Below are positions 1 through 64,000 of a DNA stretch of 64,000 nucleotides, in pieces. Both the position numbers and the translations under genes were made by a program. The DNA comes from Psychrobacter sanguinis (GTDB taxonomy: Bacteria; Pseudomonadota; Gammaproteobacteria; Pseudomonadales; Moraxellaceae). Where the stretch lies: positions 2,976,001 through 3,040,000 of the forward strand of contig NZ_CP085990.1 in assembly GCF_020736705.1 (NCBI RefSeq). Reading direction: 5' to 3'. Every line of letters begins with the position of its first letter. Position 1 is the stretch's first letter. The notes under the pieces are model-generated. The model had not been told where the DNA came from. It worked only from the letters and a program-made list of their open reading frames with translations, and ran no database searches.

Positions 1-174
1 CTGAGTGGCAAATTTGGAAGTACCTGGCTTACGGCGGTCTAAATCTACCTGTAAGTCCTCACTACTCAAAGCCACACCTGGCGGAATACCATCTACTATG
101 GCCAATAATCCTTCACCATGTGATTCGCCACATGTGGTGACCCTAAACACCTGTCCAATACTATTCCCTGCCAT
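1..174 (-). CDS. aroC: Chorismate synthase, N-terminal part only (runs off the window)
   Basis: The reverse strand from the ATG at 174 encodes 58 residues that begin [20 protein letters not shown]. This is the highly conserved start of chorismate synthase, including the GESHG motif that helps bind FMN and EPSP. The enzyme removes phosphate from 5-enolpyruvylshikimate 3-phosphate to give chorismate, the last step of the shikimate pathway in the cytoplasm. The rest of the gene lies before base 1. It follows prmB on the same strand after about 110 bases; prmB-aroC adjacency is common in gammaproteobacteria, so the two may be cotranscribed. The identification is firm even though only a fragment is visible. 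Confidence 0.93.
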
Positions 175-284
175 AACTCTTGCTCAATCTTATTTTGGTT
201 TATTTTGCTAAATGCTTGGGGCAACTTTAATTGCCCCATTTATAGCACTTTGCTGACTATCACTCACGGTTAGTTGCTATAGGC

Positions 285-1493
285 TTATGACTCTAATTGT
301 GCCACTTGAGCGGCAAATAGATGACGGTTAGCGACCAGTTCATCACGATCTATAGCGAATACCCCATTGCCGCCTCGGGCAAAGCTTAACCAATTAAACT
401 GAATTTCAGGATAGGCTTGACGTAAAGCCCAATCACTGTCACCCACCTCACAAACTAATAATCCTTCTGGAGAAAGATAATCGGCTGCTTCATTTAATAT
501 CTTATGAACCAAATCTAAGCCATCTTGACCCGCTGCCAAAGCATGCTCAGGCTCATGAATAAATTCAGGAGGTAATTCAGCCATTGCAGCAGCATCGACA
601 TAAGGAGGATTGGTCACAATCAATTCGTATTGATTTTCAGCCGGAATCTTATCAAATAAGTCTGATTCTATTAGATTTAATTGATGCTCCATACCGTGAT
701 GCTCAACGTTCACTGCCGCTACTTCTAAAGCAGAGGTGTCAATGTCGGCTGCATCTACCAAAGCATCTCTAAATCTGCTGGCTAGCGCTATAGCAATACA
801 GGCAGAACCAGTGCATAAATCTAGGATACGTTCTGGTTGGTAAAGCTGTTTGTTCTCAAGACCATGTAGATAAAAAGAAGGTAAGTCTGGGGTAGAGTCC
901 GCACCCAATGGCTGTGCAACGCCATTGGTCTCGAAATAAGGATAAAATTGCTGACGAATCAGTTCGGCAATAGGCGATCTTGGAATAAGCACCCGCTCAT
1001 CGACATAAAAAGGTAGGTCGCAGAAATAGGCCAAATTAACTAGGTAGCTTAAAGGCTTACGGTACACAATACGTGACTGTAATAAAGCCAGCACTTCGCC
1101 CTTCTCTGAAGGCGTCAAGCGACAGTCTAAAATTTGCTCATCAGCAGACCAATCCAACGATAAAGTATGCAATACAATAGCGGCGGCTTCTGCAAAGACA
1201 TCATTGGTACCTTGTGCCACTACTACCTCATAGTTACGCAGCTGAGTCACACAAAAACGAATGAAGTCACGGATACTATAAAGCGACTGAGCGGCTTCCT
1301 CACAATCGGCTAACAAGCCATCAAATTCACCATCTAAGGGGCTAGCCATGACATCATCTGCTATGCCTGTGCCTTCTGAACCTTGGATTTGGGCAAGAAT
1401 GGCTTGGGCATCTAAAGAAGCCAACGAAGTACTTTGATTGGTCATTTCGTCTAAACTTGAACTGTCTATTGAGCTTGAGTTATCTGTTGACAT
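285..1493 (-). CDS. prmB: Ribosomal protein L3 N5-glutamine methyltransferase
   Basis: A SAM-dependent methyltransferase of the HemK/PrmB family, which methylates a glutamine of ribosomal protein L3 during 50S assembly. The catalytic TNPPYVD motif (the NPPY that grips the glutamine side chain) lies near residue 295. The SAM-binding stretch ILDLCTGSACIAIAL lies near residue 225, and the substrate-loop segment ERVLIPRSPIAELI upstream is typical of PrmB rather than PrmC. At 402 residues it is about 90 longer than usual. The extra part is a Ser/Asp/Glu-rich N-terminus of low complexity, so a start further inside the gene is possible. It is transcribed towards aroC. Confidence 0.9.
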   Translation of the reverse strand: MSTDNSSSIDSSSLDEMTNQSTSLASLDAQAILAQIQGSEGTGIADDVMASPLDGEFDGLLADCEEAAQSLYSIRDFIRFCVTQLRNYEVVVAQGTNDVFAEAAAIVLHTLSLDWSADEQILDCRLTPSEKGEVLALLQSRIVYRKPLSYLVNLAYFCDLPFYVDERVLIPRSPIAELIRQQFYPYFETNGVAQPLGADSTPDLPSFYLHGLENKQLYQPERILDLCTGSACIAIALASRFRDALVDAADIDTSALEVAAVNVEHHGMEHQLNLIESDLFDKIPAENQYELIVTNPPYVDAAAMAELPPEFIHEPEHALAAGQDGLDLVHKILNEAADYLSPEGLLVCEVGDSDWALRQAYPEIQFNWLSFARGGNGVFAIDRDELVANRHLFAAQVAQLES

Positions 1494-1776
1494 AGTTAAT
1501 CTGCTATTCCCATTACTGAGTTAAATGCTAAAGTTAAATTGCTAATAAAACATTCTATATGATATTAATAAAAAAAATCAGGTTAGTTTTATGCACTTAC
1601 CCATTATAACCAACATTTCGCACTTGGCACTATCACCACCATAAATATCCCCCTCTATTTTTAACTGACTTAAATAGCACAATTGTTACGGTTACTTTAG
1701 AATTTGTGGTAAACATTTGCCAGTTGATACTTTTCGTCGCATAATAGCGACACCTCTTTTTATTGTGAATAACTGT

Positions 1777-3084
1777 ATGACTATGAACGCTAAACCTATC
1801 ACTACACAGATAACCGCTAAATTTGCTCCTAAATTACTTGCAGCGACTGTTGCGGCTACCTTATTTGCTTTTAGCAGCACAGCTATGGCAGAAACAGCAC
1901 CTAAAAAGCCCACTAAATCAGTGGATAGCCTTCAGCAGCTTATTAAAGATAAAAATACTGAGAGCGAGCAACAACGAGTTGCGGCTGAAAAAGCCCAGCA
2001 AGCTGATGTAAGTGGTGAACTGGCCTCTGACGATGCCCAAGACGTCGCTATTCAGACCCAGGTCAATAAAGAGATTGCCGAACAAACTAATGATGATGTT
2101 GGCACCGGTCAAGCCGTCGCTATGAGTAACTCAGCCACGGATGATGACTCTATTAAGAGCATCGAAAACAAAGATGGTAAGGTCTATAAAACCACCAACC
2201 TATCTAACTATGCTCGTGCTGTAAATAGTGCTGTTTGGACCCCAAATATGCGTAAAAACACAGCCATGACTGTAAAAATGCAAGCGTTGCTAGATTGGAA
2301 CCATGCTTCACCAGGTCCTATTGATGGTGGATGGGGTATGAACAGTACCAAAGCACTGTCTAACTTCCAAACCATGAAAGGATTGCCAAGCACGGGTAAA
2401 ATGGACACCGCCACTTGGAATGCTTTAACCAAGAATATTGATCCCAATCAGCCAGTACTGGTTCAATATACGTTAACCAAAGAAGATGTTAATACTAATT
2501 TTCAGGACACCCCTTCTGGATCAGAAGCCAAGTCCAAAATGAAAGGCTTGTATTATCAGAACATCAAAGAGATGTTGGGTGAACGCTTCCATATGGACGT
2601 GCGCTACCTTGAGAAGTTAAACAAGGGTAAAAGCTTTACTGAAGGTGAAACACTGACTGTTATTAATGTTGGCGAGCCCTTAAAAGAGAAGATTAACCGT
2701 GTTATTGCTGATAAAGCGACCAAGACTTTATATGCTTATAACGGTGATAAGCTAGTGGCTACTTATCCTACTACTGTAGGCAGCACCAGCACCCCTTCTC
2801 CATCAGGTACTTTCAAAATTGTTAATAAAGTTAAGATGCCATGGTACAAATCAACCGTCAAAAATGGTGACAAGTCACAGGTATTCATGTTGCCACCAGG
2901 ACCAAATAACCCTGTAGGTGTGGTCTGGATGGGTCTATCTAAACCTTCTTACGGTATTCACGGTTCACCAGTTCCTGAAGGTATCAGCCGTCAAGCTTCT
3001 GCAGGTTGTGTGCGTTTAACCAACTGGGACGTGCTTGAAGTATATGCGAACGTTGAAAATGGCGCTTCAGTAGAGCTTAAATAA
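1777..3084 (+). CDS. Secreted L,D-transpeptidase with peptidoglycan-binding domain
   Basis: A YkuD-family L,D-transpeptidase, which makes 3-3 cross-links in peptidoglycan or attaches proteins to it. I chose the ATG at 1777 (another lies at 1783) because a good signal peptide follows: a basic start, a hydrophobic stretch and a cleavage site after AMA near residue 35. An upstream in-frame TTG would add a tail that does not suit export. A Glu/Asp/Gln-rich linker follows, then a PG_binding_1 domain (about residues 165-220, MQALLDWN to MDTATWNAL). The catalytic YkuD domain is at the C-terminus, with the active-site pattern HG...SAGCVR near residues 395-415. The catalytic Cys is present. The gene is monocistronic, with no terminator seen after it. 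Confidence 0.9.
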   Translation: MTMNAKPITTQITAKFAPKLLAATVAATLFAFSSTAMAETAPKKPTKSVDSLQQLIKDKNTESEQQRVAAEKAQQADVSGELASDDAQDVAIQTQVNKEIAEQTNDDVGTGQAVAMSNSATDDDSIKSIENKDGKVYKTTNLSNYARAVNSAVWTPNMRKNTAMTVKMQALLDWNHASPGPIDGGWGMNSTKALSNFQTMKGLPSTGKMDTATWNALTKNIDPNQPVLVQYTLTKEDVNTNFQDTPSGSEAKSKMKGLYYQNIKEMLGERFHMDVRYLEKLNKGKSFTEGETLTVINVGEPLKEKINRVIADKATKTLYAYNGDKLVATYPTTVGSTSTPSPSGTFKIVNKVKMPWYKSTVKNGDKSQVFMLPPGPNNPVGVVWMGLSKPSYGIHGSPVPEGISRQASAGCVRLTNWDVLEVYANVENGASVELK

Positions 3085-3223
3085 TAAACCCTGTTTTGGA
3101 TTATAGATTTAGTTCTGTTTTATTGCAAATCGCATCGAACATTAATGACAGCAAAGACTATTCAGCAAATACTATTAGTGTAATGGCCGTAAGTTAATAA
3201 CTGTAAATATATAGGGGCAAGTT

Positions 3224-3865
3224 ATGACAAAAAGTTTGAGTATTATTGACCGCGCTATTGTTGGCTTTGATAGCAGCCTGCGTTCAGTCATTCCCCATTC
3301 GAATCAGACCGCTCGCCCCTTACCTGTTAGCTCCGATACCCTTCCTGAATTATCGATCAATGAGTCTCGCCATGTGGCGGGGCTTATGCGTATTAATCAT
3401 ACTGGTGAAGTATGCGCTCAAGGCCTTTACCATGGTCAAGCCTTTACCGCCAAAGATCAACAGGTAAAACAGGCAATGCAACACTCTGCCGATGAAGAGA
3501 TTGATCACTTAGTTTGGTGTGAGACTCGCCTTGACGAGTTAGGTAGCCATCCTAGTGTATTTACCCCGGTTTGGTATGGCTTGTCTTTTGGACTTGGCGC
3601 TGTTGCCGGTCTTATTTCTGACGAGTTTAGTTTAGGCTTTGTGGCAGAGACTGAAGCACAGGTGAGTGAGCATTTACAAGATCATATTGACCAATTACCC
3701 AAGCAAGACACTCGAAGTAAAGAGATTTTGGCTCAAATGAACATCGAAGAACTGCAACACCGTGAGGCGGCGCTAAATCACGGTGGCAAAGCATTATCCG
3801 CTCCCGTCAGAGTCTCCATGCGTTGGATGGCTAACCGTATGAAAAACTTGGCTTATCATCTATAG
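3224..3865 (+). CDS. coq7: 3-demethoxyubiquinol 3-hydroxylase (Coq7)
   Basis: A di-iron hydroxylase that adds the last ring hydroxyl in ubiquinone biosynthesis, acting at the inner membrane. The ferritin-like carboxylate and histidine ligands are all visible in order: HTGEVCAQGLYHGQ (near residue 65), ADEEIDHLVWCETRL (near 88), VAETEAQVSEHL (near 143) and EELQHREAAL (near 175). The 213-residue length is normal for the bacterial Coq7 family. The ATG at 3224 has the purine-rich stretch GGGGCAAG just upstream. It stands alone on the plus strand. Organisms with Coq7 usually lack UbiF at this step, which fits Moraxellaceae. Confidence 0.92.
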   Translation: MTKSLSIIDRAIVGFDSSLRSVIPHSNQTARPLPVSSDTLPELSINESRHVAGLMRINHTGEVCAQGLYHGQAFTAKDQQVKQAMQHSADEEIDHLVWCETRLDELGSHPSVFTPVWYGLSFGLGAVAGLISDEFSLGFVAETEAQVSEHLQDHIDQLPKQDTRSKEILAQMNIEELQHREAALNHGGKALSAPVRVSMRWMANRMKNLAYHL

Positions 3866-4219
3866 CTTTTGGTTTAATGGCTATTGTCCTTGGTTTAAAA
3901 AATAACTTCTTGGACCAAATCATAATCAAAGTTTACATCTGGCCTCTTTAATGCCTTTTGTAAAATTGATATGTTATACAACTTATTATATTCAAAAATC
4001 CAATTTTCCTTAAAACAGCTATATATAGAAAAACCTATATCTAGAAATTTAGCAGGTGAAAACATTGAATGTCAGACAGCGTTTGGCTGTTTAACGGCTT
4101 AAATTACCTCTATTTTTTTGGCCTCTAAATTATTTTAGATAGTCACTTACTCCCGCTAGTTTTCAATTTTGGATACATAATTTTTATCAGTAATTACCAT
4201 TGATTATAAGGACCTAATA
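3866..4219. other. Intergenic region, 354 bases, no gene seen
   Basis: AT-rich spacer between coq7 and the TPR-like lipoprotein gene. No convincing ORF, tRNA or strong terminator was seen. At about 4018-4046 a 13-15 base segment beginning CTATAT.TAGAAA occurs twice in tandem with small changes. The last 20 bases carry the ribosome-binding sequence (AAGGA) of the next gene. Confidence 0.5.
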
Positions 4220-5122
4220 ATGAATAAATCGGTATCTGTAAAACTTCTTTCAAGTGCACTTTTAGTGAGCTTGGTGGCCACAGGCTGTGAGTCACTACCA
4301 AACTCTGGCAGCAGAACAACAGGCTCAACTACTGCTGTGGTTACAGATGATTCTGTTGATGATACAGCAGCTATTAACGCAGACACGTCAAATGGTAGAG
4401 TGTACAAAGTTAAGTACGATGCCAACGAATTAAAAAACAATCCTTTGGTCAATGCTACTGACATCACTACAACTAGATTACCTGGTATTCCAACCCCAAT
4501 GGTTCAAGTATCTGATGCAAGCTATGTGACTACGGTATTAATTCCTAAAACGCGCATCAATCCAAATGACTTACTAGATGTAAGCTTATTAGATGATTTC
4601 ATTAATGAAATTAGCTCTAATGCACGTCATTATCCGCCGCGCTTCGATAGCAAATCTGATCTTTACTACGCTAAAGAAAAATTAAAAGAGTTAGAAGCTT
4701 GGATTCGTCCGTTTGCAGAAAACGAAAATGCTTCTTATGATGTACTTCTAAGAGCGGCTAAACTAAATGGTATGGGTCGTAACCTAGACTTAGGTTCTGA
4801 CTATGCCATTCGTGGCAGTACTTTTATCGCCAAAGCGATCGATAGACAGCCTGAGAGTGCTGAAGCTAACTTTATTTATGGCATGATGCTGTCTGAAGGC
4901 GGCGGTTTTAAAGAAGGTAAAAAATACCTAGTGAAAGCGGCTTCTCAAAACTATAAAGAAGCAGAGCAAAGTTTGGCTCAAGCTGACTTATTAAACGACA
5001 ACCGCGCCGCTGCCCTATCTCGTTTACAAGCGCTTCAGCAAAAGCATCCTGAAGATGCCACCATCGCTAAGCAAATTGAAATCATTGAAGCCGGTAAATA
5101 CTATATTTGGGATTTACGCTAA
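4220..5122 (+). CDS. Outer-membrane or periplasmic lipoprotein with TPR-like C-terminus
   Basis: A 300-residue protein with a lipoprotein signal peptide. A hydrophobic stretch is followed by VATGC, so the lipidated Cys is residue 23, and a low-complexity Ser/Thr linker comes next. The C-terminal 130 residues are helical, with alternating Ala-rich pairs (YAIRGSTFIAKAI, AEANFIYGMML, GKKYLVKAA, EAEQSLAQADLL) that look like two or three degenerate tetratricopeptide repeats. No enzyme motif is visible. A good ribosome-binding site (AAGGA) precedes the ATG. Another lipoprotein gene follows on the same strand, but a terminator lies between them. The function is unknown; a scaffold or assembly role would fit TPR proteins in general. 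Confidence 0.75.
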   Translation: MNKSVSVKLLSSALLVSLVATGCESLPNSGSRTTGSTTAVVTDDSVDDTAAINADTSNGRVYKVKYDANELKNNPLVNATDITTTRLPGIPTPMVQVSDASYVTTVLIPKTRINPNDLLDVSLLDDFINEISSNARHYPPRFDSKSDLYYAKEKLKELEAWIRPFAENENASYDVLLRAAKLNGMGRNLDLGSDYAIRGSTFIAKAIDRQPESAEANFIYGMMLSEGGGFKEGKKYLVKAASQNYKEAEQSLAQADLLNDNRAAALSRLQALQQKHPEDATIAKQIEIIEAGKYYIWDLR

Positions 5123-5157
5123 TCAATAACAGATAAAAAACTATCTATCGATAACAG

Positions 5158-5190
5158 TAAAGCCACTTAATTGTGGCTTTATTGCTTTTA
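5158..5190 (+). terminator. Rho-independent terminator after the TPR-like lipoprotein gene
   Basis: A 9-bp stem (TAAAGCCAC with GTGGCTTTA) with a six-base loop, followed by a T-rich stretch, 36 bases after the stop codon. Confidence 0.8.
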
Positions 5191-5401
5191 CTCTATCTCT
5201 CGTCACTTACAGTTCTTAGTGACTTATCTCCAAATTTCAACCCTATTTTTGACCTGACCTCTCTCACTATTGTCATACTAATGCTCTAAAAATAGAGTAT
5301 TATAATTTATCTTAACTGTATAAAATTTCGTTATCTGATCTATTTAATTTCAAAAATAAAATGCAATTATTTCTTCTAAGTCATTGATTACGGCCATATT
5401 T

Positions 5402-8131
5402 ATGCATAATAAACCTAGTTTCTCAAAACTGACTACCGCCCTTGCGTTAGCGTCAAGTATGGTTTTAACCACGTCGTGTAGTACGGTCTCTTTTAAAAAA
5501 CAAAAATCTAGCCAAACCATTGCCAATAACCGAGGCAATATCGTGACTAGGCCCACTTTAAGTAATAAAAGTGCTTCTCAGCTACTTTCTATTGGTATGC
5601 CTGACAACGAATGCTTAGATGACTTTAATAAGTGTCTTGTCCAAATTGACAAAGGTTTTTTGAAAAAAGACAGTCGAGAGTATTTGGCGTTACTGGCAGA
5701 ACTGCATCTAGCAAAGGCAAAGTCTATCGCAGAATCTGAACAATGCGTTGAAAGAGTTGTGCGGCCTCCCATTGACCCTTACTATGCAAATGCGCCTTTG
5801 ACCGAGGAACAGCAAGCCGAAGCATTGATTTATTTAAAGCAATGTAATGCCGCTTATCGCGACAATCTATTAAGTGCTATCAAGTACAGTTACGCTTATT
5901 TATTTTATTCACAATTAAACCCTAATACCAGGGATAATGACAACACGCTCAGTAAGCCGAAGACTTTATTATCAAGTTTGGATATTCAAACACAAGATGT
6001 CTATGAAGCTGCTTCTGATGCGCTCATCAAGCAACTTTATGCTAATAAAGACAGTTCGCAACAATCCAGCAAAGTCACCTCTTTTATTAGCTCAAAGCTG
6101 GTGCGTGATAGTGGGTTGTCCAGCCGTAATGGTTCAAATTATGCTAATGGGCCCAAATATGGAGAACAGATAAAGGTCTTAAATTTTACCTTCCCTTCAA
6201 TCCAAGACGACAAATATCTCGCAAGCCTTACGCGCGACAACTTGTCTAGCACTGACCTTGCTAAAGAAGGTGCTGATATAAATGACCGCATCGATGGAAA
6301 TAGTATTACCAAAGACAGTATTGTTGAAGACAGTATTGTTGAAGACAGTATTGTTGAAGACAGTATTGTTGAAGACAGTGCTGTTGAAGTCAGTAGTGCC
6401 AAACAAAATTTCGATAGCAATGATTCAAATCCTGTAGATGATAAAGAGCAGGCAATTAAAGAGTTTGAAGCTTTAAATCAGAACCAAGACATCGTTTCTA
6501 TTGATCTTTACTTGCCCAATGAGCCTGAGTACTTACAAAATACTGAGACCTATAATAAAAGCATTGATAAGTTATACGCCAGTCATGATATAAGTTTCTC
6601 AGGACTTAATACTATTAGTGAGCGAGAAGGTGTCGGTATCAGCTACGTGACCTTATTTGATGATCGCCCTAATACGTCCGTCAAAGCATTGTTAACCTCT
6701 GACAACAAGCAACTTAACTCAGAAGACCCCCGTGATAGAATACACCTAACCGGTAATTTATTACTCACCGGGGTGGTTATTCCAGAAGGCGAGCAATTGC
6801 AAGAGGTGTTAGCCACCAATAACTTTGATATTAAACTTTATAACCCGCATCACACCGAAGCGATTGATATGCTTGGTAAACCCTATTATTTGGCCGCCAA
6901 CTTCTCTGCAAGTTATGGTATGTGGCTGGCCGAGAACAATCTGGATAATGTGGGCTACTTTAACTTATTGGCCCGCCAGCAAAGCTTGATAATGCCTCAG
7001 TTATTCATGCTTGAACCTTACGATCCTAATAAACGCATTATTATTATGCTACACGGTTTGGCATCAAGCCCTGCGACTTGGATTAGTATTACCAACGATA
7101 TTTCACACGATGATGAATTGCGTGAAAACTACCAAGTATGGCAAATTTTCTACCCCACAAATATTCCAATTTTAGAGAACCGTTATAGAATTCAAGAACT
7201 GATTGAAACGGCTTATAAAATTAATGACCCAAATTCTGAACACATAGCAAGTCATAATTCAGTATTAATTGGTCATAGCATGGGTGCCATCATTGCCCGT
7301 ATGATGGTCTCTAATGATAATCTACAGGATCAGTTTCATAAATTAGCGCAAGAAGAAAATACCCCTCGTCTCAGTGATATATTGAACAATGAATTTGATC
7401 AACAAAAAGTACTTAATAGGTTACATTTAAAGCAACTTGACAGTGTAGACACTGCAGTATTTATCTCAGCCCCCTTTAGAGGTACCGACTTTGCCGACAG
7501 ATGGTTTACTCAGCTATTAAGACGCGTGGTACAGCTACCGATTGGGTTTGTCCAAACCGTTACCGGTAACTTAGCGAGTCTTGCCAGTGAAGATGAGCTT
7601 GCCAGCAACCCATTGGGTGCCCTATATTTCCAAAATGGGGCCAGTCAATTAAGTGATAAATCCTCATTCATGAAACTGACGGCGGACTTAAAAATTGCTG
7701 ATAATGTGACTTATCATTCTATTATCGCCAATAGAGACTCCGATCTATATAACGGTTTGATACGCTTAAATCTTACCACAGCACCAGATACTGCTTTGTC
7801 CAGTAACCCTGCGCCTAAAGTCCTTAAAGCTGGGGTGAGTCCGGAGATTTTGGGAGAAAACAGCACGGCAACATCAGATGGCATACAAGGTAAGGCAGCA
7901 GAAAAAGTCCAAGATGTGGCCCAATCTATTACCAATCCTACCTCTGACGGTATTGTACCTTATAAGAGCTCTCATTTAGAAGGTGCAGCCAGTGAGACCA
8001 TTATTAAAGGTAGGCATGGTATTCAGGATACACCAGAAGCAGTACTAACTTTACGTAAGATTCTACATCAACATCTAAAAGACCATCCGACTTATGAACA
8101 GGGAACGCAAAAAGAGGAAATAGAACCATAA
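5402..8131 (+). CDS. Large lipoprotein with C-terminal alpha/beta hydrolase (lipase-like) domain
   Basis: About 909 residues from the ATG at 5402. Starting here gives a compact lipoprotein signal ending LTTSC; an upstream in-frame TTG is less likely. The N-terminal half has no domain I recognise and contains a short VEDSI tandem repeat (near residues 305-330). The C-terminal half is an alpha/beta hydrolase: IIIMLHGLASSPATW near residue 550 (oxyanion region), VLIGHSMGAIIARMM with nucleophile Ser near 626, and RHGIQDTPEA near 870 holding a plausible catalytic His. HG plus GHSMG is typical of lipases, esterases and PGAP1-like proteins. It probably acts on lipids or esters in the periplasm or at the outer membrane. 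The substrate is unknown. Confidence 0.8.
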   Translation: MHNKPSFSKLTTALALASSMVLTTSCSTVSFKKQKSSQTIANNRGNIVTRPTLSNKSASQLLSIGMPDNECLDDFNKCLVQIDKGFLKKDSREYLALLAELHLAKAKSIAESEQCVERVVRPPIDPYYANAPLTEEQQAEALIYLKQCNAAYRDNLLSAIKYSYAYLFYSQLNPNTRDNDNTLSKPKTLLSSLDIQTQDVYEAASDALIKQLYANKDSSQQSSKVTSFISSKLVRDSGLSSRNGSNYANGPKYGEQIKVLNFTFPSIQDDKYLASLTRDNLSSTDLAKEGADINDRIDGNSITKDSIVEDSIVEDSIVEDSIVEDSAVEVSSAKQNFDSNDSNPVDDKEQAIKEFEALNQNQDIVSIDLYLPNEPEYLQNTETYNKSIDKLYASHDISFSGLNTISEREGVGISYVTLFDDRPNTSVKALLTSDNKQLNSEDPRDRIHLTGNLLLTGVVIPEGEQLQEVLATNNFDIKLYNPHHTEAIDMLGKPYYLAANFSASYGMWLAENNLDNVGYFNLLARQQSLIMPQLFMLEPYDPNKRIIIMLHGLASSPATWISITNDISHDDELRENYQVWQIFYPTNIPILENRYRIQELIETAYKINDPNSEHIASHNSVLIGHSMGAIIARMMVSNDNLQDQFHKLAQEENTPRLSDILNNEFDQQKVLNRLHLKQLDSVDTAVFISAPFRGTDFADRWFTQLLRRVVQLPIGFVQTVTGNLASLASEDELASNPLGALYFQNGASQLSDKSSFMKLTADLKIADNVTYHSIIANRDSDLYNGLIRLNLTTAPDTALSSNPAPKVLKAGVSPEILGENSTATSDGIQGKAAEKVQDVAQSITNPTSDGIVPYKSSHLEGAASETIIKGRHGIQDTPEAVLTLRKILHQHLKDHPTYEQGTQKEEIEP
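6314..6388 (+). repeat. 15-bp tandem repeat inside the hydrolase lipoprotein gene
   Basis: Four identical copies of GACAGTATTGTTGAA (6314-6373) and a fifth with two changes (6374-6388). The unit length is a multiple of three, so a change in copy number keeps the reading frame and only changes the number of VEDSI units. Confidence 0.95.
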
Positions 8132-8309
8132 TATATGCTAGGCAGTAGCCCTTGATAGACGCTACGCATAGATGTTTTTTTGTTATGCAGTTATGGGTAT
8201 GCCTTATTATAGGTAGTCTTGCTATGTGTCTTTAATAGATCATTTAGGCTTACAGTTTTGACTATTCAGCTTTGATTTTCCAGCCTTGATAACCGCTAAC
8301 CATTCACTA

Positions 8310-9236
8310 TTATAATTGTTGTAGGCTAAGCGCTTCTTGAACTGGCTTAAAGCTGCGTCTATGTTGTGGCAATACACCCAATTTTTGAATGGCCTCAATA
8401 TGGGCCTTTGTGGGATAACCTTTATGGCCTTCTAAACCATAACCTGGATGAGCAGCGCCATCCTTAATCAGTTGTCTATCACGACTTACTTTTGCCAGTA
8501 CACTAGCTGCAGCTATGGCACTGTGACGCGCATCGCCTTTTACCCAGGCTTCAGCATTGACACTGTGCTTTAATTCAGGACCAATATTATAGTGTTGCAG
8601 TAGTTGACTGTCTAAATCCGGTACTTTATTACCATCAATTAATAGGTTGAAGGCAATGTGATTTTGTGACGAACTGTGTATGTCTAAAAAGCCTTCTACC
8701 TCTAAAGACTTGTCTAAATTCGATTGCAAAGCTTGTACCATCTCAATCATTATCTGCTCACACGCCAAACGCATTCCCATCAAAGTCGCTTGTAGAATAT
8801 TGACCTCATCAATTACTGAAGCAGGGATTTCGACAATCATGTAAGCCAAAGCCTGCTGCTTAATAGGCTCAAAAAGACGCTCGCGCTTTGCCTCTGTCAA
8901 CTTTTTTGAGTCTGTAAGGATAGCTAAAGGTGTGTCTTGTAATGGATTTTGCTCTATTTCCGCAGACCACTGGCAGGGCAATATAGCCCCTGATACCACT
9001 ACGCTGCCATATAAAGGACCACGGCCTACTTCATCGATACCAATATCAAACTGTAGCGTAGGCTTCTTATCTCTTAACTCAGCCGATAGTGTATCTCTAT
9101 TATTAAGCTCAGCAGTCAAACCCTCATGATTGATATTTCCTTCGATAATAATCGTTGTGGCAAGAGGTAACGGCAAGCTATTTTGCAAAGAAGAAATAGC
9201 CGGTAATTCGGTAATGGTTTTATAAAACGAAGTCAT
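8310..9236 (-). CDS. rnhB: Ribonuclease HII
   Basis: Cleaves the RNA strand of RNA-DNA hybrids, including single ribonucleotides in DNA. The conserved core starts IGIDEVGRGPLYGSVV, with the metal-binding Asp-Glu pair. TDSKKLTEAKRE, LLIDGNKVPD and AAASVLAKVSRDRQL follow in the usual order. I prefer the ATG at 9236 (MTSFYKTI...). Longer starts, such as the ATG at 9275, fall in the right end of the IS200/IS605 element that has inserted just upstream. Even so there is an N-terminal extension of about 70 residues before the core. In many gammaproteobacteria rnhB follows lpxB directly; here two insertion sequences (about 2.6 kb) separate them, so rnhB may have lost its original promoter. Confidence 0.92.
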   Translation of the reverse strand: MTSFYKTITELPAISSLQNSLPLPLATTIIIEGNINHEGLTAELNNRDTLSAELRDKKPTLQFDIGIDEVGRGPLYGSVVVSGAILPCQWSAEIEQNPLQDTPLAILTDSKKLTEAKRERLFEPIKQQALAYMIVEIPASVIDEVNILQATLMGMRLACEQIMIEMVQALQSNLDKSLEVEGFLDIHSSSQNHIAFNLLIDGNKVPDLDSQLLQHYNIGPELKHSVNAEAWVKGDARHSAIAAASVLAKVSRDRQLIKDGAAHPGYGLEGHKGYPTKAHIEAIQKLGVLPQHRRSFKPVQEALSLQQL

Positions 9237-9268
9237 TAAATAGCTGCTTAGTATTGAGTGTTTACGGT

Positions 9269-9500
9269 TTGACATACTCCCACCACCAAACCTAACGGTT
9301 ATGGTGGGGGAATCTTTGCGACCCATAACAACCCCAACCTAGATTGAGTTGTTACCTTTCGCCAGTACACTTACGCTGATAAGTCACGTACTGGGGGAAC
9401 TCTTTACACAGTAGCAAGTCCTGCTACATCAGCTAACGCCTGAGAGCGTATATTGCTTGCTGCATTGGTATCACGGTCATGGTGTGTTTGACAGCTAGGA
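9269..9500 (-). ncRNA. Probable omega RNA (guide RNA scaffold) of the TnpB element
   Basis: In characterised TnpB systems the guide RNA covers the 3' end of tnpB and the right end of the element, and the guide is the flanking host DNA. This stretch is well folded. An imperfect hairpin lies at 9362-9394 (CCAGTAC with GTACTGG plus an inner stem), another at 9298-9331 (GTTATGG with CCATAAC), and one at 9279-9310. The guide would begin right after TCAA, that is, reading leftwards from 9268 into the rnhB leader. The 5' limit is a guess. Confidence 0.4.
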
Positions 9501-10531
9501 CACGTCCAATTTCTGACTGACAACGGCACAGTATCTAATTTGTGATGACAATGCGAACAAATTTTACTACTGGCAAAGAACCGACTCACTTTTAGAATGT
9601 TTTTACCATACCAATTCGCCTTGTAGGTAAGCAGGGTAACAAACTGCCCCCAACCCACGTCATTAATCGCTTTGGCAAGTTTTCGGTTCTTTACCATGTT
9701 TTTTACACCTAAATCTTCAATCGCATAACTGGTAGCTTGGTTTTCGCAAATCAGTTTATGCGTGACTTTATGGTGTAAGTCTAAGCGCTGGTTGCGTACT
9801 TTTTCATGAATACGAGCAACAGCTAACTTTTGTTTTTGATAGTTTTTACTTTGTTTGTGTTTACGAGCAAAGATTTTTTGCTGTATAGCAAGTCTTTGAC
9901 TGGCTTTGGCTAAATGCTTTGGGTTATCAAATTTGCTACCATCTGATAGATTGAGTAAGTGACTAATACCTAAGTCAATGCCAACCGTTAATCTAGGTTC
10001 AATGGTCGTAGGCGTTGGCAATATATCAGCATTATCAACCAGTACGCTTGCATAGTATTTGCCTGTTGCTGTCTTACTAATCGTTACTGTTTTCACCTTG
10101 CCGACAAATTCACGGCTAAACACCGCTTTAATGCCCTTGAGTTTGGGTAGATTGATAATACCTTGCTCAAAGTTTACGGTGCAATGTTGAGGGCATTGAT
10201 AACTACGCTGTGGGATTTTTTTAGATTTGAAACGTGGAAATTTGGCATGACCTTTGAAGAAGTTAGTAAAAGCGGTATAGACATTTAGTAAGGCATTTAG
10301 TAGTGATTGGCTATTGACCTCGTTTAGCCATGCAAACTGAGCTTTCTTTTTCTTTTTTACTAAATGGCTTTGGATTTTGCTACGTGATAATGATTTGCCA
10401 AACATAGCATAGTAGCGTTTTTGCAATGCCAACGCCCAATTGAACACAAACCGACTACAGCCAAAATGCTTTTCGATTAGCACTCGCTGTTCGTAGTTTG
10501 GGTAAATTCTGTATTTATAGGCTTTAAGCAT
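9404..10531 (-). CDS. tnpB: TnpB, RNA-guided nuclease of an IS200/IS605 element
   Basis: A 375-residue TnpB with all catalytic parts. The N-terminal helix-turn-helix begins MLKAYKYRIYPNYEQ. RuvC-I is VGIDLGISHLLNL (Asp near residue 190), RuvC-II is YAIEDLGVKNMV (Glu near 280), the four-cysteine zinc finger is CSHCHH to CPSC, and RuvC-III is HHDRDTNAASNI (Asp near 355). TnpB cuts DNA next to a short motif, guided by an omega RNA made from the element's right end, which helps the element to persist. Nothing suggests inactivation. No tnpA lies beside it. Confidence 0.92.
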   Translation of the reverse strand: MLKAYKYRIYPNYEQRVLIEKHFGCSRFVFNWALALQKRYYAMFGKSLSRSKIQSHLVKKKKKAQFAWLNEVNSQSLLNALLNVYTAFTNFFKGHAKFPRFKSKKIPQRSYQCPQHCTVNFEQGIINLPKLKGIKAVFSREFVGKVKTVTISKTATGKYYASVLVDNADILPTPTTIEPRLTVGIDLGISHLLNLSDGSKFDNPKHLAKASQRLAIQQKIFARKHKQSKNYQKQKLAVARIHEKVRNQRLDLHHKVTHKLICENQATSYAIEDLGVKNMVKNRKLAKAINDVGWGQFVTLLTYKANWYGKNILKVSRFFASSKICSHCHHKLDTVPLSVRNWTCPSCQTHHDRDTNAASNIRSQALADVAGLATV

Positions 10532-10643
10532 GGTTTGTCAGTCAACTTGAATATAGGTATAACCTAGCATTATTTGCATTTAGCATCAATTATCAGCAAT
10601 AAACCTAAATACTTAGAATAGGTCGCCCCGCCCGTGCTTACAT

Positions 10644-10673
10644 CTCCACCTAAATCAAAGATTATAGGTGGAG
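10644..10673. repeat. Left-end hairpin of the first TnpB element
   Basis: Inverted repeat CTCCACCTA / TAGGTGGAG with a 12-base loop. Subterminal hairpins like this are where the Y1 transposase binds single-stranded ends of IS200/IS605 elements. Confidence 0.7.
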
Positions 10674-10786
10674 AATTACGCACGATAAGTTAAATATTAA
10701 ATAAATAACAGTGTCGACCTTGTGCCCTATTCATCAAATTATGTTTTATTAAGTATTATGTTTTATCAGTTATATTGTTGCTTAAA

Positions 10787-11875
10787 TAGGACTTACGCAA
10801 AACGCATAAATTTTTGCATAAACCTGAAGAACTATAGTAGCATAAAGGCATGAAGAAAAAAGTTATCACCCGCTTAGACTACTGTCAATACTTACTGGTA
10901 AGCCAAATAAACTACACTCTTACCAACTATGCCGAGCATCATCCAGAATAGATCAGCTATGACCGCATCAATCGCTACCTGCGTCATGAAAAACTAAAAC
11001 CCAGGCTCGTATGGGAAAAAGCCAAAGACGACATTGTGATGGATGAAGATGGCTGTCTCATCTTTGACGACAGCATCTTAGACAAAAACCACAGCCACAA
11101 AATTGAACTCGTCAACCGTCAATACAGTGGCAACGTTCATCGCATTATTAAAGGCATCTGTATCGTCAACTGTATCTACGTCAACCCAAAAACCCAGCAG
11201 TATTGGCTTATCGACTACCGCATCTACGATAGAGCCACTGACGGCAAAAGCAAACTTGACCATTTAAAAGACATGCTTAAACACAGCATCGAACACAAAA
11301 AGCTGTCATTTAAATATGTTCTCATGGATACCTGGTATGCCACCAAAGACATCATGCTATACATTGATGGCTTACAAAAAATCTTTTACTGCCCATTAAA
11401 ATCCAATCGCAAAGTTGATGACTCAAAAGGCATAAACCCTTATAAAGCCGTCAGTGATTTAACTTGGACTGACACAGAACAACAAAACGGCAAACGCATT
11501 AAAATACACGGCTTTCCCAAAGATTATAAAGTGCAACTGTTCCGAGTAGCGGTGAATGACAACCGCACGGACTGGATTGTCACCAATGACACCACTCAAG
11601 ATTCATCGATTGGTACACGATTGGTGTGTGCCATTCGCTGGAAAATTGAGCAGTTTCACCGAGAAATCAAACAATTAACTGGCATTGAATCCAATCAGTG
11701 TCGTAAGGCTCGTATTCAGCGTAATCATATTTGTTGTTCAATGCTCGTTTGGGTGCAGTTAGCTAAGCAAGCTAGAGTGCTAAAACAAACACTCTATCAG
11801 GTTAAAAAAGGCTTGCTTAGTGGTTATTTAAGGGAGCAGTTGCGCTCGCCTTCAGTTAAATTTGCGTAAGTCCTA
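10787..11875 (+). mobile_element. IS701-like insertion sequence (IS4 superfamily)
   Basis: The element is bounded by perfect inverted repeats, TAGGACTTACGCAAA at 10787-10801 and its complement at 11861-11875. A 5-bp direct repeat TTAAA flanks it (10782-10786 and 11876-11880). It holds one transposase gene with an in-frame stop. It lies between lpxB and the TnpB element, in what was originally the lpxB-rnhB spacer. The family name is a best guess from the transposase; the ends and target duplication are seen directly. Confidence 0.8.
10850..11869 (+). pseudogene. DDE transposase with amber stop at codon 34
   Basis: Reading from the ATG at 10850 gives MKKKVITRLDYCQYLL and so on, then TAG at 10949-10951, after which the same frame continues to 11869. 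A GTG at 11036 could start a shortened 277-residue protein, but this lacks the N-terminal domain that usually binds the inverted repeats. The catalytic residues appear present: Asp in FDDSILD, Asp in VLMDTWYATKD, and Glu in RWKIEQFHREIKQ (the YREK-like region of IS4-type transposases). The element is probably inactive unless the stop is read through. Confidence 0.75.
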
Positions 11876-11897
11876 TTAAAGTATCGGTTGGTGGTTC

Positions 11898-12007
11898 AAA
11901 AAGTAGGCTGATTAAAATTTGAACAATTTTTAAAGCTTTGAAGGCCATATGGAATCAGAGAACTTAGCATAGACTTCCTATTGACTTTTAGCGCCAGCCT
12001 ACTTTTT
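11898..12007. repeat. 13-bp inverted repeat around the lpxB stop codon
   Basis: AAAAAGTAGGCTG at 11898-11910 is the exact complement of 11995-12007, and the right arm contains the lpxB stop codon. The match continues imperfectly outwards for about another 10 bases, with small gaps. The arms are 84 bases apart. This could be a small palindromic element or an inverted partial copy of the lpxB 3' end. Confidence 0.7.
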
Positions 12008-13321
12008 AGAACACCACCAAGTATCGTTTAAGCTGTTTAGATTATTGCTCAGATAATCATGCCAAGTGTTGATAACCGCTGATACCGCACTTTGACTGCT
12101 TTGCTGCTTCAACCAATTTGAGGTTTCATTCAAACGAACTAACTGCTGCTCATATTCTCTTGGTATCATTAAACGGGTCACTGCTCGGCAAATACTGTCG
12201 CCTGTTGCCTTCTCCTGAATGAGCTCAGGTACAATCTCCTCTCCTGCCAAGATATTGGGCAAGGACACATAAGGAACTTTGACCAATCGCTTAGCAATGG
12301 CATAGGTTAGTTTTTTCATTTGATACACCACCACCATAGGTCGATTCAGTAGCATTGCCTCTAGTGTTGCGGTGCCTGACGCTAAGACAATCATATCGGA
12401 CATGGCCATAATAGATTGACTGAAGTCTTTTTGTTCCTGGCTTTCGTCATAGGCCACCGCCACTGCTCTTCTTAAAGACTCATCCTGACGCTCAATTAAA
12501 TCTTGAACAATGTACTGATGGTTTTTATCTATGGTAGGAATCACAAAACACAGCTTTTCATCTACCATTAATAGTCGATTCACCGCATTGAGCATCAGTG
12601 GCAATATGGCATTAATCTCTGAACGCCTTGAGCCTGGCATCAAGCAAATCATCTGACTGATGTCCTCTTTACGATTGGCAAAGAAATTATGTAGCTCTGA
12701 GTTATTCCAAATTAGCTCACGTCGCTGCTCATGAGTGGCTATCTCTACCAACTCCTTGGGAAGATTGTGTAATAAGGGATGACCAACACAGACCGCAGGG
12801 TGATTGTGGCGTTGATAAACCTCAAGCTCAAAAGGAAATAGGCACAACACCAAATGAGTGGCTTTTTTGATAGATTCGATACGCGATTCACGCCATGCCC
12901 ATATTGAGGGACTGACGTATTGAACACAGAAGATATCTTTTGGTTTGAGTTTTTTGGCAACCCGTAAGTTAAAGTCAGGGGCATCAATGCCAATGAACCA
13001 ATCTATTTTAACCTCAGTAAAAGCAGATACCAGCTCGGAACGGGCTTTTAGCAAGTCTGGCAATTGCGACATAACCTCGACCAAACCCATAACCGCTAAG
13101 CGGTCTAAAGGAAATAAAGACTGTAGTCCTTGTGCTTTCATCTTAGGCCCACCTACCCCTATCCATACCACCTCTTCGATAAGGTCATTTACTTGTGCCA
13201 TAAAGTCTGCACCCAGAGAATCTCCCGACGCCTCTCCTGCCACAATACCAATGACTAATGGTTTATTGGGATTCCGAGATTTATTGATGAGTTCAGAATT
13301 GCCTGAAGCACTTGCTAACAT
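11999..13321 (-). CDS. lpxB: Lipid-A-disaccharide synthase
   Basis: A GT19 glycosyltransferase that joins UDP-2,3-diacylglucosamine and lipid X to make the lipid A disaccharide, at the cytoplasmic face of the inner membrane. The diagnostic N-terminus GIVAGEASGDSLGADF is present near residue 24. IGVGGPKM, YVSPSIWAWRESRI, LFPFELEVY, MPGSRRSEI and the C-terminal VASGTATLEAM follow in family order. It is 440 residues long, somewhat more than the E. coli enzyme. The ATG at 13321 fits. It is transcribed away from aroG and towards rnhB, its usual neighbour, but is now cut off from it by two insertion sequences. Confidence 0.95.
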   Translation of the reverse strand: MLASASGNSELINKSRNPNKPLVIGIVAGEASGDSLGADFMAQVNDLIEEVVWIGVGGPKMKAQGLQSLFPLDRLAVMGLVEVMSQLPDLLKARSELVSAFTEVKIDWFIGIDAPDFNLRVAKKLKPKDIFCVQYVSPSIWAWRESRIESIKKATHLVLCLFPFELEVYQRHNHPAVCVGHPLLHNLPKELVEIATHEQRRELIWNNSELHNFFANRKEDISQMICLMPGSRRSEINAILPLMLNAVNRLLMVDEKLCFVIPTIDKNHQYIVQDLIERQDESLRRAVAVAYDESQEQKDFSQSIMAMSDMIVLASGTATLEAMLLNRPMVVVYQMKKLTYAIAKRLVKVPYVSLPNILAGEEIVPELIQEKATGDSICRAVTRLMIPREYEQQLVRLNETSNWLKQQSSQSAVSAVINTWHDYLSNNLNSLNDTWWCSKK

Positions 13322-13677
13322 AGTTAACTCTACTTTAATATCAAAGGATTAGAAGAAACTTAGACCATAACGAGGGTGATGTGTTTTACAAAGCATCAAA
13401 TTAGGACGACAGTATAACAAATATTTGTAATACCCATTCCCTATATGAAGCAATAAGCAAAGCTTAACACTTGTCAATCTTAGAATAACCCTCCATAATA
13501 AAGTTAACCCTAAAAAATGTCATGACTTATCCGTTATACACTTATAAGATATAAATAAAGGTATGACATTTAAACCTATAAGTGATAAATATAATGAAAC
13601 CCACTTATCCTATAACGATATACCAAAAATTAATTTCCCAACGTTTTTAACAGTATTTTAAACTAGGCACTATAAAT
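13322..13677. promoter_or_regulatory. Divergent promoter region of lpxB and aroG with nested inverted repeats
   Basis: A 356-base spacer between divergent genes that must hold both promoters. It contains nested inverted repeats: AAATGTCAT at 13515-13523 with ATGACATTT at 13563-13571, and CACTTATA at 13539-13546 with TATAAGTG at 13577-13584. ACTTATCC also occurs twice (about 13524 and 13603). These could be operator sites for aroG control; the regulator is unknown. Confidence 0.35.
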
Positions 13678-14763
13678 ATGACTATGAACTCGACTACCCA
13701 CACAGCAGATATTGATGACGTGAATATTGAAAAGTTTATCCCCTTGATTACCCCTGCCAGCCTAAAAGCCGAGTATCCTTTGTCAGAGAAGGCCTATAAC
13801 ACAGTGCTAACAGGTCGTACTACCATCCAAAATATTTTAGATGGTACTGATAAGCGTCTATTGGTTGTGGTAGGTCCTTGCTCAATCCATGACATTAAAG
13901 CGGCTCATGAATACGCTGATAAACTGGTTAAACTTGCCGATGAGCTAAAAGACAGCATTTATATTGTTATGCGTGTCTACTTTGAAAAGCCGCGTACCAC
14001 AGTGGGCTGGAAAGGGTTAATTAACGACCCTGACATGAATGACAGCTTTGATATTGAAAAAGGCCTACGTATGGCGCGTAAGCTGTTACTTGACTTAAAT
14101 GAAAAGGGTTTGCCGTGTGCTACAGAAGCATTGGACCCGAATACCCCGCAGTATATGCAAGACTTAATCAGTTGGTCAGCTATTGGCGCGCGTACTACTG
14201 AAAGTCAAACTCACCGTGAAATGAGCTCAGGTCTGTCTTGTCCTGTTGGTTTCAAGAATGGTACTGATGGCGGTATGACTGTAGCGGTTAATGCGATGAA
14301 TGCGGTTAAATCGGGTCATAACTTCTTAGGGCTATCTAGTGATGGTCAGGTCTGTATCATCAAATCTAAAGGCAACCCTTATGCTCACGTGGTCTTGCGT
14401 GGCGGTAATGGCAAACCTAACTATGACCAGTCCTCAGTTGAACAGGCTGAAAATGAGTTAGAAAAAGGTAATGCCATGGTTAAGATTATGATTGACTCAA
14501 GTCATGCCAACTCTGGTAAAGACCCTTACCTACAGCCTATGGTAATCCAAAACGTGGCCGAGCAAATCAAAAATGGCAACAAGTCAATTATGGGTCTTAT
14601 GATTGAAAGTCACTTAAAAGGTGGTAATCAGAAACTAACCAGCGATCCTTCACAGCTTGAGTATGGTAAATCAATTACTGATGGCTGCTTAGACTGGGAC
14701 AGCACTGTTGCCTCTTTACACAACTTAAGAAACACTATTAAAGACGTGCTTCCTAACCGATAG
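13678..14763 (+). CDS. aroG: 3-deoxy-7-phosphoheptulonate synthase (DAHP synthase, class I)
   Basis: Condenses phosphoenolpyruvate and erythrose 4-phosphate to DAHP, the entry step of the shikimate pathway. The class I-alpha signature is clear: VVVGPCSIHD (near residue 65), MRVYFEKPRTTVGWKGLINDP, SWSAIGARTTESQTHREM, CPVGFKNGTDG and IMIDSSHANSGKDP. The 361 residues are typical. Which aromatic amino acid inhibits it cannot be read from the sequence, so the symbol aroG rather than aroF or aroH is tentative. An ISAba1-like element has inserted about 90 bases after the stop, between the gene and its likely terminator. Confidence 0.93.
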   Translation: MTMNSTTHTADIDDVNIEKFIPLITPASLKAEYPLSEKAYNTVLTGRTTIQNILDGTDKRLLVVVGPCSIHDIKAAHEYADKLVKLADELKDSIYIVMRVYFEKPRTTVGWKGLINDPDMNDSFDIEKGLRMARKLLLDLNEKGLPCATEALDPNTPQYMQDLISWSAIGARTTESQTHREMSSGLSCPVGFKNGTDGGMTVAVNAMNAVKSGHNFLGLSSDGQVCIIKSKGNPYAHVVLRGGNGKPNYDQSSVEQAENELEKGNAMVKIMIDSSHANSGKDPYLQPMVIQNVAEQIKNGNKSIMGLMIESHLKGGNQKLTSDPSQLEYGKSITDGCLDWDSTVASLHNLRNTIKDVLPNR

Positions 14764-14846
14764 TGATTAGACAATAATGCTTAGTTAATAGTAGAGCTTA
14801 ACTGATAGTAGCTTCTAGCTAAAAGCCACTAACTAGCACTTATTAA

Positions 14847-14855
14847 CAACTACTT
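14847..14855. repeat. 9-bp target duplication, left copy (CAACTACTT)
   Basis: Identical to 16048-16056 on the other side of the ISAba1-like element, so this copy arrived by simple transposition. Confidence 0.9.
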
Positions 14856-16047
14856 CTCTGCACACGACAAAAAAAACAAAAAAGTCTGTTAAAGCAAAGG
14901 CATAATAGTAATTTTCAAGACGAATCAGACCATGCCAAACCTTAACAGACTTAGTGAAACTTTAACCCAAAACCTGAGCATGAACAAGGCAAGAATCACA
15001 TGTTTGAGCCTAATGATAATAGCCCTGATTACTGCTCAAAGCAGTAATCTTAAAAAAAATAGCAAGACACCTTCCTAAGGGTGGCAAGACCGACAGTCAC
15101 TATCGCAGACTACAGCGATTTTTTGCCGAAGCGAGGATAGACTACGATCAACTGGCTTTAATGATATATCGACTATTTGGGCTAGGCAAAGTCACCTTAA
15201 CCATTGACCGCACCAACTGGAAATGGGGTAAAAGTAACCTCAACATCTTTATGCTAGGGGTGGTATATAAAGGGATAGCCATCCCCTTATACTGGCAAAT
15301 GCTAGATAAGCGAGGTAATACAAACCATCTTGAACGCTGTGAACTTATTGAGCGGTTTATCAAACAATTTGGCAAAGATAACCTTGAGATGATAGTAGCA
15401 GACAGAGAGTTTGTTGGCGAAAAATGGTTTAACTGGCTCACCAATAATCACATACCCTTTGCCATACGGATTAAGAAGAACAGTAAAGTTAGGAATCATC
15501 ATGGCAAGTTGGTACAGATTAAAGAGTTATTACGCCATGTTAGCCATCAAGAAACATATCGACATGGGCGAATACTGACTGTCGATGGTTGTTTGGTTCG
15601 AGTATTTGCCAAGCGTGATAAAGACTACGGTTTAGTGATTGTCGCAACCAATCAACTAGAAACAGTGGATGCGATGACAAGCTATGCTAAGCGTTGGGAA
15701 ATTGAGACTTTATTTGCTTGTCTAAAGGGCCGTGGCTTTAATCTTGAAGATACCCACTTAACCCATCTTGATCGAGTCAGTAAATTAGTCGCAGTGAACG
15801 CCTTAGCATTTTGTTGGGCTTATCATGTCGGTATTTATAAAGACAAAGATAAGCCGTTAAAACGCAAGTTGAAGTCAAACGCTCGACCTCAAGCCAGTTT
15901 GTTTGCGCTTGGCCTGGATGTGTTGATTGAGGGCCTTCGTTTGGTGTTTTTTAACAATGATCAGACTGTCTTTCGACAGTTAGTTAGCTTTTTAACCCCT
16001 AAACCTATGAAAATCGGGTGGGGATGATTTTTTTGTCGTGTGCAGAG
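14856..16047 (+). mobile_element. ISAba1-like IS4-family element, copy 1 (transposase frameshifted)
   Basis: The terminal repeats CTCTGCACACGAC (14856) and GTCGTGTGCAGAG (ending 16047) resemble the ISAba1 ends of Acinetobacter as I remember them. A 9-bp target duplication flanks the element, as expected for this IS4 subgroup. It is nearly identical to the element at 54791-55980 but in opposite orientation. Recombination between the two copies would invert the 40 kb between them. Confidence 0.9.
14932..16027 (+). pseudogene. IS4-family transposase with a +1 frameshift in a poly-A run
   Basis: The full frame is seen only by comparison with copy 2, which encodes 364 residues. Here the A run at 15052-15059 has eight A, while copy 2 has seven, so translation stops about 18 bases later. 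The downstream open part (from 15161, 288 residues) keeps the catalytic region, including VADREFVGEKW and the YAKRWEIETLFACLKGRG segment with the catalytic Glu. Slippage of RNA polymerase on eight A residues could restore some full-length protein, but simple decay is more likely. Confidence 0.85.
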
Positions 16048-16061
16048 CAACTACTTATAAA

Positions 16062-16092
16062 AAAATGCCTAACTTAACGTTAGGCATTTTTT
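16062..16092. terminator. Bidirectional terminator between aroG and pepN
   Basis: A 12-bp stem (AAAATGCCTAAC with GTTAGGCATTTT), a five-base loop and a T run on each strand. It serves pepN on the minus strand and originally aroG on the plus strand, before the ISAba1-like insertion. Confidence 0.85.
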
Positions 16093-16146
16093 ATTGCTAA
16101 ATTTAACTATCATCCTACTAACATACAACTAACTACTAAAGCACAA

Positions 16147-18852
16147 CTAGCTTGCTTTTAATATCGTATGCAAGCTCTCAGTGACGTTCTTCGATTTAAC
16201 CACCTGACTAAGCTGCTGTAACTGCTGCTTAGCAATACTACGCACTGGCTCTGCTAAAGTATACCAGCGCGATAGAGTCTGCAGTAAACGTGATGCTAAG
16301 ACAGGGTTTGTCTCATCTAGCTTTTGTACCACACCAACATAAAGCGCTAACCCTTCTTCGGTCCAAAGCTTAGTCGGCTGAGCGGCAAAGCTACCCACAA
16401 CCGCACGAATTCTATTGGGGGTACCCCAATCAAAGTCTTTGCGCTCAATTAATGCCTGAACATCTGAAACAGTGGCAGTATCATCACCAGCTCGTACACT
16501 AAACCATAAATCCATCACTAGGGCTTCTTTATTAAAGCGCTGATAGAAGTCAGCCAATACCGCTTGTTTTTGTGAGTGATCATGATTGACCATAGCACTT
16601 AATGCCCCTAAGCGTTCAGTCATGCAGCTGGCATTTTGATACTGCTGATAGGCCCAATCATGAGCAGCTTCAATACCTGCGGTGAGGGCCATATCCAGTA
16701 CCACATTACGTAGGGCCCGCTTACCTCTAGCTTCTGGTGTGTCCTCATAGCTTTCGATAGGTAGGCTATTATAGACTTGTTGCCAATCACTAGCCATTAC
16801 CTGAGCTAGGCTATTTTTTAGCGCGTCTCGTTTGTCTTTCATGACAAGCGGCTGATAATCACTACTGAGCGCTGACGCAAGTTCACGCTCGGCAGGAATA
16901 TCTAAAATTCTTGCCGCCAACATCGCATCTTCTTCAATTAGGCTTAAAAACGCTTTTTTGACGGCTTGCAAATAAACATCTGGTTCATTATTTTGCAATA
17001 AAATTTGATTTACCAACGCTTGGGCACTTTGCCACTGATTAAAGCCATTGGTCTCATGAGCCAACAAGAAGGCCAAGTCAGCCTCACTATATTGATATTT
17101 CATTTGTACCGGCGCACTAAAGTCACGTAGTACAGATACGATGGGCGCAATGCCATCTACTGTGCTCACATTATCAAACACAAAGTCTTGCGTCTCTTTT
17201 TCTAACATCAACAAGCGTTCTTCGATTAGTTCGCCAGTACTTCTGTCAAATAAGGCAGTCGCTACAGGGATGGGTAAGGGTTTGGGTGCGTCATACCCCT
17301 CTACTTGACGTGTTTTTTGAGATAAAGTGACTGTCAACTTGCCCGCCTTGTCATCACCTTGCTCAAAATGCTGATGACCTAGGACCTCTGGTGTTCCAGG
17401 CTGAGTATACCAATCGATAAAATGTTCAACTGATTTGCCTTCAGCACTTAACGCTGATAGCCAATCCTCTACGGTCACCGCTTGACCATCATAACGCTCA
17501 AAATAAGTGTCGGTACCTTGACGGTATTCGTCACCCAAGGTATTGGCCAACATACGCACTACCTCGGCCCCTTTTTCATAGACAGTGGTGGTATAAAAGT
17601 TATTAATTTCCACAAAACTGTTAGGGCGTGGTGGATGGGCCAACGGACCTGCATCTTCCGTAAACTGATAAGCACGTAGCATCGATACGTCATCAATACG
17701 CTGTACTGCCGGAGACTGATGATCTGCAGAGAAGGATTGATCGCGATACACTGTCAAGCCCTCTTTTAAACACAACTGGAACCAGTCGCGACAGGTGACG
17801 CGGTTTCCAGTCCAGTTATGGAAGTATTCATGGGCAATAATAGACTTCACACTGAAGCTGCGTGCATCTGTGGTGGTCTCAGGACTAGACAAGACACACG
17901 AGGTATTGAAAATATTTAAGCCTTTATTTTCCATCGCCCCCATATTAAATTGACTTACCGCCACAATCATATAACGGTCTAAGTCATAGGCTCTGCCATA
18001 ATTGACCTCATCCCAGTGCATGGAGTCTTTCAAGGCTTGCATCGCGACATGGCACTTATCGATATCATAAGCTTTTGCGTAAATCTGCAATTTAACCTCA
18101 CGACCCTCAATAGTGGTATAGCTGTCTTCCAATACCGCTAAATCGGCGAAAACACAAGCGAATAGGTAGCTTGGCTTTTTGCTCACGTCATGCCACACCG
18201 CATAGTGACGGCTGCTGTCCCCTGCCACTTCACCTGATTCGATTAAATCTCCGTTGGCCAATAAGGTAGGAAATTTCTTATCTGCTTCCAAGCGAGTGGT
18301 AAATACCGACAATACGTCAGGACGATCTGGATAATAAGTTATCTTGCGAAAGCCTTCTGGCTCACATTGAGTAACGAACATAACGTCATCGCCTTCTCCA
18401 GCGATATATAACCCTTCAAGCTCGGTATTTTTCTGTGGTTGATGATGTACGCTAATCTTTACGATTGCCTCATCGGGTGCATTTGAGATGACCAGCTTTT
18501 CTTTATCAAGCTGATAGTCTCCCTCTTGCAGCGTTTTATCATTAACACTGATTGTTGTTAAGGTCATGTTTTGACCTAACAACACCAAGTCACCTGGGTG
18601 CTGTCGTTTCATCATCAATACGCTATCGACAGTGGCATGATCTTCAAATAATTTAATATCAAGATCCACCTTGTCTACAGAGTAGCTTGGTGGGGTATAA
18701 TCTTTTAAATAAATTTTTTGTATGTCATTGTTATTATCAGTATTCTCAGTAGTTGCCTCGACTGCTTCAGGATTATGGGCTGGCGCGTCTGGCGTCAGAC
18801 TATCGACAATCATTGCATCGTCTTTGGCATCAGTATTGGTTAAATCTGTCAT
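16147..18852 (-). CDS. pepN: Aminopeptidase N (M1 family zinc metallopeptidase)
   Basis: A cytoplasmic broad-specificity aminopeptidase in peptide turnover. The substrate-binding GAMENKGLNIF (near residue 305) and the zinc site HEYFHNW with its third ligand in KEGLTVYRDQ (near 340-370) are complete, and a conserved Tyr region follows (NNFYTTTVYEKGAEVVRML). The 901 residues are about 30 more than E. coli PepN; the surplus is an acidic N-terminal tail. It is divergent from the gene at 19180 and ends at a shared terminator with aroG. Confidence 0.95.
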   Translation of the reverse strand: MTDLTNTDAKDDAMIVDSLTPDAPAHNPEAVEATTENTDNNNDIQKIYLKDYTPPSYSVDKVDLDIKLFEDHATVDSVLMMKRQHPGDLVLLGQNMTLTTISVNDKTLQEGDYQLDKEKLVISNAPDEAIVKISVHHQPQKNTELEGLYIAGEGDDVMFVTQCEPEGFRKITYYPDRPDVLSVFTTRLEADKKFPTLLANGDLIESGEVAGDSSRHYAVWHDVSKKPSYLFACVFADLAVLEDSYTTIEGREVKLQIYAKAYDIDKCHVAMQALKDSMHWDEVNYGRAYDLDRYMIVAVSQFNMGAMENKGLNIFNTSCVLSSPETTTDARSFSVKSIIAHEYFHNWTGNRVTCRDWFQLCLKEGLTVYRDQSFSADHQSPAVQRIDDVSMLRAYQFTEDAGPLAHPPRPNSFVEINNFYTTTVYEKGAEVVRMLANTLGDEYRQGTDTYFERYDGQAVTVEDWLSALSAEGKSVEHFIDWYTQPGTPEVLGHQHFEQGDDKAGKLTVTLSQKTRQVEGYDAPKPLPIPVATALFDRSTGELIEERLLMLEKETQDFVFDNVSTVDGIAPIVSVLRDFSAPVQMKYQYSEADLAFLLAHETNGFNQWQSAQALVNQILLQNNEPDVYLQAVKKAFLSLIEEDAMLAARILDIPAERELASALSSDYQPLVMKDKRDALKNSLAQVMASDWQQVYNSLPIESYEDTPEARGKRALRNVVLDMALTAGIEAAHDWAYQQYQNASCMTERLGALSAMVNHDHSQKQAVLADFYQRFNKEALVMDLWFSVRAGDDTATVSDVQALIERKDFDWGTPNRIRAVVGSFAAQPTKLWTEEGLALYVGVVQKLDETNPVLASRLLQTLSRWYTLAEPVRSIAKQQLQQLSQVVKSKNVTESLHTILKAS

Positions 18853-19179
18853 ATTATTTCTCTTTATTAACTAATTATCGTTAAGTAGCTATCATTAGAT
18901 GACCGTCATTCATTTCATCGTGAGTGGTCTTTATTAGGCGGTGTTTACTAAGTGGCTATTATTGGGTAAACAGTATTGAGTAGTCAGCAAGATATTTATG
19001 GTCTCTGAGCCTTATATTTACGCAGTATTATTTATTGCTGATTGATGCTAATTTTTATAATACTGTTTTTAGAATACTAAGTCCTATATTGTAACATTCT
19101 GCCTTTTTTAAACCTATGTTTGGCAAAATATGTTATCAATATGCCTCATTAATTATCGTACTTTTATTAAGCATAAACT
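18853..19179. promoter_or_regulatory. Divergent intergenic region, 327 bases
   Basis: Must carry the promoters of pepN and of the gene at 19180. An imperfect direct repeat of about 12 bases (TAAGTAGCTATCATT near 18882 and TAAGTGGCTATTATT near 18949) is the only structure noticed. No ORF or RNA gene was seen. Confidence 0.35.
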
Positions 19180-19785
19180 ATGTCATTAACTACCTCACCC
19201 ACTTTATTAAAGTTAGACCTGATTTGCGCCCATATTATTGAAGTGGTTGATCACCTTTATAGTGACGCTATCAAAGAAACTGAAAGAAATAATGACAGCA
19301 TTAAACCTGTGGCCATGTCTATATTACTGGTCAGTGATTCTGAAATTCAGGCTTATCTCTTAAATTATTGTGCAGATAAAGGGCAACAAGTCGAGCTGAC
19401 TTCACTGTCTATTTCTGAGTTTCTAGGCACTGGCTTCAACAAGCGTTATAGCTTAGGCTGCTTTATTGATGCTACAAATTCTACTTTAAATGCGTCTGAT
19501 TTAGATACGGTTAGCAATACACAACTTAATCAACAAAGTTATCAAAATATTGCCATTAGATTGCGTGATCTATTTGCTGAACAAAGTCTACTATTAACTA
19601 CGACACCGACTGCTCAGCTTAATTTTAGTAGCTTAGGCTATACAACATTGCCTCTTAACACCGATGACAACACTGCCGATTTAATCATTTGGCAGTTCAA
19701 TCTATACGACTATAAGCAGCGTCCCAATTGGTTAAATGCCAAATACTGGGCCAATCCTGAAAATTTCGACAAATATCGTTGGTAA
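19180..19785 (+). CDS. Conserved hypothetical protein
   Basis: A 201-residue soluble protein with no signal peptide or membrane segment. It starts from ATG at 19180. The N-terminal half looks like a nucleotide-free Rossmann-type fold (MSILLVSDSEIQAYLLNYCADKGQQ), and the C-terminus ends with an aromatic motif (IIWQFNLYDYKQRPNWLNAKYWANPENFDKYRW) that seems conserved-looking. I have a weak recollection of a similar domain of unknown function in gammaproteobacteria, possibly DUF6231, but cannot confirm it. It is not in an obvious operon. The remains of a TnpB element lie downstream. Function unknown. Confidence 0.6.
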   Translation: MSLTTSPTLLKLDLICAHIIEVVDHLYSDAIKETERNNDSIKPVAMSILLVSDSEIQAYLLNYCADKGQQVELTSLSISEFLGTGFNKRYSLGCFIDATNSTLNASDLDTVSNTQLNQQSYQNIAIRLRDLFAEQSLLLTTTPTAQLNFSSLGYTTLPLNTDDNTADLIIWQFNLYDYKQRPNWLNAKYWANPENFDKYRW

Positions 19786-19960
19786 CTTATTTTATGTTCC
19801 TCTTTATATTTAGCTAATTACTATAATTTTAAAGTCACCGTAATTTGAAGGTGTCAGTATTCTAGATTCCTTTTATTGATTAAGTTTTTAGTGTAAAAAC
19901 TGATGTCAAAGACAATAATGGTAGTCAATAATCAAGCAGTGATTTGACCTCCTCCCCTCG

Positions 19961-20708
19961 CTAAACCGAGGGGATTCCTACCGCTAGACGGTCAAGCCCG
20001 ACCGCGAGGATGTTCTTAGCAGCATTGATATCTCTATCATGCCATGTGCCACACTCAGCACAAGCCCATCCTCTTATTCGCAAGCCTGCTCTACCTTTCG
20101 GACTACTGTCACTTATTTTAAGGCAGTACGAGCAGGTCTGGGTAGTGTAACTCTCATTTACGATCTCAAGCTGACAACCTGCATACTTGCATTTATATTC
20201 CAGTTGTCGTTTAAGTTCAAACCATCCTGCATCATATGTCGATTTAGCCAGATTGGTTTTTTTAGTTGTAAATGAGCATGATTTCACATCACCAACTACA
20301 ATTAAGGCATTATCCTTAACTAATTGGGTGGTGAACTTATGAATTAAGTCTAATCTTGTGTTTTTGATTTTGGCGTGGATTGCTTTAACACGATTTTTAT
20401 TGCTAGCACGTTGAGCGACAGCAAGCTTTTTAGCCCATCTTTGAGTCTTCTTAATAGTGAGTTTATCACCCATTGAGGTAGTAGCAGACTCTTTTAAGCC
20501 CAAATCAATACCAACGCTGCCCTTACCACTTACCTGCTTAGGAAAGTCTTTAACGGTAATACACGCATACCAACGATTACGACTATCTTGTACTATCTCT
20601 AAGGTGTTAATTTGATATAGGCTTAGGTTGTAGCTATCGAATACATCGATGATGAGCTTTTGACCTTTAGATAAGGATAGCTGTATGGTTGATTTAAGTG
20701 CCTTCTTA
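19961..20708 (-). pseudogene. tnpB: TnpB, C-terminal part (disrupted by IS66)
   Basis: Encodes about 248 residues with RuvC-I (SVGIDLGLKESATTS), RuvC-II (LIVVGDVKSCSF, where the usual Glu is not obvious), the zinc finger (CSYCLK to CAEC) and RuvC-III (WHDRDINAAKNIL). It reads in frame with the piece at 23347-23713 once IS66 and one target copy are removed (junction Thr-Gly-Lys-Lys-Ala-Leu). The stop codon lies in the loop of the right-end hairpin. A start codon formed inside the IS66 end (20716) could still give a truncated protein. Confidence 0.85.
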
Positions 20709-20728
20709 GTAAGCATCCGACCAACCCC

Positions 20729-22486
20729 CTATTGCGGTGGCACCCAGCGATGAGGTAACAACTCATCCAGACCCTCTTGAGTAGGCAGGCGTCTTAGCAC
20801 GTCTGTCAAATAAGCAGACACATCCAAACCATTTAAGCGAGCTGACTGAATGATTGACATAATATTCGCAGCCCGCTGCCCACTTCGCAGCGAACCGGCA
20901 AACAACCAGTTTTTACGCCCAAGTGCCCACGGACGCATCTGATTCTCCGCCCAATTATTATCAATCGGCAGCCTGCCATCATCTAGATACTGAGTCAGCG
21001 CCTGCCAACGTTTCAGGCAATAATCCATCGCCTTACTAATACTGGCATTTTTAGTGGTTAACTGCCTTTTTTCTTGTAACCATTGGTGCAGCTTATCGGC
21101 AATCGGTTTGGCTTTTTCTTGCCTGATTTGCCGAACTATTTGGGGATCTCTTGGCATTGGGGGTGTATTTTTTTCAAATCGCTCGTCAATCTCACGTTCA
21201 ACAGCATACAACTGCCTAAATAACGTTAATGCCTCAATGCTCACGATACTTTGGCCAGTGATATGCAGTTCATGAAACTTACGCCGTGCATGGGCCAGAC
21301 AACCGATTTCTGTCACACCTTGATGAAATAAGAACTTATACCCGCTGTAATCATCGCAAACCAGCTTACCGCGCCACTTATCTAAAAAGGCTTTAGGATG
21401 CTCATTACGACGGCTTTCAGCAAAGTCATAGACCACCGCTTTTAAGGAGCTGTGCTGTGGCGTAAGATACGCCCAGACATAGCCTTTTTTTAATGATTTA
21501 CCACCTACCTTTACATGGTTCTTCATGATAGATACCGGGGTTTCATCGGCATGTAAGATAGGCTCAGACAGTAATAGTTCATGCAAGCGACTGACTAAAG
21601 GCTCAAGGGCAACGCCGCAGCGTCCTACCCAGTCTGCCATAGTAGCATCGGGGATATTTACCCCACTTCGCTGATAGATAATATTCTGCCGATATAACGG
21701 CTGATGGTCTGCATATTTGCTAATAAGGATGTGTGCAAGCAGCTCTGGGGTGGCGATGCTTTTGTTAATAATCTGCTTGGGGGTAGCCGCTTGATGAATG
21801 ATGTCACACTCACGGCATACCCATTTAGGGTAGATGTGACGCTCAATATAAAACTGCTTAGGGATAATGCCAAGTTTGTCTTGTTTATCCTCCCCAATTC
21901 GCTTCATTTGACAGCCGCAGTCACAGACGGTGGTAAGTGGTTCATGAACCCAGGTTTTCACCTCAAGGTTGTCAGGAATCACTGTGTATTTGGCACGCTT
22001 TGTTTTTCTAGGCTGATCAGTGGCTGAAGCTGGCAGCTCATCTGTGTTCTCTTTGCCGGCTTTAAGCTCACCCTCATTAATGAGGGTTTCTGCCTCAGTA
22101 CGATCAATCGCAGGCAGCTTGGCAAGCTCATCTTGGCTTAAGCCGCTAAGGTAGTCATCTCGGATTTGTTCAAGCTGCGCTAAGTCCTCTTGCGCGGCCT
22201 CATAGTTTAAGTGGGTTTGTCTGGCAGTGATGCCTTCGCTTTTTTGTCCATAGAGCCGGTGAATAAGCTGCTTTTGTTTTTCGATGAGTTCAAGCACTTG
22301 TTCATATAGCTTGTGGTTTTCCTCAACCACTTGGTTAAAAAGCTGCTGTAGTTGATCGTGACTTGTGTTCGTTTGAACAAGCTGTTGCTGCAGGTGCTCA
22401 TTACGCTGTTCAAGCAGGTGGATTTTCACCAGAAGCTCGGCGTAAATGGGGTCTTTTGATAAGTCGGATAAGTTAGCAACAGTCAT
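20729..22486 (-). CDS. tnpC: IS66 transposase TnpC
   Basis: The 585-residue DDE transposase of IS66. An N-terminal coiled coil (residues about 20-80, Leu/Gln-rich) is followed by a zinc-binding CDCGCQMK region. The catalytic Asp is in ILHADETPVSIM, the second in LVCDDYSGYKF, and the Glu is in NNWAENQMRPWALGRKNWLFAGS. All three acidic residues are present, so the protein looks functional. It is the last gene of the tnpA-tnpB-tnpC operon. Confidence 0.95.
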   Translation of the reverse strand: MTVANLSDLSKDPIYAELLVKIHLLEQRNEHLQQQLVQTNTSHDQLQQLFNQVVEENHKLYEQVLELIEKQKQLIHRLYGQKSEGITARQTHLNYEAAQEDLAQLEQIRDDYLSGLSQDELAKLPAIDRTEAETLINEGELKAGKENTDELPASATDQPRKTKRAKYTVIPDNLEVKTWVHEPLTTVCDCGCQMKRIGEDKQDKLGIIPKQFYIERHIYPKWVCRECDIIHQAATPKQIINKSIATPELLAHILISKYADHQPLYRQNIIYQRSGVNIPDATMADWVGRCGVALEPLVSRLHELLLSEPILHADETPVSIMKNHVKVGGKSLKKGYVWAYLTPQHSSLKAVVYDFAESRRNEHPKAFLDKWRGKLVCDDYSGYKFLFHQGVTEIGCLAHARRKFHELHITGQSIVSIEALTLFRQLYAVEREIDERFEKNTPPMPRDPQIVRQIRQEKAKPIADKLHQWLQEKRQLTTKNASISKAMDYCLKRWQALTQYLDDGRLPIDNNWAENQMRPWALGRKNWLFAGSLRSGQRAANIMSIIQSARLNGLDVSAYLTDVLRRLPTQEGLDELLPHRWVPPQ

Positions 22487-22528
22487 GGCGATATGTTGCC
22501 AGAGTTTTATTTGCCTGTCATCTGCTAT

Positions 22529-22873
22529 TTATAGGATGGGGGTTAATTTATCTTTGCCCATGTTACGCCAAGGCAGTCCACTGATTAAGGCGTTAAATTG
22601 TTCACGGTTGATGCTGATACCAGTCTGAGTGGTGGTGAGCGGCTTGGTTAAGCCATGAAATTTATTGTCATCGAGCTGACGGCTACAAAGCCATACGCCA
22701 AGCCCATCATGAATGAATACTTTTAGGCGTGTGCCTGCTTTGTTGTAAAACAGGTAGGCACAGTGAGGGCGAATGCTTTGGTGCTCGGTGAGGATGTAGG
22801 CCATTAGTTTGCCACTACCACATCGCATGTCCATAGGCGTGGTGGATAGCCAGATGTGAGTGATGGGTATCAT
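22529..22873 (-). CDS. IS66 accessory protein TnpB (Orf2)
   Basis: A 114-residue protein with the family signature TTPMDMRCGSGKL near the N-terminus and the LFYNKAGTRLKVFIHDGLGVWL core. It is needed for IS66 transposition, though its exact role is unclear. It overlaps the end of tnpA by four bases (ATGA), which suggests coupled translation. It is unrelated to the RNA-guided TnpB of IS200/IS605 despite the name. Confidence 0.93.
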   Translation of the reverse strand: MIPITHIWLSTTPMDMRCGSGKLMAYILTEHQSIRPHCAYLFYNKAGTRLKVFIHDGLGVWLCSRQLDDNKFHGLTKPLTTTQTGISINREQFNALISGLPWRNMGKDKLTPIL

Positions 22874-23265
22874 TGCAGCCCTCGTAGTAGGTCAATCAAG
22901 CTTTGAGTGTCTATTTGGCTAATGTTGAGGTTTATCGTCCCAGATGCTCGAGCTGTGATTTGCAGTTTGATGTTCTTTATGACGGATGCTGAGCGTAGAT
23001 GCGCACCTTCAGGCTCAAGATGGATTGGGATAAAGTGCGGGTTTGGATCATGAGACCTGTTTATAGCACCAGGTAATGTGTCAGCTTGAGCATGTGCCCG
23101 CTGATACTGGCGTTTCCAGTTATGTAGAAGGTTTTGGTTAATGCCATGCTCTCGGGCAATGCTGGCAATTGATCGACCTGAGTCTGTCGCTTCTTTTACT
23201 AAAAGCGCTTTAAACTCAGCGCTGTAAGTTCTTCGTTTGGGTTTATTAGGGGGTTGTGTTGTCAT
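22870..23265 (-). CDS. IS66 protein TnpA (helix-turn-helix)
   Basis: A small DNA-binding protein with the transposase-8-like helix-turn-helix RRTYSAEFKALLVKEATDSG through INQNLLHNWKRQYQR. I chose the ATG at 23265 (MTTQPPNKPKRR). An upstream ATG at 23307 in the same frame is possible, but the stretch between them forms a hairpin (23269-23298) near the element end. Confidence 0.85.
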   Translation of the reverse strand: MTTQPPNKPKRRTYSAEFKALLVKEATDSGRSIASIAREHGINQNLLHNWKRQYQRAHAQADTLPGAINRSHDPNPHFIPIHLEPEGAHLRSASVIKNIKLQITARASGTINLNISQIDTQSLIDLLRGLQ

Positions 23266-23268
23266 GTT

Positions 23269-23298
23269 AGTGTCCACGATTATTTGTTCATGGACACT
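23269..23298. repeat. Hairpin in the IS66 tnpA leader
   Basis: AGTGTCCA and its complement TGGACACT, separated by 14 bases, just upstream of the preferred tnpA start. The same structure is present in copy 2 (51607-51636). Confidence 0.7.
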
Positions 23299-23346
23299 AT
23301 CTCGCATTTTTTAATAGAAAAAAAGATGGGATGGTCGGATGCTTAC

Positions 23347-23713
23347 CCTTCTTACCTGTCTGCCTTGTTTGCAAATACTTGATAGCAGATTTCTTAAAGG
23401 GGATCCATCCCAATGATTTACGCTTGGCATCAGGTCTATTAGTACGCCAGTTAAGTTTCGCTTTTTTAAACTGCTTGCGAGATTTAGCATGAGTCTCGTT
23501 AATGGCTTGTAAGGTTTGGCTGTGTAGACCTAAATACTCACCGCTACCTTTGGTGTATTGGCTTAAATCATAGGCTGAAAAGTACTTACCTGTGCGTCTT
23601 AAATGCTCAAAGCTTAATGCATTAACATAGTTCCACGCATAGTTAACACTCCCAGCTAGTTTGTTTAGCTGGTTTGCATGTTTGTCTTTGATGCGTAGTT
23701 TGAGTGTTTTCAT
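23347..23713 (-). pseudogene. tnpB: TnpB, N-terminal part (disrupted by IS66)
   Basis: From the ATG at 23713 it encodes about 122 residues beginning MKTLKLRIKDKHANQLNKLAG, the usual helix-turn-helix start of TnpB. The frame is cut by IS66 at the duplicated target CCTTCTTA. The matching remainder is at 19961-20708. Confidence 0.85.
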
Positions 23714-23780
23714 ATGCTTAGTATGGCCAGGTTAATTTTAACTTACAACCCTTTAACGACTTCTGACGACAGTGTGTGTC

Positions 23781-23817
23781 GCCGTAAAACCACCCCCTGA
23801 AGTGGGTGGTTTACGGC
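23781..23817. repeat. Left-end hairpin of the second TnpB element
   Basis: GCCGTAAAACCACCC pairs with GGGTGGTTTACGGC (14 pairs, one bulge) around an eight-base loop. This is the likely binding site of a Y1 transposase supplied from elsewhere. Confidence 0.75.
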
Positions 23818-24037
23818 GAATGGTGATAAAATGCTTGTTTAATTTTTCAAATTTTGTCATTATCTCGATATGAATTTACAGTAAGACTACTTACATAAAG
23901 TAACATCTGCTTTTAAATGTGGTATATTTACCATCAAAGTATCTAGCCATTAATGTAGTGTTGGTTATCGAGCGATATACAACAACATAAGTAACCGCAT
24001 AAGCTCGCAACACTTTTTAGAAATCTGAGGATCTAAT

Positions 24038-24550
24038 ATGTATTCATCATTAAAAATTTCGGCAATTACCCTAGTTTCTGCAGCGCTTTTAAGTACAGTG
24101 GGTTGTGCCACTAAGCCTAAAAACTCTGAGTTTGTGGTAGCTCCTATGGCTGTACCTGGTAATGCAGCTTACCAAACAGGTCCTTTGGTGAATAATTCAG
24201 CAGAAGTACAAGCCGCTGCTCAAAATGTGCGTAGCATTGTTCGCTTCCCATTTGATAGCAGTGAGATTGAAGCTGAAGCAGCTAGCATTTTGAATGATCA
24301 AGTGGCTTTTTTAGCCAGCCACCCAGATGCTAGAGTATTAGTAGCTGGTCATACTGATGAACGCGGTAGCCGTGAATACAACCATGCATTAGGTGAGCGC
24401 CGTGCACAAGCAGTTAGAAACTATTTGGCTAGCCAAGGTGTGACTGATGCTCGAGTTGAAACTATCAGCTATGGTGAAGACCGTCCGGTTGCCGCTGGTA
24501 CTGATGAAGCCTCTCACACTCAAAACCGTCGTGCAGAATTATCTTATTAA
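24038..24550 (+). CDS. pal: Peptidoglycan-associated lipoprotein Pal
   Basis: An outer-membrane lipoprotein of the Tol-Pal system that ties the outer membrane to peptidoglycan during division. The lipobox STVGC puts the lipidated Cys at residue 23. The OmpA-like domain (about residues 68-170) has RFPFDSSEIE, GHTDERGSREYNHALGERRAQAV and QNRRAELSY, with the peptidoglycan-binding Asp and Arg. The 170 residues are normal. A GAGGA ribosome-binding site precedes the ATG. The other tol genes are not in the window; upstream are insertion sequences. Its own terminator is broken by an IS4-family insertion about 100 bases after the stop. Confidence 0.95.
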   Translation: MYSSLKISAITLVSAALLSTVGCATKPKNSEFVVAPMAVPGNAAYQTGPLVNNSAEVQAAAQNVRSIVRFPFDSSEIEAEAASILNDQVAFLASHPDARVLVAGHTDERGSREYNHALGERRAQAVRNYLASQGVTDARVETISYGEDRPVAAGTDEASHTQNRRAELSY

Positions 24551-24633
24551 TCTATTTATGTTAAGAAATACCTTGTTAAGATAAACCGAATTTAAACACA
24601 TAAATTAATAAAGTAAATTTGAAATGACCGTTT

Positions 24634-24651
24634 AAAGACCTAGCTTAGGCT
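24634..24651 (+). terminator. Pal terminator, 5' half (split by an IS4 element)
   Basis: Joining 24632-24651 to 26056 onwards restores a stem AAAGACC.AGC / GCT.GGTCTTT with a four-base loop TTAG and a T run. The element sits across the loop. The 3' half is at 26056-26064. Confidence 0.8.
24642..24651. repeat. 10-bp target duplication, left copy (AGCTTAGGCT)
   Basis: Repeated at 26046-26055 on the other side of the IS4-family element. The duplicated bases are themselves a small palindrome, the tip of the pal terminator. Confidence 0.9.
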
Positions 24652-24692
24652 GTAATGCCAGTCAGTTAAGGCAAAAACTCCCTAAAAGTAAT

Positions 24693-24727
24693 AAAATAGC
24701 CCATCTAATAAGTAGATGGGCTATTTT
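24693..24727 (+). terminator. Terminator-like hairpin at the left end of IS4 copy A
   Basis: A perfect 15-bp stem (AAAATAGCCCATCTA with TAGATGGGCTATTTT) and a five-base loop. The transposase start codon (24716) lies in its 3' arm. It should stop transcripts entering from pal, and would also hide the start codon in any read-through RNA. Copy B has the same hairpin at 27100-27134. Confidence 0.65.
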
Positions 24728-26035
24728 ACTATAAGACTACAAGACGCTATTAATGAGACGCATAAAAGGATCCCAGACACCCTAGAACAATTTAGTGAAT
24801 TAATAGACCCTGAGTGGATACAGCAGGCTTTAGAATATACGGGCAAAGCGAGCATTAGAAGACGTAAGCTACCTGCCGAACACGTTGTTTGGATAGTCAT
24901 CGGCACAGCTTTATATCGAAACCGTTCCATCTGGTATATCACAGAGCAAATGCGGCTTAATATAGACTCCCAGGCCTGTGTGCCCAGCGCTGGGGTACAA
25001 GCAAGACAACGCCTCGGGCATGAGCCTCTAAAGCAGCTATTTCATCAACTAAGTACTCACTACCAAACAGAATCACGAGCCCAGCAGCAAGACTTCATGG
25101 GACTTAGCGTCCAAGCTGTAGACGGCGTCGTATACTCACTCCCATACACTGATGAGAACCTTCAGCACTTTAGCTCAAGCAAAGGCAGAACTAAAGAGGC
25201 GCCCTATCCCCAAATGCGTTCGGTATGTCTGATCAATACTGACACGCATGAGATCATTGACACAACCCTTGCAGATATGGGTCAAGGAGAGATCACCTTA
25301 GCCCGTCAGCTAAATGTTCAAGACAACAGCATTACGCTCTTTGATAGAGCCTATTTCTCAGCAGACCTACTGATTAGTTGGCAACAAGCCCATCCAAACA
25401 GCCACTGGCTCATGCGGGCTAAAGATAATCTGCGTTACACTGTGATTGAAACCTTTAGTGAAGGGGACTACTTAATACAAATGCCCGTCTCTCCCCAAGC
25501 TCAAAAGAAAAATCAAAACCTACCTGCTACTTGGCAAGCTCGATTAATTGAGTGTCGTTATGAGGGTAAGACAAGACGATACATCACCTCTTTAATAGAT
25601 GATAAACGATTTACTAAGGATAAAGTGGCACAGTTTTACTTGCAGCGCTGGGAGATCGAGATGGCTTTTAGGGAAATTAAGTCTGATTTACAGCAGGGGC
25701 TGTTGTTAAGAAGTAAGCTGCCACAGCTTGTGTTACAAGAGTTCTGGGGGCTTATGATTGCTTATAATCTGATAAGACGTTTGATGCGATATATGGCTCT
25801 TAGAGCTAAGGTTAGCCCTCTACGAATCAGCTTTCATATGGCGTCTATTACGATTGTCGATCTGTTACGGTTTGCACCTTTACAGGCTGCAGGACTCTTC
25901 CCTAAGTTGTTAGATGCACTTTTAGAGGAAGGAAAATTGTTTGTTATTCCTGAACGCAGAAAGCGATCTTGCCCGAGGGTGGTTAAGGGCAAACCACAGA
26001 AATATCCAAAAAAAATACCAGTCAGCCTTAACTGA
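24716..26035 (+). CDS. IS4-family DDE transposase, copy A
   Basis: A 439-residue transposase with an N-terminal IS4 domain (LEQFSELIDPEWIQQALEYTGKASIRRRKLPAEHVVW) and a DDE core. The catalytic Asp is in VQAVDGVVYSLP, the second in ITLFDRAYFSADLL, and the Glu is in LQRWEIEMAFREIKSDLQQG (the YREK-like signature). It is open from end to end, so the element may still be active. Translation begins inside the 3' arm of the left-end hairpin. Confidence 0.93.
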   Translation: MGYFTIRLQDAINETHKRIPDTLEQFSELIDPEWIQQALEYTGKASIRRRKLPAEHVVWIVIGTALYRNRSIWYITEQMRLNIDSQACVPSAGVQARQRLGHEPLKQLFHQLSTHYQTESRAQQQDFMGLSVQAVDGVVYSLPYTDENLQHFSSSKGRTKEAPYPQMRSVCLINTDTHEIIDTTLADMGQGEITLARQLNVQDNSITLFDRAYFSADLLISWQQAHPNSHWLMRAKDNLRYTVIETFSEGDYLIQMPVSPQAQKKNQNLPATWQARLIECRYEGKTRRYITSLIDDKRFTKDKVAQFYLQRWEIEMAFREIKSDLQQGLLLRSKLPQLVLQEFWGLMIAYNLIRRLMRYMALRAKVSPLRISFHMASITIVDLLRFAPLQAAGLFPKLLDALLEEGKLFVIPERRKRSCPRVVKGKPQKYPKKIPVSLN

Positions 26036-26039
26036 CTGG
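26008..26039 (-). terminator. Terminator at the right end of IS4 copy A (minus strand)
   Basis: On the minus strand CCAGTCAG pairs with CTGACTGG around a six-base loop and is followed by eight T. This is a canonical Rho-independent terminator facing transcription that enters from the right flank. Confidence 0.7.
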
Positions 26040-26055
26040 CATTACAGCTTAGGCT

Positions 26056-26064
26056 GGGTCTTTT
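26056..26064 (+). terminator. Pal terminator, 3' half
   Basis: GGGTCTTTT, the 3' arm and T run of the terminator whose 5' arm is at 24632-24651. Confidence 0.65.
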
Positions 26065-26098
26065 GCATTTAAGAGTTAGTATTATTGTGGATATCACT

Positions 26099-26896
26099 AT
26101 GAGTAATATAATATTAAAAGACGTACACTATTTCAGCTTTGATGATAAAGGTAATGATTTACCCCTATCTTCACCGCTCATTACTACTTGGATCGCTGTC
26201 GCCACCTTAGAGTATGGAGACAATGATGGTAGAGATCTGGCTAAACCTTTAAGCACTATACCGGTTAGTAACCAACTTCAGAAATATGCCGTAAGAAAGC
26301 TACTTTACCAATTGGCATTTAAACGGTTTGAAGCAGCTGGCTTCCAGTATGTTGATGATTATAGAGAAATCTATAGTGAAAACAATAAAGCTACTGAACC
26401 TTATGATTTATTAAGTCAACAACATCTAGCCCTTATTGATACCAATTTCCCTTATCGCTTACTGCCTTTTAATTATTACGTTTGCTTTAGTCATTCAAGT
26501 AATCAAGTCACTTGCGCTATTAATAAATACTGCCCTATTGGCATTGATACCGAAATAAATACTATATCACTACAGGTAGCACAACGTTTTTACAGTAGTA
26601 AAGAAATTCAATGGTTACAGCAGCTAAGCCCCGATCAGCGATCAGAGGCCATAAGCGTATTATGGATGTTAAAAGAAACTTTAATAAAGAAAACCATGGC
26701 AAATGAAGCCAAATTATTGTCTGGGCTTAAAAAAAATATGCTGCTTGCTGCAAAGGACCTATTGCCTTCATATCAAAATAAAAAGCGCAGCTCTTTTAAT
26801 ACCATTAGGACTGTTTCCTCTCAAACTATAAGCAAACCTTCAAAGAATACCATTTATGTTTATCTACCTAAATATAATTTAATTGCTATGTGGTAA
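26099..26896 (+). CDS. 4'-phosphopantetheinyl transferase (Sfp type)
   Basis: Transfers phosphopantetheine from CoA to carrier proteins. The two diagnostic motifs are present: CPIGIDTEI (the metal-binding Gly-Ile-Asp-x-Glu) near residue 155 and LWMLKETLIKK (the WxxKE motif) near residue 200, with YYVCFSHSSNQVTCAI just before the first. I use the ATG at 26099 (265 residues) since an upstream TTG frame runs into the IS end. No NRPS or PKS gene is nearby, so the target may be the fatty-acid ACP, an aryl carrier or a reductase. The C-terminal 60 residues are basic and low in conservation. Confidence 0.85.
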   Translation: MSNIILKDVHYFSFDDKGNDLPLSSPLITTWIAVATLEYGDNDGRDLAKPLSTIPVSNQLQKYAVRKLLYQLAFKRFEAAGFQYVDDYREIYSENNKATEPYDLLSQQHLALIDTNFPYRLLPFNYYVCFSHSSNQVTCAINKYCPIGIDTEINTISLQVAQRFYSSKEIQWLQQLSPDQRSEAISVLWMLKETLIKKTMANEAKLLSGLKKNMLLAAKDLLPSYQNKKRSSFNTIRTVSSQTISKPSKNTIYVYLPKYNLIAMW

Positions 26897-27040
26897 AGCA
26901 ATCTTTACTACAAAATGAATTAAGTGTAATCCTATCTTTATTAGTTACTATTTCTTAGTAAAATCAAATTATTCTTAATTAAAATAGATAAATAGCTGAG
27001 TAAGCCATAGGTCAAAGATAACAAAAAATTTCTAGCACAA

Positions 27041-27058
27041 AAAAGCACCCCCGAAGGA
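27041..27058. terminator. Outer-membrane gene terminator, distal half (split by IS4 copy B)
   Basis: Together with 28442-28463 this restores a minus-strand hairpin: AAAAAAGCAC..CC, tetraloop TTCG, GG..GTGCTTTTTT. The element lies in the loop region. Confidence 0.8.
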
Positions 27059-27099
27059 GTAATGCCAGTCAGTTAAGGCAAAAACTCAATAAAAGTAAT

Positions 27100-27134
27100 A
27101 AAATAGCCCATCTAATAAGTAGATGGGCTATTTT
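27100..27134 (+). terminator. Terminator-like hairpin at the left end of IS4 copy B
   Basis: The same 15-bp perfect stem and five-base loop as in copy A, with no base changed although the rest of the element has drifted. Confidence 0.6.
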
Positions 27135-28431
27135 ACTATAAGACTACAAGACGCTATTAATGAGACGCATAAAAGGATCCCAGACACCCTAGAACAATTT
27201 AGTGAATTAATAGACCCTGAGTGGATACAGCAAGCTTTAGAGTATACCGGCAAAGCGAGCATTAGAAGACGTAAGCTACCTGCCGAACACGTTGTTTGGA
27301 TAGTCATCGGCACAGCTTTATATCGAAACCGTTCAATTTGGTATATCACAGAGCAGATGCGGCTTAATATAGACTCACAGGCCTGCGTACCCAGCCAGCG
27401 CTGTGGTAAAAGCAAGACAACGCCTCGGGCATGAGCCTCTAAAGCAGCTATTTCATGCTCACTACCAAACAGAATCACGAGCCCAGCAGCAAGACTTCAT
27501 GGGACTTAGCGTCCAAGCTGTAGACGGTGTCGTATACTCACTCCCATACACTGATGAGAACCTTCAGCACTTTAGCTCAAGCAAAGGCAGAACTAAAGAG
27601 GCGCCCTATCCCCAAATGCGTTCGGTATGTCTGATCAATACTGACACGCATGAGATCATTCACACAACCCTTGGAGATATGGGTCAGATCACCTTAGCCC
27701 GTCAGCTAAATATTCAAGACAATAGCATTACGCTCTTTGATAGAGCCTATTTCTCAGCAGACCTACTGATTAGTTGGCAACAAGCCTATCCAAACAGTCA
27801 CTGGCTCATGCGGGCTAAAGATAATCTGCGTTACACTGTGATTGAAACCTTCAGCGAAGGGGACTACTTAATACAAATGCCCGTCTCTTTTCAGGCTCAA
27901 AAGAAAAATCCAAACCTACCCGATACTTGGCAAGCTCGATTAATTGAGTGTCGTTATGAGGGTAAGACAAGACGATACATCACCTCTTTAATAGATGATA
28001 AACGCTTTACTAAGGATAAAGTGGCACAGTTTTACTTGCAGCGCTGGGAGATTGAGATGGCGTCTCGAGAGATTAAGTCTGATTTATAGCAGGGGCTGTT
28101 GCTAAGAAGTAAGCTGCCACAGCTTGTGTTACAAGAGTTCTGGGGGCTTATGATTGCTTATAATCTAATAAGACGTTTGATGCGATATATGGCAATTAGA
28201 GCTAACGTTAGCCCTCTACGAATTAGCTTTCATATGCCGTCTATTACGATTGTTGATCTGTTACGGTTTGCTCCTTTACAGGCTGCAGGACTCTTTCCTA
28301 AGTTGTTAGATGCACTATTAGAGGAAGGAAAGTTGTTTGTTATTCCTGAACGCAGAAAGCGATCTTGCCCAAGGGTGGTTAAGGGGAAACCACCGAAATA
28401 TCCAAAAAAAATACCAGTCAGCCTTAACTGA
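27123..28431 (+). pseudogene. IS4-family transposase, copy B (inactivated)
   Basis: Compared with copy A: extra bases near 27394 shift the frame, a small deletion near 27455 removes a few codons, and a CAG to TAG change at 28087-28089 stops translation right after the catalytic Glu region. Pieces of the frame remain open (27123-27434, 27403-28086, 28099-28431). No functional transposase can be made without several corrections, but copy A could act on its ends. Confidence 0.9.
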
Positions 28432-28435
28432 CTGG
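28404..28435 (-). terminator. Terminator at the right end of IS4 copy B (minus strand)
   Basis: The same CCAGTCAG / CTGACTGG stem plus eight T as in copy A. Here it faces transcripts of the outer-membrane protein gene at 28488, whose own terminator the element interrupts. Confidence 0.7.
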
Positions 28436-28441
28436 CATTAC

Positions 28442-28463
28442 CCCGAAGGAGTGCTTTTTTACA
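28442..28463 (-). terminator. Outer-membrane gene terminator, proximal half
   Basis: The 5' arm (minus strand AAAAAAGCACTCC then TTCGGGG) of the interrupted terminator; the other arm is at 27041-27050. Confidence 0.75.
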
Positions 28464-28487
28464 ATCTTGGCTTAACCAATAAAATAA

Positions 28488-29402
28488 TTAGAAGCGGTAA
28501 GTTAAACCAGCTTTAACGATTGGGTACCAAACATCATTATCTTCGATGTCTTTACGAGCTTCTTCTTTGAATTTCTCAGTAGCATCAACGCCATTTACAG
28601 TTACATTTTTCGCATCAATGTTGGCATCCATTTTGCCCATATAGGCTGCACCGATTTCACCAAATAGACCCCATTTCTGATCAATATTTGGATGATAACC
28701 GATAGTTAAGTAAGGAGCTAGTGTGTTTCTGTTTTCTACTTTAGCATCAACATAACCACCTGCTTGTGCATTAGCTACAGTATATTTAGTGCCATTAATC
28801 TTAATGTCAGCACCATTTGCATTATCGGTAGTTAGACGAGCTTTAAGCTCGTTATCTGGAACGATAATACCAGTACCAACAGTGAAGTTAGTTGCCCATG
28901 GACGTAAGTTAACACCAAGGTATGGGTTGCTGAAGTCAGCGTCATATTTCATGTCGCCTTGGAAGTTACCGTAACCATCACCTAGTGCTTTACCCCAGTT
29001 GATCCAAGAATCGCTAGCATCTAAATCTTTAGTACCGTCGTCGCTGAAACCGTTCCAACCAGCAGTTAGTTCAGTAGTATCGTTTAAGCCCCAAGCAATG
29101 TTAGCACCATAACCTAAAGTACCAATCTCAGCACTTACTGCAGCTGGGTGAACAACTGTGTCAAAGATAGTTCTAGTAGTACCAACAACAGCACCAGTAG
29201 TGTTAGCGATAACGCCAGCATTTTGGTCATATTGGTAAGCAACTGGTTGAGCATCAACAACAACTACTTGGTTAGCTGGTTGAACGTCTGTTACTACTAC
29301 TGCTGGTTGTGTTTCATATACAACAGCTTGGTTAGCAGCCATAGCAGCTACTGATGAACCTAATACTGCAGTAGCAACTGCGGTTAATTTAAAAAGTTTC
29401 AT
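28488..29402 (-). CDS. Outer-membrane beta-barrel protein
   Basis: A 304-residue exported protein. The signal peptide MKLFKLTAVATAVLGSSVAA ends with a cleavage site after AMA. A Val/Gln/Pro-rich linker (residues about 25-60) is followed by alternating strands rich in Gly and aromatics (YGANIAWGL, ELTAGWNGF, PYLGVNLRPW, TLAPYLTIGY, WGLFGEIGAAY). It ends in TYRF, the terminal Phe recognised by the BAM machinery. It resembles small OmpW- or OprF-N-like barrels, but the family is not certain. The ATG has a GGAG site nine bases upstream. The long leader can form a hairpin (29459-29541). Confidence 0.8.
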   Translation of the reverse strand: MKLFKLTAVATAVLGSSVAAMAANQAVVYETQPAVVVTDVQPANQVVVVDAQPVAYQYDQNAGVIANTTGAVVGTTRTIFDTVVHPAAVSAEIGTLGYGANIAWGLNDTTELTAGWNGFSDDGTKDLDASDSWINWGKALGDGYGNFQGDMKYDADFSNPYLGVNLRPWATNFTVGTGIIVPDNELKARLTTDNANGADIKINGTKYTVANAQAGGYVDAKVENRNTLAPYLTIGYHPNIDQKWGLFGEIGAAYMGKMDANIDAKNVTVNGVDATEKFKEEARKDIEDNDVWYPIVKAGLTYRF

Positions 29403-29458
29403 AACATCTCCAAAATATATAACTTAATGAACCATGATTAAGTGTCTAATAAACAAAA

Positions 29459-29541
29459 GAGCAATTCAAGCAATCTATCATAGTCATGTACGCAATCTCT
29501 CTGCGATACACGAGCTTATAAAAAGGTAGCTCGAATTGCTC
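29459..29541 (-). promoter_or_regulatory. Long-range inverted repeat in the leader of the outer-membrane gene
   Basis: GAGCAATTC (29459-29467) pairs with GAATTGCTC (29533-29541), extended by a further three pairs after one mismatch. The arms enclose about 65 bases and end 57 bases before the start codon. It could be a structured 5' leader or part of a small RNA. Confidence 0.45.
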
Positions 29542-29794
29542 ATCCATGAGACACCCTATTGAGGTTTCCCGTATCCATATGTGTATTAAACACTTTTTTA
29601 CAATTAATGTCATCCCCTAAAAGTAACCTTTTAATAGAGATTCTGTAATTTTTACTTACAATTTGTAAGTTGGGTTGCATTATACCCTATCATCAGGTTT
29701 AAAACCTAATAATTTAATTACAAATATAAGTATTGGTCCAAACTGAAAAACTGAACACACCAGATGACATCAGTAGCTGCATCTATTACAATAG

Positions 29795-29900
29795 GCACCT
29801 GCCGAGAGGTGTTGCGCCAGTAGTTTTAATGGATGACTGTATTATAGCATTTAATACGTCTATAGTTAAATCTTACTGTCAGGCTCGGTTGGCCTTTTAT
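29795..29900 (+). promoter_or_regulatory. Probable SAH riboswitch upstream of ahcY
   Basis: Located about 190 bases before ahcY, the gene usually controlled by this class. Visible parts: P1 CCGAG (29802-29806) with CTCGG (29884-29888), P2 CAGTA (29818-29822) with TACTG (29874-29878), and the core strings GAGGTGTTGC and GTCAGGCTCGG, which resemble the SAH riboswitch consensus as I recall it. AGAGG (29805-29809) could pair with CCTTT (29893-29897) as the pseudoknot. In this class SAH binding turns expression on, so the hydrolase would be made when its substrate builds up. Confidence 0.6.
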
Positions 29901-30088
29901 TACAATAGCTTAGATATTAAAAATGGTATTTATCTAATTCGTTCTGTATTCGCTAAATAAGTGTTAGATATATAAGCAATATAGAATTGAGTTATGTTAA
30001 CCAAATTTATACCCCTCTGTTGCTAATGGCAAACAACGACACCTGCGTTTCTTTCACCTTATCTTTCATTAATACCAAGGAGCTCGAG

Positions 30089-31510
30089 ATGGACGCAGTG
30101 TCTAATATCGATTCAAGAACCAATTCGAAAAACTTCAATGACTATAAAGTAGCTGACATTAGCTTAGCAGACTATGGTCGCCGTGAAATCTCATTAGCTG
30201 AAGCTGAAATGCCAGCCTTAATGGGCTTACGTAAACGCTATAGCGAAACACAGCCTTTAGCGGGTGCTAAAATTCTGGGTTGTATTCATATGACTATCCA
30301 GACCGCTGTACTGATTGAAACCCTAGTAGCTCTAGGTGCTGAAGTACGCTGGACCTCATGTAATATCTTCTCTACCCAAGATCATGCTGCTGCTGCTATT
30401 GCTGCTAGCGGTGTTCCAGTGTTTGCATGGAAAGGCGAAACTGAAGAAGAGTATGAGTGGTGCTTACGTCAACAGTTGTTTGTCGGTGGCGAAGGAAATG
30501 GTCAACTTTGGGACGCCAACTTAATTTTAGATGACGGCGGTGATTTAACCGCTCTTATCCATAATGACTACCCACAAATGTTAGAAACCATTAATGGTAT
30601 TTCAGAAGAAACTACCACCGGTGTTCATCGCTTAATCGATATGCTTAATAAAGGGACTCTAAAAGTACCTGCTATTAACGTAAATGATGCCGTTACTAAA
30701 TCTAAAAACGACAACAAGTATGGTTGCCGTCACAGCTTAAACGATGCCATCAAACGTGCTACTGACATGCTACTTGCTGGCCGCCGTGCGCTAGTAATCG
30801 GTTATGGTGATGTGGGTAAAGGCTCAGCACAAAGCTTACGTCAAGAAGGTATGATTGTTCGCGTATCAGAAGTTGATCCAATTTGTGCTATGCAAGCCTG
30901 TATGGATGGCTACGAGCTAGTATCTCCTTATATCGATGGCAAAAATGCTAACTCAGCAGAAGGTATCAACACTCGCCTATTACAAGATACTGACTTAATC
31001 GTTACTACTACTGGTAACTACCATGTTTGTGACAAACATATGCTTGCTGCCTTAAAGTCAGGTGCTGTAGTTTGTAACATTGGTCACTTCGATACTGAAA
31101 TCGATACACAGTTTATGCGTGATACTTGGAAATGGGTAGAAATCAAACCACAAGTTCATCAAGTATATCGTTCAGAAAATGAAGGCGATTATCTAATCTT
31201 ATTGGCCGAAGGCCGTTTGGTAAACCTAGGCAATGCCACAGGTCATCCGTCACGCGTTATGGATGGTTCATTTGCTAACCAAGTGTTGGCACAAATGTAC
31301 CTTCATGAAGAAAAATTCTCAGAATTACCTTCTGATGAACGTGCTAATGGTCTATATGTCAAAGTACTACCGAAGAAACTTGATGAAGAAGTAGCCGCAG
31401 CAATGGTTGCCGGCTTCAGCGGTGTTATGACCCAACTAACGCCAGAACAAGCAGAATATCTAGGCGTTCCTGTTGAAGGTCCATTCAAGCCTGATGACTA
31501 TAAGTATTAA
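30089..31510 (+). CDS. ahcY: S-adenosylhomocysteine hydrolase
   Basis: Splits S-adenosylhomocysteine into homocysteine and adenosine, with bound NAD. I start at the ATG at 30089, preceded by AAGGAG, giving 473 residues; the longer open frame upstream has no support. Conserved parts include [42 protein letters not shown], the NAD site [38 protein letters not shown] and the C-terminal FKPDDYKY. The insert typical of the longer bacterial form is present. metF follows on the same strand after a terminator-like hairpin, so the two serve the same cycle but need not be one transcript. Confidence 0.97.
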
Positions 31511-31640
31511 TTAATAAATATGAATTAATAAGTACTAGGTTATAAACAAGTACTAAAGTTCATAGCGTACTAAAGTTAATACTTTTTAGTATTTAACTTT
31601 AGCGGTTAAACTTATTATAGTATCTGCTGATTATATTAAA

Positions 31641-31676
31641 GGCTGAGGAATCAATTTGATTTCTCAGCCTCTTATT
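31641..31676 (+). terminator. Terminator between ahcY and metF
   Basis: A 12-bp stem (GGCTGAGGAATC with GATTTCTCAGCC, one G-T pair) and a five-base loop followed by TCTTATT. Confidence 0.7.
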
Positions 31677-31709
31677 AGGGCCGTATATATTTTTCATCAA
31701 GGAACGAAT

Positions 31710-32573
31710 ATGAATAAACCCAATTTCTCATTTGAGTTTTTCCCTACCAAAACTGATGACGGCGTGACCAAATTATGCCAAACCTTTGATACCTTAAATG
31801 AGCTGTCACCTGCTTACTTTTCGGTAACTTATGGCGCTGGTGGTACGACTCGTCAACGCACGATAGGTATTGTTGAAACGTTGCACAATCGTGCCAACAC
31901 CCCGATTGCTCCCCATATCTCTTGTATTGGGGATGATAAATCAGTAATCGGAGAGCTATTGGAACACTACAAATCAATCGGTATTAATCGCATTGTGGCA
32001 TTGCGTGGTGATCTACCTTCCGGCCAAGTGGGCATGGGTGAATTACCCTTCGCCGTAGATTTAGTGCGTTTTATTCGTGAGCACACTGGCGACCACTTCC
32101 ATATTGAAGTTGCGGCTTATCCTGAGATGCACCCTCAAGCGCGTAGCTTTGATGCTGATATCCAAAACTTAATTAATAAGTTTCAAGCCGGCGCCAACTC
32201 TGCCATTACTCAGTTTTTCTATAATGCTGAAAGCTATTTATATTTACGTGATGCATTGGAGAAACGCGGGATTGACACCACTGAACATCGCTTAATTGCG
32301 GGCATTATGCCGATTATCAATTCAAGCAACTTGATTCGCTTCGCTGACAGTTGTGGGGCTGATATCCCCCGCTATATTCGTAAGCAGTTGGCAGATTATG
32401 GCGATGACAGCAAATCAATTCGTGAATTTGGCTTTGAAGTAGTACATCGTCTATGTGAAATATTAATTGCTGAAGGCGTACCAGCGCTTCATTTCTATAG
32501 CATGAACCGTGTCGAACCCAATAAGCGCCTAGTTGAATCTTTAGGACTTACCTCTCACAGCACACAGGCTTAA
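31710..32573 (+). CDS. metF: Methylenetetrahydrofolate reductase
   Basis: An FAD enzyme that reduces 5,10-methylene-THF to 5-methyl-THF, the methyl donor for methionine synthesis. I use the ATG at 31710 after an AAGGA site (287 residues). Family motifs: NFSFEFFPTKTDDG (catalytic Glu), FSVTYGAGGTTR, APHISCIG, RIVALRGDLP, AAYPEMHPQA, ITQFFYNAESY and GIMPI. The next gene, rsmE, starts four bases after the stop, so metF and rsmE are probably cotranscribed. Confidence 0.96.
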   Translation: MNKPNFSFEFFPTKTDDGVTKLCQTFDTLNELSPAYFSVTYGAGGTTRQRTIGIVETLHNRANTPIAPHISCIGDDKSVIGELLEHYKSIGINRIVALRGDLPSGQVGMGELPFAVDLVRFIREHTGDHFHIEVAAYPEMHPQARSFDADIQNLINKFQAGANSAITQFFYNAESYLYLRDALEKRGIDTTEHRLIAGIMPIINSSNLIRFADSCGADIPRYIRKQLADYGDDSKSIREFGFEVVHRLCEILIAEGVPALHFYSMNRVEPNKRLVESLGLTSHSTQA

Positions 32574-32577
32574 TCGC

Positions 32578-33495
32578 ATGCGTCGTTTTTTCTTTAATCC
32601 GAACTCAAGTGTATTGAGTTCGGACTCTATTAATTACTCAAATACAACCCACAGCACTGGCAATGAAGGACTGATGACCCTGAGCCAACAGCCGCTAGGT
32701 AGCATCCTTACCCTAACCGAGGATATTTATCATCATTGGTGCCGTGTGCTACGTGCCAAAGTAGGCGAACAAAGTCTAATCTTTGATGGTTTAGGCGGTC
32801 AGAGCATCGTAGAGCTTGAGTCAATTGACAAAAAATCCGCTCAAGTCCGTATCGTTGCTCATGATACTGACGATAATACGACAGCTTATTACAGTGCCAT
32901 TGCTATCGTCATGAGTCGCGGTGATAGAATGGACTATGCCATTCAGAAAGCTACCGAATTAGGCGCTACAGCCATTCAGTTACTCACTAGCCAGCACGGT
33001 GAGGTAAGATTAAAAGCCAATCAAGTCGACAAAAAGCTCAATCACTGGCAACAAGTGGCCCTATCTGCTTGTGAACAATGTGGGCTTAATCGTCCCCCTT
33101 TGGTAATGTCACCGGTGTCTATTGAACAGTGCATACAACAACAAGGCGGTGAACCGCACAGTGACGTAAGCTATTTGGCAAATGACACTTATTATCAACA
33201 GTATTTTAATCAGCCCACCCTGCCCTTAGTGTTGGCCGTGCCCAGCCAACAAGAAAAACAGCAATTGGACATTAATGCCTCGATTAAGCGACATTTTGCT
33301 CAAGCGTTACAGACCCCATCTAAACCTAGATTTGATATCCTAATCGGCGCAGAAGGTGGATTGTCAGAATCAGAATATAGTCAAGCACGTGACAGCGACT
33401 ATCTGCCTTGGCAACTGGGCAACCGAGTATTACGTACCGAGACAGCACCCGTGGTTGCTTTAGCCACTCTCATGTATATTAGCGAAAATTTCTAA
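32578..33495 (+). CDS. rsmE: 16S rRNA (uracil-1498-N3)-methyltransferase
   Basis: A SPOUT-class methyltransferase that modifies U1498 in the 30S decoding region. It starts MRRFFF, usual for the family. The PUA-like N-terminal domain is followed by the knotted SAM domain with IGAEGGLSESEY and LGNRVLRTETAPVVALA, the two RsmE signatures. A family motif QKATELGATAIQLL is near residue 122. The 305 residues include a short low-complexity insert near the N-terminus (Ser/Asn-rich). It lies four bases after metF. Confidence 0.95.
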   Translation: MRRFFFNPNSSVLSSDSINYSNTTHSTGNEGLMTLSQQPLGSILTLTEDIYHHWCRVLRAKVGEQSLIFDGLGGQSIVELESIDKKSAQVRIVAHDTDDNTTAYYSAIAIVMSRGDRMDYAIQKATELGATAIQLLTSQHGEVRLKANQVDKKLNHWQQVALSACEQCGLNRPPLVMSPVSIEQCIQQQGGEPHSDVSYLANDTYYQQYFNQPTLPLVLAVPSQQEKQQLDINASIKRHFAQALQTPSKPRFDILIGAEGGLSESEYSQARDSDYLPWQLGNRVLRTETAPVVALATLMYISENF

Positions 33496-33575
33496 CCCGT
33501 TATTCACCCATAAATCTTCTGTACTGAATCTGTTTTTTGGTTCTCTATTATCTAACTTATATTGAATTATAATTG

Positions 33576-33607
33576 GCCGGCACGAGATAAATTTGTGCCG
33601 GCTTTTT
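33576..33607 (+). terminator. Terminator after rsmE
   Basis: GCCGGCAC pairs with GTGCCGGC around an 11-base loop, followed by five T. Confidence 0.85.
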
Positions 33608-33990
33608 GACTTTCAGAAGACGATAGTAAAAATATAAAAAACGATTTTTTGATAATTAAAAATATTTTTTGTGACCCGTAAGTCTTTGCAAGTGCTTGTA
33701 AAATAACGGCTTAGCCTCTATCTTTTCACTTAGAAATTTTTATTTGCGATATCTATACTTAATATAAGTCGTTATTAACTATGACTTTATGTGTTATTAA
33801 GCCCTCTCATCGCCATATAAAAATAGATAACTATCAAATTTATCTAATTTTCTTTATCTAATTTACTGTCAAATTATTTATAAGCATCGATACAGCACCT
33901 TGCTGACTGGTGCCTTCTAACTAATAAAATAATTTGTACAGTCTAAAACCCTAAGTAGTCAACTCAAACCATTCTTTAAAGGATAACAAC
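33608..33990 (+). promoter_or_regulatory. Promoter region of the first acyl-CoA dehydrogenase gene
   Basis: A 383-base AT-rich region before the acyl-CoA dehydrogenase genes. At 33685-33702 lies an interrupted palindrome (TTTGCAAG, TG, CTTGTAAA; seven of eight pairs), which could bind a TetR-type fatty-acid regulator. No ORF was seen. Confidence 0.35.
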
Positions 33991-35784
33991 ATGCAATACA
34001 AAGCGCCCCTTCGTGATATGCAATTTGTTCTACATGAGCTTTTAGACAGTACTTCTCACTACAAAAGCATTCCTGAGTACGAAGAAGTTGAAAGAGATAT
34101 TGTTGACAGCTACATTGAAGCTGCTGCCAGCTTTGCGGAAAATGAAATTGCCCCTCTAAACCGTAGTGGTGACGAAGAAGGTTGTACCTTCGATAATGGT
34201 AAAGTGACCACACCTAAAGGCTTTAAAGAAGCTTATAAACAATACTGCGAACTAGGTTTTGCAGCGCTTGCAGCCGATGAAGAGTTCGGTGGCCAAGGCA
34301 TGCCCTTCTCATTAAGTACCGTAGTTAACGAAATTATGGGCTCGGCTAACTGGTCATTCTCAATGTATCCTGGTCTGTCTCACGGTGCTATTCAAACTCT
34401 TGAGCATCATGGTACAGAGGAACAAAAATCAATTTACCTAGAGAAAATGGTTACTGGTGAATGGTCTGGCACTATGTGCTTGACGGAAGCGCATGCCGGT
34501 TCTGACTTAGGTATTATCCGCACTAAAGCTGAGCCTAATGATGATGGTTCTTACAGCATCACTGGTCAAAAAATCTTCATCTCGGCCGGTGAACATGATA
34601 TGACGGACAACATTGTTCATATCGTTCTAGCACGCCTACCAGGTGCTCCAGCTGGTACTAAAGGCATTTCGCTATTTATCGTACCTAAAATAAATGTTAA
34701 CGCAGATGGCAGCCTAGCAGAACCTAACCAAGTTACTTGTGGCTCTATCGAACACAAAATGGGTATTAAAGCGTCTGCCACTTGTGTGATGAACTTTGAC
34801 GGTGCTAAAGGTTTCTTAATTGGCCCAGAAAACCGTGGTCTACAGTGTATGTTCACCTTTATGAACGTAGCCCGTATCGGTACCGCTATTCAAGGTTTAA
34901 CTGCCTCTGAAATTGCTTTCCAAGGCTCACTTGAGTATGCCAAAGACCGTCTAGCAATGCGCTCAATGTCAGGGGCTAAAGCACCAGATAAAGTAGCGGA
35001 TCCAATCATTTTTCACCCAGCGGTTCGCAACATGCTATTAACGGAAAAAGCATTTGCTGAAGGTGGCCGTGCTCTAGCCTATTACTTATCATTCTTTGCC
35101 GATGTTGTGGTAAAAGGTACAGGTGAAGAACAAGAATATGCTGACCAAATGTTGTCACTATTAACCCCAATCGCTAAAGCGTTCTTAACAGAGACCGGCT
35201 ACGAATCTGCCAACCATGGTGTACAGGTTTATGGGGGTCATGGCTTTATTCGTGAGTGGGGCATGGAACAAAACGTACGTGATACCCGTATTGCCTGCCT
35301 ATATGAAGGTACTACTGAAATTCAATCATTAGACCTTCTAGGCCGTAAAGTATTAGGCTCACAAGGCAAAATGCTAGCCAACTTCACCAAAGTCATTAAC
35401 GACTTCTGTAAAGAGCAGGAAAGTGATGAGTCAATGGGTGAATTCATCCGTCCTCTTGCTGAGTTGAATACTGAGTGGGCTGAATTGACTGCGCGTATTG
35501 GCAAACAAGCCACTGAAAACCCAGATTCAGTAGGCGCAGCAGCAGTAGATTACATGTACTTCAGTGGTTATGTAACTTTAGCCTACCTATGGGCACGTAT
35601 GGTTGCTGTTTCTAAACAAGCGCTTGCAAACGGTACGACTGAAACAGGCTTCTATGAGGCGAAGATTAAAACGGCTCATTTCTACTTCAGCAAATTACTA
35701 CCTCGTACACGTACTTATGTTGCTCGCATTGATACCGGCGTAGAGCCTTACATGAGCATGGATGTTGACCAATTTGCATTCTAA
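33991..35784 (+). CDS. Acyl-CoA dehydrogenase, large (about 600-residue) type, paralogue 1
   Basis: A flavin enzyme that makes the first double bond in acyl-CoA breakdown. It is about 200 residues longer than classical acyl-CoA dehydrogenases, with extra N- and C-terminal helical parts as in the FadE-related/DmdC-like group. Core motifs: CLTEAHAGSDLGIIRTKA (flavin and substrate site), SIEHKMGIKASATCVMNFDGA, VYGGHGFIREWGMEQNVRDTRI and LYEGTTEIQSLDLLGRK, with the Glu expected as catalytic base in YEGTTEIQ. An AAAGGA site precedes the ATG. A close paralogue follows 116 bases downstream. Chain-length preference cannot be told. Confidence 0.92.
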   Translation: MQYKAPLRDMQFVLHELLDSTSHYKSIPEYEEVERDIVDSYIEAAASFAENEIAPLNRSGDEEGCTFDNGKVTTPKGFKEAYKQYCELGFAALAADEEFGGQGMPFSLSTVVNEIMGSANWSFSMYPGLSHGAIQTLEHHGTEEQKSIYLEKMVTGEWSGTMCLTEAHAGSDLGIIRTKAEPNDDGSYSITGQKIFISAGEHDMTDNIVHIVLARLPGAPAGTKGISLFIVPKINVNADGSLAEPNQVTCGSIEHKMGIKASATCVMNFDGAKGFLIGPENRGLQCMFTFMNVARIGTAIQGLTASEIAFQGSLEYAKDRLAMRSMSGAKAPDKVADPIIFHPAVRNMLLTEKAFAEGGRALAYYLSFFADVVVKGTGEEQEYADQMLSLLTPIAKAFLTETGYESANHGVQVYGGHGFIREWGMEQNVRDTRIACLYEGTTEIQSLDLLGRKVLGSQGKMLANFTKVINDFCKEQESDESMGEFIRPLAELNTEWAELTARIGKQATENPDSVGAAAVDYMYFSGYVTLAYLWARMVAVSKQALANGTTETGFYEAKIKTAHFYFSKLLPRTRTYVARIDTGVEPYMSMDVDQFAF

Positions 35785-35815
35785 ACGCTACTATTAACTA
35801 CTATTTAGTGTTTTG

Positions 35816-35848
35816 GATTGGTGCTATTATTTATGGGTAGCACTAATC
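35816..35848 (+). terminator. Hairpin between the two acyl-CoA dehydrogenase genes
   Basis: An 11-bp stem GATTGGTGCTA / TAGCACTAATC with one G-T pair, followed by ATTTTAAA. It may reduce rather than stop transcription into the second gene. Confidence 0.5.
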
Positions 35849-35900
35849 ATTTTAAAACAATAACTTAATAAATTAATTCTAAATATATCAAAGGACTTTT

Positions 35901-37685
35901 ATGGCTATTTATAATCCACCTTTAGATGAAATGCGCTTCATGCTAAATGACGTTTTTGATGTTGAAAAATTTTGGCAAGCTAACGAAAAGCTAGCTCATG
36001 TTGATATGGATACCGTCAACATGGTGCTTGAAGAGATGGCTAAGCTGTCTAAAAACGTACTACTTCCTCTTAACCGCACGGGTGATGAAGAAGGCGCAAC
36101 TTACCAAGGTGACGGCGTTGTTACTACACCTGCTGGATTCAAAGAGGCTTTCAAACAGTATGCTGAAGCAGGTTGGATTGGCCTAGGTGGTGATCCTGAG
36201 TACGGCGGGCAAGGTTTCCCTAAAATGGTAACTATGTTAAGTGAAGAAATGGTTTTCACTACGAACCAAGCTTTCGCCCTATACCCTAACTTATCTGTTG
36301 GTGCGACGCTTTGTTTATTGGCTTCTGCTTCTGAAGAACAAAAGCAGCTTTACCTTGAGAAAATGTACTCAGGTGAATGGTCGGGTACCATGTGCTTAAC
36401 TGAGCCACATGCCGGTACTGACTTAGGTATCATCAAAACCAAAGCAAACCCTAACGATGATGGCAGCTACAGCATTTCTGGTACCAAAATCTTCATTACC
36501 GGTGGTGAACATGATCTTACTGAAAACATTATCCATTTAGTATTGGCCAAAACACCGAATGCCCCAGAAGGTTCTAAAGGTATTTCTTTATTCGTAGTGC
36601 CTAAATTCATAGTCAATGAAGACGGTAGCTTAGGTGAGCGTAACTCATTAGCAGCCGGTTCTATCGAACACAAGATGGGTATCAAAGGTTCAGCAACCTG
36701 TGTTATGAACTTTGATGGCGCTAAAGGTTGGATGATTGGTGAAGAAAACACCGGTCTAGCGTCTATGTTCGTTATGATGAACTATGAGCGTGTGACTATG
36801 GGCTTACAAGGCCTAGGTGGTACTGAACTTGCTTATCAAAATGCGGCAGCTTATGCCCTAGACCGTGCACAAGGTCGTAGCGACACTCAAATCCAAAGCC
36901 CAGAGAAACCTGCTGACCAAATCATTCACCATGCAGACGTTCGTCGTATGCTGTTAAATGCACGTGCTAACGCTGAAGCATCACGCTGCTTTGCAATGTA
37001 TGTGGCAAAACAGTTAGATGAGTCTAAGTTCAGTGTTGACCCTGAAAACGCCAAAGCAGCTGCAGCTCGTGTTGCGTTATTAACGCCAATTGCTAAAGCT
37101 TTCTTAACTGACAAAGCCTTAGAAGCGACGGTAGATTGCCAACAAGTATTTGGTGGTCATGGTTATATTCGTGAATGGGGTATGGAGCAGATCGTTCGTG
37201 ATACGCGTATTGCTCAGATTTATGAGGGCGCTAACGGCATTCAAGCACTAGACTTACTAGGTCGTAAGATTGCTCGTAACCAAGGTCAATACCTTGAAAA
37301 CTTCCTAGCTGAAATCCGTGACTTTGTTGCTAACATGAAAGCGGATCATGAGATTAAACAAGCTACTTTAGATGCAGCAAGCACAATTGAAGAATTAACG
37401 ACCACTGTATTGACTAACATTAGCAATCGTAAGAGCGAGATCAATGGCTGCGCGGTAGATTATTTACACGCAATGGGCTATCTATGCTACGCGTTTATGT
37501 TCGCTATGATGGTAGAAGCAGCCCATGATAAAGAAGGTGAGTTCTATGCTAATAAGCTAAAACTTGCTACCTATTTCGTAGGCCGTATCTTACCTCGTAT
37601 CAAAGCACATGCTGAGATGGTTAAGACAGGTAGTGATCCAATTATGAACTTTGACTTAGACTATTTTGCTCAAAATATTAGCTAA
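35901..37685 (+). CDS. Acyl-CoA dehydrogenase, large type, paralogue 2
   Basis: A 594-residue protein clearly homologous along its whole length to the preceding gene, with the same motifs (CLTEPHAGTDLGIIKTKANPNDDGSY, SIEHKMGIKGSATCVMNFDGAKGW, VFGGHGYIREWGMEQIVRDTRI, IYEGANGIQALDLLGRK). The base region reads YEGANGIQ rather than YEGTTEIQ, so the two may differ in substrate range. The pair probably arose by tandem duplication. The ATG at 35901 has AAAGGA upstream, and a terminator follows at 37744. Confidence 0.92.
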   Translation: MAIYNPPLDEMRFMLNDVFDVEKFWQANEKLAHVDMDTVNMVLEEMAKLSKNVLLPLNRTGDEEGATYQGDGVVTTPAGFKEAFKQYAEAGWIGLGGDPEYGGQGFPKMVTMLSEEMVFTTNQAFALYPNLSVGATLCLLASASEEQKQLYLEKMYSGEWSGTMCLTEPHAGTDLGIIKTKANPNDDGSYSISGTKIFITGGEHDLTENIIHLVLAKTPNAPEGSKGISLFVVPKFIVNEDGSLGERNSLAAGSIEHKMGIKGSATCVMNFDGAKGWMIGEENTGLASMFVMMNYERVTMGLQGLGGTELAYQNAAAYALDRAQGRSDTQIQSPEKPADQIIHHADVRRMLLNARANAEASRCFAMYVAKQLDESKFSVDPENAKAAAARVALLTPIAKAFLTDKALEATVDCQQVFGGHGYIREWGMEQIVRDTRIAQIYEGANGIQALDLLGRKIARNQGQYLENFLAEIRDFVANMKADHEIKQATLDAASTIEELTTTVLTNISNRKSEINGCAVDYLHAMGYLCYAFMFAMMVEAAHDKEGEFYANKLKLATYFVGRILPRIKAHAEMVKTGSDPIMNFDLDYFAQNIS

Positions 37686-37743
37686 TTAAAAGCCGACTTG
37701 AATCTCGGAAATAGTTTATAATTCATCTTAACTTTACAAGAAG

Positions 37744-37768
37744 ACAGCTCTCGTAGCTGTTTTTTTTG
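37744..37768 (+). terminator. Terminator after the acyl-CoA dehydrogenase pair
   Basis: ACAGCT pairs with AGCTGT around a five-base loop, followed by seven or eight T. Confidence 0.85.
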
Positions 37769-37905
37769 TCATTATATGACTGTCTTGCCTTCCGCTAATT
37801 ATAGGTATCTATCTTCGTTATAACTATAAATATGCTATTAAATTAATTGAAATTAATAGCACTTTAAGATACCTTCTCAATATCTGATCGAATAAGGGTA
37901 ATTAA

Positions 37906-40308
37906 GTGGCAGAATTAAAAGATATTTTGCATAAAATCAATGCATTGTGCGATAGCCCTGAGCCTTATGTGCTCAAAAGATTAATTGATACTTTACGGGT
38001 GTCAGAAGCTGAATTTAAGACCAACTCCGACCTTCCTAATGAGAGAATACGGGAATTAAATTCACTTCTAAGACAATATCCTCAGTATGCTAATGGTCTG
38101 GCCGTCTTTGTTCTAACCTTACTCAATAAATACCATAGAATGTCGCTATATACCGACACCGGTATCTTATCAGACCAAACCTTTTCCAATAGCTTGATGC
38201 GACTAATTGGACATCGCTTTGTGCCCTTATTGCCAGAAGATGATTCTATTGTAGAACTCGTTGCTTACTTATTTGACGGCAAGGATGATGAGCGCTGGTT
38301 GGCGTCTATTAACGACGAACTATGGGATGAGCTAGTAGACCTCATCATGGTAGATGATGCGCACTCTAACCTAGTAGCGACTGCTAAAAACAATATTCTA
38401 AATGCGTTAGTTATTTTATCTTACCGCGTGAGTGGTATCGGCCTGCATCCTGATTTGATGAAAGCCTATCCGCAAATGCTCGATTACTCAGCCGCTTTTG
38501 TGGCTCAAAACCAAGAAGCCGTACTTTTTGCTAACGAATACCGAGAAATACATCAATTAGACAATTATGAAGATGCCGTTCCTGGTCGTGAGATTGACCC
38601 AGGTCCTTTATTGGTAATGCTTGAGCAGTGTGACAATATTGTGAACACGGTACGTAAGCGTATTTACAAGACTGGGATTTCGATTCGTTCGACCAATATG
38701 CTACTGCGCCTTGAGCAAAGCTTAAACCGTATGCACATTTTAAGTGAGCTGCTAGCAAAGAATGATAAAAATCGTGATAAAGCCATCGTTGAGCTAACCC
38801 AAGCCATTATTGTCAGTGTTAAACGTCGCTATAGTATTAGCTATTTGATTGATAATAATACCAAGCTACTGTCTAGAAAAATTACTGAAAACTCAGGGCG
38901 TGTTGGTGAGCATTACATTAGTACCGATAAGGCCGGCTATAAAAAAATGTTCAAAATGGCGGCGGTCGGTGGTTTTATGATCGCCTTTATGGCCACTACC
39001 AAAATTTTATCTTACGACTTAGAGCTCGCGCCAATGAGTCGGGCTTTTGTTAACAGTATGATTTATGGCTTAGGCTTCGTATTTATTCATATTATCCACG
39101 GGACAGTTGCGACCAAACAGCCAGCGATGACTGCTGCCGCTATTGCCTCTACTATCTCAGACAGCTCAGGTAAGAAATCACATCAACTTGCCAAGCTTTC
39201 AGAGCTGATGGTAGATATCATACGTACTCAGTTTATTGCGATTATGGGTAACGTAATGGTTGCCATGCCTTTGGCCTTGATCATATCCATCGTATGGCTA
39301 CAAGTGAGTGGCGCGCCAATGATTGATACTGACCAAGCGGATCATCTATTACACGACTTAGATCCTTTTCACTCATTGGCGATCTTCCATGCGGCCATTG
39401 CTGGTGTGTTCTTATTCTTGTCCGGCTTGATTGCGGGTTACTATGATAACTTAGCCTTATTTAACAATATTGGTGAGCGTATTTCCCGTCATAAGTTTTT
39501 ATTAAGATTTGTTTCCGAATCTGGGTTACGACGCTTCGGCATCTTTGTTGAGAACAACTTAGGCGCCATCATGGGTAACTTCTTATTTGGTGTGTTCCTA
39601 GGCAGTACTGCAACAGTGGGCTTTATCTTTGGTATGCCGTTGGATATTCGCCATATTGCCTTTGCCTCTGCCAACTTCTCACACGGTATATTCAACATCG
39701 CTGCAGAAGACTTTGGTTTTGGTATTGTGTTGATATCTTTATTGGGGGTAGCTCTAATTGGTATAGTCAACTTGTTGGTAAGTTTTTCTCTAGCAATGAT
39801 AGTGGCCTTACGTTCTAAAGGGGTTGAGGTTGTTGAGTGGAAGACGTTAGCTAAGCTCATGTACACTCACCTATTTACTCAGCCTAGAGATTTTTTCTTA
39901 CCACGTCCAGAACCTATGAAATATGCCAAGATTGACAGTCAAGGCTATATGATTCATGAAGAAACCAATAAAACTCAGAAAAATAAGCTCTTTCCAAAAC
40001 ACTTTGCAGTACGACGATTATCCAGTGTCAGGGTTATCCCAGAAGGCACCTCTATTGATACTAAGCGTATTGATGAAATGAACGAGAAAAACGAGTTTAA
40101 TAAAAAATTAAGCAGTGACCAACCCTTAGAAACTGTCGAAAAGAAAGTAGTTAACTTAGATGACAAAGAGTTTGAGTTACTCACGCCAGAGGTCTTTGAA
40201 AGTATTTCCGATGAAGGAATAACCATAGTAAGTACTGAGGAAGATAAAACGAAAAATGCCAAAACGCCTCTACCGAAGCCGAAAAATCCTCCTAAGCTAC
40301 CTGAGTAG
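37906..40308 (+). CDS. Gcr-family membrane protein (annotated elsewhere as site-specific recombinase)
   Basis: An 800-residue protein starting at GTG 37906, with AAGGG about ten bases upstream. Residues about 1-340 are soluble and helical. Residues about 350-650 contain several hydrophobic segments (GGFMIAFMATTKIL, SMIYGLGFVFIHI, VMVAMPLALIISIVWL, ALIGIVNLLVSFSLAMIVAL). The last 130 residues are charged and end in a Pro/Lys-rich tail. It matches my memory of the Gcr family (COG4389), named after a gonococcal recombinase homologue. It has no tyrosine or serine recombinase catalytic motif that I can see, and the membrane segments argue against a classical recombinase. The real function is unclear. 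Confidence 0.75.
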   Translation: MAELKDILHKINALCDSPEPYVLKRLIDTLRVSEAEFKTNSDLPNERIRELNSLLRQYPQYANGLAVFVLTLLNKYHRMSLYTDTGILSDQTFSNSLMRLIGHRFVPLLPEDDSIVELVAYLFDGKDDERWLASINDELWDELVDLIMVDDAHSNLVATAKNNILNALVILSYRVSGIGLHPDLMKAYPQMLDYSAAFVAQNQEAVLFANEYREIHQLDNYEDAVPGREIDPGPLLVMLEQCDNIVNTVRKRIYKTGISIRSTNMLLRLEQSLNRMHILSELLAKNDKNRDKAIVELTQAIIVSVKRRYSISYLIDNNTKLLSRKITENSGRVGEHYISTDKAGYKKMFKMAAVGGFMIAFMATTKILSYDLELAPMSRAFVNSMIYGLGFVFIHIIHGTVATKQPAMTAAAIASTISDSSGKKSHQLAKLSELMVDIIRTQFIAIMGNVMVAMPLALIISIVWLQVSGAPMIDTDQADHLLHDLDPFHSLAIFHAAIAGVFLFLSGLIAGYYDNLALFNNIGERISRHKFLLRFVSESGLRRFGIFVENNLGAIMGNFLFGVFLGSTATVGFIFGMPLDIRHIAFASANFSHGIFNIAAEDFGFGIVLISLLGVALIGIVNLLVSFSLAMIVALRSKGVEVVEWKTLAKLMYTHLFTQPRDFFLPRPEPMKYAKIDSQGYMIHEETNKTQKNKLFPKHFAVRRLSSVRVIPEGTSIDTKRIDEMNEKNEFNKKLSSDQPLETVEKKVVNLDDKEFELLTPEVFESISDEGITIVSTEEDKTKNAKTPLPKPKNPPKLPE

Positions 40309-40759
40309 ATTTTTCTAGCTTCGTGGTTGCTATTAATAATTCAAATTAAGAAATTATTTTAATAGCTTACTTAATACTTTATTTGAACAATGAATCCCAG
40401 TGATTTAACTTAGCGATTAGGTTTAGTCACTGGGATTTATTATTGAGCGACTCTAAATGAGGGATATATCACCCTTTGTCTATATAAATTATTCATGCTG
40501 TCTATAAATAAAAAGCGCCCCTTATTTTTTAACACAATTCCCTACTATCAAGCCAATATGTAACCAATAGATAATATTTTCATATAATAATTTTAAGTAT
40601 AATTAGAATAATAAATACTATAAATTTTAGATCGTTTAAATAGTTTATTTAAATAACTCATTTAACTCATTCATTTGAATAATTTGTGCTGTTTAAAATG
40701 ACTTCAGCGGTTTAATCATAAAATCTTCTTCAACGTCTTAGAATAATAAGGAGAACAGA
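40309..40759. other. Intergenic region, 451 bases, with a terminator
   Basis: Contains the gcr terminator (40393-40437). The rest is very AT-rich (40540-40700), with no ORF or RNA gene seen. The last 20 bases carry the GGAG site of the SDR gene. Confidence 0.5.
40393..40440 (+). terminator. Terminator after the Gcr-family gene
   Basis: AATCCCAGTGA pairs with TCACTGGGATT around a 23-base loop, followed by TATTATT. Confidence 0.7.
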
Positions 40760-41494
40760 ATGGGACGATTACAAGATAAAGTTATTGTTATTACTGGTGC
40801 TGCGCAAGGTATGGGCGAAACCCACGCACGCAAATGTTTAGAACATGGCGCAAAAGTAGTGTTAACTGATGTCAATGTTGAAAAAGGAGAGGACTTGGCT
40901 GCCTCTCTTGGTGAGAATGCTTTATTCATCAAACATGATGTCACTAATGAGCAGAACTGGGCCAATGTGGTTGAACAAACAGAAGCCAAATTCGGGCCTA
41001 TTAATGTCTTAGTGAATAATGCCGGTATCACCATGGCAAAATCCTTGTTAGAGACGTCCTTAGAGGATTATCGCCGAATTCTTGAGATTAACCAAGTCTC
41101 TGTATTCTTAGGTATGAAGGCAGTTACACCTTCTATGAAAAAGACTAAGAATGGTTCTATTATTAATATCTCGTCTATCAATGGTTTGGTAGGTGGCGCT
41201 ATTGGCTACACCGATTCTAAATTTGCAGTACGTGGGATGACCAAAGCCGCCGCTTTAGAGTTGGCCAATTATGGCATACGGGTTAACTCCGTGCATCCTG
41301 GTGTCATTGCTACACCTATGATTATGCAGGGCGATACCAAAGATGCGGTTGAGCAGTTCGCTAAGACTATTCCATTGAAGCGTGTGGCGCAACCTGAAGA
41401 AATCAGTGGCTTAATTCTATTTTTAGCTTCAGACGACTCCAGCTATTCGACAGGTTCAGAGTTTATCGCAGATGGTGGTATAACTGCACAATAG
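40760..41494 (+). CDS. Short-chain dehydrogenase/reductase
   Basis: A 244-residue classical SDR. The NAD(P)-binding TGAAQGMGETHA, the structural NNAG (LVNNAGITMAKS), the catalytic Ser in NISSINGL and the YTDSK active site (Tyr and Lys) are all present, and the protein ends with SEFIADGGITAQ. The Asp in VLTDVNVEKG after the second strand suggests NAD(H) preference. The sequence looks nearest to 3-alpha-hydroxysteroid or glucose dehydrogenase-like SDRs, but substrate cannot be read from it. It is a single gene bounded by terminators. Confidence 0.88.
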   Translation: MGRLQDKVIVITGAAQGMGETHARKCLEHGAKVVLTDVNVEKGEDLAASLGENALFIKHDVTNEQNWANVVEQTEAKFGPINVLVNNAGITMAKSLLETSLEDYRRILEINQVSVFLGMKAVTPSMKKTKNGSIINISSINGLVGGAIGYTDSKFAVRGMTKAAALELANYGIRVNSVHPGVIATPMIMQGDTKDAVEQFAKTIPLKRVAQPEEISGLILFLASDDSSYSTGSEFIADGGITAQ

Positions 41495-41589
41495 CGATTA
41501 ACCAGATAGTAATGATAATAACTGTTTAAAGGGCTAATGTTTTTGTCCTTGATCCATCACAGATAGATATTATTAAATTAACCGCTATT

Positions 41590-41624
41590 AAAAAGCGCGA
41601 GCCATTCGATGACTCGCGCTTTTT
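41590..41624. terminator. Bidirectional terminator between the SDR gene and apaH
   Basis: A 12-bp stem AAAAAGCGCGAG / CTCGCGCTTTTT with an 11-base loop. It works on both strands for the two convergent genes. Confidence 0.88.
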
Positions 41625-41649
41625 ATTTAATGTGTTTTCTAAGTCTGTT

Positions 41650-42486
41650 TTAATTGGCAGGACATTTATCTGATGAGGTGGTTATTTGGCCATCCTCAAG
41701 ACGATAAGCGACTAAGCAGCTACCCCAAACACAGCCCCCATCCAACGCCCTTGCAGAAGGTAAATCCACATCAGCTTTTAAAGCGGCCCAGTGTCCAAAT
41801 AAAATTTTACGACTGCGTGGCACTTGCCACTCAAACCAAGGGCGGAACTCATCCGGCATTTCATCGGTTAGACTCGACTTAAAGCTGAATTCAAGTGAAC
41901 CATCTTTTTTGCACAAGCGCATCCGAGTGAAATAGTTAGTAATGGCCCGAATACGGGTAAATCCATTGAGACTATCCGACCATTCATCAGCTTCACCGCT
42001 ATAGAGGTGAGGTAATACCCTATCCAATTGAAATAAGCTGCTTGAAAGCTGTACTTCAACGTCACGGGCATACCTTTTGGCATCGCTTATTTTCCAGTGT
42101 GGTGGAATGCCAGCATGAACCAATACCGTGTGCTCATTAGGAAAAGCCATTAAAGGCTGACGTCGCAACCAATTAAGTAGCTCATCGCAGTCAGGTGCAT
42201 TGATAATATCTTCGGTTTGATCTTTCTTCTTTAGAGGAGCGAAACCGCGCCATACTGCAATTAGATTAATATCATGGTTACCCAGCACGGTGGCTGCTGC
42301 CCCTTGCTCACATAAATTCTTTACATGACGCAAAGTAGATAAGGAGTCCTCACCTCGTGCGACTATATCTCCCACAAACCATAGCTTATCTTGCTTAGGA
42401 TCAAAATTTATTTTATCCAGGAGATCAACATAGGCTGCATAACATCCTTGTAGGTCTCCGATTACATATTCGGCTCGGTAAGTCAT
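41650..42486 (-). CDS. apaH: Symmetrical bis(5'-nucleosyl)-tetraphosphatase
   Basis: Hydrolyses Ap4A to two ADP. Calcineurin-like metallophosphatase motifs are in order: YVIGDLQGCYAAY, FVGDIVARGEDSL (the usual D-x-V-x-RG-x-x-S), VLGNHDINLIA, VLVHAGIPPHW and FGHWAAL. I use the ATG at 42486, which has a GTGGA site upstream; a GTG nine bases earlier is the alternative. It lies 146 bases after rsmA on the same strand, a conserved arrangement (pdxA-rsmA-apaH). Confidence 0.95.
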   Translation of the reverse strand: MTYRAEYVIGDLQGCYAAYVDLLDKINFDPKQDKLWFVGDIVARGEDSLSTLRHVKNLCEQGAAATVLGNHDINLIAVWRGFAPLKKKDQTEDIINAPDCDELLNWLRRQPLMAFPNEHTVLVHAGIPPHWKISDAKRYARDVEVQLSSSLFQLDRVLPHLYSGEADEWSDSLNGFTRIRAITNYFTRMRLCKKDGSLEFSFKSSLTDEMPDEFRPWFEWQVPRSRKILFGHWAALKADVDLPSARALDGGCVWGSCLVAYRLEDGQITTSSDKCPAN

Positions 42487-42632
42487 ATATTCCACTCAGT
42501 TTTATTTATAGTATTTACTCTTTAGGCTTCTTAATTGAATTCGTCTTTAGCGACTTATTTATCTCTATTACTTAATAAAGTATACCCCTACTCTTAAGTA
42601 TGAGTATATAGTACTCAACTCCATAGTAGTCT

Positions 42633-43526
42633 TTATAATTGCGGACTCTGTAGTTTGCTATTCACCAAATTACTTAGAGCCACAAAATCCTTAACATCTA
42701 ATGTTTCAGGGCGTGCTGTACCTTCAATACCAATAGAAGCAAAGTCTTCATCAGTCAACGTCGCCATTAAAGAGGACTGTTTAAAAATAGCCCGTAACGT
42801 TTTTCGGCGATGGTTAAAGGTCTCACGAACCACCAAAGCAAATAGCTTTTCATCTTCTGCTTGTACCGGCTTGGTAAGATGCGGACGCAAACGAAACACA
42901 GCACTGGTCACTTTTGGTGGCGGATTAAAAGCGCCTCTTGGAACTGTTAACAAATATTCAGTTTCACAGTGATATTGCATAATAACTGATAGACGGCCAT
43001 AAATTTTACTGCCCACATCCGCGGTAATACGTTCTACCACTTCTTTTTGCAGCATAAAATGCATGTCTTCAATAATATCCGAATAGTCTAGCAAGGTGAA
43101 TAATAACGGGGTAGAAATGTTATAAGGTAAGTTACCCACAATGCGCAGCTTCTTAGTTTCAGCGCCCTCACCTTCTTTGTTATATAACGTCGAATAATCG
43201 AACTGCATCGCATTGGTATTGACGATATGGAAGTTAGGATGACTATTAGCGCCAATACGAATTCTAAGACTGCTTGCCAAATCACGATCCAATTCAATCA
43301 CCGTCATGGCATCGACTTGCTCAAGTAAAGGCTCAGTCAAGGCACCCATGCCCGGCCCAATCTCAACCAAATTATCATCACGGTTAAGGCCAATAGAGTC
43401 GACAATTTGACTGATGATACTGTCATCATGCAAAAAGTTTTGACCAAACCTTTTTCTAGGTTGGTGCTTAGCAGCCTTCTGTAAGGTACTGTGTAAAGGA
43501 TGTTTTGAAGCGTCTGAATGAGTCAT
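42633..43526 (-). CDS. rsmA: 16S rRNA dimethyladenosine transferase
   Basis: KsgA/RsmA dimethylates A1518 and A1519 in the 3' end of 16S rRNA during 30S maturation. Motifs: [11 protein letters not shown] at the N-terminus, [16 protein letters not shown] (SAM site), the catalytic NLPYNIS and [16 protein letters not shown]. The 297 residues are normal. The gene sits between pdxA (84 bases upstream) and apaH, all on the minus strand. Confidence 0.96.
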
Positions 43527-43610
43527 AAGTCGATAGATATCAATTAAAAAAGGGGTCTAGTTTAGCATATTTAGCGGTCGTACTTGTTTAAGATATTTCC
43601 AAAAAGGTGC

Positions 43611-44819
43611 TTAGCTGAGAGCACTTTTTGATTGGGCCATATCATTGGCCATCTTCAGGGCTTGCCATAAGCTGCTACTGCTTGCCAGCGTTAAACCCGC
43701 CTCAGTAGCTACTTGACTGTTACCAGCTAAATCTAGAGCCGTACCATGGTCTACTGAAGTACGGATATAAGGCAAACCTAAAGTCAAATTTACCGTGTCA
43801 CCAAAGCCATGCGATTTAAGCACAGGCAACCCTTGGTCATGATACATCGCGATAACCGCATCGCAATGCTGCAAATGTCGCTGAGTGAATAGAGTATCTG
43901 CTGGCATAGCAGAAGAGATATCCATTCCTTTATCCTGAAATTCTTGTAAAACTGGGTTAATAATCTCAATCTCTTCACGACCCAGATGACCATCTTCGCC
44001 AGCATGGGGGTTAAGACCACAGACTAAGACTTTAGGCTGTGTTAAGCCAAATTTTTGTTGTAAGTCATCCATCACAATCTGTACCGTTTGACGAACATTG
44101 TCCGCAGTAATGGCATTGGCTACCTCTCTAAGCGGCAAATGAATGGTCACTAGTGCCACTTTCATTGCTTGATTGGCAAGCATCATCACCACTTTATCGC
44201 GGCCACTTTTTTGCATAAAGAATTCAGTATGACCGGTGAACATGGACCCATCCTCCAAAGTAATACCCGCCTCAATCAATACTGACTTTTGTAGAGGTCC
44301 AGTGACGATAGCACTGGCCATTCCTGAGTAAGCCAGCCTATGGGCCAACTCTAGCTGCCTGACAACCATAGCGGCATTGTCTATACATAACTTGCCCGCA
44401 GTAACCTGTTCATCACAGCTGACGTTTATTAAATAAAAACAAGGCAAAGAATCATCCTCTGCGCTAGCTTGTTTTCCCTCCTGCTGTTGTTGGATATTTT
44501 GAATGGGTTGAATAGCTTGCCAAAAACTTTCAGAATCAGTATTACCCTCTAAGTTATCCAATAAATCAGTAGCTTCTGCAATGTGTCGCCATAATGGCTT
44601 TACTAAGCCGTCAGTCTGAGCACCATAAATTTGTTCAAAGCGTTGTTTGAGAGCATTTTCATCGGCCAATACCACCACAGGATAATCTAGCTTGCTAAGC
44701 TCTCCTGCTACTGCTAACTGCAGTACGATATCCATACCTATTCCAGCCGGCTCTCCGGTAGTGACGATAAGCGGCCGGTTATTGTTACTATTATTAGTAT
44801 TAGAAAATTGGGCTGTCAT
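43611..44819 (-). CDS. pdxA: 4-hydroxythreonine-4-phosphate dehydrogenase
   Basis: A pyridoxal-phosphate pathway enzyme that oxidises 4-phosphohydroxy-threonine. Motifs: VTTGEPAGIGMDI, TGPLQKSVLIEAGI, FTGHTEFFM (metal-binding His), GLNPHAGEDGHLGREE and MYHDQGLPVLKSHGFGDTVNLTLGLPYIRTSVDHGTA. At 402 residues it is about 70 longer than usual, due to a Gln/Glu-rich insert (around residues 90-130) that is likely a surface loop. The ATG at 44819 has AAGGTG nine bases upstream, better than the GTG at 44828. Confidence 0.94.
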   Translation of the reverse strand: MTAQFSNTNNSNNNRPLIVTTGEPAGIGMDIVLQLAVAGELSKLDYPVVVLADENALKQRFEQIYGAQTDGLVKPLWRHIAEATDLLDNLEGNTDSESFWQAIQPIQNIQQQQEGKQASAEDDSLPCFYLINVSCDEQVTAGKLCIDNAAMVVRQLELAHRLAYSGMASAIVTGPLQKSVLIEAGITLEDGSMFTGHTEFFMQKSGRDKVVMMLANQAMKVALVTIHLPLREVANAITADNVRQTVQIVMDDLQQKFGLTQPKVLVCGLNPHAGEDGHLGREEIEIINPVLQEFQDKGMDISSAMPADTLFTQRHLQHCDAVIAMYHDQGLPVLKSHGFGDTVNLTLGLPYIRTSVDHGTALDLAGNSQVATEAGLTLASSSSLWQALKMANDMAQSKSALS

Positions 44820-45380
44820 TAGTAGCACCTTTTTAGTAATGAGTAGGAGGTTAGAAGATATAGTTATTAAAAGGCATAACTAATAAAGTTTGAGCCAAAT
44901 GTTTTTATTCAATTTTATTGATTATAACAAACCGTTTATCCTGCTTGATAAGTCTCCATTCTACCCTCATAAATAAAGTAAGCCACCCCAATTACAAGAA
45001 AATAAGCGTCTAAATTTTAATTAAAACTCGAGAATTATAAAAATAAAATCATCTTAATTTCGACTTATGACGGGTGCCAATGTGCTAAACTTCGCAGACC
45101 AAATCGTAAAACTTAACTCAGGCTTTATACGTAATTAGCAGAAGCATATTAGATAATACCTAACCGGTAGTGCTTAACCTTAATGCCTAATAAACTTGGT
45201 TTCAAACTTTATTAAACCAACTCCCTAAATTAATAAAACTCCGATAGCACTCTAATTAGAACAACTCTATTTAAAGTGCTTTTTTAGTCGCATCATAAAT
45301 ATCGATACTCGATTTTCGTCAGTGATTTAGATTAACTGCGCCTATTAACCTCATTGCAATTTAATAACGACAGTAGAATT
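44820..45380. promoter_or_regulatory. Divergent region between pdxA and dnaB, 561 bases
   Basis: Must contain promoters for pdxA-rsmA-apaH and for dnaB. It is AT-rich, with no ORF, tRNA or strong hairpin that I can support. Confidence 0.4.
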
Positions 45381-46820
45381 ATGGCCGAAAGTAAAAAGAA
45401 AACCGAAAAAAATGACAACAATGATGTTGGTTTAACCGACTTATTGAGTCAACAACCTCCGCATAACGTAGACATTGAAAAAGCTTTATTAGCGACATTA
45501 ATGAGCATTGAGGAGTCTTATGACAAAATATCTGATATCGTGTCAAAAGATGACTTTTATGCCGGCCGTCACCAACATATCTTCGCCGCTATCTCTTATC
45601 TGGCGCAAGTAGGCGAGCCTTATGACACCGTCATGGTACATGACTGGCTAAGCTCACAGAAGCTGCTTAAACAAGCCGGTGGCGAAAGCTATCTTGCTGA
45701 CATTGTTACCCAAAGTCCCAGTACCATGTTCAACATTGTCTCTTATGCAGAACGGGTACGGGAGTTGTCGACTTTGCGTCAGCTCATTACCACAGGTAAT
45801 GAGATGCTAGCTTTGGCTTATGACCCAAGAGAGCGCGGCGTTAGCGATATTTTAGATAACATTGAATCAAAGATCTTCGCGATTAATGAGCAGCATAACA
45901 AACGAGCCAAACAAAGAGGCCCTGTTGATGTCGGCGCCGTATTGGTCAACGTTATCGATCAAATGGATGAGCTGAAAAATAACCCCGACGGGATGATTGG
46001 TCTAAGAACGCCCTTCACTGAGCTCAATAATAAAACTCAAGGTTTGCAGCCTGGTGATTTGATCATTGTTGCTGCCCGTCCTTCTATGGGTAAAACCACC
46101 TTTGCTATGAACTTAGCCGAAGGGGTGTTATTTCACGAAAATTTACCAGTGATTGTGTTCTCAATGGAAATGCCGGCTGAATCGATTGTGATGCGTTTAT
46201 TGTCATCATGGGGTCAGATTAACCAAACCAGTTTGCGTTCGGCCCAGATGAATGAGGATGAATGGGCACGTATGATGACTGCTGTCGCCCATTTACAAGA
46301 CAAACATTTGTATATTGATGACAGTACTGCCCTCCCCCCCTCTGAAGTACGTTCACGGTGTCGCCGTATCGCCAAAAATCATGATGGTAAAATTGGTATG
46401 GTCATTGTGGATTACCTACAGTTGATGAAAGTGCCGAGCTTAAGTGGCAACCGTGTTGAGGAGATTTCTGAGATTTCACGTAGCTTAAAAGCGTTAGCAC
46501 GCGAGCTAAACTGCCCGGTTATTGCTTTATCGCAGTTAAACCGAAGCCTAGAGAACCGTCCTAACAAGCGCCCTATCATGTCTGACTTACGTGAGTCTGG
46601 CGCTATTGAACAGGATGCTGACTTAATTACCTTTATTTACCGTGATGAGGTTTATAACGAGAACTCAGACCTAAAAGGGGTGGCTGAAATTATTATTGGT
46701 AAGCAGCGTAACGGACCTATTGGCACCGTGCGTCTGGCTTTCGAAGGCCAATACACCCGCTTTATTAACTTAACGCCTGATCATTATATGGCAGATGCCA
46801 GTTTTGAGAATGATGAATAA
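45381..46820 (+). CDS. dnaB: Replicative DNA helicase DnaB
   Basis: A hexameric 5'-3' helicase at the replication fork. I use the ATG at 45381 (479 residues), not an upstream TTG. The N-terminal DnaB domain (HNVDIEKALLATLMSIEE...ADIVTQSPSTMFNI) is followed by the RecA-like core: PGDLIIVAARPSMGKTTFAMNLA (Walker A), VIVFSMEMPAESIVMRLL (H1a), MVIVDYLQLM (Walker B), LNCPVIALSQLNRSLENRPNKRP and SDLRESGAIEQDADLI. No intein is present. A terminator follows at 46960. Confidence 0.97.
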   Translation: MAESKKKTEKNDNNDVGLTDLLSQQPPHNVDIEKALLATLMSIEESYDKISDIVSKDDFYAGRHQHIFAAISYLAQVGEPYDTVMVHDWLSSQKLLKQAGGESYLADIVTQSPSTMFNIVSYAERVRELSTLRQLITTGNEMLALAYDPRERGVSDILDNIESKIFAINEQHNKRAKQRGPVDVGAVLVNVIDQMDELKNNPDGMIGLRTPFTELNNKTQGLQPGDLIIVAARPSMGKTTFAMNLAEGVLFHENLPVIVFSMEMPAESIVMRLLSSWGQINQTSLRSAQMNEDEWARMMTAVAHLQDKHLYIDDSTALPPSEVRSRCRRIAKNHDGKIGMVIVDYLQLMKVPSLSGNRVEEISEISRSLKALARELNCPVIALSQLNRSLENRPNKRPIMSDLRESGAIEQDADLITFIYRDEVYNENSDLKGVAEIIIGKQRNGPIGTVRLAFEGQYTRFINLTPDHYMADASFENDE

Positions 46821-46959
46821 TACTGACTCAGTACAAACTGACCTAGTATAAATTGCTATCGTTAACTGGCATTCTCATTCGCTGATGACTTATAACTTAT
46901 AACTTATAACTGACGACTGGCAAATTTATATAAAAAACCGATTAACTAATTATTTAATT

Positions 46960-46994
46960 GAGCTACTTAACCTGAGGGTTAGTAGCTCCTTTTT
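46960..46994 (+). terminator. Terminator after dnaB
   Basis: GAGCTACTTAACC pairs with GGTTAGTAGCTC (12 pairs, one bulge) around TGAG, followed by CTTTTT. Confidence 0.85.
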
Positions 46995-47057
46995 GTTTAA
47001 TTCACCCGGCCTCGGCCCATATTCTGTTCAACCTTATAGAGAGTTTAAAACCAAGCT

Positions 47058-48110
47058 ATGTTTCACTTTTTAAACGACTACAGCGAAAGTGCTCACCCTG
47101 ACATTATCACTGCCATGCAAAACGCCCATTTACAACAACATAAAGGCTATGGCTTCGATGAGTACTCTGAGCGGGTACGTGATCAAATAAAATCTCAATT
47201 AAACAACAAAGATATTGCCATTCATTTTGGCATTACCGGCACTCAAGCCAACTTAGTATGTATTGATGCTATGTTGTCTCCTATCGATGGTATCGTTGCT
47301 TGTGATACCGGTCATATTGCCGTAAATGAAGCCGGCGCTATTGAGGCTACAGGTCATAAAGTTATCTTGGCGGAGTCGAAACAGGGCAAGCTGACCATTG
47401 AGGCTTTGGAGAAAGTGCGAGTACGCCATAGTTTTACACCTCATGTGGTGAGAGCAAAAGCAGTCTATATCTCTAATACCACCGAGCTGGGTACGGTCTA
47501 TACCTATGAGGAACTAAAAGCCTTATCAGATTATTGCCGTAAAAACGACATGTACTTATTTATGGATGGTGCAAGACTTGGCGCGGCCATTGCCCACACT
47601 CATAGCAATCCTAATGAACGCACGTTAACTTTTGCTAATTTTGCGGAGCTCACCGATATATTTTGGTTTGGTGGGACTAAAATGGGGGCTATGTTTGGTG
47701 AAATCTTAATTATTCCCAATGAGAAAATTGCCACTGATTTTAATATCTATTTAAAACGTCATGGCGGTCTGATGGCCAAAGGTTATTTGCTTGGCCTGCA
47801 GTTTGAAGTGTTATTAAAAGACGATAAATATTTAGAGCTTTGTTTACATGCCAATGCTATGGCGCAAAAGCTATCTCAAGGTTTACAGCAATGTGGTATT
47901 GAGTTGTTTGTACCGACCCAAAGCAACCAAGTATTTGCCATATTGCCACAAGGTCTTATCCAAATATTAAAAAATGAGTTTGATTTTTATGAGTGGGAAC
48001 AATTAGACAATGGCTTTAGCATTAGCCGTTTAGTAACCTCATGGGCTACCCCTGAAAGCCAGGTAGATCGTTTTATTGAAAAGGTAAAAGAAAACACATC
48101 TAATAACTAA
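47058..48110 (+). CDS. ltaE: Low-specificity L-threonine aldolase
   Basis: A PLP enzyme that splits threonine and allo-threonine to glycine and acetaldehyde. It belongs to the beta-eliminating-lyase fold. FLNDYSESAHPDI at the N-terminus, KGYGFDEYSERV, FGITGTQANLV, MDGARLGAAIAH (PLP-binding Asp) and FWFGGTKMGAMFGE (the Lys that binds PLP) all match. The 350 residues are typical. It starts from ATG at 47058, in a stretch of single genes. Confidence 0.93.
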   Translation: MFHFLNDYSESAHPDIITAMQNAHLQQHKGYGFDEYSERVRDQIKSQLNNKDIAIHFGITGTQANLVCIDAMLSPIDGIVACDTGHIAVNEAGAIEATGHKVILAESKQGKLTIEALEKVRVRHSFTPHVVRAKAVYISNTTELGTVYTYEELKALSDYCRKNDMYLFMDGARLGAAIAHTHSNPNERTLTFANFAELTDIFWFGGTKMGAMFGEILIIPNEKIATDFNIYLKRHGGLMAKGYLLGLQFEVLLKDDKYLELCLHANAMAQKLSQGLQQCGIELFVPTQSNQVFAILPQGLIQILKNEFDFYEWEQLDNGFSISRLVTSWATPESQVDRFIEKVKENTSNN

Positions 48111-48243
48111 GTGTTTCTTTCGCCTTCAATAATTCTTTTTGTATCCTTCGCTATAAAAGTGTATAACTGATAATTAGGATACAACTGGCAGTTTTGCCGC
48201 TACCTATATGTGACGCCCTCTTAAATTCATTAGGATATTGATT

Positions 48244-49044
48244 ATGACCCAATCCCAAGATGTTGTAATTTATAATGTTGAAAATCATATTGCGACCATT
48301 ACTTTAAATGACCCTAAAAGTTTAAATGCTTTTAGTACCCCCTTAAAAAATGCAGTAATGACAGCGTTACAAGACGCTGAAGCAGATGACCAAGTTCGTG
48401 TCATCATTCTACAAGGTGCCGGAGGTAACTTCTCTAGTGGCGGCGATATCAAAGAAATGCTGTCTGATGGTATTGAGAAAGAAGTGCTTTCAGAAAAGTT
48501 GAAAGCGATGGTTACTGGCGCTGGAGAGGTGAGCTTACAATTACGTAAGATCCACAAGCCTATTATTGCCAAACTTGAAGGGGCCGTTGCTGGTGCAGGC
48601 ATGAACCTAGCTTTAACCTGTGATTTCCGTATTACTGCAGATAACGCTAAGTTTGTTCAAGCATTTGTCCATATTGGCTTAGTCCCAGATGCGGGTGGCA
48701 TATATTTACTTAATGAGCTAATTGGGCCGGCGAAGACCACAGAGCTGGTTATGTTAGGTGATAAGATTAGTGCTCAAGACATGGCAGACTTAAACCTAGT
48801 GAACCAAGTGGTTAGCGCTGATGAACTTGATGCCGCTGTTATGACGTTGGCAAATCGCTTATGTCAGTTACCTAGTACTGCCTTGGCTACCATGAAGCAT
48901 TTGATAAATACACATGCTTATATGGGACTTAATGAAGCATTGGATATGGAAGTACATCAGCAAGCCAGATTGGCTAAGACTGATGACTTTATTGAAGGCA
49001 TTACCGCTTTTATCGAAAAGCGTAAGCCGGTTTATAATAAGTAA
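48244..49044 (+). CDS. Enoyl-CoA hydratase/isomerase family protein
   Basis: A crotonase-fold protein of 266 residues from the ATG at 48244, which has AGGA nine bases upstream. The oxyanion-hole motifs GAGGNFSSGGDIKEM and LEGAVAGAGMNLALTCDFR are clear. FVHIGLVPDAGGIYLLNELIG has the Asp typical of PaaG-type isomerases and hydratases, while the two-Glu pattern of classical FadB is not evident. It therefore acts on enoyl-CoA, perhaps in aromatic or fatty-acid catabolism. IS66 copy 2 begins three bases after its stop codon, so its terminator is lost. Confidence 0.88.
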   Translation: MTQSQDVVIYNVENHIATITLNDPKSLNAFSTPLKNAVMTALQDAEADDQVRVIILQGAGGNFSSGGDIKEMLSDGIEKEVLSEKLKAMVTGAGEVSLQLRKIHKPIIAKLEGAVAGAGMNLALTCDFRITADNAKFVQAFVHIGLVPDAGGIYLLNELIGPAKTTELVMLGDKISAQDMADLNLVNQVVSADELDAAVMTLANRLCQLPSTALATMKHLINTHAYMGLNEALDMEVHQQARLAKTDDFIEGITAFIEKRKPVYNK

Positions 49045-49066
49045 TTCGTAAGCATCCGACCACCCC

Positions 49067-50824
49067 CTATTGCGGTGGCACCCAGCGATGAGGTAACAAC
49101 TCATCCAGATCCTCTTGAGTAGGCAGGCGTCTTAGCACGTCTGTCAAATAAGCAGACACATCCAAACCATTTAAGCGAGCTGACTGAATGATTGACATAA
49201 TATTCGCAGCCCGCTGCCCACTTCGCAGCGAACCGGCAAACAACCAGTTTTTACGCCCAAGTGCCCACGGACGCATCTGATTCTCCGCCCAATTATTATC
49301 AATCGGCAGCCTGCCATCATCTAGATACTGAGTCAGCGCCTGCCAACGTTTCAGGCAATAATCCATCGCCTTACTAATACTGGCATTTTTAGTGGTTAAC
49401 TGCCTTTTTTCTTGTAACCATTGGTGCAGCTTATCGGCAATCGGTTTGGCTTTTTCTTGCCTGATTTGCCGAACTATTTGGGGATCTCTTGGTATTGGAG
49501 GTGTATTTTTTTCAAATCGCTCATCAATCTCACGTTCAACAGCATACAACTGCCTAAATAACGTTAATGCCTCAATGCTCACGATACTTTGCCCAGTGAC
49601 ATGCAGTTCATGAAACTTACGCCGTGCATGAGCCAGACAACCGATTTCAGTCACACCTTGATGAAATAAGAACTTATACCCGCTGTAATCATCGCAAACC
49701 AGCTTACCGCGCCACTTATCTAAAAAGGCTTTAGGGTGCTCATTACGACGACTTTCGGCAAAGTCATAGACCACCGCTTTTAATGAGTTGTGCTGTGGCG
49801 TAAGATACGCCCAGACATAGCCTTTTTTTAATGATTTACCACCTACCTTTACATGGTTCTTCATGATAGATACCGGGGTTTCATCGGCATGTAAGATAGG
49901 CTCAGACAGTAATAGTTCATGCAAGCGACTGACTAAAGGCTCAAGGGCGACGCCGCAGCGTCCTACCCAATCTGCCATAGTAGCATCGGGGATATTTACC
50001 CCACTTCGCTGATAGATAATATTCTGCCGATATAGCGGCTGATGGTCTGCATATTTGCTAATAAGGATGTGTGCAAGCAGCTCTGGGGTGGCGATGCTTT
50101 TGTTAATAATCTGCTTGGGGGTAGCCGCTTGATGAATGATGTCACACTCACGGCATACCCATTTAGGGTAGATGTGACGCTCAATATAAAACTGCTTAGG
50201 GATAATGCCAAGTTTGTCTTGTTTATCCTCCCCAATTCGCTTCATTTGACAGCCGCAGTCACAGACGGTGGTAAGTGGTTCATGAACCTGGGTTTTCACC
50301 TCAAGGTTGTCAGGAATCACTGTGTATTTAGCACGCTTTGTTTTTTTAGGCTGATCAGTAGCTGAAGCTGGCAGCTCATCTGTGCTCTCTTTGACGGCTT
50401 TAAGCTCACCCTGATCAATGAGGGTTTCTGCCTGAGTAAGTTCAATAGCAGGCAGCTTGGCAAGCTCATCTTGGCTTAAGCCGCTAAGGTATTCATCTCG
50501 GATTTGTTCAAGCTGCGCTAAGTCCTCTTGCGCCGCCTCATAGTTTAAGTGGGTTTGTCTGTCAGTGATGCCTTCGCTTTTTTGTCCATAGAGCCGGTGA
50601 ATAAGCCGCTTTTGTTTTTCGATGAGTTCAAGCACTTGTTCATACAGCTTGTGGTTTTCTTCAACCACTTGGTTAAAAAGCTGCTGTAGTTGATCGTGAC
50701 TTGTATTTGTTTGATCAATTTGTTGCTGCAGGTGCTCATTACGCTGTTCAAGCAGGTGGATTTTCACCAGAAGCTCGGCGTAAGTGGGGTCTTTTGATAA
50801 GTCGGATAAGTTGGCAACAGTCAT
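49067..50824 (-). CDS. tnpC: IS66 transposase TnpC (copy 2)
   Basis: 585 residues, differing from copy 1 at only a few positions, mostly in the N-terminal half. All catalytic segments are unchanged (ILHADETPVSIM, LVCDDYSGYKF, NNWAENQMRPWALG). It could be active. Confidence 0.95.
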   Translation of the reverse strand: MTVANLSDLSKDPTYAELLVKIHLLEQRNEHLQQQIDQTNTSHDQLQQLFNQVVEENHKLYEQVLELIEKQKRLIHRLYGQKSEGITDRQTHLNYEAAQEDLAQLEQIRDEYLSGLSQDELAKLPAIELTQAETLIDQGELKAVKESTDELPASATDQPKKTKRAKYTVIPDNLEVKTQVHEPLTTVCDCGCQMKRIGEDKQDKLGIIPKQFYIERHIYPKWVCRECDIIHQAATPKQIINKSIATPELLAHILISKYADHQPLYRQNIIYQRSGVNIPDATMADWVGRCGVALEPLVSRLHELLLSEPILHADETPVSIMKNHVKVGGKSLKKGYVWAYLTPQHNSLKAVVYDFAESRRNEHPKAFLDKWRGKLVCDDYSGYKFLFHQGVTEIGCLAHARRKFHELHVTGQSIVSIEALTLFRQLYAVEREIDERFEKNTPPIPRDPQIVRQIRQEKAKPIADKLHQWLQEKRQLTTKNASISKAMDYCLKRWQALTQYLDDGRLPIDNNWAENQMRPWALGRKNWLFAGSLRSGQRAANIMSIIQSARLNGLDVSAYLTDVLRRLPTQEDLDELLPHRWVPPQ

Positions 50825-50866
50825 GGCGATATGTTGCCAGAGTTTTATTTGCCTGTCATCTGCTAT

Positions 50867-51211
50867 TTATAGGATGGGGGTTAATTTATCTTTGCCCATG
50901 TTACGCCAAGGCAGTCCACTGATTAAGGCATTAAATTGTTCACGGTTGATGCTGATGCCAGTTTGAGTGGTGGTAAGCTGTTTGGTTAAGCCATGAAATT
51001 TATTGTCATCGAGCTGACGGCTACAAAGCCATACGCCAAGCCCATCATGAATGAATACTTTTAGGCGTGTGCCTGCTTTGTTGTAAAACAGGTAGGCACA
51101 GTGAGGGCGAATGCTTTGGTGTTCGGTGATGATGTGGGCCAGTAGTTTGCCACTACCACATCGCATGTCCATAGGTGCGGTGGATAGCCAGATGTGAGTG
51201 ATGGGTATCAT
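50867..51211 (-). CDS. IS66 accessory protein TnpB (copy 2)
   Basis: 114 residues, nearly identical to copy 1 (STAPMDMRCGSGKLLAHI against STTPMDMRCGSGKLMAYI). It overlaps tnpA by four bases. Confidence 0.93.
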   Translation of the reverse strand: MIPITHIWLSTAPMDMRCGSGKLLAHIITEHQSIRPHCAYLFYNKAGTRLKVFIHDGLGVWLCSRQLDDNKFHGLTKQLTTTQTGISINREQFNALISGLPWRNMGKDKLTPIL

Positions 51212-51603
51212 TGCAGTCCTCGTAGTAGGTCAATCAAACTTTGAGTGTCTATTTGGCTAATGTTGAGGCTTATCGCCCCAGATGCTCGAGCTGTGATTTG
51301 CAGTTTGATGTTCTTTATGACGGAGGCTGAGCCTAGATGCGTGATTCCAGGCTCAAGATGAATTGGAATAAAGTGCGGGTTTGGATCATGAGGACTGTTT
51401 ATAGCACCAGGTAATGTGTCAGCTTGAGTCTGCGTGCGCTGATACTGGCGTTTCCAGTTATGTAGAAGGTTTTGGTTAATGCCATGCTCTCGGGCAATGC
51501 TGGCAATTGATCGACCTGAGTCTGTCGCTTCTTTTACTAAAAGTGCTTTAAACTCGCCGCTGTAAGTTCTGCGTTTGGGCTTATTAGGGGGTTGTGTTGT
51601 CAT
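51208..51603 (-). CDS. IS66 protein TnpA (copy 2)
   Basis: The helix-turn-helix protein of IS66, as in copy 1, with a handful of substitutions. The start chosen at the ATG at 51603 (MTTQPPNK); a longer form from 51645 is possible. The leader hairpin is at 51607-51636. Confidence 0.85.
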   Translation of the reverse strand: MTTQPPNKPKRRTYSGEFKALLVKEATDSGRSIASIAREHGINQNLLHNWKRQYQRTQTQADTLPGAINSPHDPNPHFIPIHLEPGITHLGSASVIKNIKLQITARASGAISLNISQIDTQSLIDLLRGLQ

Positions 51604-51693
51604 GTTAGTGTCCACGATTATTTGTTCGTGGACACTATCTCGCATTTTTTAATAGAAAAAAAGATGGGATGGTCGGATGCTTACGTTTTAAAC

Positions 51694-51726
51694 AAAAGGG
51701 TTGCCATTAATGATGACAACCCTTTT
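51694..51726 (-). terminator. Terminator of the Dnd fragment operon
   Basis: AAAAGGGTTG pairs with CAACCCTTTT around a 13-base loop; the minus-strand T run follows. It lies about 50 bases after the dndE-helicase stop codon and directly beside IS66, so the 3' end of the operon seems original. Confidence 0.75.
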
Positions 51727-51776
51727 TTCTACGTTAAAAATTTTAGCTTCGAAACTAAAGTTACCAACTGCTTATT

Positions 51777-53351
51777 CTAGCGTAGTAACTGCTCAGTCTG
51801 CCACCATTGTGCTAATTTAAAAGAGGTGGGCTCGTTTAAATTTATAATTCCTTTTCCTGGAGCTAACTGATCAATGGCTTCTTGCATCTGCATACTACTC
51901 TTAGGAGTACCTAAGAAATGCTCTATTGTTCTGTAATCCTTGTTTTGAATATTCAAACATATAGGAATCTTAACTTGAGACACAAAATCGAAGTTCTTAG
52001 TTTTATAATCTTCAGCACCTTGAGAAAGCATTATAATTACTACTCCTTTGGATCGAAGCAGCCTCAACATTTCCTCTAAAGCAGTACTAGCACTCCTATT
52101 TTTAAGATAAATATGCGCCTCATCTATAACTACAACATGTCGCAAAGGAAATATATTGTCCTCTGGAATACAGTCATTTGTAGAACTATAATAAGTTACT
52201 ATATATCTCAATATTAAAAATACTATTAATTGTCTTAAACTATCAGAAAGCATAGGGGGTAAATTTAAATAGATGCTTTCATTCAAAAGCACGCTTTCTG
52301 AGTGGCTACAATTAAATAAATTACTACTTAAATTATCGATACCTGCAAATAGGCTATCTGGCTTTTTATTGTTTTTCTTATAATACTCTTTCAAAGACTC
52401 GAATAATTCACTGACTGTAGGTATTCTATCTCCTAGCTTATCAATTAAACCATTAAGAACATCAGCTAATATACTTTTCTGATTAACACCTATATCAGGT
52501 GTAAAAGTAGCAATTGTCTCAACGAAAGATTTGATGCTAAAAGTTCTTTGATTGGGTTCAGTTTGAATTGCTGATAAGGGATTGAAGTCTATGCCACCAT
52601 CATTGATTATGTCAACAAACTTGCAATTAGTTGAATCTAAGAAAGTAGTTAAAGACTTTGAGTCACCTTCACCTTTATAATCGAAAAAAGTAAACTTCAA
52701 TTCATGGTTCGTATTTTGTGAAATTTGATATAGCACATCTTTTATTAGCTGTGTTTTACCTGAACCAGCCATGCCTGCTATAGCCATATTTCTATTATCA
52801 AACTCTCTTAAGTCATTTAATCTAATTTCAACCTTACTACCATCTTTATATTCACCTAGATTAAACTTTAACAGCGCTTTATATTCTGGAATATCAATTT
52901 TTGGCTTGCTTGAAGCGGTATTGACAGCATTTGGTTTAAGTGCCAAACCTTTATTAAATATCTTTGCTAGATACTTCACATGCCCACCTGAAATTGTATC
53001 AGTTAATCTCAGTTGATCTGACCAATACTGAAGCCCATCAGATAAATGTAATTTATATAAACGAGTAAAATCTGTATTTGTTAACGCTCTATCGTAATGC
53101 TGACATAATACAGCATAATATATAGACTCATTATCTTCATCATTTATATAACGACCAAATACGTTACTTGTTGGAGAAAATTCTTTTCCATCTTTGCCAT
53201 TATCCTGCTCTTCATCCGAAAACCTTTTGTCATTTGCTAAGCTGATAGCAAATGCAATCCTCATAGTCACTGTTTCATATTTAAAATCATACAGTTTAGT
53301 AAGTTTTTCAAGATGCTCAGTTGTTCTTTGACTCAGCTTAAACCTAATCAT
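51777..53351 (-). CDS. DndE-like domain fused to a HerA/FtsK-type helicase (Dnd system)
   Basis: A 524-residue fusion. Residues about 1-120 (IRFKLSQRTTEHLEKLTKLYDFKYETVTMRIAFAIS to LYKLHLSDGLQYW) look like DndE, the small protein of the phosphorothioate-modification complex thought to bind nicked DNA. Residues about 180-524 form a HerA/VirB4-type ATPase with Walker A GMAGSGKT (193-200), Walker B VVVIDEAH (406-413) and sensor MLSQGAEDY. I recall such fusions being called DndEi, but could not verify this. It overlaps the upstream dndD fragment by eight bases, showing translational coupling. The gene is complete, but its partner genes are missing. Confidence 0.7.
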   Translation of the reverse strand: MIRFKLSQRTTEHLEKLTKLYDFKYETVTMRIAFAISLANDKRFSDEEQDNGKDGKEFSPTSNVFGRYINDEDNESIYYAVLCQHYDRALTNTDFTRLYKLHLSDGLQYWSDQLRLTDTISGGHVKYLAKIFNKGLALKPNAVNTASSKPKIDIPEYKALLKFNLGEYKDGSKVEIRLNDLREFDNRNMAIAGMAGSGKTQLIKDVLYQISQNTNHELKFTFFDYKGEGDSKSLTTFLDSTNCKFVDIINDGGIDFNPLSAIQTEPNQRTFSIKSFVETIATFTPDIGVNQKSILADVLNGLIDKLGDRIPTVSELFESLKEYYKKNNKKPDSLFAGIDNLSSNLFNCSHSESVLLNESIYLNLPPMLSDSLRQLIVFLILRYIVTYYSSTNDCIPEDNIFPLRHVVVIDEAHIYLKNRSASTALEEMLRLLRSKGVVIIMLSQGAEDYKTKNFDFVSQVKIPICLNIQNKDYRTIEHFLGTPKSSMQMQEAIDQLAPGKGIINLNEPTSFKLAQWWQTEQLLR

Positions 53352-54790
53352 TCTTAACCCCTTTAAAATAACCTTCTATAAACTTCGAATTCCCACCATC
53401 ATGTTCAATTAAGTAAGATTTTGCGACAAATTGTTCTATATTATGGTAGCGAGCGGGGGTAATCTCGTTATTCGTAGAGAGGAGAACAACTTGATCGGAT
53501 AAGGTAGGATAATAGTGCTCTAATATATTAGAAATATGCTCATCATCCAAACGACCAAGAGGTGTGTCAATAAATATTGGTAGAGGATATATTGATTCTT
53601 TCAAGATCGCTTTAATCAAGCTTGAAACATATAATTGCTTTTCACCTTGTGATAATGACTCTTTTTTCAACTCTTCATCATTATCATCATATAAGAACAC
53701 TTTCATACCATGACCATCGGGCAAGATAGTAACTAACACCTCACTTATAAAGCTATTATTAGAGGTGTTTAGTTTGTGCATAAGTTTCTGTAACTCTTTC
53801 AAAATACTACTTTCAAGACGTGATTTTTTAGATTGCTTTTGACTATTAATAAATTCTTTCAAAACATCTATAAATTTTTCTGCTTTATCTATTTTTACTT
53901 GATTCTCATTTGATACTTCGATCCTTTTTAAAAGATTATCTCGTTGTTTTTCCTTTCTATCAAGCTCAAAGGTCTCTCGGTTAATACTTTCTGTATTACT
54001 TCCTATCTTTAAAATAGTATCTTTAATTTCTTGTTCTAATCGCTGACGTTTATTGATAAGTTCAGATATATACTCATCTACTTGATCTGCATCAATCCTA
54101 CTTAATATTGAGTTAATTTCTGAAACTCTATTTTCAAAGGTATTTAACTGAATCAAGATATTTTCTAAAGTTTTTTCACTATATAAATTTATAACAGATA
54201 GTGCATCATCTATTAACTTTCTATCAGCGTTGGTAAAATCATGCTCAAAGTTTATAGAAGTATTTAACTTTACATCACCAAAAATCTCTTGTCCTAAGTG
54301 CCTAGCTTTATCATAAAAAAACACTTTGTCTTTGAATGATAACGTTGAACCTTCTGGCTGTGGTGGTTCATTGAAAAGAGCCTCTATAAAACTATCAATT
54401 TTTTTCATATTTGTAGATGCAGTAATCTCGATAAGCTCGTTCTCATCCTGCGCAATTAAATGCTCTTTTACTTCGTGCAACTTACCTGAGAGGATTACTA
54501 AAGGTATTACTTCACCTAAAACATTGAACTCATTCTCTAGATTAGAAATCTTATCTTGCAATGAGTTTTTTTCTTTAACTAGTTCGTCCCTGTTAAAATT
54601 AGACACTTGCGGCGCTGACTGATCGATCATTCTGTTATATTCGACCACCTTATCTTCTTTAAGCTTAACCTGTTTATTTAAACTAGCATTTAAATCTTCT
54701 AATTCTTCAATAACTTTGTTTTTATCTTTAATTGTTGTTTCAATATCATTAACTTGGTCTTCAGCCCTACCAGAAAGACTATGTTTTTTT
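53344..54790 (-). pseudogene. dndD: DndD-like SMC ATPase, N-terminus removed by an insertion sequence
   Basis: About 480 residues remain of a protein usually near 660. A long coiled coil (about residues 10-110 and 200-330, rich in Lys, Glu, Leu, with a hinge region between) is followed by the ABC-type C-terminal half: signature SLSQGEKQLYVSSLI and Walker B PIFIDTPLGRLDDEH, then VVLLSTNNEI. The N-terminal Walker A half is gone. The open frame now begins at a GTG formed inside the terminal repeat of the ISAba1-like element. Without Walker A it cannot form a working ATPase. The DndD assignment rests on the C-terminal motifs and the DndE-like neighbour. Confidence 0.72.
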
Positions 54791-55980
54791 CTCTGCACAC
54801 GACAAAAAAATCATCCCCACCCGATTTTCATAGGTTTAGGGGTTAAAAAGCTAACTAACTGTCGAAATACAGTCTTATCATTGTTAAAAAACACCAAGCG
54901 AAGACCTTCGATCAATAAATCCAGGCCAAGCGCAAACAAACTGGCTTGAGGTCGAGCGTTTGACTTTAACTTGCGTTTTAACGGCTTATCTTTGTCTTTA
55001 TAAATACCGACATGATAAGCCCAACAAAATGCTAAGGCGTTCACTGCGACTAATTTACTGACCCGATCAAGATGGGTTAAGTGGGTATCTTCAAGATTAA
55101 AGCCACGCCCCTTTAGACAAGCAAATAAAGTCTCAATTTCCCAACGCTTAGCATAGCTTGTCATCGCATCCACTGTTTCTAGTTGATTGGTTGCCACAAT
55201 CACTAAATCATAGTCTTTATCACGCTTGGCAAATACTCGAACCAAACAACCATCGACAGTCAGTATTCGCCCATGTCGATATGTTTCTTGATGGCTAACA
55301 TGGCGAAATAATTCTTTAATCTGTACCAACTTGCCATGATGATTCTTAACTTTACTGTTCTTCTTAATCCGTATGGCAAAGGGTATGTGATTATTGGTGA
55401 GCCAGTTAAACCATTTTTCGCCAACAAACTCTCTGTCCGCTACTATCATCTCAAGGTTATCTTTGCCAAATTGTTTGATAAACCGCTCAATAAGTTCACA
55501 GCGTTCAAGATGGTTTGTATTACCTCGCTTATCTAGCATTTGCCAGTATAAGGGGATGGCTATCCCTTTATATACCACCCCTAGCATAAAGATGTTGAGG
55601 TTACTTTTACCCCATTTCCAGTTGGTACGGTCAATGGTTAAGGTGACTTTGCCTAGCCTAAATAGTCGATATATCATTAAAGCCAGTTGATCGTAGTCTG
55701 TCCTCGCTTCGGCAAAAAATCGCTGTAGTCTGCGATAGTGACTGTCGGTTTTACCACCCTTAGGAAGGTGTCTTGCTATTTTTTTAAGATTACTGCTTTG
55801 AGCAGTAATCAGGGCTATTATCATTAGGCTCAAACATGTGATTCTTGCCTTGTTCATACTCAGGTTTTGGGTTAAAGTTTCACTAAGTCTGTTAAAGTTT
55901 GGCATGGTCTGATTCGTCTTGAAAATTACTATTATGCCTTTGCTTTAACAGACTTTTTTGTTTTTTTGTCGTGTGCAGAG
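54791..55980 (-). mobile_element. ISAba1-like IS4-family element, copy 2 (intact, no target duplication)
   Basis: It has the same CTCTGCACACGAC ends as copy 1. The nine-base flanks differ (TGTTTTTTT at 54782-54790 and AACTAATAA at 55981-55989), so one side of the original insertion has been lost. It has removed the 5' part of dndD and anything upstream of it. The transposase is complete. Confidence 0.92.
54811..55905 (-). CDS. IS4-family transposase (ISAba1-like, copy 2)
   Basis: An intact 364-residue DDE transposase starting MPNFNRLSETLTQNLSMNKARITCL. The catalytic Asp is in LTIDRTNWKWG, the second in MIVADREFVGEKWF, and the Glu is in YAKRWEIETLFACLKGRGFNLE. It differs from copy 1 by a few substitutions and by having seven instead of eight A residues near codon 43. 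It could mobilise both copies. Confidence 0.94.
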   Translation of the reverse strand: MPNFNRLSETLTQNLSMNKARITCLSLMIIALITAQSSNLKKIARHLPKGGKTDSHYRRLQRFFAEARTDYDQLALMIYRLFRLGKVTLTIDRTNWKWGKSNLNIFMLGVVYKGIAIPLYWQMLDKRGNTNHLERCELIERFIKQFGKDNLEMIVADREFVGEKWFNWLTNNHIPFAIRIKKNSKVKNHHGKLVQIKELFRHVSHQETYRHGRILTVDGCLVRVFAKRDKDYDLVIVATNQLETVDAMTSYAKRWEIETLFACLKGRGFNLEDTHLTHLDRVSKLVAVNALAFCWAYHVGIYKDKDKPLKRKLKSNARPQASLFALGLDLLIEGLRLVFFNNDKTVFRQLVSFLTPKPMKIGWG

Positions 55981-56009
55981 AACTAATAATTAGATTTTAA
56001 TTCCATGAC

Positions 56010-56450
56010 TCATTGATAGTGCTGCGGCAAAGTAAAAATCTTATCAAATATCAAAGTAAAGACAAAGGTATATACCAAGAAGAAAAGTAGCAATGCTACC
56101 TCCATCATAAATGCTTCATACACACCTACTCCATACCATAGCATATACAGTGGCAAGCAGATCAATACTAGACCGCCCTCGAATCCTATAGCATGAGCAC
56201 TGCGTATCAAGACCGTACGTTCTTCAATCTTTTTATGGCGTTCCCAAGCTTCAAAGCCAGTGTTATAAATAAAGTTCCAGATGACTGCAGCCAATGACAC
56301 CATAACGGCGACGGGCAAAGACTGCAAAGCATCACTACCACTTAGCCACATTAATATAAAAGTCGATAGAATAATAGCAATGCCTTCAAAAACAACCACA
56401 TAGATTAAACGGCGTTTCAGCGGTGATAAAGTGATCAACAACAACCCCAA
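56010..56450 (-). CDS. PACE-family (AceI-like) efflux transporter
   Basis: A small inner-membrane protein with four hydrophobic segments and two BTP-type repeats, each beginning with an Arg-rich turn (KRRLIYVVVFEGIAIIL and ERTVLIRSAHAIGFEGGLVLI) and NFIYNTGFEAWER between them. The Glu in VFEGIA corresponds to the key glutamate of AceI. The family exports biocides such as chlorhexidine and perhaps polyamines. The start is uncertain: the 5' end has only TTG codons (56450, 56444, 56441, 56438), and homologues begin about five residues before KRRL. The gene ends about 30 bases from the ISAba1-like element. Confidence 0.82.
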   Translation of the reverse strand: MGLLLITLSPLKRRLIYVVVFEGIAIILSTFILMWLSGSDALQSLPVAVMVSLAAVIWNFIYNTGFEAWERHKKIEERTVLIRSAHAIGFEGGLVLICLPLYMLWYGVGVYEAFMMEVALLLFFLVYTFVFTLIFDKIFTLPQHYQ

Positions 56451-56579
56451 AGCACACCTATTGTGCGCACTTAAAGTATCGGTCCGTCCCGAAATTTTGA
56501 TGAGTTTACAAAGACAGTGCCACGGTTTCCGCCTGTATTCCTATTATACCTAATCTTCAGTGCTTATTTTAGCCACAAA

Positions 56580-56616
56580 AAAGACCCCCGTATTCTAAAA
56601 TACGAGGGTCTTTTTG
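56580..56616 (-). terminator. Terminator after acnB
   Basis: AAAGACCCCCGTATT pairs with AATACGAGGGTCTTT (one mismatch) around CTAA, with T or A runs on both sides; it may also serve in the opposite direction. Confidence 0.85.
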
Positions 56617-56647
56617 ACCGCTTAAATTAAGCGTTCAACTATCGAAA

Positions 56648-59251
56648 TTAAGACAATTGAGCAACGTTAATTTTATCTGCTTCTTCAGAGTAAGTTTCCA
56701 TCTGATCGAAGTTCATGTAACGGTATACTTCTTCACCCATGCTGTTTAGCATGCCAGCATACTGCTGATATTCTTCGTTAGTAGGTAGCTTACCAAGTAC
56801 AGCAGCAACAGCAGCTAATTCAGCTGAAGCTAGATATACGTTAGCACCTTGACCTAGACGGTTAGGGAAGTTACGGGTAGAGGTAGATACCGCAGTAGAG
56901 CCTGGAGCAATACGTGCTTGGTTACCCATACATAGTGAACAACCTGGCATTTCAGTACGTGCGCCCGCTTGTGCGTATACGTTGTAGTAGCCTTCTTCCA
57001 TCAACTGGCGAGCATCCATCTTAGTTGGTGGTGCAATCCATAGACGAGTTTTCAAGCTACCGGCAGGTACTTCTTGTAATAATTTACCAGCGGCACGGAA
57101 GTGACCGATGTTAGTCATACAAGAACCGATGAATACTTCATCAATCTTATCACCCGCTACATCAGATAAAGTTTTGGCGTCATCTGGGTCGTTCGGGCAG
57201 CACAATACTGGCTCGTTGATTTGACTCATATCGATAGTCATGTCAATGGCGTATTCTGCATCTTCGTCAGCACGCATCAAGCTTGGGTTTTTCAACCACT
57301 CTTGCATAGCTTCGATACGACGGCTTAGAGTACGAGCATCGCCATAACCTTCAGAGATCATCCATTTAAGAAGTGTGATGTTTGAGTTTAAGTACTCAGT
57401 CACAGACTCTTCAGATAGAGTGATGGTACAACCGGCAGCACTACGCTCAGCTGACGCGTCTGATAATTCGAACGCTTGCTCAACTGTTAAGTCTTCTAGA
57501 CCTTCAATTTCTAAGATACGGCCGTTAAACTCGTTGATTTTACCTTTCTTATCAACAGTTAAGTAACCTTCTTTGATCGCTTGTAATGGGATAGCGTGTA
57601 CTAGGTCACGTAGAGTGATACCAGGCTGACGCTCACCTACGAAACGAACACGTACAGATTCAGGCATATCTAGTGGCATAACACCAGTCGCTGCGGCAAA
57701 AGCAACCAGACCAGAACCTGCTGGGAATGAAATACCCATTGGGAAACGAGTGTGCGAGTCACCACCAGTACCAACAGTATCTGGAAGAAGCATACGGTTT
57801 AACCAGCTGTGGATAATACCATCACCTGGACGTAAGCTTACACCGCCACGGTTCATGATAAAGTCAGGTAGTGTGTGCTGAGTTTCAACGTCAACTGGCT
57901 TTGGATAAGCAGCAGTGTGACAGAAAGACTGCATCACTAGGTCAGCTTGGAAACCAAGACAAGCCAAATCTTTAAGTTCGTCACGAGTCATAGGACCAGT
58001 GGTATCTTGAGAACCAACAGTAGTCATCTTAGGTTCACAGTACATACCTGGACGTACGCCTTCCATACCACAAGCTTTACCAACCATCTTCTGAGCTAAC
58101 GTATAGCCTTTGTCTGAAGATGCTGGTTGTTCTGGCTTAGCAAATACGTCTGAATGCTCTAGACCTAAGTAATCACGAGCACGATTGGTTAAAGCACGAC
58201 CAACGATTAATGGAATACGACCACCAGCACGTACTTCATCAAGAAGAGTTGCTGAGTTTAATTTGAAGGTAGATAGAACTTCGTCAGAATCATGCTTAGT
58301 GATTTTGCCTTCGTATGGGTAGATATCAAATACATCACCCATTTCAATGTTATCTACTTTTACATCTTCAATTGGTAGCGCACCTGAATCTTCCATAGTG
58401 TTATAGAAGATAGGAGCGATTTTGCCACCTAATACTAGACCACCGCCACGTTTGTTAGGTACGTTAGGAATATCGTCGCCCATTAACCAAAGTACAGAGT
58501 TAGTCGCTGACTTACGGCTAGAGCCAGTACCTACTACGTCACCAACATAGGCTAAAGGGAAGCCTTTTTCTTTTAGTGCTTCGATTTGCTTCATTGGGCC
58601 ACGTACGCCCTCTTCGTCAGCTTGGATGCCATCACGAGAGTTTTTGTGCATAGCTAATGAATGTAATGGGATGTCTGGACGGCTCCATGCGTCTTGTGCT
58701 GGAGATAGGTCGTCTGTGTTGGTCTCGCCCGTTACTTTGAACGCAGTATAAGTTGATTTTTGTGGTACTTCTGGGCGCTGTAAGAACCATTCTGCATCAG
58801 CCCATGACTGAACTACTTCTTTCGCTTTCTCGTTACCCGCTTCTGCTTTTTCAGTAACGTCATTGAATGCGTCGAATACTAATAGGGTCTTTTTCAGTGC
58901 TGCTGCTGCGTTTTCAGCTACTTCAGCATCATCTAACGCTTCTACTAAAGGTAATACGTTATAACCACCTTGCATAGTACCTAGGATATCGACTGCTTTT
59001 TTCTTATCGATAAGTGGTGATACTGCTTCGCCTTTTACGATAGCAGCTAAGAAAGCGGCTTTCACGTAAGCTGCTTGGTCAACACCTGCTGGTACACGGT
59101 TAACCAATAAGTCCATTAAGAACTCTTCTTCACCTGCTGGTGGATTTTTTAATAATTCAACCAAATCAGCAGTCTGGTGCTCAGATAGTGGTAGGGGTAC
59201 TGTACCAAGTTGGGCACGTTCTTCGACATGTTTACGATATGCGTCTAACAC
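56648..59251 (-). CDS. acnB: Aconitate hydratase B
   Basis: The main TCA-cycle aconitase of many proteobacteria, interconverting citrate and isocitrate. AcnB order is clear: an N-terminal HEAT-like domain ([22 protein letters not shown] to about residue 160), then the swivelling domain ([31 protein letters not shown]), and then the catalytic domains with iron-sulfur ligands in [14 protein letters not shown] and [32 protein letters not shown] is also present. The 867 residues are normal. In E. coli the apo form binds mRNA. It is a single gene on the minus strand. Confidence 0.97.
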
Positions 59252-59803
59252 AATAAGCGTCCTCTTTCATTATTTTACGCAGGTTAGGTAGCTGCCACGA
59301 GGGTAAATTACCGTCCTAACTGGATAATAACAGTCAGATTTTGTGGTGGCTTCCAGTACCTTGCAGGTGGGTTTAACTCTGGTCACTAATATAGCCTAAA
59401 ATGCTCAAAAAGTTAATCACCAAACTGTAAACCCTATGTTTTTTAAGGCCATATCGAACATTTATTTAGGAAATACAAACTATAACTCAAAGGCTTATAG
59501 TAATATTTTATGATGGTACTAGATTAAGCTTAGAAGTTTCCTTAAAAATGGCTATGATTGTTCAATAAGCCAAGTACTATAATTTAAGTACCATAATTTA
59601 AGTACAATGATTTGAATGCAATTATTTCAGTACGGCAAATATTTCAGGACAACAAAGTCAGTTTAAAAATGTCAATACAATAAATTAACAGCGTTCATTT
59701 TATTAAAATTATTATGGATGTCTCTACTCTACTAAATTTTAATTAGTTCTCATCTTCATTCCGTTCATTCTCTACCAACACGTTATTTGTAAGGAAAATT
59801 ATT
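59252..59803. other. Intergenic region, 552 bases, with a degenerate 14-bp repeat
   Basis: Holds the acnB promoter at one side and the promoter of the decarboxylase-like gene at the other. At 59580-59650 a degenerate tandem repeat of 14 bases is visible. No ORF or RNA gene was seen. Confidence 0.45.
59580..59650. repeat. Degenerate 14-bp tandem repeat
   Basis: Units TAATTTAAGTACCA (59580), TAATTTAAGTACAA (59594), TGATTTGAATGCAA (59608), TTATTTCAGTACGG (59622) and a partial fifth. The unit length is not a multiple of the helix turn and the copies have drifted. Confidence 0.7.
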
Positions 59804-60208
59804 ATGGCAGACCCTAAAACTGATACTTATCAAAATGGATTAAAAGTACGTACTGAAGTGATGGGAGAAGCTCATGTTAAGCGCTCTCTTGATTCTGCGA
59901 CACCGTTTACTCAGCCTTTACAAGATTGGATTATTGAACATGCGTGGGGCAGTACTTGGCAAGATGAAGAAATATTGCCTCGTAAATATCGCTCCTTAAT
60001 TACCTTGGCTTTTTTAATTGCTCAAAAAAGTCCTAATGAATTAAAAGGGCATGTGAGAGGTGCCATTAATAACGGTGCAACTGTGGAAGAGATTCGTGAA
60101 GTGTTGATGCATAGCTTGCCTTACTGCGGTGCTCCAGCTACCCAAGACGCATTCCGTGCGGCGATAGAGGCTTTAACAGATTTAGGTATAGATTTACAAC
60201 AACCTTAA
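59804..60208 (+). CDS. Carboxymuconolactone decarboxylase-family protein
   Basis: A 134-residue all-helical protein matching the PcaC/AhpD fold: LPRKYRSLITLAFLIAQKSPNELKGHVRGAINNGATVEEIREVLMHSLPYCGAPATQDAFRAA. In PcaC the conserved His and the C-terminal Gly/Pro segment form the active site that decarboxylates 4-carboxymuconolactone. The single Cys in LPYCG and lack of a CxxC motif argue against an AhpD-like peroxidase. No other pca gene is nearby, so this may act on another substrate. AAGGA precedes the ATG. Confidence 0.85.
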   Translation: MADPKTDTYQNGLKVRTEVMGEAHVKRSLDSATPFTQPLQDWIIEHAWGSTWQDEEILPRKYRSLITLAFLIAQKSPNELKGHVRGAINNGATVEEIREVLMHSLPYCGAPATQDAFRAAIEALTDLGIDLQQP

Positions 60209-60423
60209 ATTTATAAAAGTTTTGACAAGGATACGGTTGTCTTAATCAGTTTAGGCTCGGCTTTTTTCGTTTCAATTAATTTAGAGCCCATTCATTTGGG
60301 TTAAGTTAATGGGTTGAATTATCCGCCTATAGCCTAATATCTGATATAATAAATGCATTCATTTTTATACTTTGAACAATTAATAAACCCTAATACTATC
60401 AAGGGTTAGGACAGAAGCTGATT

Positions 60424-61476
60424 ATGACAACTACAGTACAAACCTTCGTACCGGAAGCGCAACCTAAACCCAAAAAAGCGGTGAAAGGTGAAAAACTACG
60501 CGGCTATGACAAAGTCGCTCGTATCCCAATTAAAGTGATTCCAACGATTGAAGCCCCTAAGAAGCCGGATTGGATTCGGGTTAAAATGTCGTCTCCTGCT
60601 GAAGTAGACCGTATCAAAAAGACCCTTCGTAAACAGAAGCTTTATACCGTTTGTGAAGAAGCGGCCTGCCCTAATCTACCTCAGTGCTTTGGTGATGGTA
60701 CCGCAACCTTCATGATTATGGGTGATATTTGTACCCGTCGCTGCCCGTTCTGCGACGTAGCACATGGTCGTCCTAATGAGCTTGATAAGGATGAACCACG
60801 TCATACAGCAGAGACTATTCAAGGTCTTGGTCTCAAATATGCGGTGATTACTTCGGTAGACCGTGATGATCTAAAAGATGGCGGTGCTCAACATTTTGTT
60901 GATGTGATCAATGAATCAAAAGCATTGAGCCCAAATTGCCTAATTGAAATCTTAGTGCCCGACTTCCGTGGCCGTATGGAAGTGGCGTTGGACTTACTGA
61001 CTGAAACTGCGCCTGACGTATTTAACCATAACATTGAGACGGTGCCTCGCTTATATAAAGCTTTCCGTCCAGGTTCAGACTATCAGCATTCACTAGACTT
61101 GCTTAAACAGTACAAAGCTCGTCGTCCTGACATTGCTACTAAGTGCGGCTTTATGGTGGGTTTAGGCGAAACGGAAGAAGAAGTTTACGCCTTATTAGAT
61201 GATTTAAAAGCCCATGATGTGGATATGATTACCATCGGTCAGTATTTACAGCCCAGTAAAAACCATGCCCCCGTTGATCGTTATGTCCATCCAGATGAGT
61301 TTCAACGTTATATGGATTATGGCAAAAAGATTGGTTTCTTCAGTATTTGGGCCGGCCCTATGGTTCGCTCAAGCTATTTTGCAGACCGTCAATTCTATGG
61401 GGAAGACTGCCCTGCTCCTGTTCGCAGTAAGAAAGCGTTGGCTGCCGAAGCAGAAGGCAAGAAGTTAGGCTGTTAG
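60424..61476 (+). CDS. lipA: Lipoyl synthase
   Basis: A radical-SAM enzyme that inserts two sulfurs into octanoyl groups on lipoyl domains. Both clusters are visible: the auxiliary cluster cysteines in [12 protein letters not shown] (near residue 77) and the radical-SAM triad CTRRCPFC (near 102). [34 protein letters not shown] and [17 protein letters not shown] follow. The 350 residues include a slightly longer N-terminus. lipB is not adjacent. A strong terminator follows. Confidence 0.97.
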
Positions 61477-61510
61477 TAACTATCTTTAGCCTATAATGTG
61501 TTTTAAGACA

Positions 61511-61546
61511 AAAAAGGAGACCTATTTAGATAGGTCTCCTTTTTTA
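61511..61546 (+). terminator. Terminator after lipA
   Basis: A 14-bp stem AAAAAGGAGACCTA / TAGGTCTCCTTTTT with a six-base loop and a T run. Confidence 0.9.
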
Positions 61547-61637
61547 TTTATTGACTGTCTAGACGAGTCCATATTAGACGGCTATATATATTTAGACAAA
61601 TATATTTATCAGACGATTGTATTATTCTGGACAATAC

Positions 61638-62527
61638 TATAGTGAAAGAACTTATAAACTGTCACAAAGCCAAAGAAAATAAAAGAACAAAGTATCGATA
61701 CACTGCAGACGCCAGTCTTTACGTTTACGCTTGATCCAAGCCCAGGCTTTTTCGATGGGATTTAAATCTGGGCTATAAGGTGGTAGCCATAAAATACAGT
61801 GTCCTGCATCATTAATAAGCTCTTGAAAATCAAGTCTTTTATGGAAGGTGGCGTTGTCCTTAACAACAACGCTGTTCTTAGGTAGGTTTGGCAGTAGCAA
61901 TTGTGTCACCCAGCTATAGAAGACGTCGGCATTGACATTACAATCATAAAGGCCAATGGCGAATAGTTGATTATTGTGAATAGCACCGATAGCATTGGTT
62001 TGATTCTTTAGTTGCCAGTTATAACTGCCAAAGCACGGTTTGCCTTTATAGGAATAGCCGTGTGGTCGGTTCTCATGAGACTTAAAACCACTTTCGTCTA
62101 AATAAATAATAGCTCTATCGCTTTCTTCAAACTCAGACAGTTGTTCAAGAAATAGACGCCTTAGATCGTCATCTGCTTTAGGGTGATTTAGTGTCTTTTT
62201 TTTGAGTAATGCCGAGACGCTTGAGAGCTTTTCCTATGCCTCTGTCGCTACAGTTAAATCGCCTTGCTCGTTCATAATGATAGTCATCAGGATAGGCTTT
62301 GACATCTGCTATAAGGGCATCGTTGTCTATCTTACTGGGGATTCGTTTGCATTGTTTTCGCTCAAGCCGTTTCTTCCAGTTTTGTATACTGGTTGGGCTA
62401 ATTTGATACTCTTCGGCTAACTCTCGAAAGCTGTAGCCTTCGTCAAGTTTGCTAAGAATCATTTGTCGGTAGTCTTTTGAATATGCCATAAGTTTTAGTG
62501 TCCCACTTTATTCGTTCTTTGACTATA
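61638..62527 (-). mobile_element. IS630-family element
   Basis: It is bounded by imperfect inverted ends, TATAGTGAAAGAAC at 61638 and the complement of TATAGTCAAAGAAC ending at 62527, starting with the TA dinucleotide that IS630 elements target and duplicate. It carries one transposase in two overlapping frames. Confidence 0.8.
61652..62489 (-). CDS. IS630 transposase encoded in two frames
   Basis: The first frame (62489 down to 62178) encodes a helix-turn-helix part (MAYSKDYRQMILSKLDEGYSFRELAEEY). Near its end an eight-A run (62196-62203 on the complement) allows a +1 or -2 shift into the second frame, which continues to 61652. The total span of 838 bases needs exactly one such shift. The DDE residues are in IIYLDESGFKSHENRPHG, VVVKDNATFHKRL and YSPDLNPIEKAWAW. 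Frameshifting at A runs is common in this family, so this can be a working gene of about 278 residues, not a broken one. Confidence 0.8.
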
Positions 62528-62977
62528 TTAAGCAGTTACTCATTCTAACTATCAAACTCAATAGTTTGGCTTGCCGATTATTCCCTACTTAGCTTTATAA
62601 TATTCTATGTCATTGCTATTGTTATAATTTTTAACTGCTAAGGTAATCTAATAGTCCATATTTGAATTTAAATGTAACTATGGGTAATTCCTGTTTTAAA
62701 GTTCGCTATAATCTAAAGGCTCAAGACACTTCATAATTAAAGATCTTAATGGTTCAACTTATAAAAACTCTAAATTAATAATTCTAAATAAAGCCTATGT
62801 ATTGAGATAGTTAGACTTTTAAAACTCATTATTCTTTAAATGATTGTTTAGATAAGAACTTAACCCGTTACTTGACTGACTATTTATACTATGTCTACTT
62901 AAATTACTTCTATTTTAACTGTTGGTTCTATTTAAGCCGTTAACCATATTATTTTTCATTGTTTCAAGGACTGTTTC
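62528..62977. other. Intergenic region, 450 bases, no gene seen
   Basis: AT-rich spacer between the IS630 element and the hydrolase gene. No ORF, RNA or hairpin stood out. The last 20 bases hold the CAAGGA ribosome-binding site of the hydrolase gene. Confidence 0.45.
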
Positions 62978-63907
62978 ATGGCTAAGACCATTCTTTCTTC
63001 GGATAAAATTCATACCTTACATCACACTTTTTACGAGCCAAAAAATGACGCCAAAGCCACTTTGCTAATTGTGCACGGTATGACTGAGCACAGCGGACGC
63101 TATCATCAATTTGCGGAATTTTTAACTGAGCATGATATTGCGGTACTTACTTACGATCAATTGGGTCATGGTCGCACCATCAGTAATGCTGAAGAACTCG
63201 GCTATTTCGCCAAGTCGCATCCTGTGCAAAAGCTGTTAAAAGACGTAGTGATAATGGCAGACCAGCTAAAAGCAAAACATCCTGACGTACCGCACTTCAT
63301 AATGGGTCACTCGATGGGCTCATTTGTAGTAAGAAATGTACTGCAAGTTCATAGCGATCAATTTGAGGGTGCTATCATCATGGGTAGCAGTGATTATAAT
63401 CCTCTGCTTAAACCTATGATGCCGGTTATGGAGATACTTAATAAAGTACAGCCTAAACGTCATAACTCTGTTATATCTAGTGCCATGAACATCATGTTTA
63501 ATGCTCAATTAAAAGATAAAGAAATGGACTCTGATCATGCTTGGCTATGTAATAATCCAGAGGCCATTGCTGAGTATGAAAAAGACCCTTTATGTGGTTT
63601 TGATTTTACCAACAATGGTTATTGGACCCTATTAAAATTGATGGAAGGCGGTTTGGCTAAAGACTGGGCAGAAACCATCGAGCATGACTTCCCTATGTTG
63701 TTTATGAGTGGGAAAAACGATCCAGTAGGCTATATGGGTAAAGCCATACCCAAAGTAACCAAACGCTTGAAAAAGCAGGGCTTTAAGCATGTCGAAAAGC
63801 AACTATACCCTTCAATGCGTCATGAGCCATTACATGAAGTTGAAAATAAAAAAGTCTATCAGGACCTTTTAAATTGGCTTGAAGGTCAATTGGAAAAGTC
63901 AGCTTAA
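62978..63907 (+). CDS. Alpha/beta hydrolase (monoacylglycerol lipase or lysophospholipase-like)
   Basis: A 309-residue soluble hydrolase of the Hydrolase_4 group. LLIVHGMTEHSGRYHQFAEFL (oxyanion HG), VLTYDQLGHGRT, and HFIMGHSMGSFVVRNVL with the nucleophile Ser in GHSMG near residue 112 are typical of lysophospholipase L2 and monoglyceride lipases. The Asp is probably in LFMSGKNDPVGYMG and the His in YPSMRHEPLHEV, so the triad is complete. No signal peptide is seen, so it is cytoplasmic. Substrate is unknown. Confidence 0.85.
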   Translation: MAKTILSSDKIHTLHHTFYEPKNDAKATLLIVHGMTEHSGRYHQFAEFLTEHDIAVLTYDQLGHGRTISNAEELGYFAKSHPVQKLLKDVVIMADQLKAKHPDVPHFIMGHSMGSFVVRNVLQVHSDQFEGAIIMGSSDYNPLLKPMMPVMEILNKVQPKRHNSVISSAMNIMFNAQLKDKEMDSDHAWLCNNPEAIAEYEKDPLCGFDFTNNGYWTLLKLMEGGLAKDWAETIEHDFPMLFMSGKNDPVGYMGKAIPKVTKRLKKQGFKHVEKQLYPSMRHEPLHEVENKKVYQDLLNWLEGQLEKSA

Positions 63908-63940
63908 TTACCTACTGATTCTACTCAACAAACAGGTTTA

Positions 63941-63999
63941 AAAATTGGGACAGATTTGATATTGGCACGTCCATAACTCAGATCTGTCCCCTTAATTTT
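63941..63999. repeat. Small palindromic element at the window edge
   Basis: GGGACAGAT (63947-63955) pairs with ATCTGTCCC (63982-63990), and the AT-rich flanks AAAATT and AATTTT also match, giving a stem-loop of about 60 bases. GGGACAGAT palindromes of this kind accompany REP-type or Y1-transposase elements in some gammaproteobacteria (recollection only). Confidence 0.5.
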
Positions 64000-64000
64000 A

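Follow-up and report, generated by a model that had tools for sequence, protein, structure and literature searches.

An insertion sequence of the IS4 subgroup inserts at the tips of rho-independent terminators, a targeting that is strongly supported by its sites in Psychrobacter and Acinetobacter genomes and by both copies (A and B) in the window, a 64,000-nt stretch of Psychrobacter sanguinis contig NZ_CP085990.1 in which each copy splits the tip of one terminator (Table 1; all coordinates are positions in this window). In silico removal of copy A restored an 11 bp hairpin at the site, AAAGACCTAGC-TTAG-GCTGGGTCTTT (-16.5 kcal/mol, z -4.6 on folding), as the preliminary description had claimed, and the TIGR02802 match bears out pal as the gene whose terminator is interrupted. 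The target site duplication (TSD) of copy A, previously given as 10 bp, is present but is one G longer (11 bp), and the core is flanked by an additional G (24652) and C (26045), the G/C directly outside the core being variable. In two other Psychrobacter genomes (L313 and L315) the pal site is empty and the terminator is intact at the exact insertion position. Removal of copy B likewise restored a hairpin split at its tip, on the minus strand (AAAAAAGCACTCC-TTCG-GGGGTGCTTTTTT, -18.6 kcal/mol, z -5.6 on folding). The neighbouring gene at 28488, earlier called an outer-membrane gene, can be described only as CarO-like, the resemblance scoring 98 bits against a profile cut-off of 300. The copies are 95% identical and their TSDs differ, and they are therefore separate insertions, in agreement with the earlier suggestion of independent events. 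A composite transposon formed by both copies around the intervening phosphopantetheinyl-transferase-like gene was considered and judged unlikely, because both copies come with a TSD of their own and because, on inspection by eye, L313 sequence past the empty pal terminator looks like the beginning of that gene.

Table 1 Features of the two element copies and of the terminators that they split
Feature	Position	Strand	Details
pal, terminator split by copy A	24038..24550	+	TIGR02802, 134.5 bits
Split pal terminator, 5' arm	24634..24641		AAAGACCT
Copy A, left TSD	24642..24652		AGCTTAGGCTG
Copy A, IS4-subgroup element (core)	24653..26044	+	TAATGCC...GGCATTA
Copy A, left-end hairpin, reading inwards	24689..24731	+	-22.4 kcal/mol, z -7.5
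Copy A, transposase, intact, IS4 family	24716..26035	+	439 aa; D136-D210-E315, YREK
Copy A, right-end terminator, inward from right	26008..26043	-	Stem using terminal repeat, T8; -18.9 kcal/mol, z -5.4
Copy A, right TSD	26046..26056		AGCTTAGGCTG
Split pal terminator, 3' arm	26056..26063		GGGTCTTT
Split CarO-like gene terminator, one arm	27039..27048		AAAAAAGCAC
Copy B, left TSD	27049..27059		CCCCGAAGGAG
Copy B	27060..28440	+	95% identical to copy A; transposase frame broken, three ORFs
Copy B, left-end hairpin	27096..27138	+	
Copy B, right-end terminator stem, towards CarO-like gene	28410..28439	-	
Copy B, right TSD	28441..28451		CCCCGAAGGAG
Split CarO-like gene terminator, other arm	28452..28460		TGCTTTTTT
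CarO-like outer-membrane protein gene, terminator split by copy B	28488..29402	-	Family profile, under cut-off

The element belongs to the IS4 subgroup of DDE insertion sequences. The copy A transposase scored 243.9 bits against NF033592 (cut-off 115) and exceeded the gathering scores of PF13006 and PF01609. The spacers of its catalytic triad (73 between D136 and D210, 104 between D210 and E315) fall within the D(60-110)D(100-150)E definition of the IS4 family given in the text of PMC2266710, and the Y(2)R(3)E(6)K signature is present in its translation as YLQRWEIEMAFREIK. The single ORF of the family is found in copy A and is broken in copy B. The element ends, TAATGCCAGTCAGTTAA, fit the -AATR--------WTW pattern listed for subgroup IS4 in Table 1 of PMC2266710, and TSD length agrees with that survey as well, 95 of 96 copies having a TSD of 10-13 bp (mode 11; one was read as 9). 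At approximately 1392 bp, the element is slightly below the 1400-1650 bp typical of the subgroup.

From 18 Psychrobacter and Acinetobacter genomes, 102 full copies were collected, 96 of which have a TSD. A terminator hairpin was restored with its axis at most 1 nt from the TSD centre in 94 of the 96, whereas only 3 of 12,642 other axes at the same loci, and 611 and 719 of 796,800 background axes, satisfied the terminator rule; given five axes tried per target, the chance expectation is approximately 0.4% per site, confirming that the targeting is not due to chance. The initial rule gave 90/96, four of the six misses being artefacts of the rule (T-tract within the stem), and the revision that gave 94/96 was applied identically to targets and background. 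The target sites form 88 clusters by their outer flanks. The preliminary description had staked its proposal on most other copies not lying in non-hairpin sites, and with this result the proposal survives. An open frame ends towards the site in 93/96 copies at a median distance of 37 nt, and on both sides in 49, such that insertions lie a few tens of bases past stop codons and approximately half are between convergent genes; no orientation bias towards the flanking gene was seen (22 vs 22). Among Psychrobacter drafts, 41 of 43 one-ended flanks passed a loose A-tract test only, with some sites counted twice. The same loose test, applied to further loci of the Acinetobacter family, was passed by 17/17 ends of this element's type and by 7/17 ends that have only the terminal repeat in common with it. 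In the window's own genome, the A-tract is missing from a flank of one truncated copy (L012).

Most divergent relatives in the sample (35-42% identity) also home on terminators, with 15 of their 17 sites at terminators and two failing. The raw count was 17/19, from which L343, which duplicates the site of L140, and L342 were removed, both being Acinetobacter copies; L354 and L369 are without an exact TSD. Escherichia coli IS4 is at terminators in 5 of 8 joined sites, the non-terminator sites being the other three and one more within a gene. It resembles the present element in the kind of its ends, in the length of its TSD, in having a terminator-like stem at the left end and in its use of terminators as targets, but its transposase is approximately 35% identical and it targets less strictly. 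A 1984 report is said to describe IS4 within the attenuator of pheST, together with a target rule of the form AAA...TTT. On balance, we lean towards the view that the IS4 subgroup is a largely terminator-homing clade, in which the bidirectional form of the terminator would serve as the attachment site and the stem at the transposase start as a replacement, the host terminator being swapped for the element's own in a self-insulating, low-cost arrangement that would be conserved across Psychrobacter, E. coli and Burkholderia.

The targets are distinguished from other terminators by features of their sequence. The distance from A-tract to T-tract was 14-20 bp in 94/95 targets (one of the 96 sites is omitted from the spacing table) compared to 77/127 strong two-tract background terminators, and both tracts were present in 83/89 strong targets compared to 58/127 and 70/144 strong background terminators. 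The TSD of approximately 11 bp (9-13) spans the terminator tip, with the cut 2-4 nt inside the tract edge in 189/192 half-sites, and longer tract spacing was associated with a longer TSD (rho 0.56, p 3e-9, slope 0.34). The 5' arm is C-rich relative to background at five positions (p 2e-5 to 2e-7, values that are too small as the two halves are non-independent). Strong terminators are under-used if their tract spacing exceeds 20 bp, if they have a single tract or if their 5' arm is G-rich, and the symmetry of A-tract and T-tract is retained at L009 and L027, the two sites without a hairpin; together these observations point to site choice by reading of duplex sequence, with structure possibly contributing. 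Sequence reading alone would find terminators, since 63 of 67 background sites with an independent-column motif score of at least 16 have six or more inner pairs. The IS4-subgroup transposase most probably selects rho-independent terminators by duplex half-sites, and the element's own stems would stop incoming transcripts. A pair of transposases would read duplex DNA at two half-sites in inverted orientation, about AAAAAGCC|CYC, for which a suitably sized bidirectional terminator would be a near-ideal target; the hairpin as such would not be recognised. The element stems would then halt transcripts coming from flanking genes, which would both keep the transposase from being expressed by read-through and restore the termination destroyed by insertion.

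Recognition of an extruded cruciform or hairpin tip by the transposase, put forward in the preliminary description as targeting of cruciforms or RNA hairpins, is improbable. Insertion at the axis is what such recognition predicts, and the covariation of inner pairs exceeds that of independent columns, in-stem pairing at eight positions being above all 500 partner shuffles; genuine terminators as targets in the genomes would nevertheless give this excess, although structure may contribute. At motif scores of 12-20, hairpins were present in 13/13 targets vs 44/57 background sites, and at scores of 4-12 in 2/5 vs 106/249. However, widely spaced terminators are under-used though they would extrude at least as well, one-tract and G-rich-5'-arm terminators are under-used though they fold equally well, L009 and L027 are hairpin-less by the rule, and the TSD remains 9-13 bp with no one-for-one growth with the stem.

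Selection of terminators through transcription, in which the transposase is attracted by RNA polymerase in a paused state, by the hairpin of the nascent RNA or by supercoiling where genes converge, would fit the position of nearly all sites behind open frames, 49/96 of them between two that converge, but it too is given little credence: the far-side A-tract, irrelevant to one-way termination, is enriched like the T-tract, and spacing and arm composition matter. Transcription could act in addition to sequence reading. The benign nature that sites past stop codons would be expected to have is in keeping with untargeted insertion followed by survival of only the harmless insertions behind genes; selection cannot place 94/96 copies at most 1 nt away from the axis when 3/12,642 other axes at the same loci qualify, and this explanation, to which we attach next to no probability, was rejected on the within-locus control.

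The element brings its own terminators as a matter of anatomy, as had been proposed. A terminator-like stem is present at the transposase start in 23/23 left ends compared, vs 19/460 shuffles, and a right-end stem in 16/23 elements, vs 20/460 shuffles, seven of the 23 being without a right-end terminator. The left-end count was 17/23 by the first rule and 23/23 after a rule change and the reorientation of L145, the shuffles being scored under the changed rule. It is only by ungapped identity that all 23 left ends are distinct (gapped stem groups number 18, 15 and 8 at 90, 80 and 70%), and they are not fully independent, an outer AATC...GATT being common to many left stems. In copy A, the left-end hairpin earlier described as a perfect 15 bp is uninterrupted but has a 16-bp stem on folding and a T run of only four, with the transposase ATG (24716) lying within its 3' arm; the stem with eight T facing inwards from the right end was found on folding as described. 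A hairpin near the transposase start also damps expression from outside transcripts in IS10, IS50 and IS200, whose hairpins are likewise placed but are not linked to a terminator-homing target choice. It is plausible that the element's stems replace the host termination lost on insertion, limiting the cost to the host. If this insulating role is true, it explains how copy numbers of ten or higher per genome are reached at little damage, and the signals at the element's own ends may account for its multiplication with little host harm.

Group IIC introns are mobile elements that also land at intrinsic terminators; these are retroelements that insert beside the stem via RNA, without a DDE transposase or TSD. 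The present element shares the landing site, but its only long ORF is a DDE transposase, and the reverse transcriptase and intron RNA of a group IIC intron are not found in it. IS231A is a target-specific member of the IS4 family that is not known to prefer terminators. It is alike in family, in target specificity and in its similar TSD length (10-12 bp in Table 1 of PMC2266710, where the title of a cited work mentions DNA bending and a target consensus). REP-targeting insertion sequences, among them ISRm22 of the IS4 family, use extragenic palindromes, as stated in PMC1525189, and are alike in palindrome use, but their targets there are REP repeats, not terminators. No claim of IS4-type elements targeting terminators was found in a literature search of titles and abstract openings, with subscription papers mostly outside it, and no word starting with "terminator" occurs in the running text of PMC2266710, although its target figure may contain an earlier notice of the target consensus.

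The result provides a clear target rule for a widespread group of insertion sequences, which land on a common expression signal with a precision close to a single base; the rule predicts the locations of future insertions, and the element provides a DDE transposase whose insertions fall behind genes and not within them. IS4-type copies may alter transcript 3' ends, and where two genes are in tandem the downstream one would depend on the efficiency of the element's terminators.

Copies outside the 96 comprised six without a TSD (L068, L072, L130, L161, L195 and L225), every flank of which is, by eye, half a terminator. L199 (single end) and L238 (contains an insert) were excluded from the counts; L238 sits, by eye, in a terminator.

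The window holds two directly oriented copies of a 1.39-kb element, and the whole genome 10 full copies and 3 partial matches. The transposase is of the IS4 family: it scores 243.9 bits with NF033592 (cut-off 115), also matches PF13006 and PF01609, and contains the catalytic residues D136-D210-E315 and the YREK motif. The element ends, TAATGCCAGTCAGTTAA, and target site duplications (TSDs) of about 11 bp agree with subgroup IS4 as tabulated in PMC2266710. Each copy splits a terminator, belonging to pal for copy A and to a CarO-like gene for copy B, and both restored sites (target rejoined after removal of the element and one TSD copy) fold far better than shuffled sequences. Among the copies at loci L001-L074, the base directly outside TAATGCC varies (G, C, T or A), leaving the element end uncertain by one base; the exact core ends fit most copies, and four fit only after adding one base at one end or at both. 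One copy in this genome (L011 and L013) is apparently split by approximately 2 kb of other DNA, and by eye both its outer flanks remain half terminators.

Element copies and neighbouring features in the window
Feature	Coordinates	Description
Copy A	24653-26044	Transposase intact, 439 aa
Copy B	27060-28440	95% identity to copy A; transposase broken
4'-phosphopantetheinyl-transferase-like gene	26099-26896	Between copies A and B
Three ORFs	20729-23307	585, 114 and 145 aa; presumably IS66-type

Further copies were collected by DNA search, protein search and end pattern. Of 348 genomes in the family, 25 have a match to the element's transposase or a piece of it (E of 1e-30 or better) and 65 contain the bare end pattern; some of these 65 represent a different short repeat with only the terminal 17 bases in common. 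The fetched loci yielded 102 non-identical full copies with usable flanks, 24 of them in four Psychrobacter and 78 in 14 Acinetobacter genomes, a subset of all copies in these genera. When clustered by their outer flanks beyond the terminator, they fall into 88 groups, with L213/L141 the sole pair that clearly represents one locus. A TSD is present in 96 copies (11 bp in 47, 10 bp in 21, 12 bp in 21, 13 bp in six and 9 bp in one); by eye, every flank of the other six is half a terminator, and recombination between copies probably explains the missing TSD.

Restored sites were scored as terminators if they had a stem of at least 6 pairs with at most one mismatch and at least three G-C pairs, a loop of 3-9 nt, and five or more A in the 7 nt before it or T in the 7 nt after it. 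The preliminary description held that the element splits terminators at the hairpin tip, and the wider set bears this out: 94 of the 96 restored sites are terminators with the axis no more than 1 nt from the TSD centre, and only two (L009 and L027) fail the hairpin rule, far from the majority of non-hairpin sites that would have spoken against it. At the same loci, axes 1.5-40 nt off meet the rule in 3 of 12,642 cases; across all axes in 400 kb each of Psychrobacter and Acinetobacter DNA, 611 and 719 of 796,800 each do so, which, with five axes tried per target, corresponds to a chance of about 0.4% per site. Counting open frames rather than annotated genes, at least one long frame ends towards the site (median distance 37 nt) in 93 of 96 copies with long flanks, and frames end towards it from both sides in 49; among these copies, element orientation relative to the flanking frame shows no bias (22 versus 22).

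The pal terminator is intact and empty in two other Psychrobacter genomes (L313 and L315), whereas in a third (L314) it is occupied by an element. As L315 is nearly identical to L314 in its flank, the pal terminator has probably been hit twice independently. By eye, a similar phosphopantetheinyl-transferase-like gene start lies behind the empty terminator of L313. Two E. coli strains have IS4 in the adhE-tdk interval, inserted in opposite directions. At one E. coli adhE terminator (L369), the repeats flanking IS4, CCCCAGAAGGGG and CCCCTTCTGGGG, look mutually inverted, as if the loop had flipped.

The preliminary description suggested that a cruciform or RNA hairpin is recognised. Viewed from each cut, the half-site reads A-A-A-A-(A/G)-(G/A)-C-C before the cut and C-Y-C after it, and for 189 of 192 half-sites the cut falls 2-4 nt inside the border of the A- or T-tract. 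Of 89 strong targets, 83 have both tracts, versus 58 of 127 and 70 of 144 strong terminators in the background DNA; tracts are spaced 14-20 bp apart in 94 of 95 targets versus 77 of 127 strong background terminators with two tracts, and spacing correlates with TSD length (Spearman 0.56, p 3e-9, slope 0.34). Even compared with background terminators that have two tracts at target-like spacing (18 in Psychrobacter and 59 in Acinetobacter, a genus mix that differs from the targets, the two halves of one hairpin not being independent), targets favour C in the 5' arm; since a G-C and a C-G pair differ little in folding, this looks like a preference for sequence rather than structure. At L009 and L027 the hairpin is absent by the rule, and the tracts are still symmetric. 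Together these results favour a model in which two transposase subunits would read inverted half-sites on duplex DNA, and the cruciform mechanism is probably wrong. Against duplex reading, the inner pairing at eight positions is higher than in any of 500 partner shuffles. Such covariation is expected because high motif scores mark hairpins almost on their own (63 of 67 background sites scoring at least 16). Structure may still contribute: hairpins occur at 13 of 13 targets versus 44 of 57 background sites at scores of 12-20, and at 2 of 5 versus 106 of 249 at scores of 4-12.

The element also carries stems of its own. In 23 left ends less than 85% alike (ungapped), selected from 120 elements, a stem lies within bases 36-91 with a T-run at its end or following it (23/23; shuffles 19/460), and ATG follows the T-run directly in 19; the window element has only a short T-run, and its start codon is within the stem. 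Clustering the left stems gives 15 groups at 80% identity and eight at 70%, with an outer AATC...GATT common to 12. At the right end, the terminal repeat or sequence near it gives a stem with T-run in 16 of the 23 elements (shuffles 20/460); E. coli IS4 and the eight closest Psychrobacter/Acinetobacter types are among the 16, the divergent Acinetobacter L145 is not. As both stems read inwards, transcripts from either neighbour would meet one soon. An insulating role of these predicted terminators is likely: they may stop transcription in the cell, keep incoming transcripts from reading the transposase gene and limit harm to the host. Protection from read-through transcription is known for IS10 and IS50.

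Eighteen relatives with 35-42% transposase identity were examined, from Photobacterium, Klebsiella, Aeromonas, Vibrio, Pantoea, Salmonella, Pseudoalteromonas, E. coli, Burkholderia, Rhizobium and one Acinetobacter (L145). A TSD is present in 17, of which 15 lie in terminators by the same rule, the misses being a Vibrio ISVvu2 copy, with an off-centre hairpin by eye, and the Rhizobium copy. Among 11 E. coli IS4 loci, eight sites were joined and five of them are terminators by the rule; of the others, one lies in a gene and was left unjoined, one at the adhE terminator lacks a direct TSD, and one was set aside. Terminator homing is thus common in the IS4 subgroup, with variable strictness. IS4 is also said to have inserted in the pheST attenuator, and group IIC introns insert at terminators. 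No report of terminator homing by IS4-type elements was found in the literature searched, within which the general rule looks new. Striking target-arm specificity has been noted for some IS4-subgroup elements in PMC2266710, in the text of which the word 'terminator' is absent, and PMC1525189 places the IS4-family element ISRm22 in REP palindromes.

Short stretches without transposase were seen between the same terminal repeats, of 351 bp (L165/L228), 289 bp (L156) and 148 bp (L175/L230). By eye, the first is in a terminator-like site and the other two are not (for example, target GGGTTAGGGG). These are possible MITEs, and a relative with a different target rule may have mobilised some of them. 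Four Psychrobacter loci (L036, L041, L042 and L100) have terminator-like hairpins built on ATGCCAGTCAGT...ACTGACTGGCAT, the right-end sequence of the element, with the rest of the element absent near by in the match; these may be remnants, or the source of the right end.
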